DNA of 41,130 bases from Deltaproteobacteria bacterium (GTDB taxonomy: Bacteria > Desulfobacterota > Desulfuromonadia > Desulfuromonadales > BM103): assembly GCA_019313185.1 (NCBI GenBank), contig JAFDBS010000226.1, positions 1 through 41,130 on the forward strand, given 5' to 3'. Of this stretch, positions 1-41,130 are shown piece after piece. The notes under the pieces were generated by a model, which saw only the letters and a list, made by a program, of their open reading frames with translations, searched no databases and had not been told where the DNA came from. Position 1 is the stretch's first letter, and each line of letters begins with the position of its first letter. A program made the position numbers and the translations under genes.

Positions 1-11
1 AACATCGTCTG

Positions 12-854
12 GTGATCATAACCGGTTTGTCTGGCTCCGGTAAAAGTACCGCAGCCCGAGCTCTCGAAGACAGTGGGTTTTTCTTGGTTGATAATCTGCC
101 GTTTATCATGTTGCCTGACTTTCTGAACCATACAGACCAAGGTTACGACAAGGTTGCAGTGGTGGTGGATGCGCGAAGTTCCGAGTTTTTGACCAATTGC
201 AGCGACATTTTGCAAAATGTTATGAACATGGGATACCGCGTCGATGTTGTTTTCTTCGAAGCGTCTGATCAGGATCTTGTTCGACGGTTTTCCGAGACCA
301 GACGTCGACACCCTTTGGTTAAAAAAGAGGGAATTGTTGCTGCCATAAAACATGAACGACAGTTGATGGAAAACTTACGGCAACTTGCCACCGTTGTTTT
401 AGATTCTTCCGGGACCACTGTGCATCAACTGCGCAAAAGGGTTCTTTCTATTCTCTTTGGGAATGACAGGGGCTCTGACACTCTCAAACTTCAGCTGATC
501 TCGTTTGGATATCGCCATGGCCTTCCTTTGGAAGCTGACTTGGTCTTTGATGTCCGTTTTCTGGACAATCCACATTTTCACGACCTGCTGCGACCACAAA
601 CCGGACTCGACCCAGCCGTGAGTACCTTTGTTATGAACCAACCTGACAGCCAGGTCTTTCTGGACAAACTGCGCAACATGTTGAGTTTTTTAATACCACG
701 CTACCAAGAGGAGGGGAAAGCCATGTTGACGATTGCCCTCGGGTGTACAGGAGGCCGACACCGAAGTGTTGCTTTGGTGGAAGCTCTCTGCCCTTATCTG
801 CTTGGTTATGGTTTGGCCGTTGACGTTGTTCACCGAGACCTCAACAAGGAATAG
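12..854 (+). CDS. rapZ: RNase adapter protein RapZ (YvcJ family P-loop protein)
   Basis: Walker A GLSGSGKST, EDSGFFLVDNLP, C-terminal GCTGGRHRSVALVE. Frame is open upstream (codons for H-R-L precede the GTG), so the true start may lie outside the window. Confidence 0.93.
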   Translation: MIITGLSGSGKSTAARALEDSGFFLVDNLPFIMLPDFLNHTDQGYDKVAVVVDARSSEFLTNCSDILQNVMNMGYRVDVVFFEASDQDLVRRFSETRRRHPLVKKEGIVAAIKHERQLMENLRQLATVVLDSSGTTVHQLRKRVLSILFGNDRGSDTLKLQLISFGYRHGLPLEADLVFDVRFLDNPHFHDLLRPQTGLDPAVSTFVMNQPDSQVFLDKLRNMLSFLIPRYQEEGKAMLTIALGCTGGRHRSVALVEALCPYLLGYGLAVDVVHRDLNKE

Positions 855-858
855 GGAC

Positions 859-1263
859 ATGATTGGACTGGTCGTTGCGACCCATGGAAAACTCGGTCAA
901 GAACTGCTCGCCTCGGCGGAAATGATTATTGGACCAGTGCGTAATGCTGCAGCAGTTTCGATTGACCATGATAACGATCTGGAAACGATCCGGGCGAATA
1001 TTGAACAGGCTATCAGCAGGGTCAATCAGGATGGCCAAGGTGTATTGATCGTGACGGATATGTTCGGCGGGACCCCCGCAAATGTCAGCATGACTTTCCT
1101 TGAACCTGGCCAGATTGACGTTCTGACCGGTGTCAACCTGCCAATTGTGTTGAAATTCTTTAACAGCCAGGAAAGCGTAAAACTTTCAGAATTGGCAGGA
1201 ATCCTCAAGGCTTACGGTCAACAAAGCATAGCGCAGGCAAGCGACTATCTGCATCGAAAATAA
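859..1263 (+). CDS. PTS mannose-family EIIA component
   Basis: MIGLVVATHGKLGQELLASAEMI with the conserved THG histidine; DMFGGTPANVS. ATG at 859 is in frame with the track ORF that starts at 733. Confidence 0.9.
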   Translation: MIGLVVATHGKLGQELLASAEMIIGPVRNAAAVSIDHDNDLETIRANIEQAISRVNQDGQGVLIVTDMFGGTPANVSMTFLEPGQIDVLTGVNLPIVLKFFNSQESVKLSELAGILKAYGQQSIAQASDYLHRK

Positions 1264-1271
1264 GGAAAATT

Positions 1272-1760
1272 ATGAGCATAGTGTTAGCTCGCATTGACAG
1301 TCGTTTGGTTCATGGCCAGGTGCTTGAAGCTTGGGTGCCTCATGTTAAGGCAGATTGCATCGTTGTCGCTAATGACGAGGTGGCCGGTGTGTCTTTTCAA
1401 CGGGCTGTGATGGAAGCGGCGGTACCCAGTTCGATCAAACTGGTGATCGGCACGCTTGAAGAGGCCGTTCGCATTCTGAGTTCAGCCGAATTGTTGAAGA
1501 AGCGTGTGCTCTTGCTGTTTTCGAATTCCGAAGACGCTCTTGAGTTGAGACAATTGGGTGTCATTTATGACAAACTCAATTTAGGAAACATGCATTCGAG
1601 CTCCGGAAAAGACCGCTATTCATGCACAATTGCCCTGGACACAGAAGACATTCATAATTTGCAGAAAATCGAAGATCAAGGGGTTTCCATTGTGTGCCAA
1701 TGTGTTCCCGCAGACCGAGAGCGGACATGGCATAAACTCATTCAAACGGGAGCGCGTTAA
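1272..1760 (+). CDS. PTS mannose/fructose/sorbose-family EIIB component
   Basis: RIDSRLVHGQVLEAWVPHVKAD, the EIIB-Man active-site His motif. Confidence 0.93.
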   Translation: MSIVLARIDSRLVHGQVLEAWVPHVKADCIVVANDEVAGVSFQRAVMEAAVPSSIKLVIGTLEEAVRILSSAELLKKRVLLLFSNSEDALELRQLGVIYDKLNLGNMHSSSGKDRYSCTIALDTEDIHNLQKIEDQGVSIVCQCVPADRERTWHKLIQTGAR

Positions 1761-2453
1761 ATGGGTCCAGTTGAATATTGTCTGACTGGTGCTCTTGCCA
1801 TGTTTGCCGGGGTAGATCGTGTCGCATTCGGTCAATTTATGATCTCCCGGCCAATTGTTGTCGGCCCCCTCGCTGGGTTGATATTGGGTGATGCTTTGGT
1901 CGGACTTGAGATTGGAATGCTTCTTGAGTTGCTTTGGCTAGGCCGTCTGCCTGTTGGCGCAGCGATCCCTCCAGATGACACTCAGGTCACTCTGGGGGCA
2001 ACAGTGCTCGCCCTTCACCTTGAACAAACGCTGACCGTTCATGGTATGCCGCTTGTTCTTTTATGTGTTCTGGTGGCCATCCCATTGGGGAAGTTCGGGC
2101 AATCCTTCGACCGATTGGCGCGGAATGTAAACGACCGTTTCAATACCAAAGCTCTTACGGCTTTGAAAAAAGGGGATGTGTCAAGCATGGAGCGGTTGCA
2201 CCTGATGGGTCTGGGAAGTTTTGCCTTCGCCGGATTGGCCACAGCGGCACTGATCATTTTTTTCGGCTTTCTGGTGCTTTCTTTTGTTGCCCCCTTTTTG
2301 GTCGATTCTGTGCGTCATGCCGGGTTGGGCCTGCAATACAGTTTGATTCTGGTCGGTGCGGCCTCATTGCTTGGAACGATCAACGTCAACCGTGCGGTGT
2401 CACTGTTCAGTGCCGCCTTTACGGGGACTCTGCTGGTGATGTGGTTGAAATGA
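1761..2453 (+). CDS. PTS mannose-family EIIC component
   Basis: Hydrophobic protein, DRVAFGQFMISRPIVVGPLAGLILGD, sits between EIIB and EIID. Confidence 0.85.
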   Translation: MGPVEYCLTGALAMFAGVDRVAFGQFMISRPIVVGPLAGLILGDALVGLEIGMLLELLWLGRLPVGAAIPPDDTQVTLGATVLALHLEQTLTVHGMPLVLLCVLVAIPLGKFGQSFDRLARNVNDRFNTKALTALKKGDVSSMERLHLMGLGSFAFAGLATAALIIFFGFLVLSFVAPFLVDSVRHAGLGLQYSLILVGAASLLGTINVNRAVSLFSAAFTGTLLVMWLK

Positions 2454-2454
2454 C

Positions 2455-3213
2455 ATGATTCCTGATAAAGCGATACGACTCAAAACGTATTTGGCGATGG
2501 CCTGGCGATCGCTGTTCTTGCAAACGAGCTGGAATTTCGAGCGCCTGCAGAATCTCGGTTTCCTGTTTCTGATGTTGCCCGGTTTACGTCGAATCTATGG
2601 TCAAGATTTACCCGCTGATCTATGCCTTCGCCACAGCACGTATTTCAACACTCATCCCTATTTTGCATCCATGGTTGCCGGAACCTGTTTACGCATTGAA
2701 GAGAAACAAGCGAACGGCATCGAAACGGTGATCGACACCGATTCTTTTAAAAAGATGGTCATGGCACCCTTTGCAGCCATGGGTGACGCTTTGTTTTGGG
2801 GCGGGATACGGCCTATTGCAGCGATGATTGGACTGTTTTTTGCCACGCAGGGCTCGCTTTGGGCGCCTGTGGTCTTTCTTTTGTTGTTCAACCTCCCTCA
2901 TTTCTTGTTCCGTTTTAGCGGGTTTTGGCTGGGCTACTTTTATGAACTCCGCGCGATCGAAATCATTCAACGCACACACCTGCCTGATCTGGCCATTCGT
3001 TTGAAGGAAATGACCGTGGTTCTGCTCGGTGTTCTGTGCGCCTATCTCGCGTTTAAAGGCTGTAACCATCAAGAGATTTCGTCCCTGTGGGGGTTCGTTT
3101 TGCTGCCCGTGGTTTATTTATACGCATGGATAGCGCGCAAAGGGGTGTCAAGCTTGTTTCTGGTTCTTTTGACAACGCTGAGCTTGTTGTTGTTATCAGT
3201 GTTATTTTATTGA
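2455..3213 (+). CDS. PTS mannose-family EIID component
   Basis: YFNTHPYFASMVAG and APFAAMGDALFWGGIRP motifs; hydrophobic C-terminus. Confidence 0.87.
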   Translation: MIPDKAIRLKTYLAMAWRSLFLQTSWNFERLQNLGFLFLMLPGLRRIYGQDLPADLCLRHSTYFNTHPYFASMVAGTCLRIEEKQANGIETVIDTDSFKKMVMAPFAAMGDALFWGGIRPIAAMIGLFFATQGSLWAPVVFLLLFNLPHFLFRFSGFWLGYFYELRAIEIIQRTHLPDLAIRLKEMTVVLLGVLCAYLAFKGCNHQEISSLWGFVLLPVVYLYAWIARKGVSSLFLVLLTTLSLLLLSVLFY

Positions 3214-3220
3214 GGGGAAT

Positions 3221-3490
3221 ATGACCAAGTCGGACGAATTTACCATAGTGAATAGACTTGGCTTGCATGCTCGTGCGGCGGCCCAGCTGGTGCAGGTCGC
3301 AAACAGATATGCAGCAGATGTGATGGTTGAAAAGGATGGAGTCGAGGTCAACGCAAAAAGTATCATGGGTTTACTGATGTTGGCTGCTCCAAAGGGTTCT
3401 ACTTTAAAAGTCACGGTAATCGGTCAGGATGCTGAGCTGGCACTGATCGAAATTGGAAACATGATTAACGATGGCTTCGGTGAAGATTGA
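3221..3490 (+). CDS. ptsH: Phosphocarrier protein HPr
   Basis: VNRLGLHARAAAQLVQ (active His) and NAKSIMGLLMLAAPKG (regulatory Ser). Confidence 0.95.
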   Translation: MTKSDEFTIVNRLGLHARAAAQLVQVANRYAADVMVEKDGVEVNAKSIMGLLMLAAPKGSTLKVTVIGQDAELALIEIGNMINDGFGED

Positions 3491-5255
3491 CATAACTGAA
3501 GATACCTTGCTGGTAGGGATCGCTGCGTCTCCCGGCATCGCAATCTCCAAATCTCGCCTCGTCAACCGATCTCAGCTCGGTGCGATTGAGCGACGTATTT
3601 CCGATTCTGAGGTCGAAGCCGAACTGGCTGCGTTTCGCGCAGCGGTGGAATGCTCCCGGCAGCAGTTGATTCAAATCAAGCAACAGGCTAAGGACAAGGT
3701 TCTCGCAGAGCATCTATATATCATCGATACGCACCTGTTAATCCTTGACGATGACATGCTGATTGGAGAAAGCGAGGCGTTAATTGCTGGTGAAAAGATC
3801 AACGCTGAAGGGGCGTTCAACCGAACACTTCGTAAACTGCGCCGTGCGTTCGACAATATCAGCGATGAATACATTCGGGAAAGGCGTTCGGACATTGACT
3901 CGATCGGAGACCGGGTCATGCGCAACCTTCTCGGGGAAATCAGAGAAACCTTTGATAACCTAGACAGTCAAGTGATCGTCGTTGCCCACGACTTATCTCC
4001 TGGTGACACAGTGCAGATGGACAAGGAGAAAGTTGTTGGTTTTGTAACCGATGTTGGAGGACGAACATCGCATACCGCAATTTTAGCACGGTCGCTTGGC
4101 ATCCCCGCTGTTGTTGGACTGGAGACAGTCACCTCGATTGTTCCTGATGACCTGCCGATGATCATCGATGGCACCAACGGCACAGTCATCCTAAAGCCTT
4201 CTGCTGAAACCTTCCGCAAGTACCTCGAAAAAAAGCAACGTTATGAATACCTGGAAAAAGAGCTTGAAGCCTTTCGCCAATTGCCGGCCGAAACTCTTGA
4301 TGGCTACCGCCTGGTGTTGCGCGGGAATGTTGATTTTGCCGATGAAGTCGAAAACGCACGATTACTAGGTGCTGAGGGAATTGGTCTGTTTCGCACCGAG
4401 TTTCTGTTTATGACCGGGGAAGATCCACCTTCTGAAGAAGAACAATTCAATATTTATCGCCGGGCGGTGGAGTTGATGGCCCCTTACCCGGTGACAATTC
4501 GCACTTTGGATGTCGGCGGCGAAAAATTCGTGCCTGAGTTTAATTTATCAGACGAAGCCAACCCGGTCATGGGGTTGCGGGCAATCCGGTTCTCACTCAA
4601 AGAAGTCAATCTTTTCCGTACGCAACTTAGAGCAATTCTCCGGGCCTCTGCTTTTGGCCAGATCCGCATCATGTTTCCTATGATTTCGGGCGTTGCGGAA
4701 ATGCGATCCTGCAAACAATTTCTCGACAAAGCCAGGCAGGAACTCGCCAATGAAGGTGTAGCCGTTGCTGAGAATGTAGACGTAGGCGTGATGATCGAGA
4801 CCCCTGCTGCCGTTCTGGTTTCTGATCTCCTGGCCAAAGAAGTCGATTTTTTTTCAGTCGGGACAAACGACCTTATTCAATATTGTTTAGCCATTGACCG
4901 AAGTAACGAACATGTCGCATACCTCTACGAACCGATGCATCCGGCTGTCCTTCGTGCTCTGCGCTTGATTTGTGACGCTGCCAAGACCGAAGGGATCGAA
5001 GTCGGGATGTGCGGGGAAATGGCCGGTGAACAACTCTATAGTCTGGTTCTGATTGCACTCGGCTTTAATGAATTATCGATGAACCCGGTCAACATTTCCC
5101 GCATAAAACGTGTCATGCGCCAGGTCGACATGGGGGAAGTCAAAGGGCTTCTGGAAAAGATGCTGACTTTGTCGACGGCGACTGACGTTGCGACGTGTTT
5201 AGAATCCGAAATGGCTGAAAAGTTTCCCGAAGTGTTCAACCTGGAGTTGTTGTAG
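3471..5255 (+). CDS. ptsI: PTS enzyme I (phosphoenolpyruvate-protein phosphotransferase)
   Basis: GGRTSHTAILARSLGIPAVVG, GIGLFRTEFLFM, GTNDLIQYCLAIDR; overlaps ptsH by 20 nt. Confidence 0.96.
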   Translation: MASVKIDITEDTLLVGIAASPGIAISKSRLVNRSQLGAIERRISDSEVEAELAAFRAAVECSRQQLIQIKQQAKDKVLAEHLYIIDTHLLILDDDMLIGESEALIAGEKINAEGAFNRTLRKLRRAFDNISDEYIRERRSDIDSIGDRVMRNLLGEIRETFDNLDSQVIVVAHDLSPGDTVQMDKEKVVGFVTDVGGRTSHTAILARSLGIPAVVGLETVTSIVPDDLPMIIDGTNGTVILKPSAETFRKYLEKKQRYEYLEKELEAFRQLPAETLDGYRLVLRGNVDFADEVENARLLGAEGIGLFRTEFLFMTGEDPPSEEEQFNIYRRAVELMAPYPVTIRTLDVGGEKFVPEFNLSDEANPVMGLRAIRFSLKEVNLFRTQLRAILRASAFGQIRIMFPMISGVAEMRSCKQFLDKARQELANEGVAVAENVDVGVMIETPAAVLVSDLLAKEVDFFSVGTNDLIQYCLAIDRSNEHVAYLYEPMHPAVLRALRLICDAAKTEGIEVGMCGEMAGEQLYSLVLIALGFNELSMNPVNISRIKRVMRQVDMGEVKGLLEKMLTLSTATDVATCLESEMAEKFPEVFNLELL

Positions 5256-5267
5256 TGTTAGAAAAAC

Positions 5268-5296
5268 TTGACAGAGGCTTTGGAACAGTCTAATTT
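5268..5296 (+). promoter_or_regulatory. Predicted sigma70-type promoter for metK
   Basis: TTGACA (5268-5273), 17-bp spacer, TAATTT (5291-5296). Confidence 0.55.
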
Positions 5297-5333
5297 CGCA
5301 CCTCGATTTCTAAACATGCGGAGGAACTCAACC

Positions 5334-6503
5334 ATGGGCATGACGGACTTTCTTTTCACTTCCGAATCCGTTTCGGAGGGACATCCTGATAAGGTTGCCG
5401 ATCAAATTTCAGACGCAATCCTTGATGCGATTCTTGCGCAAGACCCCACTTCTCGGGTTGCATGTGAAACGCTTGTCACGACGGGAATGGCGATGATCGC
5501 TGGTGAGATCACTACCAATGCCAGGATTGATTACCCGGATGTCGTAAGACAAACGATCAAAGAGATTGGCTATGGCGACTCAGCCATGGGTTTTGATTGG
5601 GAGACCTGCGCAGTTTTGACATCGATTGATCGACAATCCCCTGACATATCTCAAGGGGTGACAGAAGGCGAGGGGCTTTTCAAAGAACAGGGTGCTGGAG
5701 ACCAGGGTTTGATGTTTGGCTATGCCTGCAATGAAACACCCGAACTGATGCCAATGCCCATCACCTTTGCCCATAAACTGACCAAGCGGTTGGCAACAGT
5801 CCGTAAAAATGGCATGCTCCCTTTCTTGCGTCCAGACAGTAAATCTCAGGTTTCAATTCAATATATCAACGATAAACCGATTCGTGTTGATGCCGTTGTC
5901 GTGTCTTCACAACATGCCCCTGAAGTCACATACGAAACGCTCAAAGAGGCAATCCTTGAAGAGGTTGTTAAGCAAATCATCCCTGCAGACTTGATGGATG
6001 AAAACACCAAGTTTTACATCAATCCAACTGGGCGTTTTGTTGTTGGTGGGCCAATGGGTGATGCTGGTTTGACGGGACGCAAGATTATCGTTGATACCTA
6101 CGGCGGCCAAGGTTCCCACGGTGGCGGCGCCTTTTCAGGAAAAGACCCATCAAAAGTTGACCGTAGCGCATCCTACATGGCTCGTTATGTTGCCAAGAAT
6201 ATAGTTGCCTCCGGCTTGGCTGACAAATGCGAAGTCCAGCTGGCATATGCTATCGGTGTTGCGGAGCCCGTGTCAGTGATGATCAATACTTTTGGGACAG
6301 GCAAAATTCCATCCAATGATATTGCCCGAGTTGCCCGTGAAGAGTTTGATATGCGTCCCCGCGGAATCATTGAAACGCTTGACCTTTTGAGGCCGATTTA
6401 CCGTCAAACGGCTGCGTACGGGCACTTTGGCCGGGAATTGCCAGATTTCACCTGGGAACGTACGGATCGAGTTGACTCGTTAAAAAAACGTGCAGGGCTC
6501 TGA
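5334..6503 (+). CDS. metK: S-adenosylmethionine synthase
   Basis: [47 protein letters not shown] at 5334 has a GGAGG upstream. Confidence 0.97.
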
Positions 6504-6530
6504 TCTCAAAGCGTCCTGATGAGAACATTT

Positions 6531-6561
6531 CGGGCGAATCGTTATCATGACGATTCGCCCG
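6531..6561 (+). terminator. Hairpin after metK, candidate terminator
   Basis: CGGGCGAATCGT-TATCATG-ACGATTCGCCCG, perfect 12-bp stem; weak T tract. Confidence 0.6.
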
Positions 6562-6597
6562 TTTGCGTTGTCAGGGATTTCAAATTACTCTTTATCC

Positions 6598-7674
6598 ATG
6601 AATCATCCCAAACTCTCGATTATCATTCCAACACTCAACGAAGAAGCACGTCTGCCTTTACTCTTGGCTGACCTAAACAGTCAAAAAGGTCTCGATTTTG
6701 AAATCATTGTTTCAGACGGTGGTTCAACAGATGGGACAAGGTGCGTCGCCAAAGATTTTTTTGCCAAGGTGCCGGTGGCAGGTCTTATCTTGTGCGGCCA
6801 GCCCAATCGTGGACGTCAGCTAAACACTGCGATTCGAGCCGCATCAGGAGAATGGCTCCTTTTGCTGCACGCTGACAGCCGCATTCCCGCTGCAACAGAT
6901 TTAAATCGCGCTATCGAGTTCCTCGAACATTTACAAGCGATCAACCCTGACTCTCATGTTGCTGGACACTTTCATTTGTCTTTTGATGTTGAGCGTGACC
7001 GCAAAGACCTTTCCTATGTATTTTACGAAGCCAAATCCTGTTCAGAGCGAGCCGGTTGCATTCACGGCGACCAGGGTTTTTTATTAAATCGTTCCGCTCT
7101 CCATTCGGTTGGCTTGTTCCGCGAGGACCTCCCCGTCATGGAGGATACATGGTTCGCTGAGAGTTTTCGCAGTCATGGCCGCTGGTACCTTTTGCCGGGA
7201 TCGATTCAAACCTCGGCGCGCCGATTTGAGACGGAAGGCCTTTTTGAAAGACAGCTTTTGAATGCATTGCTGATGAATTTCTTGTTTATCGGCTGGCAAG
7301 ATTTTTTCACCCACGCACCGGGTGTTTACCGCGTTCAGTCTGATACCAACTGTCTTGATTTACTCCCTTTCTTTCGTCTGATCGAGAATTTATTGAAACC
7401 GTTAACCCTCCGAAAACGTTTGTCGCTGTGGTTTGCGACGGGTCGTTTTGTACAAGCTCAATGTTGGCAAATCGGCCTTTTTCTTGATTGTCGTAAGGCC
7501 CTTATCCGTGGCCAGCGACCCAATGGGGTCGACCAGACCTGGATCAAGCGGTTTGACCTCTGGTTCTATCCTGTCACAAACCATGTTGTCGGTCATTTGA
7601 TTACCGCCGGACTTGTTCGTATCTGGTTTGCCATCATGTTGTTGCGTTTGCAACAACGTGCTGGAAAGGAGTAA
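6598..7674 (+). CDS. Family 2 glycosyltransferase (TIGR04283-like)
   Basis: LSIIIPTLNEEARLPLLLADL, DGGSTDGT, NRGRQLNTA, LLLHADSRIP. ATG 6598 preferred over 6547, which lies in a hairpin loop. Confidence 0.83.
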   Translation: MNHPKLSIIIPTLNEEARLPLLLADLNSQKGLDFEIIVSDGGSTDGTRCVAKDFFAKVPVAGLILCGQPNRGRQLNTAIRAASGEWLLLLHADSRIPAATDLNRAIEFLEHLQAINPDSHVAGHFHLSFDVERDRKDLSYVFYEAKSCSERAGCIHGDQGFLLNRSALHSVGLFREDLPVMEDTWFAESFRSHGRWYLLPGSIQTSARRFETEGLFERQLLNALLMNFLFIGWQDFFTHAPGVYRVQSDTNCLDLLPFFRLIENLLKPLTLRKRLSLWFATGRFVQAQCWQIGLFLDCRKALIRGQRPNGVDQTWIKRFDLWFYPVTNHVVGHLITAGLVRIWFAIMLLRLQQRAGKE

Positions 7675-7678
7675 CGTC

Positions 7679-8068
7679 GTGAAAGTAAATGTCGGAGACA
7701 TCCCACCCATTGCTTTTCTGGAAACCCTGGGCATTGAGTTGACCGAAATTGGTGAACGACACGCTGTGATGACGGTAACAGTAGACGATCGACACCTCAA
7801 TTACAGGGGAGGAGCTCACGGTGGGCTTCTTGCCGCACTGGCGGATACAGTTTGTTTCTTCCCCCGTCCATTACTCCCTTCCGGGTGCCAACTCGCGACG
7901 GTTAGTTTGAATATGAGTTATTTGAAACCAGCGGCTTTGGGAGATTGCCTTATGGCCCGATCTGAATTGTTACATCTTGGGCGGCGCACGGTAAGTTTGG
8001 TTGTGCGTATCCACAATCAAAACCATCAACTGTTGGCTCATGGCAGTGCAATCTTGATGATTCTTTAA
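7679..8068 (+). CDS. PaaI-like hotdog-fold thioesterase
   Basis: HLNYRGGAHGGLLAALADTVCFF; GTG start after AAAGGAG. Confidence 0.82.
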   Translation: MKVNVGDIPPIAFLETLGIELTEIGERHAVMTVTVDDRHLNYRGGAHGGLLAALADTVCFFPRPLLPSGCQLATVSLNMSYLKPAALGDCLMARSELLHLGRRTVSLVVRIHNQNHQLLAHGSAILMIL

Positions 8069-8173
8069 AATTATCAAGAGATGCTTCTGGTGACTTCTTG
8101 GATAAGCTGAAAACGAATTGACAGAGCAGAATGGACGATAATTGATTTTTCCCTTGCCAAGAGAAGGCAAAGC

Positions 8174-8197
8174 ATATATCAATAATAGTTGATATAT
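8174..8197. promoter_or_regulatory. Inverted repeat, candidate operator of the SahR-like regulator
   Basis: ATATATCAA-TAATAG-TTGATATAT, perfect 9-bp arms, 20 bp upstream of the ATG at 8218. Confidence 0.7.
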
Positions 8198-8217
8198 AAA
8201 TCCATCTGGATTGATTT

Positions 8218-9150
8218 ATGCTCTCAACATTGAAACTTCTTGCTGATCCTACACGACTCCGGTTGCTGCGCATTCTCGAGCAGGGGGATTTTACGGTTCA
8301 GGACTTGACAACAATCCTCGCCATGGGCCAGTCGCGCATCTCCAGGCATCTTAAATTAATGGTTCGTGAAGGCCTTCTCCAGTTGGACAAGCAAGGTACC
8401 TGGCATTACTACCGATTGGCTCCAAGTAACGATTTTTATGTTGAAATCCGCGATGCGGTTAAGAATCGTTTTAATATGTTGATCAACTATGATCGCGATA
8501 TGGCAGGGCTTCTCCGCGTAACAGATGAGCGCCGAAGAAGGAACCGACAGTTTTTTGATTCCCACGCGGGTGATTTGGATGGCATGCATGAGGCACTCCT
8601 TAATCTGCCCGACTATCGGCGTGATCTTTTCGCCCTGGTTCCTCAAGGAGGTTTAATTGTTGAAATTGGGGTTGGAACAGGTCGTTTGTTGCCAGATCTT
8701 GCCGGAATCGGTGACCGGGTCATTGGCGTCGACCATTCACCGGCGATGATTGATCTCGCCAGAGAATGCGCTGAACGCGTACCACATGGCAAAATTGATT
8801 TACGACTGGCCGAGATGATTCATCTCCCGGTAGAAACGACTTCGGCTGATACCGTCGTCATGAATCAAGTTTTGCATCATGCAGAACTCCCGATCCTGGT
8901 TCTCAAAGAAATAAACAGGATTTTAAAGCCCGGAGGGCTCTTGCTGATTGCTGACTTGGTAAGGCATGATCATGACTGGGTCCGCCAGCAACTTGCTGAT
9001 CAATGGCTTGGATTTTCTGAGCCGGAGTTATTGACATGGTGTACAGAAGCCGGGTTTAAAAAACTACGATATCAGGCCGTTGGGCGAACCGGGCAACAAC
9101 AGGTTTTGTTACTCACAGCCATAAAAATAGCTCCCCTTAATCCCAACTAA
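8218..9150 (+). CDS. ArsR-family regulator fused to a SAM-dependent methyltransferase-like domain (SahR-like)
   Basis: N-terminal wHTH LADPTRLRLLRILEQGDFTVQDLTTILAMGQSRISRHLKLM; C-terminal VEIGVGTGRLLPDLA...VIGVDHSPAMIDLAR; directly upstream of ahcY. Confidence 0.88.
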   Translation: MLSTLKLLADPTRLRLLRILEQGDFTVQDLTTILAMGQSRISRHLKLMVREGLLQLDKQGTWHYYRLAPSNDFYVEIRDAVKNRFNMLINYDRDMAGLLRVTDERRRRNRQFFDSHAGDLDGMHEALLNLPDYRRDLFALVPQGGLIVEIGVGTGRLLPDLAGIGDRVIGVDHSPAMIDLARECAERVPHGKIDLRLAEMIHLPVETTSADTVVMNQVLHHAELPILVLKEINRILKPGGLLLIADLVRHDHDWVRQQLADQWLGFSEPELLTWCTEAGFKKLRYQAVGRTGQQQVLLLTAIKIAPLNPN

Positions 9151-9171
9151 GTCAGAATGGAGGTAACGCGC

Positions 9172-10602
9172 ATGTCTAATCAAAATGATTTTAAAGTCAA
9201 AGATCTCGCATTGGCTGAATTTGGCCGACGGGAGATTGAGCTTGCAGAAGTTGAAATGCCTGGCCTGATGGCACTCAGGGAAGAGTTCTCTGACTCCCAA
9301 CCACTCAAAGGGGCAAGAATAAGTGGTTCGCTGCATATGACCATTCAGACCGCTGTCCTGATAGAAACGCTGGTTGCTCTTGGCGCAGAGGTTCGCTGGG
9401 CCTCCTGTAATATTTTCTCCACCCAAGACCATGCTGCCGCCGCCATTGCTGCAGCCGGAATTCCGGTATTTGCCTGGAAGGGCGAAACGTTGGAAGAGTA
9501 CTGGTGGTGTACCGAGCAGGCCCTCAATTGGCCAGGGGACACATTGCCAAATATGATCCTGGACGATGGCGGGGACGCGACGATGATGGTGCTCAAAGGT
9601 GCGGAATGGCAAAGTTCGGCATTGCCGGCACTGGTCGAAAGTGATCCGGAGGATTGGGTTGAATTGGTCAAGTGTGTGAAGTCATCGATTGATGACAATC
9701 GGATTGATTGGGTCGCAACATGCGATGCGATCAAAGGGGTCACAGAGGAAACCACGACAGGTGTCCACCGCCTCTATCAGCTCCAAAGAGATGGCCAGTT
9801 ACCGTTTCCGGCAATGAATGTCAACGATTCTGTGACCAAAAGCAAATTCGACAACATCTACGGCTGTCGTCATAGCCTGGTTGATGGCTTGATGCGGGCC
9901 ACTGACGTGATGTTGTCCGGTAAAGTTGCTGTTGTTTGCGGCTATGGAGATGTGGGGAAAGGGTGTTGCCAGTCCCTTCGCGGGCAGGGCGCTCGGGTAA
10001 TCGTTACCGAAATTGATCCGATTTGTGCCTTACAGGCTCTCATGGAAGGGTACGAAGTAACGACCCTGGAAGACGTTGTCGAAAGCGCCGATATCTTTAT
10101 CACTACAACCGGCAACTTAAATGTTATCCGGGTTGAGCACATGCAACGCATGAAACACAATGCCATCGTCGGGAATATCGGACACTTTGATAATGAAATT
10201 GAAATGTCGGGGCTGGCCAAAGTCCCGGGCATCAAAAAAATCAATATCAAGAATCCACAAGAGCATGGAAACCAGCTTGACCAGTGGGTCTTTCCGGACA
10301 ACCATGCGATTTTGGTTCTGGCAGAGGGCCGGTTGCTCAACCTTGGTTGTGCAACCGGTCATCCCTCTTTTGTCATGTCCAACAGTTTCAGCAACCAGGT
10401 CATCGCCCAAATTGAATTGTTTAACCGGAACGCAAACTATGGAAAGCAAGTCTATGTCTTGCCGAAACATCTTGACGAAAAAGTGGCCCGCCTGCATCTC
10501 GATAAGCTCGGGGCTCAACTTACCACTTTGACACAAACTCAAGCTGATTACATCGGTATCCCGATTGGAGGGCCCTACAAGCCAGATCACTACCGGTATT
10601 GA
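9172..10602 (+). CDS. ahcY: Adenosylhomocysteinase
   Basis: [43 protein letters not shown]-terminal KPDHYRY. ATG 9172 follows GGAGG. Confidence 0.97.
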
Positions 10603-10621
10603 TTGTTGACCGCGTTTGAGG

Positions 10622-10657
10622 CCCGAGGGGCATGGTTGTTGATCCATGCCCCTCGGG
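10622..10657. terminator. Bidirectional terminator hairpin between convergent ahcY and lptG
   Basis: CCCGAGGGGCATGG-TTGTTGAT-CCATGCCCCTCGGG, perfect 14-bp stem. Confidence 0.75.
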
Positions 10658-10671
10658 TTCTCGAGGTTCGG

Positions 10672-11760
10672 TCAGTCCTGGACTTTGAAAAACATCCACA
10701 GGCCGGTTAGCGTCATCAAAAGATTGGCGGCCCAGGCAGAAACTACTGGAGGGAGGATGTTGCTTTGCCCCAATGCCGCAAAAACAGCATAAAGAATAAA
10801 ATAAACGACAAATATGATTAAGCTGATCACGATACCGAATGCATAACTCGCATGACGCCCACGCTTGATGGCGAATGGGATGCCGAGCAGTATCATGATC
10901 AGGGGAATGCAGGCCCTGGAAAACCTCAGGTGCTTTTCGACTTGGTAACGTGTTGGGTCATGCCCTTCTGACTTAAGCCTGTTGATAACCTCGCTCAACT
11001 CTCCAAACGTCATTTCTTCCGGCACATTCCACAACGGTGCCAGTTCTTCAGGGTTTTTTTTCAAGTCCAAAGACCACACCGGGTGAGATTCAAATCCTGC
11101 AATCGACTTGGCATCGTCCGCAAAAGTCCAGATTTTTACGTCTTTAAATTGCCACGTTCCGTTTTGCAGATAATCGCCTGTTTTTGCCTGCAACCGTTTG
11201 ATCGGCTTAAATTGGTCGTTCATCGTAAAGATGATAATCCCGTGAAGTTCACCACGGTGCGGAAATGAGCGGCGAATATGGATAATCTGGTCGCCACTCT
11301 TGAAATACAAATCTTGCGCTTCGACGGCTGCTCCGATGCGTTTACCTTTGATCTCAGCCTCTAAAAGATACTCGCCCTCTTGAACTGCCAAGGGAATCAG
11401 CCAGAGATTGCCGAGCAGCATCAGTCCACTTAACACCAAACCGGTGGAAAACATTGGACGGCTGACACGGCTGATGCTTAGCCCTCCACCGAGCAAGGCT
11501 GTCATTTGTCCAGTGCGAGACAGGCTCCCAAAGCTGACAAACGCGCTCAGCAGAATGGCCATTGGCAGAGTGTGGGCAATCATTTGCGGGAGGTTGTAAA
11601 CAGGGAAAAGCAGATAGTGCACCAACGTTGCCTTGTGCTCAATAAAGTCATCAACCTTTTCGATGAAGTCGATGAGAGCATAAAGTGAAACCAGGCTCAC
11701 CAAAATGACGGCAAAATGGTTGACAAACTGGCGTTTGATGAAACGATCAACGGTTGACAT
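10672..11760 (-). CDS. lptG: LPS export ABC transporter permease LptG
   Basis: MSTVDRFIKRQFVNHFAVILVSLVSLYALIDFIEKVDDF; multiple TM segments; paired with lptF. Confidence 0.9.
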   Translation of the reverse strand: MSTVDRFIKRQFVNHFAVILVSLVSLYALIDFIEKVDDFIEHKATLVHYLLFPVYNLPQMIAHTLPMAILLSAFVSFGSLSRTGQMTALLGGGLSISRVSRPMFSTGLVLSGLMLLGNLWLIPLAVQEGEYLLEAEIKGKRIGAAVEAQDLYFKSGDQIIHIRRSFPHRGELHGIIIFTMNDQFKPIKRLQAKTGDYLQNGTWQFKDVKIWTFADDAKSIAGFESHPVWSLDLKKNPEELAPLWNVPEEMTFGELSEVINRLKSEGHDPTRYQVEKHLRFSRACIPLIMILLGIPFAIKRGRHASYAFGIVISLIIFVVYFILYAVFAALGQSNILPPVVSAWAANLLMTLTGLWMFFKVQD

Positions 11761-12964
11761 GGTCTGATCGAAAGCGTTTGGATAAATTTGCCAGGAGATT
11801 TTCCACCCAGCTCACAAAAACAATGGGCCGTTCGTGGGCGCTTTGCTTGAGGCAATACAGGCTCAATAGGACCAGAAGGGCGTGCGGCAGCCAGAAGCTC
11901 AACCAGGGTGTGACGCCTGTTTCAGCCGTTGATGTCTCCGCCAAAGAGAGCAACGAAAAATAGACCAGATAAATGATCAATCCCATAACAAAGCCGCCAC
12001 TGCGCCCGGAACGATGGGCCTGGATACTGAAGGGAAGCCCAAACAAGGCAAACAAAAAGGGCGCCAAGGGAGCGGTAAGCCGCGTGTGGAGTTCAGCTTG
12101 CATGGCATGTAACGAGTTGGTTGTCTGGCGGCCCTGTTCATAATTCTCAATCTGTTCCCAAAGCAGTGCGGTTTTCATTTCTTTGGGGCGCAATTTCCGA
12201 TCTTTTGGCTTGTCGTCAATCTGATTGTCCAGACCAGCGAGTGCCGGTTGAACATCGTAATGATGAAAATTGATCAGTTGGTAACTCGAATCTTGGCCGA
12301 TTGCCTGGCGATGCATCGTCCCATCTTGCAATTGGAATGTGATTTTTGTTTCCCGGTCGTTGACATTGATATGCCCCTGATCGGCGAAGATCATTGAGGT
12401 CGCCTCAGGCCCATTCTCGACGATAAAGAGATCTGACATTGCGCCGCTACGGTTATCCAGGTTGTTGGCGTAAAGGACCATATTGTCAAAATGTTTCATG
12501 AAAACCTGAGGTTGAAAGCCGATCGTGGCTTTTTGTTTCGCGATGTTGAATATTTGCTGCCGAAATGAGTGATAACCCCAGGGTTTTAACCAAATCCCGG
12601 CTACCCCTGTGATGATTGCGCAGATCAGGGCAATGGACAAGACAGGTTTTGCGATGTCGGATAAGCCTATGCCGGCTGCTTTGAGAGCCACCGTCTCACT
12701 GTCTGTTGACATCCTGCCTAGGCCAATCATGACTCCCATGAGAAAGGCAAGCGGGAGAGTCACATTGAGAAACGTGGGAAGCATGGTGCCGAACAGGAGC
12801 AAGATGTCTCCAATCGAAACCCCTTTGTTGACAACGAGATCAACGAGCTTGACCAATCGGCCCATGAGTAGCACCAAGGTAAAAACAAGCAGGCACAAAA
12901 TGGTTGGGCCGAGGACTTCCCATGCTATATAGCGATTGATTTTAGAAGATAACATGATGGGCAT
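11747..12964 (-). CDS. lptF: LPS export ABC transporter permease LptF
   Basis: SSKINRYIAWEVLGPTILCLLVFTLVLLMGRLVKLVDLVV; LTAPLAPFLFALFGLPFSIQAHRSGRSGGF; 14-nt overlap with lptG. Confidence 0.9.
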   Translation of the reverse strand: MPIMLSSKINRYIAWEVLGPTILCLLVFTLVLLMGRLVKLVDLVVNKGVSIGDILLLFGTMLPTFLNVTLPLAFLMGVMIGLGRMSTDSETVALKAAGIGLSDIAKPVLSIALICAIITGVAGIWLKPWGYHSFRQQIFNIAKQKATIGFQPQVFMKHFDNMVLYANNLDNRSGAMSDLFIVENGPEATSMIFADQGHINVNDRETKITFQLQDGTMHRQAIGQDSSYQLINFHHYDVQPALAGLDNQIDDKPKDRKLRPKEMKTALLWEQIENYEQGRQTTNSLHAMQAELHTRLTAPLAPFLFALFGLPFSIQAHRSGRSGGFVMGLIIYLVYFSLLSLAETSTAETGVTPWLSFWLPHALLVLLSLYCLKQSAHERPIVFVSWVENLLANLSKRFRSDHVNR

Positions 12965-13065
12965 ACTATTACAGCCTCAAAAGCTTGTAAATTGTTCTTT
13001 GCCGGCAAAAAGACCTTGCGTTGATCAGATGGTCATGTTATACGGTCTTGCTGTTCAAATTCACA

Positions 13066-13128
13066 CGCTCCCCGACCTTGGCCGGGTGCCTGAAAACCTT
13101 TGGGTTGGCTGTTGGAAAGACGGGAGCG
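13066..13128 (+). promoter_or_regulatory. Candidate structured 5' leader of rpsB
   Basis: CGCTCCCCG (13066-13074) can pair with CGGGAGCG (13121-13128), one bulge; inner GCC-TGAA-AACC-TTTG-GGTT-GGC (13088-13109). Confidence 0.4.
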
Positions 13129-13162
13129 GAGGCGAAAACCATCGTATTTGAAGGAGTTAACC

Positions 13163-13996
13163 ATGTCACAAATCACAATGAAGCAACTGTTAGAGGCCGG
13201 GGTACATTTCGGTCATCAAACCCGTCGTTGGAACCCAAAAATGAAGCCTTATATTTTTGGCGCCCGCAACGGGATTTATATTATTGATCTGCAGAAGACG
13301 GTTCGCTACTTCCGTAATGCCTACAGTTTTATCAGCGACGTTGTCAAGGGTGGGGAAAAAGTCTTATTTGTCGGGACCAAGAAGCAGGCCCAAGATTCCA
13401 TCATGGAGGAATCGACTCGAAGTGATCAGTACTATGTCAATAATCGTTGGCTGGGTGGCATGCTCACTAATTTCACCACGATTAAGCGCAGCATTGAGCG
13501 ACTGAAAAAAATTGAAGGAATGGCTGAAGACGGGACGTATGATCTGTTGACCAAAAAGGAAGTCCTTCAGCTTGAACGAGAAAAGGCCAAGCTGGAAAAA
13601 AGCCTTGGAGGAATCAAGCATATGACCCGTTTGCCGGGTGCCGTGTTTGTGATCGATCCCAAAAAAGAGGTGATCGCCGTCCGCGAGGCCCGTAAACTTG
13701 GTATCCCCGTGGTCGCCGTTGTCGATACAAACTGCGACCCTGACGATATCGACTATATTATTCCCGGTAATGATGATGCCATCCGCGCCATCCGTTTGTT
13801 TGCTTCAAAAATGGCAGATGCTTGCATGGAGGGATCAGAGGCCCGGGAACAGGATCTTCGAACGGAAAGCGAGGGTGCTGATCAGGAGGACGAAACGCAA
13901 CCAACCGGTGATGCTGGTCCGGAAACGATCGTAATTGACAAAGCCGTAGAAGCCCCACCCGCGGAGGAACGGCCGGAAACATCCGAAGAGGCATGA
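13163..13996 (+). CDS. rpsB: 30S ribosomal protein S2
   Basis: [50 protein letters not shown] upstream of ATG 13163. Confidence 0.97.
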
Positions 13997-14019
13997 ACAA
14001 TTGATCTGCTCGATGACTG

Positions 14020-14050
14020 AAAAGGCGGCTGCTGAGCAGACCGCCTTTTT
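14020..14050 (+). terminator. Intercistronic terminator/attenuator between rpsB and tsf
   Basis: AAAAGGCGG-CTGC-TGA-GCAG-A-CCGCCTTTTT. Confidence 0.75.
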
Positions 14051-14110
14051 GCCAATTGGTCAGCCTGTAAACGAACAAAATGAACAGAAAATTTTCAAGG
14101 AGATATGGTT

Positions 14111-15833
<1,723 letters not shown>

Positions 15834-15837
15834 AGTC

Positions 15838-16395
15838 ATGATTGCCGATGTTAAAAGCAATGCTAAAAACGCAATGAACAAGTCTTTAGATGCCTTGAAA
15901 CGAGAACTCGGCAAGGTCAGAACCGGTCGGGCTTCGTTGTCAATCATCGATGATGTTAAGGTCGATTACTATGGTACGCCGACACCGTTGAATCAGGTCG
16001 GTACCCTGGCAGTGCCCGAACCTCGTATGATTACCATCCAACCCTGGGAGAAAAACCTGATCCCTGAAATCGAAAAAGCCATTCTTAAGGCAGACCTTGG
16101 ATTAAATCCTGCCTCAGATGGACAATTGGTTCGCTTGGTGTTCCCGCCTCTGACTGAAGAACGACGCAAGGAGATGGTCAAGCAAGTCAAACGAATCGGT
16201 GAAGATGCCAAAATCGCAGTGAGAAATTCCCGCCGCGATGCGAATGATGCTTTAAAGAAGCTGGAAAAGGATAAAGAGATCTCTGAAGACGAACTCAAAC
16301 GGGCTGAGAAAGACGTTCAGGACTTAACCGACAGTTTTGTTGAGAAAGTTGACCAAATTGTTGCTGAAAAAGAAAAGGATCTAATGGAGATCTGA
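15838..16395 (+). CDS. frr: Ribosome recycling factor
   Basis: [38 protein letters not shown]. Confidence 0.97.
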
Positions 16396-16525
16396 TTTGT
16401 CCCTCTGGAAATCACTAGACAGCCGGGCAAGCTTTGATAGAAAGGGGTCACTTCCCGCGGCTTGCCCTGCAAATGCGGTTTTTAGCGGCATTGATAACCA
16501 AAATATTTGCATCCTTGATTTGTCA

Positions 16526-16550
16526 GGCGCCCGAGGGCGCCAATTTTTTT
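16526..16550 (+). terminator. Terminator downstream of frr
   Basis: GGCGCC-CGAG-GGCGCC followed by AATTTTTTT. Confidence 0.7.
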
Positions 16551-16556
16551 GCCTTA

Positions 16557-16584
16557 TTGCCCAAATCGATTATCCTGTGATAAT
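16557..16584 (+). promoter_or_regulatory. Predicted promoter of the uppS operon
   Basis: TTGCCC (16557-16562), 16-bp spacer, extended -10 TGTGATAAT (GATAAT 16579-16584). Confidence 0.4.
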
Positions 16585-16591
16585 TATCACA
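16576..16591. promoter_or_regulatory. 16-bp perfect palindrome matching the CRP/FNR-superfamily core TGTGA-N6-TCACA
   Basis: TGTGATAATTATCACA, 23 bp upstream of the uppS ATG; overlaps a second palindrome, CACAAT-T-ATTGTG (16588-16600). Confidence 0.6.
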
Positions 16592-16613
16592 ATTATTGTG
16601 CAGAGAGTTTCAC

Positions 16614-17360
16614 ATGCGTATTCCTCATCACCTTGCTATTATTATGGACGGTAACGGACGCTGGGCCGAAAAGCGTCATTTGCCGCGAATAATAGGACAT
16701 CGGAAGGGCGTTGAAACGGTTCAACAGATTGTTGCGACATGTCGCAAGCAGGGGGTCAAGTTCTTAACGCTGTTCGCGTTCAGTTCTGAAAACTGGGGTC
16801 GTCCACATGATGAGGTTGATGCGCTCATGCGCTTACTGGGAACCTTTCTCGAAAAAGAACTGAGTCGACTTCTCGAACAAGGCATCCGGTTGAGGGTTAT
16901 TGGGGAAACCGGACGCTTGCCAGGGCAGGTCTTGCGGATACTTCAAGAGGTTATGTCGCAGACAGAAGCCAATGACAAAATGACGCTCTGTTTAGCCTTG
17001 TCTTACGGATCTCGCAATGAAATGGTGCGCGCTTTTCGCAAAATTGGTGATCAAATCGCCTGTGGCAAGGTCTTGCCAGAGCAGATCAGTGAAAAGATGA
17101 TCAGTGAAACTCTTGACACAAACGGTATCCCTGACCCCGACCTGCTTATCAGAACCAGCGGTGAAACGCGAATCAGCAACTTTCTTCTCTGGCAACTGGC
17201 TTATACCGAACTGTATTTTTCAGAAAAGCTCTGGCCGGAATTCACGTCGTCCGAACTTTTGGAAGCCTTTGCTGACTTTAGCCAGCGCCAGCGCCGCTTC
17301 GGCCTGACCGGCGCTCAGATGGAAGGCGAAGAGATCACCCACCAGGAGGGTCGTCATTAA
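16614..17360 (+). CDS. uppS: Isoprenyl transferase / undecaprenyl diphosphate synthase
   Basis: HHLAIIMDGNGRWAEKRHLPRIIGHRKGVET; FAFSSENWGRP; DLLIRTSGETRISNFLLWQLAYTELYF. Confidence 0.96.
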   Translation: MRIPHHLAIIMDGNGRWAEKRHLPRIIGHRKGVETVQQIVATCRKQGVKFLTLFAFSSENWGRPHDEVDALMRLLGTFLEKELSRLLEQGIRLRVIGETGRLPGQVLRILQEVMSQTEANDKMTLCLALSYGSRNEMVRAFRKIGDQIACGKVLPEQISEKMISETLDTNGIPDPDLLIRTSGETRISNFLLWQLAYTELYFSEKLWPEFTSSELLEAFADFSQRQRRFGLTGAQMEGEEITHQEGRH

Positions 17361-18153
17361 ACAGCGTATCCTCACGGCGCTCATCGCCCTGCCGCTACTC
17401 ATCCTGTTTGTGTATTTCGCCAGCCCGGCTCTGTTCAAAGGATTGATTTGTTTGATCAGCGCGCTGGCTCTTCATGAATTTTATGCGATGGCATTGCCCA
17501 AACGGCGTCGCCCGGAAGCATCCATTGCTACAGCTCTTGGCGTCGTCATGGTGGTTGGCCTGGTTTTTTCAGAATCGCCAACCGTCAAGCTGGCCGCGCT
17601 CAGCGGCACGATAATCATCCTTTTGCTGTTGTTTTTGGCCCGCGTGCAAGAGATGTCCGAAGTTGCCAGGGACCTGTCGGTTGCCATTTTAGGTATTGTC
17701 TATATTCCGCTTCTCTTGTCTTACGCCGGCATACTTAGAGATGCACCACATGGTCGAGAATGGATATTCCTCGTGCTTTTAATCGTCATGAGCAGCGACA
17801 CCCTTGCCTATTTCGTGGGTCTGAACTGGGGTCGCCATCGCCTGTATTATGTCGTCAGCCCAAACAAAAGTATCGAAGGCGCATTGGGGGGCTTGCTCGG
17901 CGCCTGTCTCGGAGCTTTGATCGCCCGGCTAAGCTTTTTTCCGGAACTTGACGGATATGATGTGCTCTTCTTAGGTCTTGTCATGGGGGGGGTCAGTCAG
18001 CTTGGCGATTTGGTCGAGTCTCTTTTCAAGCGCAGTTTCGGCGTTAAAGACTCAGGGTCAATAATCCCTGGCCATGGCGGTTTGCTGGATCGACTTGACA
18101 GCCTGATTTTGATATTGCCCCTGGCATTTTATTATGCCGTTTGGATTTTCTGA
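17356..18153 (+). CDS. cdsA: Phosphatidate cytidylyltransferase
   Basis: Multi-TM protein with [16 protein letters not shown] and [24 protein letters not shown]. Start placed at ATT 17356 ([15 protein letters not shown]) with AGGAGG 6 nt upstream; the track start at GTG 17410 would truncate the N-terminus. Confidence 0.85.
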
Positions 18154-19325
18154 TGAAGCGCCTCGCAATTCTCGGATCGACTGGCTCTATTGGCGTAAGC
18201 ACACTGGAGATAATCGCTGAGCATCCTAACCGGTTTCAGGTTGTCGCATTGACTGCTGGCCGCAACCTGGAGCTTCTGGCAGAGCAGATCGAGCGCTTCC
18301 GACCTGAATACGTCGCAGTATTAAACAGTTTCGACGCAGATCAGCTGCATGACCGATTTGGGGCGGGTGGGCCACATATTCTCCACGGCACAACCGGGCT
18401 GGTTTCCTGTGCTGCGGACACCGGCGCTGACATGGTTGTCTCTGCCATTGTCGGGGCTGCCGGTTTAGAACCGACGCTGGCAGCGATCGAGTCCGGTAAG
18501 GACGTTGCCCTGGCCAATAAAGAGACGTTGGTCGTGGCAGGAAGGCTTGTTATGCGCGCCGTGGCTCGTCACGGCTGTCATCTTTTTCCGGTAGATAGCG
18601 AACACTCGGCGATCTTCCAATCCCTGCAGGGCCATCGCAAAGCAGATGTCAAACGCCTGATTTTGACGGCATCAGGGGGGCCGTTCCGTAACCATGCACT
18701 GGAAGACCTGGCCAAGGTTTCGGCTGAAGATGCCCTGGCGCACCCGAACTGGACTATGGGTCGTAAAATCAGTGTTGACTCGGCAACCATGATGAACAAA
18801 GGGCTCGAAGTCATCGAAGCCCACTGGCTGTTTGCGTTGCCTGCTGACCGAATTGACGTGCACATTCATCCCGAAAGTATCGTCCACTCCATGGTCGAGT
18901 ATGTTGATGGCGCGGTCATAGCCCAGCTTGGTATACCTGATATGAAAACGCCTATTGCTTACGCACTGTCCTTCCCGGAGCGCATGCCACTTGACTTGCC
19001 GCCCTTGGATCTTTGCGAGCGGGGCCTTCTGCAGTTCGAAAAGCCGGACTTTGATCGGTTTCCCTGCCTGGGTCTGGCATACTCAGCGCTCAGAAAAGGT
19101 GGGACGGCGCCTGCGGTCATGAACGCCGCCAACGAAATCGCTGTTGAGGCCTTCCTGAGTGGCCAAATCGGTTTTATGAATATTGCAGAGATTATCCAAT
19201 CGGTGATGGACCAGCATCACTTGCAATCTGCAGACACGCTGCAGCAGGTTTTGTCGGCAGATGCCTGGGCGCGACAAGTCGCAGTTGAACACGTCATGCG
19301 TATAGAGTCAGAGGGAGTCAAATGA
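18153..19325 (+). CDS. dxr: 1-deoxy-D-xylulose 5-phosphate reductoisomerase
   Basis: [60 protein letters not shown]. Confidence 0.97.
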
Positions 19326-20644
19326 TTACAGTTGCAGCGGGCATTATCATGCTCGGCATATTGGTGTTCGTCCACGAACTGGGTCATTTTTGCGTTGCCA
19401 AGTTCTGTGGTGTGAAAGTTTTGAAGTTTTCGCTTGGCTTTGGCCCCAAGTTGGTCTCGAAACGTTGGGGAGAGACCGAGTATATGATTTGTGCCGTACC
19501 CCTGGGAGGGTATGTTCAAATGCTCGGAGAGGGAGGTGGTGAGCAGGGAGAGGACGCGAGTCTAGACCCAGAAGAAGAGCACCGTTCTTTTGCCAAACAA
19601 TCTGTTTCAAGGCGAATGGCGATTGTTGCTGCCGGACCGCTGATGAATCTCATGTTGCCGTTCATCGTGATGCCCCTAGCGTATATGGTCGGCATCAATC
19701 TGCCAGCCTACTTGGAAGAACCAGCATGTATTGGCTATGTATTTGACGACTCTGAGGCAGACAGAAGCGGTTTTCAGGTCGGGGATTGCATTGCCGAAAT
19801 CAATGGAGTCGCTGTACCAACTTGGACGGCGACCGGTCCGGCCTTGGTTAATCATGCCGGAGAAGCGATTACTTTCACGATTATCCGTGATGATCAAATG
19901 CAAACCATTGCGTTGGAACCCCATGCCGATGCGCTTGAAGGTTTGCAATCAATCGGCCTTTTCCCCCGCCAGGAGGCCATTGTTGGGCATTTGGCACCGG
20001 ACATGCCAGCAATTGAAGCCGGCATGCAGGTTGGCGATCGTGTGCTTGCCATCGACGGAAGGCAGGTCAATTCTTGGTATGACCTCAAAGAGATTATCCA
20101 AACTGTTGGCGGCCAGCCGATCGATTTTGTCGTGCTGCGAGACAACACAGAAGTCGTGATCACCATCACGCCACGTTTGGTGGAAGATTCCGAGGACTTC
20201 CTGATCGGCATTGCACCCCAACAACACACGGTATTTAAACAGTTTGGTCTGGTTGACGCATTCCAGGCCGGGGCAGAACGCACGATGGGATTGATTGACC
20301 TGACCCTGGTATTTATCAAAAAATTGTTTTCCGGCCATGTGTCGACGGAGAACATCGGTGGCCCCATTACCGTCGTACAAATTGCCGGACAAGCTGCTCA
20401 AACTGATTTCTCCAGCATTCTGAGCGTCCTGGCATTTCTGAGTATCCAGCTTGGCATATTGAACCTCCTGCCAATTCCGATTCTGGATGGCGGGCATCTG
20501 TTCTTTTACACTTTTGAACTCATATTCAGGCGTCCTTTGTCCCTTCGGGCCCGCGAATTTGCGCAACAAATTGGGTTGGTGATATTGATCCTGCTGATGA
20601 TCCTGGCTTTCTACAACGATATCGTCCGGATTATAGGAAGTTGA
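19322..20644 (+). CDS. rseP: RIP metalloprotease RseP (site-2 protease, PDZ domains)
   Basis: [27 protein letters not shown] (HExxH); [15 protein letters not shown]. Confidence 0.96.
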
Positions 20645-20645
20645 A

Positions 20646-21335
20646 ATGACAGTTCGCCTTCTCACGGTTCAGACAGCAACGCCGGCGGGTAGTGTCGCAC
20701 TGACTGACGGGGAGCGTGTGCTTGGTGAAATTAGTTTCAATGTCCGCCGCACGCACAATGATTGGTTGCTTGTCGCCATCACCAGGTTATTGGAAATGGC
20801 GGAAATGTCAATCGCCGACCTAGATGGTTTCGCCGTTGTCGTCGGCCCCGGATCTTTTACTGGGTTACGGGTTGGCATCGCCACCGTGAAAGCGCTGGCG
20901 CAGTCCTGCGATCGAAAAATTGTCGGAGTTTCATCGCTGCGAACCCTTGCGATGCAGACCCCTTATTCGCGATTGCCGGTCTGCAGTATGCTGGATGCAC
21001 GAAAAAAGGAAGTGTATACAGGGCTCTATAGCTGGGAATCAGGTCAGCCCGAACCCTTGTCGGAGGAACGCGTCATCAAGCCAGAGATATTGCTCTCTGA
21101 ACTTTCCGGAGGCATAGTGTTTGTCGGTGACGGGGCCCTGACGTACAGGACACTGATTGTTCGACAGCTTGGTGCGCATGCGCATTTTGCGCCGTGGTCC
21201 GTTGCTGCCCCCCGTGCTGCTAGCGCAGCCTTGTTGGCCCTCGATGATTGGAACGCCGGCCACCGGTTGTCTCCCGAAACACTGCTGCCAATCTACATTC
21301 GGCCCTCTGAAGCAGAGCTTAATTGGCGTCGATGA
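20646..21335 (+). CDS. tsaB: tRNA threonylcarbamoyladenosine biosynthesis protein TsaB
   Basis: TVQTATPAGSVALTDG; VVVGPGSFTGLRVGIATVKALA. Confidence 0.92.
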   Translation: MTVRLLTVQTATPAGSVALTDGERVLGEISFNVRRTHNDWLLVAITRLLEMAEMSIADLDGFAVVVGPGSFTGLRVGIATVKALAQSCDRKIVGVSSLRTLAMQTPYSRLPVCSMLDARKKEVYTGLYSWESGQPEPLSEERVIKPEILLSELSGGIVFVGDGALTYRTLIVRQLGAHAHFAPWSVAAPRAASAALLALDDWNAGHRLSPETLLPIYIRPSEAELNWRR

Positions 21336-21427
21336 AATTTAGTTGTATAACTTATTGACAACCATCCCTTCGTTTCGCTATTTTTTAAACGTTGTTCGTC
21401 AAACTCAATAACATCAAGGAGGTTCGC

Positions 21428-21649
21428 ATGGCAGAGATGGATCAGGCCCTGATTCAAAAGTTGTGTGAAGAGAACCCGCGGTTTCGTAAGCTTCATGAAG
21501 AACATGTCCTGTTCGAAAAAAGATTGGAAGAATTTGACGATAGGGTCTATCTCTCCGCTGAGGAAGAGTTGGAACGGAAGAAAGTACAAAAGTTGAAATT
21601 GGCAGGCAAGGATGAAATGGAGAATATCCTCCGTGACTATCGGACCTAG
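21428..21649 (+). CDS. YdcH/DUF465-like small helical protein
   Basis: LCEENPRFRKLHEEHVLFEKRLEEFDDRVYLSAEEELERKKVQKLKLAGKDEM; AAGGAGG upstream of ATG 21428. Confidence 0.85.
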   Translation: MAEMDQALIQKLCEENPRFRKLHEEHVLFEKRLEEFDDRVYLSAEEELERKKVQKLKLAGKDEMENILRDYRT

Positions 21650-21726
21650 GCTCTTGTCGCCTGGGCCCGGCTTCATGTGAGCCCTGCTTTTTTTCAGTTA
21701 AGCAGATTTTCGCGTCTTTCCATTTG

Positions 21727-21767
21727 AGGCTATTTGACCCAAGTATTTGGGCGGTAGCCTTTTTTTG
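21727..21767 (+). terminator. Rho-independent terminator upstream of ilvD
   Basis: AGGCTA...CCCAA-GTAT-TTGGG...TAGCCT followed by a T run; a weaker hairpin with TGCTTTTTTT precedes it near 21664-21697. Confidence 0.75.
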
Positions 21768-21867
21768 TTTTTTCCCCTTTACCATTCCAGTTTCCATGGG
21801 TATAAAGGTGGGATAAACACATTCAGCTGTCATTCTAGACACGTTATCATTTGGGAGTGGATTGATT

Positions 21868-23535
21868 ATGTCGCAAAAACGCAGTTCAGCAATTACAAAA
21901 GGTTTTGATCGCACACCTCATCGCGCCCTTCTCAAAGGAACAGGTGTTCCCCAGGAGCAAATGGATAAACCTTTTATAGGTATTGCCTCCTCATTTACCG
22001 ACTTGATACCAGGTCATACGGGGATGCGTGATTTGGAACGGTTTATTGAAAAAGGGGTCCATTCAGGTGGAGGTTACTCGTTCATCTTTGGGATACCCGG
22101 AGTCTGTGACGGGATTGCCATGGGGCATAAGGGCATGCATTATTCCCTGCCCACGCGAGAATTGATCGCCGACATGGTTGAATCAATTGCCGAGGCGCAC
22201 CGTCTCGACGGCCTTGTTCTATTGACCAATTGCGACAAGATCACGCCCGGCATGCTTATGGCCGCAGCCCGGTTAGACCTGCCATGCATTGTTGTTACGG
22301 CTGGTCCGATGATGACTGGCGCAGGGCGTGAAGGACGAAGATTTTCGTTTGTTACAGACACCTTCGAGGCCATGGCCCAATACAAGGCAGGCGTCATTGA
22401 TGAGCAGGAATTGATGGCTTGTGAAGACAAGGCCTGCCCCACGGCCGGGTCTTGCCAAGGCCTTTTTACTGCGAACACGATGGCGATCCTGACCGAGACC
22501 TTGGGCATGAGCCTGGTTCGCTGTGGAACGTCATTGGCCGTGTCTTCCCTCAAGCGCCGTATTGCTTTCGCAAGCGGTGAACGAATTGTCAGCCTGGTCA
22601 GAGAGGACATCACGCCGAGGCAGATCATGACCCGGGACGCCTTCGAAAACGCAATTCGAGTTGACTTGGCGTTGGGTGGATCCAGTAATACAGTTTTGCA
22701 CTTGCTGTCGATTGCCCGTGAAGCCGGCGTTGCGTTGCCTTTAGAGGAGTTCGATCGGCTTGCCCGGGAAACACCGCAGCTTGCATCCATGAACCCTGGC
22801 GGCGAGCATTTCATGGAAGACCTGGATGCTGCGGGCGGAGTGCCTGGCGTCCTCTATCAACTGCGCGATCGAATCAAGGACAACCCGACCCTTACGGGGC
22901 CTTCCATAAAAGCCATTATCGAGAGCATCGCCGATGTCGACCAAGATGTAATCCGTCCGGTTTCGAACCCGATCAGACCGGAGGGCGGGCTGGCCATTCT
23001 TTCAGGCAACCTGGCACCGTTCGGTTCTGTCGTGAAACAGTCTGGCGTTTCACAACAAATGATGCGATTCGAAGGGACCGCACGATGTTTCGACTCTGAA
23101 GAGGCGGCCATGGAAGCTTTGATGAACGGTGTTGTCGTTGCCGGTGATATTGTCGTCATCCGATATGAGGGGCCAAAGGGTGGACCGGGCATGAGAGAGA
23201 TGCTGGCCCCGACAGCAACATTGATGGGTTTGGGCCTCGGTGATAGTGTCGCTTTGATTACCGATGGGCGCTTTTCTGGAGGAACCCGTGGCCCATGTAT
23301 CGGTCATATTTCTCCCGAGGCGGCCGAAGGCGGCCCGATTGCTTTGGTGCAGGACGGAGACCGGATCCGTCTGGACATTCCGAACCGTCAACTCGAATTG
23401 CTGGTCGATGAAGATGAGCTCGCAGTGCGGAAGGCCTCTTGGTCTGCTCCCGAGGCGAAAATCAAGACAGGCTGGCTGGCCAGGTACGCCAAAGTTGTCA
23501 CGTCGGCCAACACCGGTGCTATCTGCAAGGCCTGA
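21868..23535 (+). CDS. ilvD: Dihydroxy-acid dehydratase
   Basis: [77 protein letters not shown]. Confidence 0.97.
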
Positions 23536-23602
23536 AGCGGTCTTGAGCTCTGGAACGAAAAGTCGTAGACTGATAAATAAGTCCTAAACGAGGAGAAATA
23601 AC

Positions 23603-25300
23603 GTGAAACTGACTGGTTCGAAAATCCTTTTGGAGAGCTTTGTCAAAGAAGGTGTTGATACGATTTTTGGATATCCGGGCGGTACGGTCATTAATATCTA
23701 TGACGACCTCATGGATTATCCGATCAAGCATATCCTGACTCGCCATGAACAGGCCGCAGTGCATGCCGCGGATGGTTATGCCAGGGCGACCGGCAAAGTT
23801 GGTGTTGCCATCGCCACCAGCGGTCCTGGTGCGACCAATACCATTACCGGCATAGCAACCGCCTACATGGATTCTATCCCCCTCGTGGTTATCACGGGCC
23901 AAGTCCCAACCCCGCTGATTGGCAACGACGCTTTTCAGGAAGCCGACATTATCGGGATTACGCGTCCGATTACCAAGCACAACTACTTGGTCAAGGATGT
24001 CAAAGACTTGGCCTTGACCATTAAAAAAGCCTTTTTCATCGCCCGGACGGGCCGGCCCGGCCCGGTCGTGATCGACCTGCCAAAGGACGTCCAGCTGGCA
24101 AGCACCAATTACGAATATCCTGATAAGGTTGAGTTGCGAGGCTACAAGCCGACCTACAGCGGCAATGCGCGGATGGTCGAAAAAGCAACAAAAATGATTT
24201 TGGCTGCCAAAAGACCGGTTATTTACGTTGGCGGCGGGGCCTCTCTAACAGATGCCCACCAAGAACTGCTTGAGCTCGCTGAAAAGATTAATGCTCCGGT
24301 TACGACGACTTTGATGGGTATGGCGAGTTTTCCGAAAACCCACCGCCTCTCTCTCGGGATGCTTGGGATGCACGGAACTTATTATGCGAACATGGCTGTT
24401 ACCAATGCGGATGTGCTGATTGCTCTCGGGGCTCGTTTCGATGACCGGGTGACAGGTAAAATCGCAACGTTCGCGCCGCATGCCAAGATCATCCATGTTG
24501 ACATCGATCCAACTTCGATCAAGAAAAATGTTCGGGTCGATCTGCCGATCGTCGGTGACCTCAAAGATGTTTTGAGAAAAATTGTCAAGTCGCTCGATGG
24601 AGTCCAAGACGAAGTCAACGAGATGGTTGCCGGCCTCCAAGCATGGCACGAAGAGATAACCGGATGGCGAAAAGATCAGCCGATGACCTATAAAACATCG
24701 GCGCAGGAAATTAAGCCTCAATTCGTTATCGAAAAGCTTCGCGAACTCTCGAATGACGACGCAATCATCACAACGGAAGTTGGCCAGCACCAAATGTGGA
24801 CAGCACAATTCTTCGATTTTCTTAAACCGCGTACGTTCCTGTCATCAGGCGGCTTGGGGACCATGGGATTTGGGCTTCCGGCAGCGCTTGGTGCGCAAGC
24901 CGCTTTTCCAAATCGCCAGGTAATCGATGTGTCTGGAGATGGTTCGTTCCAGATGAACTCCCAGGAGCTTGCGACCTTGGTCCAATATCGTCTGCCGGTT
25001 AAGATTGTTATTCTGAACAACAACTTTCTGGGTATGGTCCGCCAGTGGCAACAGCTCTTCTTCGACAAGCGCTACAGCCAGACTTGCCTCGAACTCCCTA
25101 TTGACTTTACCAAGTTAGCAGAAGCATATGGTGCCACCGGACTGCGCGCCACCAAGCCAGAAGAGGTGGCCGATGTCATCAAAACCGCGTTTGCCACGGA
25201 CGGCCCGGTCATTATGGAATTCAAAATCTCCCGTGAAGAGAATGTTATGCCAATGGTTCCGGCAGGCGCTGGTTTGAATGAAATGGTGCTTGCGTCATAA
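23603..25300 (+). CDS. ilvB: Acetolactate synthase large subunit
   Basis: [56 protein letters not shown]. Confidence 0.97.
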
Positions 25301-25390
25301 TCATTGAAGGCTTGCACTGGCAAGTGATGGAGACGGGAGCACTGTGTTGTTGTGCTGTCTGCGCTGTAAAATTGTTATCAGGAGTTGAAA

Positions 25391-25885
25391 ATGAGACATA
25401 CCATTTCTGTGTTGGTTGAAAATGAGTTCGGTGTCCTAACCCGAGTTGCAGGCCTTTTTTCCGGTCGGGGATTCAACATTGAAAGTCTATCTGTTGCGCC
25501 GACTTTAGACCCGACTATTTCAAGGATGACGATTGTCACCAGCGGTGATGACCAGATTCTCGAGCAGATTAACAAACAACTCAACAAACTGATTGATACC
25601 ATCAAGGTCATTGACTTTACCGGCGAAGATTATGTTGAGCGTGAGATGGCGTTGATCAAGGTGACTGCAGAAGACGACACCCGTGCTGAGATTCTGAGGA
25701 TTTGTGATATTTTTCGCGGGAAGGTGGTCGATGTGACTCCAAAATGTTACACGGTCGAAGTGACCGGTTCACCAGCAAAGGTCAGTGCTATTGTCGATTT
25801 GTTGCGGCCAATGGGGATCAAAGAACTGGTGCGGACTGGACCAGTGGTTCTCGGCAGGGGACCGAAAGCATGGAAGGCCGGATGA
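25391..25885 (+). CDS. ilvN: Acetolactate synthase small subunit
   Basis: RHTISVLVENEFGVLTRVAGLFSGRGFNIESLSVAPT (ACT domain). Confidence 0.96.
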   Translation: MRHTISVLVENEFGVLTRVAGLFSGRGFNIESLSVAPTLDPTISRMTIVTSGDDQILEQINKQLNKLIDTIKVIDFTGEDYVEREMALIKVTAEDDTRAEILRICDIFRGKVVDVTPKCYTVEVTGSPAKVSAIVDLLRPMGIKELVRTGPVVLGRGPKAWKAG

Positions 25886-25932
25886 ACCAAACGTTGCCCG
25901 AGAGACCCCCGACGCCCCGGTTGACAAAACAG

Positions 25933-25961
25933 TTGGCCGGGATGTTTTGTTGTGGTATAAA
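25933..25961 (+). promoter_or_regulatory. Predicted internal promoter for ilvC
   Basis: TTGGCC (25933-25938), 17-bp spacer, extended -10 TGGTATAAA (TATAAA 25956-25961). Confidence 0.35.
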
Positions 25962-26004
25962 TGTCCGCTATTTTTAAGGGTGAAACCCGTAAAGGAGGAT
26001 AAAT

Positions 26005-27024
26005 ATGAAGATTTATTATGACAAAGATGCCAATCTTGATGTGTTCAAGGGCAAAAAGGTTGCCGTTATTGGTTACGGCAGCCAAGGACATGCTCATGCG
26101 AATAACCTGAAAGACAGTGGATTTGAAGTGATCGTCGCGGAATATCCACAAGGTGGAGACAACTGGACCAAAGCAGAAAAAGCAGGCCATCAAGTGATGA
26201 TGACGGCCGATGCCGTCAACGCCGCCGATGTGATCATGATATTGCTCCCCGATGAAATGCAGGCTGATATTTATAATGCGCAAATAGCTCCTCATATCAA
26301 GCCGGGCAGTTACATCGGTTTTGCTCACGGATTTAACATTCATTACAATCAGATCGTTCCTGCTGAAGATATCAACGTTTTTATGGTTGCACCGAAAGGC
26401 CCTGGCCACACTGTACGGAATGAGTATGTCCAAGGCGGCGGTGTTCCCTGCCTGATCGCCGTCGAGAAAGACCCTTCTGGCAATACCAAGGACATCGCCA
26501 TGGCTTATGCCTGCGGTGTTGGCGGGGGGCGGTCTGGGATTATCGAAACATCCTTCCGTGAGGAAACCGAAACCGACCTGTTCGGAGAGCAGGTTGTTCT
26601 TTGCGGTGGAACAACTGCCTTGGTCCAAGCCGGATACGAAGTGCTGGTCGAAGCCGGTTATGCTCCCGAAATGGCCTATTTCGAGTGTCTGCACGAACTG
26701 AAACTGATCGTTGACCTGCTTTATGAAGGTGGCATTGCGAATATGCGCTATTCGATTTCAAATACCGCCGAGTTCGGCGATTTCACGCGTGGTCCGAGGA
26801 TTATTAACGAGGACACCAAAGAGGAAATGCGCCAGATTCTCTCTGAGATTCAAACGGGTGAGTTTGCCCGCGAATGGATACTCGAGACCAAAGCAAACAA
26901 GCCTGTCCTGAACGCGTTAAGACGTATCGGTGCTGAACATCCCATCGAAGAAGTCGGTGACCGCCTTCGGGGCATGATGAGTTGGATTGGTAAAAGTAAG
27001 CTGGTCGACAAGTCTAAGAACTGA
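26005..27024 (+). CDS. ilvC: Ketol-acid reductoisomerase
   Basis: [47 protein letters not shown]. Confidence 0.97.
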
Positions 27025-27037
27025 TATCTTGAACACC

Positions 27038-27060
27038 TGGGCGGGACATTGTCCCGCCCA
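27038..27060 (+). terminator. Hairpin after ilvC, candidate terminator
   Basis: TGGGCGGGAC-ATT-GTCCCGCCCA, perfect 10-bp stem; weak T tract. Confidence 0.55.
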
Positions 27061-27080
27061 ATTTCTCATCAGGACATACC

Positions 27081-27728
27081 ATGCGTAATCGGCATCAGCC
27101 AGTGGCTGTCGAAGGTTATCCCTTTATAGTTTCATTCGCTTTCCTCACCCTGTTTTTTGCTGCACTCGACTGGGATGTTCTGACCTTGGCCTGCTTTGGC
27201 CTGACCCTGTTTACCGTCTACTTTTTCCGTAACCCTGAGCGGTTCCCCCCGGAAGATCCACGTGCAGTAGTTGCCCCGGCCGACGGCAAAATTATATTTA
27301 TTGGCAAGGTTGCCGAGGAACGTTATTTTGATGGTGCTGAGCTGACCAAAATCAGTATTTTCATGAACGTGTTCAACGTTCATGTCAATCGAGCGCCTGT
27401 CAGTGGTCAGATCCTCGACCTTTTCTACAATCGTGGCCGCTTTTTTAACGCGTCACTGGACAAGGCCAGCCTGGAAAACGAGCAGGCAGGCCTGTTGATC
27501 GAAACGAAAACAGGACAGCGCGTTCTGTGCGTACAGATCGCTGGTTTGGTTGCGAGACGGATTGTTTGCTATCCTGAGGTCGGCGATTCACTTGAACGTG
27601 GGATGCGATACGGTTTAATCCGGTTTGGCTCCCGCGTTGATGTCTTCCTGCCGCCCGAAGTCGATATCCAGGTTGCCCTTGGAGAGCGGACAGTCGCAGG
27701 AGAGACTGTTTTGGGATGTCTTGAATGA
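27081..27728 (+). CDS. psd: Phosphatidylserine decarboxylase proenzyme
   Basis: VVAPADGKIIFIGKV; FMNVFNVHVNRAPVSG; RFGSRVDVFLP (processing GS). Confidence 0.95.
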   Translation: MRNRHQPVAVEGYPFIVSFAFLTLFFAALDWDVLTLACFGLTLFTVYFFRNPERFPPEDPRAVVAPADGKIIFIGKVAEERYFDGAELTKISIFMNVFNVHVNRAPVSGQILDLFYNRGRFFNASLDKASLENEQAGLLIETKTGQRVLCVQIAGLVARRIVCYPEVGDSLERGMRYGLIRFGSRVDVFLPPEVDIQVALGERTVAGETVLGCLE

Positions 27729-28525
27729 GCCGTATTGGCGCACCATACGACCGTCGCGAAAGCTTGCGGCGCGGGGTTTACATCCTGCCAAATTTGGTGA
27801 CGACCGGAAGCCTCTTTGCAGGGTTTTACGGCATCGTCGCCACCATGAACGGCAATTACAATCTGGCCGCCTGGTTTATTCTCGTCTCTGCGCTGTTCGA
27901 CGGTCTTGACGGTAAGGTTGCAAGACTGACCGGGACGACTAGCCGTTTTGGTGTCGAGTACGACTCTTTGGCAGACCTTGTCGCTTTTGGTGTCTCGCCG
28001 GGGATGTTGATGTACGCATGGGCTCTCAAGCCCTTCGGCAAGCTTGGATGGTTGGCGGCCTTTTTATATGTTGTTTGTGGGGCGTTACGTTTGGCCCGTT
28101 TCAATGTTCAGGTCGACACCGTTGAGTCCAAAAAGTTCGTCGGACTGCCGATACCGGCCGCTGCAGGGATGGTAGCGTCATGTGTTCTGCTGTTTTTCCA
28201 TCTCGGTGGGTCAGGGACCATCAAAAAGGTCTCGATTTTAATTCTAATTTATGTGCTTGCCTATCTGATGGTCAGCAACATACGATTTTACGCATTTAAG
28301 GATCCCGAGTTGGTTAAGCGCCAGCCCTTTGGAATCCTGGTTCTGGCAATCTTTCTGATTATCGTCATCGTTGCCCAACCGGAAATCATGCTTTTTTCAA
28401 TGGCTTCTCTCTACCTGATCTCCGGTCCGGTTGGCACATTGATCAGTTTCATGCGTCAAAAAAAATGTGCTGCAACCGATGAGCATGATAATGTGGAAAT
28501 TCAAGATCAGGATTTCCAGGCATAA
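27725..28525 (+). CDS. pssA: CDP-diacylglycerol-serine O-phosphatidyltransferase
   Basis: LFDGLDGKVARLTGTTSRFGVEYDSLADLVAFGVSP (CDP-alcohol phosphotransferase motif); ATGA overlap with psd. Confidence 0.96.
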   Translation: MSRIGAPYDRRESLRRGVYILPNLVTTGSLFAGFYGIVATMNGNYNLAAWFILVSALFDGLDGKVARLTGTTSRFGVEYDSLADLVAFGVSPGMLMYAWALKPFGKLGWLAAFLYVVCGALRLARFNVQVDTVESKKFVGLPIPAAAGMVASCVLLFFHLGGSGTIKKVSILILIYVLAYLMVSNIRFYAFKDPELVKRQPFGILVLAIFLIIVIVAQPEIMLFSMASLYLISGPVGTLISFMRQKKCAATDEHDNVEIQDQDFQA

Positions 28526-28589
28526 TAAACGGGGTTTTGTTCCGCTTGACAAACCTTGAGGGTTTTTGTTTTACTAGCAAAAATATACA

Positions 28590-28832
28590 AATGCGTTGAA
28601 AAGGAGTAGTAAGCTCAAACGCTGTCACAGAGAGCCGGTGGTTGCTGCAAACCGGTACGGTATCGGGCTGAACTCGCCTTGGAGCTGCGAATGTGAAGGG
28701 CTTTTGCCTTGTAATATTCGTCGTAGACCCGCGTTAAGGGCAAAACAAGGGCCTTGTGGATTGACTGAGGCTGAAACAGGGTGGTACCGCGAAGCAAAGC
28801 TCTCGCCCCTGACCAAGGGTGAGGGCTTTTTT
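28590..28832 (+). ncRNA. T-box riboswitch, leucine-type (CTC specifier), upstream of leuA
   Basis: AGTAGTAAG; AGAGAGCCGGTGGTTGCTGCAAACCGG stem I; GAACTCGCC with CTC at 28673-28675; T-box AACAGGGTGGTACCGCG (28775-28791); terminator AGCTCTCGCCC...GGGTGAGGGCTTTTTT (28798-28832). Confidence 0.93.
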
Positions 28833-28979
28833 GTCGTCCAAACATGCTTTCGCTGTGAACTGTACAGAAGGGGGTGGTTTTTGTGGACTCTGACCTAAGT
28901 GAGCTTGACCTCATGACAGGCTGTGGTATCAATCGATTAGCCACACAAACGCAAAACCGCCGATCCAGGAGATTTAACG

Positions 28980-30536
28980 TTGGCAGAGGAGGCCATGATG
29001 AGCACAACGCAAAAGATTAAAATCTTCGATACAACACTGAGAGACGGTGAGCAGTCGCCCGGCGCCAGCATGAACATGGAAGAAAAACTTCGCATTGCGC
29101 ATCAGCTTGAAAAGCTGAACGTCGATATCATTGAGGCGGGGTTCCCGATTGCTTCAGAGGGCGATTTTGAAGCAGTCCGTCGTGTCGCCCAGACGATCAA
29201 AGGCCCCGAAATTGCTGGACTTTGCCGAGCGAATTTCAATGATATTGATCGAGCGTGGGACGCGCTCAAATTCGCAGGGGAACGTGGCCGGATCCACACG
29301 TTTATCGCCACCTCAGACATTCACATGGAGCGGAAACTCAAAATGCCGCCAGCGAAAGTTCTTGAAACGGCGGTCAAAGCGGTTAAACATGCGGCGGCGT
29401 ACACACCCAATGTCGAGTTTTCATGTGAAGATGCTGTCCGAACACGATTGGAATTCCTTGCCGAAATGGTCGCAGCTGTCATTGACGCTGGTGCCACAAC
29501 GGTCAATATCCCTGACACGGTCGGTTATGCAATTCCTTTCGAATTCTACAATATAATCAGCTACCTCAGAGAGAACGTGCCGAATATTGGCAAGGCTGTT
29601 CTCTCTGTCCACTGTCACAACGACTTGGGCCTGGCCGTCGCCAACTCTTTGGCGGCGATCCAGGCAGGAGCCGGACAGGTTGAGTGTACAATCAATGGCA
29701 TCGGCGAGCGTGCTGGCAACTGCTCCCTGGAAGAGGTGGTGATGGCTCTGCGAACTCGTAAAGACATCATGCCATATGAAAACAATGTTCGCACTGAGCA
29801 TATTTATGGTGCCAGCCGCCTGCTTTCAACCATTACAGGTATCGTTGTTCAACCCAACAAGGCTGTTGTTGGAGCGAACGCCTTTGCCCATGAAGCGGGA
29901 ATTCACCAGCACGGCGTGTTGATGGACAAAGAAACCTACGAAATCATGACTCCCGAGTCGATCGGACTGAACACCAACAAATTGGTCCTTGGCAAACACT
30001 CAGGGCGACATGCTTTCATTGCCCGCCTCCAGGAACTGGGTTATGACCTGACCAAAGATGACATTGAAAAAGCCTTTGTACGGTTCAAAGCGCTCGCGGA
30101 CAAAAAGAAAGAAATTTTTGACGAGGATCTTGATGCCATTGTTGCCGATGAAATCATTCGAATTCCAGAAACGATCAAACTTTTACAAATGAATGTTTCG
30201 TCGGGATCTTTTGCGGCACCAACAGCAACCGTTGAATTAGAAATCAAGGGAAAAATCAAAAAAACCGCCGTCATGGGAGATGGGCCGGTTGATGCCACGT
30301 TTAAAGCCATCAAGAAGCTGACCCGGATGAAACCGACCTTGATAAATTTTTCGGTCGGCTCTATTACCGGAGGGACTGATGCTCTTGGAGAATGTACAGT
30401 CAGGCTTGACCTCGATGGTCACGAAGTTCTGGGCCAGGGCGCGCACTCCGATATCATTGTCGCCAGTGCAAAGGCTTTCATCAATGCTTTGAACAAAGCG
30501 TTGAATGCAGCCCAGCGGAAACAGGTCCACCTCTAA
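28980..30536 (+). CDS. leuA: 2-isopropylmalate synthase
   Basis: [66 protein letters not shown]. Start ambiguous: TTG 28980 (AGGAG upstream) or ATG 28998 (GAGGAGG upstream). Confidence 0.95.
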
Positions 30537-30631
30537 AGACAATCCCGGCAAGAGGTCACCGGCAGCGTATTACCTGCTGGCGGTTGTTACAATTAAATCC
30601 ATCAGACCAAGACAGATCACGAGGAGTTCGT

Positions 30632-31918
30632 ATGGGACAAACCACAGCTGAAAAGATTTTTTCATCGCATTTGCGCGACGAGCCCTTCCCGGGCACCAAA
30701 GTCCTTGATTTGGACCGCGTGCTTTGCCATGAAATCACCACGCCTGTTGCTATCGCCGACTTGGAATGGCGTGGCAAAGACCGGGTCTTTGATAACACTA
30801 AAATTAAAGCGGTGATTGATCACGTTACGCCTGCAAAAGACAGCAAAACAGCTCTTCAGGCAAAAATTTTGCGTGACTGGGCTCACCGACATGAGATCAA
30901 GGATTTTTTTGATGTTGGCCGAAATGGTGTGTGTCATGCCCTGTTCCCCGAAAAGGGATACATCCGTCCTGGCTTTACGGCGATCATGGGCGATTCGCAT
31001 ACGTGCACTCACGGGGCATTTGGAGCTTTTGCCGCCGGTGTTGGTACGACAGATCTTGAAGTGGGAATTTTGAAGGGTGTGTGCGCGTTCCGGGAGCCCA
31101 AGACAATCCGGGTCAACCTGGTGGGTCAACTGGCCACAGGGGTCTTTGCAAAGGATGTGATTCTTTACGTGATCGGCGAACTAGGCGTCAACGGTGCCAC
31201 TGACCGGGTCATAGAATTTCACGGCCCTGTCGTTGAAAGAATGAGCATGGATGCACGCATGACACTCTGTAATATGGCGATTGAAGCAGGGGGGACCTGC
31301 GGTATTTGCCAGCCTGATATGGTGACCGTGGAGTATCTTTGGCCGTTTATTCAGGCAGACTACCAGGACAAAGCGGCTGCGCTTGCTGATTTCCAGAAGT
31401 GGACGGCTGATGAAGATGCTGAGTACGATAAGGTTTTGAACTTCGATGTGACCGGGCTTGAGCCTCAAGTTACGTACGGCTACAAACCTGATTGTGTAAA
31501 GCCTGTTAAAGACATGACGGGGACAAAGGTCGATCAGGTTTATATTGGCACGTGCACGAACGGTCGTATCGAAGACTTGCGACAAGCAGCCGATATCCTC
31601 AAAGGACACCTCATTGCCGATACGGTCCGTGGCATCGTATCCCCTGCAACACCGAAAATCTTTCAGCAAGCCCTGCAGGAGGGTATTATTCAAATCTTTA
31701 TGGATTCCGGTTTTTGTGTCACCAATCCGACATGCGGAGCCTGTCTTGGTATGAGCAATGGGGTTTTGGCAGAGGGCGAGGTGTGCGCCTCGACAAGCAA
31801 TCGGAACTTCAATGGTCGGATGGGCAAGGGTGGAATGGTTCACTTGATGAGCCCGGCCACGGCTGCGGCCACGGCTATTACCGGCGTCATTACCGATGCC
31901 CGAACCTTGTCGGCCTGA
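30632..31918 (+). CDS. leuC: 3-isopropylmalate dehydratase large subunit
   Basis: MGDSHTCTHGAFGAFAAGVGTTDLE; YIGTCTNGRIEDLRQAADIL; NPTCGACLGMSNGVLAEGE. Confidence 0.96.
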   Translation: MGQTTAEKIFSSHLRDEPFPGTKVLDLDRVLCHEITTPVAIADLEWRGKDRVFDNTKIKAVIDHVTPAKDSKTALQAKILRDWAHRHEIKDFFDVGRNGVCHALFPEKGYIRPGFTAIMGDSHTCTHGAFGAFAAGVGTTDLEVGILKGVCAFREPKTIRVNLVGQLATGVFAKDVILYVIGELGVNGATDRVIEFHGPVVERMSMDARMTLCNMAIEAGGTCGICQPDMVTVEYLWPFIQADYQDKAAALADFQKWTADEDAEYDKVLNFDVTGLEPQVTYGYKPDCVKPVKDMTGTKVDQVYIGTCTNGRIEDLRQAADILKGHLIADTVRGIVSPATPKIFQQALQEGIIQIFMDSGFCVTNPTCGACLGMSNGVLAEGEVCASTSNRNFNGRMGKGGMVHLMSPATAAATAITGVITDARTLSA

Positions 31919-31929
31919 AGGAGGGCAGT

Positions 31930-32466
31930 ATGAAAAAAACGTTTGGCGGGCCATCAATTTTTCTCGACCGCAATGATATTAACACCGATGAGATCATACC
32001 GGCTAAATACCTGACCGAGGTCACCAAAGACGCCCTGAAGCCTTTCTGCCTTGAGGATCTCAAATTAGAAGGCTTCGATCCCAATGGGAGCAAGCTAAAA
32101 AAGGCCCGAGTTATCGTGACACGACAAAATTTTGGTTGTGGGTCGTCTCGAGAACATGCTCCCTGGGTGCTTGAAGTCAATGAGATCCATACAGTTATAG
32201 CCGAAAGCTATGCGCGGATTTTTCGACAGAATATGTTCAATTGCGGCATGCTTGCGATCGAGTTGCCGAAAGATCAAATTGATTCGCTTTTCAAGCTGGA
32301 GCAATCCTCGAAAGAGGGTGTCGAGATTGAAATACACTTGGAAGAACAAGTCATTGTGGCCTCAAATGAGATGAGCAAGGAACGGTTCAACTTCAAGATC
32401 AGCCCGTTCGACAAAGCCTTGGTCGAAGCCGGTGGATGGGTTGAATACGCTGACGCCAGATATTGA
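31930..32466 (+). CDS. leuD: 3-isopropylmalate dehydratase small subunit
   Basis: LDRNDINTDEIIPAKYLTEV; ARVIVTRQNFGCGSSREHAPWVL. ATG 31930 is in frame with the track ORF from 31552. Confidence 0.96.
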   Translation: MKKTFGGPSIFLDRNDINTDEIIPAKYLTEVTKDALKPFCLEDLKLEGFDPNGSKLKKARVIVTRQNFGCGSSREHAPWVLEVNEIHTVIAESYARIFRQNMFNCGMLAIELPKDQIDSLFKLEQSSKEGVEIEIHLEEQVIVASNEMSKERFNFKISPFDKALVEAGGWVEYADARY

Positions 32467-32528
32467 GAACAATTGGTTCTGTCCTGCCAAGTGGGCCCCT
32501 GCTCCTCTTCAGCGAGGCCTTAGAAAGC

Positions 32529-32557
32529 TTGACTTAGCCACGAGGGAATGTTAAAAG
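32529..32557 (+). promoter_or_regulatory. Predicted promoter for ndk
   Basis: TTGACT (32529-32534), 17-bp spacer, TAAAAG (32552-32557). Confidence 0.35.
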
Positions 32558-32604
32558 CTCTTGGCTCGCAGATGACAGACATGAACCATTATGGAGGATC
32601 TCCC

Positions 32605-33024
32605 GTGACAGAGAAAACTTTCGCAATTATCAAGCCTGACGCCTTTGCTGCCGGACATGCCGGAAAAATTCTGCAGCGCATCTATGCCGAAGGATTCAAC
32701 GTAATCGGCATGAAGAAGCTCTACATGAGTAAAGTGGAAGCGGAAGGTTTTTATTATGTTCATAAAGATCGCCCTTTTTTTGGAGAGCTGACCGATTTTA
32801 TGAGCAGCGGACCTTGTGTTGTGATGGTCCTTGAAGCCGAAGGAGCTATTAAGAAATGGCGCGACTTGATGGGTGCGACCAATCCGGCGGAGGCAGAAGA
32901 AGGCACTCTCCGAAAAGAATTCGGCACCAATATCGGTGAAAATGCTACGCACGGCTCCGATGCACCGGAAACAGCGGCATTTGAAATTCCGTACTTCTTT
33001 TCTGGATTGGAACTTCTTGGATAA
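32605..33024 (+). CDS. ndk: Nucleoside diphosphate kinase
   Basis: [24 protein letters not shown]; active-site [19 protein letters not shown] start after GGAGG. Confidence 0.96.
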
Positions 33025-33049
33025 TTCGAGACAGAAAAACTTGTTTCCC

Positions 33050-33086
33050 AAAAGGCCCTTCGGTACAATCCGAAGGGCCTTTTTTG
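33050..33086 (+). terminator. Terminator downstream of ndk
   Basis: AAAAGGCCCTTCGG-TACAAT-CCGAAGGGCCTTTT plus T tract. Confidence 0.85.
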
Positions 33087-33111
33087 ACAATTTTGGGTTA
33101 GTATTCCAGAT

Positions 33112-34173
33112 ATGATGACAGAGAGTAAAGTTGATCTGAAAAACCTGACCCCGGAAGAGCTGACAGATTTTCTCCGGGGCATGGGTAAAGAAACATATCG
33201 CACCTCACAACTTCTTGGTTGGATCTACCGGCGCGGGGTGACCGACTTTTCCAAAATGACCAACTTGGCACAAAGCTTTCGCCAGGAACTTCAACAACGA
33301 GCGACAGTTTCGAGCCTGATAGAGGAGAAAGTCGAGCTGAGCCGCGACGGAACACGGAAATTCTTGTTCCGATTGGCAGATGGCAAGTTCATAGAGTCTG
33401 TTTTGATACCTATGGAAACTGGCCGCAACACGCTGTGCATCTCAACTCAAGTCGGTTGTGCGATGCAGTGTTCATTCTGCTTGACTGGAACCTTCGGTTT
33501 AGAGAGAAATCTTGAGGTTGCAGAAATCGTCAACCAAGTGTCCGAAGTGCGAAACAAGTTTCCAGTCGATAATATTGTGATGATGGGGATGGGCGAACCG
33601 CTACACAATCTGGACAACGTAGTTAATGCCTTGAATATTCTCTACGCCGAAGCGGGTTTTAACTACAGTCCGCGCAAAATCACCCTGTCCACGGCAGGTT
33701 TAGTGCCGGCGATCATCGACTTGGGCAAAAGGGTCAAGGTCAATTTAGCAATCTCCCTCAATGCGACCACCAATGAATTGCGTGACCAGTTGATGCCAAT
33801 CAACCGGCGTTATAACCTTGAGACATTAATGGCTGCCTGCAGATCCTATCCATTGGACTCGCGTCAGCGCATTACCTTTGAATACATCCTGATTCGTGAT
33901 CTCAACGATCGACTGGCGGACGCCAAACGCCTGGTGCAGTTACTGCGTGGAATCAAAGCCAAGGTTAACCTTATTCCTTATAACGAACACGAGGGCTCAA
34001 ACTTCAAGACACCTGAGAGAGCAACGGTTGAGGCGTTTCAGTCTTACCTTCTCAAGCGCAATCTTGTTGCGATCCGGCGGGCAAGCAAAGGGGTTGATAT
34101 CTCTGCAGCGTGCGGACAACTCAAAGGGAAATCGATCCATGATGCGAACAGTTTAGCCAGCAGTCGCCTGTGA
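33112..34173 (+). CDS. rlmN: 23S rRNA (adenine2503-C2)-methyltransferase RlmN
   Basis: STQVGCAMQCSFCLTGTFGLERNL (CxxxCxxC); NIVMMGMGEPLHN; ISAACGQLKG. Confidence 0.96.
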   Translation: MMTESKVDLKNLTPEELTDFLRGMGKETYRTSQLLGWIYRRGVTDFSKMTNLAQSFRQELQQRATVSSLIEEKVELSRDGTRKFLFRLADGKFIESVLIPMETGRNTLCISTQVGCAMQCSFCLTGTFGLERNLEVAEIVNQVSEVRNKFPVDNIVMMGMGEPLHNLDNVVNALNILYAEAGFNYSPRKITLSTAGLVPAIIDLGKRVKVNLAISLNATTNELRDQLMPINRRYNLETLMAACRSYPLDSRQRITFEYILIRDLNDRLADAKRLVQLLRGIKAKVNLIPYNEHEGSNFKTPERATVEAFQSYLLKRNLVAIRRASKGVDISAACGQLKGKSIHDANSLASSRL

Positions 34174-34215
34174 GAAGATTGTTGAAGATACGGAACTGAA
34201 TTGGAGGTGGCAAGG

Positions 34216-35085
34216 ATGCAGAATACGATTGGTGTGATCGGCGGCAGCGGACTTTACGAAATTGAAGGCTTGTCTGAGATCAAGGAGGTTCGACAAAAGA
34301 CCCCTTTTGGGGAGCCCAGTGACGCTTACATTACCGGTTTCTTGGGGGATGTAAAAATGGTTTTTTTGCCAAGGCATGGCAGAGGGCATAAGCTTTTGCC
34401 ATCTGAAGTCCCTTATCGTGCAAATATCTATGGCATGAAGCAAATGGGCGTCCAACGCATTATCTCTGTCTCAGCAGTCGGCAGTATGAAAGAACAGATT
34501 GTGCCGGGTCACATTGTCGTTCCTGACCAGTTTTTTGACCGGACTCAGGGCAAGCGCGCTTCAAGCTTTTTCGGCTCTGGCGTGGTTGGCCATGTTCAGT
34601 TTGCCGATCCGGTTTGCCCGGACATGGTGGACATTCTGTTCAATGCCGCGCAGCGGTCTGGAGCAGCAACGCACAAAGGCGGGACGTACCTCTGTATTGA
34701 GGGCCCCAATTTTTCAACGCGTGCGGAATCCAACATTTACCGAAACTGGGGGGTTGATGTCATTGGCATGACAAATATCCCGGAGGCGCGGTTGGCGCGT
34801 GAGGCGGAAATCTGCTATGGAACACTGGCGTTGGCGACGGATTATGATTGTTGGCACGACGACCACGATGATGTGTCCGTCGACGCAGTCCTTGCCATCA
34901 TTAAAAAAAATGTGGCGATGGCCCGAAATATCATCAAAGAGTCGGTCGAACAACTCAAAAAAAGTGCAAAATGTAGCTGTTCCGAAGCCCTGAAATATGC
35001 CATCATGACGGATCCTTCGCTTATCCCTGCCCAAACGCGGCGCGATCTGGAGCCGATAATCGGCAAATATCTTGCCGATCGGTGA
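34216..35085 (+). CDS. mtnP: S-methyl-5'-thioadenosine phosphorylase
   Basis: IGVIGGSGLYEIEGL; FLPRHGRGHKLLPSEVPYRANIYGMK; CIEGPNFSTRAES; IGMTNIPEARLAREAEICY. Confidence 0.93.
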   Translation: MQNTIGVIGGSGLYEIEGLSEIKEVRQKTPFGEPSDAYITGFLGDVKMVFLPRHGRGHKLLPSEVPYRANIYGMKQMGVQRIISVSAVGSMKEQIVPGHIVVPDQFFDRTQGKRASSFFGSGVVGHVQFADPVCPDMVDILFNAAQRSGAATHKGGTYLCIEGPNFSTRAESNIYRNWGVDVIGMTNIPEARLAREAEICYGTLALATDYDCWHDDHDDVSVDAVLAIIKKNVAMARNIIKESVEQLKKSAKCSCSEALKYAIMTDPSLIPAQTRRDLEPIIGKYLADR

Positions 35086-35145
35086 ATGCCGCGCATTGCA
35101 GAGCGTTTGTCTGACGGTTATTGACCGAAGAAAGGCCGCGTATTT

Positions 35146-36057
35146 ATGGATATTCTAGTCGTTGGCTCTGTCGCCTTTGACACGGTGGAAACGCCTTTTG
35201 GCCAGGTTGAAGATGTGCTCGGCGGTTCGGCCACCTTTTTTTCGACATCGGCGAGCTTCATGACCGGCGTGCAACTGGTTGCGGTCGTTGGTGAAGACTT
35301 CCCTGAAGAACCTAAAGGTTTTCTAAAAAGCCGAGGGATTGATCTGGCTGGGCTGCAAACCCGCCCCGGAGAGACATTTCGTTGGAAGGGCCGCTATGGG
35401 TACGACCTGAACGAGGCGCACACTCTCGAAACGCACTTAAATGTTTTTGAATCCTTTCATCCTAAACTTCCTGAGGTGTTTTGCTCAGCTCAGTACGTGT
35501 TTTTGGCCAACATAGATCCGGAGTTGCAACTGGAGGTGCTGGCCCAGGTCGACAAGCCAAGATTGGTGGCTTGTGACACAATGAATTTCTGGATTGATGG
35601 CAAGCGCGACGCTCTGATCAAAACTCTTAAGCGTGTTGACATTCTTTTGATTAATGAAGCAGAAACGCGTCAACTTGCCAACGAAGCAAACCTTGTCAAG
35701 GCTGCCCGCACTATTCTGGACATGGGCCCGTCGACCCTTGTGGTGAAACGGGGAGAATACGGTGTGTTGGTATTCAGCGCACAAGGAGTTTTTTCGGCCC
35801 CGGCTTACCCCCTCGAGGAGGTGTTCGACCCGACAGGGGCCGGAGACACTTTTGCCGGTGGCTTTGTAGGCTACTTGGCATCAACCGATAATTTAAGTGA
35901 TTCATCCATCAGGAAAGCGACGGTCTTCGGTAGTGTGATGGCCTCTTTCACTGTCGAGGATTTTAGTCTAAACCGATTAAGGGACCTGACTTGGACAGAA
36001 ATCGAGGCCAGATTCCGTAAATTTCAGGCGTTAACCCAATTCGAAGGATTAAGTTGA
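35146..36057 (+). CDS. PfkB-family carbohydrate/nucleoside kinase
   Basis: MDILVVGSVAFDTVETPFG; VLGGSATFFS; DPTGAGDTFAGGFVGYLA. Confidence 0.92.
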   Translation: MDILVVGSVAFDTVETPFGQVEDVLGGSATFFSTSASFMTGVQLVAVVGEDFPEEPKGFLKSRGIDLAGLQTRPGETFRWKGRYGYDLNEAHTLETHLNVFESFHPKLPEVFCSAQYVFLANIDPELQLEVLAQVDKPRLVACDTMNFWIDGKRDALIKTLKRVDILLINEAETRQLANEANLVKAARTILDMGPSTLVVKRGEYGVLVFSAQGVFSAPAYPLEEVFDPTGAGDTFAGGFVGYLASTDNLSDSSIRKATVFGSVMASFTVEDFSLNRLRDLTWTEIEARFRKFQALTQFEGLS

Positions 36058-36069
36058 CTGGAGAGAAAC

Positions 36070-36801
36070 ATGTTTCATTGGGACAAAGCTATGAACAGCC
36101 TCAATATCTCCGCAGGCCAAATACTCAGCCTGTTTCGTTCTATGCGAGATGTGCAATTGGTGCTGCCTGGCCTGCCTGTTCAGCAAGCCACAGCTTATCT
36201 CTGCCAGTTTCAGCAGCAAAAGGGCGCTGCTACGGTCGCCGCTTTTCATATGCACAAGAGCCAACGTCTGGCATTCTATTGCAGCGAGCCGAAATTGGTC
36301 GGTTTAGAACAAGCGGACAAAATTTTTGAGCAAGGCCTGGTTTTCGTTGAATCAATGGGGTTCCTTTTGGCCGACTTAGATGTTCATCTGCTTCCGGAAA
36401 AAGACCGTTCCATGCTTTGGAGTTCCCTGCCTTTGGCCGAGGGGATTAGTTCCGATGACGGTAAGGACCATGACGGCCAAGAAGCTGCAAAATCAACCCA
36501 AAACCTGGATATGTCAACGACCGGAACGGATCATCACAAGCCAGTCCAGCACGAGGTCACACCCAATCCATTGCCAGCAGGGCCAGCGTCTCTTGGCAAA
36601 GATCATAACGTTGCCGACCCCACTGACAACCAAGTTCAACAACATGCTGAAAATACTGATGATTTGCTTGCCGCGGTCGAAGCCTTGCGGTCTAAGCGCC
36701 CAGGGTTCCACGCGCGGAAACGAGCAATGAACATGGAAGAATTCCGGAACCGCTGTCGACATTTACAGCAGAACATCGGCCGGATTTTAGCCTCTCTTTA
36801 A
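36070..36801 (+). CDS. Uncharacterised protein with a low-complexity central linker
   Basis: 243-aa ORF 12 nt after the PfkB gene, same strand; no recognisable domain. Confidence 0.75.
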   Translation: MFHWDKAMNSLNISAGQILSLFRSMRDVQLVLPGLPVQQATAYLCQFQQQKGAATVAAFHMHKSQRLAFYCSEPKLVGLEQADKIFEQGLVFVESMGFLLADLDVHLLPEKDRSMLWSSLPLAEGISSDDGKDHDGQEAAKSTQNLDMSTTGTDHHKPVQHEVTPNPLPAGPASLGKDHNVADPTDNQVQQHAENTDDLLAAVEALRSKRPGFHARKRAMNMEEFRNRCRHLQQNIGRILASL

Positions 36802-36828
36802 ACCTTAACAACCAAGGTGATAACTCTT

Positions 36829-37593
36829 ATGCGTCTCTTGCCTAACCTGTTCTTATGGTTCCTGTTGTTTGGAACTCTCATGTTTGTGGGCTGCACTTCT
36901 GTCGAGCCCACAAAAGATGCGTCACAAGATGCCACGTATCACAAATTAATGGGTGCCTCGGCCTTGAATGAAAATAACCCTGCAGATGCCTTGCGGGAAT
37001 ATCTTCAGGCCGAACAATTCGACGATCGGGATCCGGAAATTCAGGCGGGTCTGGCTGAAGCCTATATGCGCAAGAAGGCATTTGTCGAGGCAGAGCGACA
37101 CTATCAGCGCGCACTCGATTTAAGCAATTACGAGCCGAAATATTTCAATAATTTGGGCGCGCTGTATTTGACCATGGAACGTTACGACGATGCCATCGCC
37201 GCATTTCGCTCTGCAGCGGAAAACTTGTTATTTGACCGGCCAGAAGTTTCTTGGACAGGCGTTGGGGTTGCCAATTATCAAAAAGGAGATTATCCAGCTG
37301 CTGAGCGGGCTTACCAAAAAGCCAAAGAGATCAACCCGCTTTATTTTCAAGTTCCCTACCGACTGGGAGAGCTCTACTTTGCCCAGGGGCGCCCGGTCGA
37401 GGCTGCGGAGAACTTTAACAAAGCCGTTGAGTTGTTCCCGAACTTTGCCGAGGGTTATTACTGGCTTGGCCTGACATATATGAAAATCGAAGAGACGGGC
37501 AAGGCAAGATCAGCTTTCCAAGACGTCGTTCGTCTTGACCCGCGCAGTGAAGAGGCGAGGCTCGCTAAAAAGTATCTCGATATTCTTGATTGA
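36829..37593 (+). CDS. TPR-repeat lipoprotein
   Basis: Signal peptide with lipobox FVGC; repeats such as AFVEAERHYQRALDLSNYEPKYFNNLGALYLTMERYDDAIAAFRSA. Confidence 0.88.
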   Translation: MRLLPNLFLWFLLFGTLMFVGCTSVEPTKDASQDATYHKLMGASALNENNPADALREYLQAEQFDDRDPEIQAGLAEAYMRKKAFVEAERHYQRALDLSNYEPKYFNNLGALYLTMERYDDAIAAFRSAAENLLFDRPEVSWTGVGVANYQKGDYPAAERAYQKAKEINPLYFQVPYRLGELYFAQGRPVEAAENFNKAVELFPNFAEGYYWLGLTYMKIEETGKARSAFQDVVRLDPRSEEARLAKKYLDILD

Positions 37594-37944
37594 ACTTAGG
37601 CTGTCACGATCTTTTCGCTCTGCAAATCAACCAAAACCAACATTTGCTGCGCCCTCGTTATCGTGCTCTTCACACTATCAACTCATCCTCATGCGGGTAG
37701 AATGAGCAGCATCCGCTCAGATGATCAACCGGGCCTCAATCTGTTTAGATTGGGAATCAGCAACCCCGCTAAGCCAGGCTATCGCCTTTTGATTGAGAGA
37801 AGAAGATTCACCCGAAACGTCCCGAGTTGTTTGAGTTCGATTGGAATGCATTACACGGTTGAAGCTGAGCTCATCCTGCCGTATGGGGGAAATCAGAGTT
37901 AGACAACTTGGTAGAAAACGGCAAACGGCCAGCAGTTGAGTGAC

Positions 37945-37956
37945 CACCGATCGGTG
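37945..37956. promoter_or_regulatory. Perfect 12-bp palindrome upstream of the nucleoside phosphorylase gene
   Basis: CACCGATCGGTG, 29 bp upstream of the ATG at 37986. Confidence 0.3.
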
Positions 37957-37985
37957 ACCGTTCAGGCGTGTACAATAGGAGAACG

Positions 37986-38810
37986 ATGTCTTCTCAGAAT
38001 TTCAGCCAGGCTAAGCTTGTCGAGACGGTTCAACACGACGTCGGCAAAGAACCTATGGACCTTGCAATTGTGCTGGGGTCTGGGTGGTCTCCAAACTCCC
38101 TGGGTCTGACTCCTTTAGGACAATACGAATATGCTGACTGGGATTATTTTCCAAAGGGCCAAATCAAAGGCCATTCAGGCAAATTCTTGGTTGCCAGAAT
38201 CGGCGGGTGGCGGGTCTTGGTTTTTTGTGGGCGTTTTCACTGTTATCAGGGGCTCAATGCTTTTGACGTCACGTGCCACGTGCGCCTTGCACGGGAATTG
38301 GGGTGTCACCGGTTACTGTTGACATGTGCCACCGGTGGGATCAATCCGAACCTGTCTCCCGGAGATGTTTTAATGGTCGAGGACCATATCAACTTGCTGG
38401 GAGTCAATCCTTTGTATGGTCTCAAAGACGATGTTTTTATCGACTTAAGCACGTTATATTCGACAGAACTCTATCCTGCATTGAAGGCGGCTGCGGCTGA
38501 TATGCCCTGCAGCGTGCATCGTGGGGTATTGGCTGCCATGCCAGGCCCCAGTTATGAAACGCCGGCTGAAATTCGCATGTTGTCTGCGCTGGGTGCCGAT
38601 GTGGTGTCAATGTCGATTGTTCCCGAAGCCATCATGGGGCGATATCTGCTGATGGAGGTTGTCGCATTAGCCCTGGTTACAAACGCCGCCGCTGGAATGA
38701 GCGACGGGCCGATTTCCCATGACGATGTGTTGGCAACAGGTGCTGTAAGCCAGGTTTGCCTCGGAACTTTGCTGATGAATCTGGTGTCTGGTTGGCAGGT
38801 CCGTGCCTAA
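37986..38810 (+). CDS. Purine nucleoside phosphorylase (PNP/MTAP family)
   Basis: LAIVLGSGWSPNSLG; FPKGQIKGHSGKF; LLLTCATGGINPNLSPGDVLMVEDHINLLGVNPL; AMPGPSYETPAEIRML. Confidence 0.92.
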   Translation: MSSQNFSQAKLVETVQHDVGKEPMDLAIVLGSGWSPNSLGLTPLGQYEYADWDYFPKGQIKGHSGKFLVARIGGWRVLVFCGRFHCYQGLNAFDVTCHVRLARELGCHRLLLTCATGGINPNLSPGDVLMVEDHINLLGVNPLYGLKDDVFIDLSTLYSTELYPALKAAAADMPCSVHRGVLAAMPGPSYETPAEIRMLSALGADVVSMSIVPEAIMGRYLLMEVVALALVTNAAAGMSDGPISHDDVLATGAVSQVCLGTLLMNLVSGWQVRA

Positions 38811-38897
38811 AAACCGGATTATACTTTATAAGTGTGGAGAAAGCGTAACTTATTGTTTTATAATGTAAAAAAAATATGAAAACCCTTTTGTGTTTGC

Positions 38898-38925
38898 TTG
38901 ACAGTCGGCCGGTCCATGGTAGACT
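38898..38925 (+). promoter_or_regulatory. Predicted sigma70-type promoter for the REC gene
   Basis: TTGACA (38898-38903), 16-bp spacer, TAGACT (38920-38925). Confidence 0.5.
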
Positions 38926-38957
38926 TTTCTGCAAAACCTGTGACTTTGGAGCAAACA

Positions 38958-39353
38958 TTGGGGACATCGCTAAAGAGCATTTTGATTGTTGATGACGAAG
39001 AAAACACCCGACTCGGTCTGTCAAAACTTCTGACACAAGAGGGCTTTCATGTCGACAGTGCTGCAAATGGCTACGATGCACTTAACTATCTCGCCGATCA
39101 TCAGGTCAACCTGGTCATCAGTGATATCAACATGCCTGACATGAACGGCCTATCCTTTCTCCGCGAATTAAGCCAACGCTTTCCGAACATCAACGTCATT
39201 ATGATTACCGCGTACGGTGGTGTGGAATCATATCTTGAAGCAATGAATTTGGGAGCTTTTGAGTACCTGCATAAACCAGTGCGGCTGGATGAACTGCGTA
39301 GCATAATGCGCAAAATATTCAATGGTGGTAGCGCCGTGCCCCAACTTTCTTAA
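38958..39353 (+). CDS. Single-domain response regulator (REC)
   Basis: SILIVDDEENTRLGLSKLL; VISDINMPDMNGLSFL; MITAYGG; HKPV. Proposed TTG 38958 start with GGAG upstream; the upstream starts 38898 and 38916 fall within the predicted promoter. Confidence 0.85.
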   Translation: MGTSLKSILIVDDEENTRLGLSKLLTQEGFHVDSAANGYDALNYLADHQVNLVISDINMPDMNGLSFLRELSQRFPNINVIMITAYGGVESYLEAMNLGAFEYLHKPVRLDELRSIMRKIFNGGSAVPQLS

Positions 39354-39371
39354 CCGCGATGGAGGTAGGAC

Positions 39372-39812
39372 ATGGGTTTCAACAAGATTTTGTTTGCAAC
39401 CGATTTTTCCGAAGGATCAGATCATGCGTTTGCGTCGGCACTGGAACTGGCGTTAAAGTTCGAAGGCAAGCTGTTTGTAATTCATGTCATCAATGAACCT
39501 GTTGATCTTCGTGGGTTTTATGTGCCCCACATTTCTTTCGATAAACTTGAAGAGGAAATCGAGCAGGGTGCCTTGAAAATGATGGAAAAATTTTGTCGAA
39601 CGCATATGGGAGAGTTCTCGAACTTTGAAACATTTGTCGTTCCGGGCATTCCTTACGATGAAATCATCAAAAAGGCTGAGGAACTGGAGGTCGACCTGAT
39701 CGTCATGGGAACTCATGGCCGCACTGGCCTCGACCATGTTCTGTTTGGAAGCACTGCAGAAAAAGTCGTTCGCAAGTCTCCTCTCCCCGTGATGACAATT
39801 CGTTGTGAATAG
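39372..39812 (+). CDS. Universal stress protein, UspA family
   Basis: KILFATDFSEGSDHAFASALELA; DLIVMGTHGRTGLDHVLFGSTAEKVVRKSPLPVMTIR. Confidence 0.94.
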   Translation: MGFNKILFATDFSEGSDHAFASALELALKFEGKLFVIHVINEPVDLRGFYVPHISFDKLEEEIEQGALKMMEKFCRTHMGEFSNFETFVVPGIPYDEIIKKAEELEVDLIVMGTHGRTGLDHVLFGSTAEKVVRKSPLPVMTIRCE

Positions 39813-39860
39813 CCGTTCACCCGATCAATTTGTTTAAATGCAACAGACTGTGAAACCTCC

Positions 39861-39885
39861 GACAGCGGAAACGCTGTCTTTTTTT
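39861..39885 (+). terminator. Terminator downstream of the UspA gene
   Basis: GACAGCG-GAAA-CGCTGTC then TTTTTTTG. Confidence 0.85.
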
Positions 39886-39908
39886 GTTTCGGTCTAAGCC
39901 GATAGCTC

Positions 39909-39937
39909 TTGTCAAACAATAACCTGACGAGTATTCT
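39909..39937 (+). promoter_or_regulatory. Predicted promoter of the REC-histidine kinase gene
   Basis: TTGTCA (39909-39914), 17-bp spacer, TATTCT (39932-39937). Confidence 0.5.
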
Positions 39938-39973
39938 GAAAATTTGTTTCCTGAGGAATGCGAAGGATCTTTT

Positions 39974-41130
39974 ATGCCCGAAAAAATTCTCGTCATAGAT
40001 GATGAGCGAATGATATTAGATTTGACCTCCATGGTTCTGACGAACAAGGGCTACTCTGTTCTCACCATCAACAACGCCCTCGAAGGCTACCAAATCATTG
40101 AACGGCACAAGCCTTCATTGGTTTTACTTGATTATATGATGCCTGTTGTCAATGGGCTCGAAGCGCTCAAAGAGATCCGCAAGCGGTTTCCCGAGACCTA
40201 CGTGATCATGTTTACCGGCAAAGGGAGCGAAGAGGTGGCCGTCGAGTTGATGAAGGCGGGTGCGGCAGATTACATTCTCAAGCCGTTTAGCAATACAAAT
40301 TTGATTGAACGCATCGAGAATGTCTTGCGTTTGCGGAGCATTGAGCTGCGCAACCGGGAGTTGCTTGAAGAAAGAGAACGGCTGTTGGCAGAAATTGAGC
40401 AATGGAATCACGAACTCGAACGGCGCGTTGAAGAAAAATCCAAGGAACTCGAACGGGCCCATGTGGAAATTCTTCAGGCTGAGAAACTTGCCGCGCTTGG
40501 CCATCTCTCAGCCGGCATGGCCCATGAAGTGCGCAATCCGCTCAATTCGATCGGCCTGTTTGCCCAAATCCTTCGTTCAGGGGTTGACAATGATCCCGAA
40601 ATGGTGTCTTACAGCGAAAAAATTATCCATGAAGTCGAGCGAATCGATAGTATTTTGGTCAAGCTTTTGTCAACAAGTAAACGCGCTCCTTTCGAGCTGC
40701 GTTCCACGCATATTGAAGATGTTATTGAAAAAGCCCTTCGTCCTTTCGAGGATGTTTGCCAGGCCCAGAAGATTGATGTGATCCGTGATTTCACAAATCG
40801 CTCTCCTGAAATCCTTGCCGATGCAGAAGAGTTGGGGCAAGTTTTTTCCAATCTCTTTGCCAACGCAATTTTTGAAATGGACAATGGCGGGCGACTGGCG
40901 GTTGCACTCAAGCACAACCCCTCAGAGCTCGAGGTGATTGTTAGCGATACCGGGCAAGGCATTCCTCAGGACCATTTAGGTAAGATTTTCGACCCATTCT
41001 TTACAACGAAGGATAAGGGCACCGGGTTTGGACTGTCAGTGGTTTTGAGAATCGTCAAGAATTACGGTGGGCGAATCAGCGTCGAGAGCGAAGTCGGACG
41101 AGGAACCTCTTTCCACATCCTGTTGCCAAT
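39974..41130 (+). CDS. REC-HisKA-HATPase histidine kinase, truncated by window end
   Basis: Frame translates MPEKILVIDDERMILDLTSM...VLLDYMMPVVNG...LKPF, then LAALGHLSAGMAHEVRNPLNSI (H box), LFANAIFEM (N box), VSDTGQGIP, FFTTKDKGTGFGLSVV. Absent from the ORF track because no stop occurs before the window end. Confidence 0.9.
   Translation, partial: MPEKILVIDDERMILDLTSMVLTNKGYSVLTINNALEGYQIIERHKPSLVLLDYMMPVVNGLEALKEIRKRFPETYVIMFTGKGSEEVAVELMKAGAADYILKPFSNTNLIERIENVLRLRSIELRNRELLEERERLLAEIEQWNHELERRVEEKSKELERAHVEILQAEKLAALGHLSAGMAHEVRNPLNSIGLFAQILRSGVDNDPEMVSYSEKIIHEVERIDSILVKLLSTSKRAPFELRSTHIEDVIEKALRPFEDVCQAQKIDVIRDFTNRSPEILADAEELGQVFSNLFANAIFEMDNGGRLAVALKHNPSELEVIVSDTGQGIPQDHLGKIFDPFFTTKDKGTGFGLSVVLRIVKNYGGRISVESEVGRGTSFHILLP

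Follow-up and report, generated by a model that had tools for sequence, protein, structure and literature searches.

A non-conserved palindrome of CRP type over a conserved, probably ordinary uppS promoter in a member of the Desulfuromonadales

Extended -10 promoters of the sigma-70 type are characterized by -35 and -10 elements spaced by 16-18 bp and by a TG motif, and operators of the CRP type by the consensus TGTGA-N6-TCACA. Among the HcpR regulators of the CRP/FNR superfamily, those of Desulfuromonas and D. psychrophila have Ser or Pro in place of Arg180 along with a different site, ATTTGACCNNGGTCAAAT, and the change at this position has been linked to sites of the TTTGACC rather than the TGTGA type (Rodionov et al., 2004; PMC545781). 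In the literature searched, uppS was not reported to be under CRP control. The locus described here, in which a site with an exact CRP consensus coincides with a predicted uppS promoter, is located in a 41,130-nucleotide stretch of DNA (hereinafter, the window) from a 2.47 Mb assembly that is 86.4% complete.

The uppS promoter and the palindromes over it

The genes upstream of the promoter are those for EF-Ts, an amino-acid-kinase-family protein (pyrH by position) and frr; downstream are uppS, cdsA, dxr, rseP and a TsaD-family (tsaB-like) gene. The features of the region are as follows.

16526..16541, + strand: intrinsic terminator of the frr transcript, a stem-loop with a run of T after it (terminator scan)
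16557..16562, + strand: -35 element TTGCCC of the uppS promoter (promoter scan; TTG kept in relatives)
16576..16584, + strand: extended -10 TGTGATAAT, the left part of the palindrome (promoter scan; TGnTA kept in relatives)
16576..16591, no strand: perfect 16-bp palindrome TGTGATAATTATCACA, equal to its own reverse complement, absent from 29 relatives
16588..16600, no strand: overlapping inverted repeat CACAATTATTGTG (CACAAT-T-ATTGTG), not conserved
16614..17360, + strand: uppS, the first gene of the operon (PF01255)
17356..18153, + strand: cdsA, with an apparent ATT start at 17356 (PF01148; start codon comparison)

The promoter predicted by the scanner consists of TTGCCC (16557), a 16-bp spacer and GATAAT (16579-16584), with a TG upstream of this hexamer, and so has the elements, spacing and TG motif of an extended -10 promoter; the chance expectation in the scan was 0.6 for a promoter and 0.4 for a terminator. 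Most of what the sequence-only reading had described at this locus is borne out by these results, namely, the uppS-cdsA-dxr-rseP-tsaB operon, the frr terminator ahead of the site (16526-16541), the predicted -10 under the palindrome, the 16-bp perfect palindrome with its TGTGA-N6-TCACA core (16576-16591) and the interleaved second palindrome (16588-16600). The ATG of uppS, at 16614, lies 22 bp past the end of the 16-bp palindrome.

The palindrome is locally unusual and, on the scale of the genome, unremarkable. Under first-order Markov resampling, a perfect palindrome of at least 16 bp has P ~0.006 in the 218-bp spacer, and an exact TGTGA-N6-TCACA has P ~1e-4. If the left half is granted, TCACA would follow exactly and at the proper distance with a chance of ~1e-3, and TTATCACA with one of ~2e-5, which speaks against an incidental right half; the left half of the site is already supplied by the promoter. 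The exact motif is found only once in the window, as TGTGATAATTATCACA, and with up to two mismatches there are 19 occurrences versus 20 expected, which is the chance level. Genome-wide, ~38 perfect 16-bp palindromes are expected, and the window contains three of these, the other two being located at 205-220 and, within uppS, at 16732-16747. A perfect 23-nt inverted repeat, TGGGCGGGACATTGTCCCGCCCA, is also present at 27038-27060 of the window, between two open reading frames.

Homologs of uppS were found in all 39 relatives searched, and the upstream regions of 29 of these, including all 21 other family members covered, were compared, with the promoter counted over 30 genomes of the order. A genome-contig scan for uppS yielded distant relatives only (at most 56% identical). 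In 19 of the 30 genomes, the pattern TTGNNN-N15-TGNTA (TTGccc-N15-TGnTA) occurs no more than 130 bp from uppS; the average over 1000 resampled sets was 0.32 such genomes, and no set had more than 3. The fair statistic is 19 versus 0.32 because the sequences in the promoter alignment were selected and aligned on this pattern, which makes TTG and TGnTA invariant there by construction. The window carries this shared, order-level promoter, and its TGATA aligns exactly on the TGnTA of the relatives. The uppS promoter appears to be an ordinary one, and the comparison defines a housekeeping promoter that is conserved in this order ahead of the uppS-cdsA-dxr-rseP operon.

The -10 region of the relatives reads TG-n-TAnnTT, and the last T is present in 22 of 22 sequences where the window has A. 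Because this invariant T is replaced here and TGT-GATAAT is nearer to the consensus, the -10 has probably moved 2 bp upstream in this lineage, so that the best hexamer is now GATAAT.

Neither the palindrome nor any TGTGA-N6-TCACA is found upstream of uppS in the 29 relatives, including all 21 family members, and the conservation expected of a control site is therefore seen for the underlying promoter only; absence from relatives is an outcome that the sequence-only reading had itself named as refuting. The columns that correspond to TCACA of the window are matched by 3, 5, 2, 4 and 11 of the 22 aligned relatives, none of which has TCACA at the aligned position. In three relatives (L097, L107 and L112), the -10 is TGTGATA or TGTGGTA, without a TCACA partner. 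The second palindrome shows no conservation in the promoter alignment either. The genomes compared are all from outside the genus, the nearest having UppS identities of only 59-67%, and a uppS site specific to the genus is possible.

CRP/FNR-type regulators and alternative readings of the palindrome

Three matches to the HTH_Crp_2 model were detected in the genome. The only intact CRP/FNR protein found is a 225-aa protein encoded on contig C207. The second match is a remnant of another regulator of this family (L088:1495-1741; G000:C83), in which the HTH and the preceding helix are in different frames and the cNMP domain is undetected. The third, below the cut-off, resembles a MarR-type protein, and the remaining cNMP-binding proteins of the genome are unmatched by the HTH model. 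In an alignment with E. coli CRP and FNR, the recognition helix of the C207 protein is S-E-T-L-S-R versus R180-E-T-V-G-R185 of CRP, with Ser for Arg180 and Ser for Gly184, as in the FNR-like group. This protein is conserved in the order, and all orthologues with an extractable helix contain [SG]-E-T-[LF]-S-R. The relatives G004, G007, G018 and G020 additionally encode a paralogue whose helix, RETVTR, resembles that of CRP. No regulator with Arg180, Glu181 and Arg185 was detected in the assembly analyzed here; because the latter is 86% complete, the RETVTR paralogue could be missing from the bin. Two specific binders were considered and rejected: Rex, for which no gene was found (no PF06971 match in the 86%-complete genome), and a TGTGA-type HcpR, given Ser at position 180 and no match to Prismane (PF03063), the family of hcp, in the same 86%-complete genome.

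Pattern searches across the genome identified six TGTGA-N6-TCACA sites versus ~2.4 expected; 14 other spacings together account for 21 sites, a mean of 1.5 per spacing (Poisson P ~0.0045 for six at N6). In the other 21 family genomes, there are 44 such motifs, compared with 54 for the reversed control and 18 for the N7 spacing. The N6 enrichment in this genome is mild and suggestive, and something may select for the motif; the family shows none. It was rejected as proof of an operator, two of the six sites being inside genes and the family count falling below the reversed control. Certain sites, such as TGTGACAGGAATCACA and TGTGAGATTCATCACA, recur in the family genomes G004, G012, G019, G020 and others, and these may be genuine operators, conceivably bound by the RETVTR-type paralogue.

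The sequence-only reading had further proposed that a regulator of the CRP/FNR/HcpR type represses the operon. This proposal found no support, given that the site is conserved in 0 of 29 relatives and that the sole intact regulator has the SETLSR helix without Arg180. A narrower version is conceivable although rather unlikely: TGTGATAATTATCACA would be a lineage-specific operator at which a dimeric CRP/FNR-type repressor, for example a RETVTR-type paralogue that the draft assembly lacks, keeps RNA polymerase from the -10. The exact consensus and spacing, the placement over the -10 and the mild N6 enrichment are consistent with such an operator, as is the presence of RETVTR-type paralogues in the family at 86% completeness of the assembly, but even the RETVTR carriers G004, G007, G018 and G020 lack the site, the corresponding regulator was undetected in this genome, and the motif is not above the reversed control in the family. 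Were a genus-specific operator formed from the ancestral extended -10 and a mirror-image right half, with a CRP-like repressor acting on this isoprenoid/phospholipid/envelope-protease operon, which is doubtful, a promoter element would have been recruited as half of an operator, and a CRP/FNR signal would govern the synthesis of envelope and isoprenoids, an unexpected input for such genes.

Binding of a regulator from another family (e.g., Rex-like or TetR/GntR-like) to one or both of the overlapping palindromes seems highly improbable. Two interleaved AT-rich palindromes between the -10 and the start codon would fit such a regulator, and Rex sites, too, have TGTGA/TCACA half-sites, but Rex was not found and neither palindrome is conserved. 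Hardly more credible is repression by the resident C207 protein, which would have to bind despite its FNR-like helix. No other intact CRP/FNR regulator was found, the protein is conserved in the order, and the half-sites have the common GA...TC core; nevertheless, Ser replaces both Arg180 and Gly184, the matching group uses TTTGACC-type sites (Rodionov et al., 2004; PMC545781), and the uppS site is not retained in genomes whose orthologue has this helix.

Altogether, the palindrome is most likely incidental or private to the lineage rather than an established CRP/FNR control site because its left half is the conserved -10, its right half is unshared and a suitable regulator was not found. The reading that we consider probable is that of an ordinary sigma-70 promoter with an incidental, non-conserved palindrome over the -10. 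Just past the frr terminator, this promoter, with its extended -10, would start the uppS operon; within the palindrome, TGTGATAAT would be the ancestral extended -10 itself; and the mirror-image right half would be a lineage-private and most likely incidental addition, probably devoid of a regulatory function. An extended -10 such as TGTGATAAT can supply half of a CRP consensus, and for this reason, palindromes over the -10 in a single genome are easily over-read.

The start of cdsA

The conserved N-terminus of CdsA in the window is without a usual start codon. The frame opens with ATT AAA CAG CGT at 17356, so that the uppS stop TAA begins with the last T of ATT, and a strong Shine-Dalgarno sequence, AGGAGG, is located at 17344-17349. 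Thus, cdsA apparently starts at a near-cognate ATT that overlaps the uppS stop as ATTAA (17344-17360 with the Shine-Dalgarno sequence). Across 42 genomes of the order, the loci compared alongside the window being L090-L119, L197-L206, L008 and L009, 36 have ATT as the aligned codon and four have ATC; L008 has ATC at the next codon, which brings ATT/ATC to 41 of the 42. The sole genome with a usual start is L206, with GTG one codon upstream. In nearly all 42 genomes, GGAG or GAGG is present a few bases upstream of this start; in-frame ATG, GTG or TTG codons occur up- or downstream in some genomes, at no common position. In the deltaproteobacterial outgroups L014, L020 and L022, ATG is present at this position or close by.

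The ATTAA overlap requires the third base of the start to be the T that begins the stop, and hence would force ATT. The overlap alone does not explain ATT/ATC because in L094 the uppS stop lies 26 nt ahead of a retained ATC, and L008 and L009 have ATC without an overlap. In E. coli, infC and pcnB have AUU starts, and IF3 discriminates against the AUU of its own gene, infC (PMC9410913). By analogy with these two genes, the cdsA start is possibly IF3-sensitive. No report of a near-cognate cdsA start was found in the literature searched.

Relation to known systems

Each of the described systems shares some features with the uppS site. The Desulfovibrio HcpR regulon includes TTGTGA...TCACAA-like sites, some of which overlap the -10 (sat, apsAB; PMC545781), but it has other targets, the regulator resident here lacks Arg180, hcp was not found, and the uppS site is not conserved. 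Operators of the Rex type have TGTGA/TCACA half-sites, whereas a rex gene was undetected here. With CRP-type operators, the uppS site has in common the exact consensus and spacing; it differs in that a cognate Arg180-type regulator was undetected in the 86%-complete assembly and the site is not conserved. The likeness to extended -10 sigma-70 promoters comprises TTGCCC, the 16-bp spacer and TG-n-GATAAT, an arrangement conserved in the order, from which the uppS promoter departs in a -10 register that is apparently 2 bp off that of the relatives and in the palindromic extension downstream.
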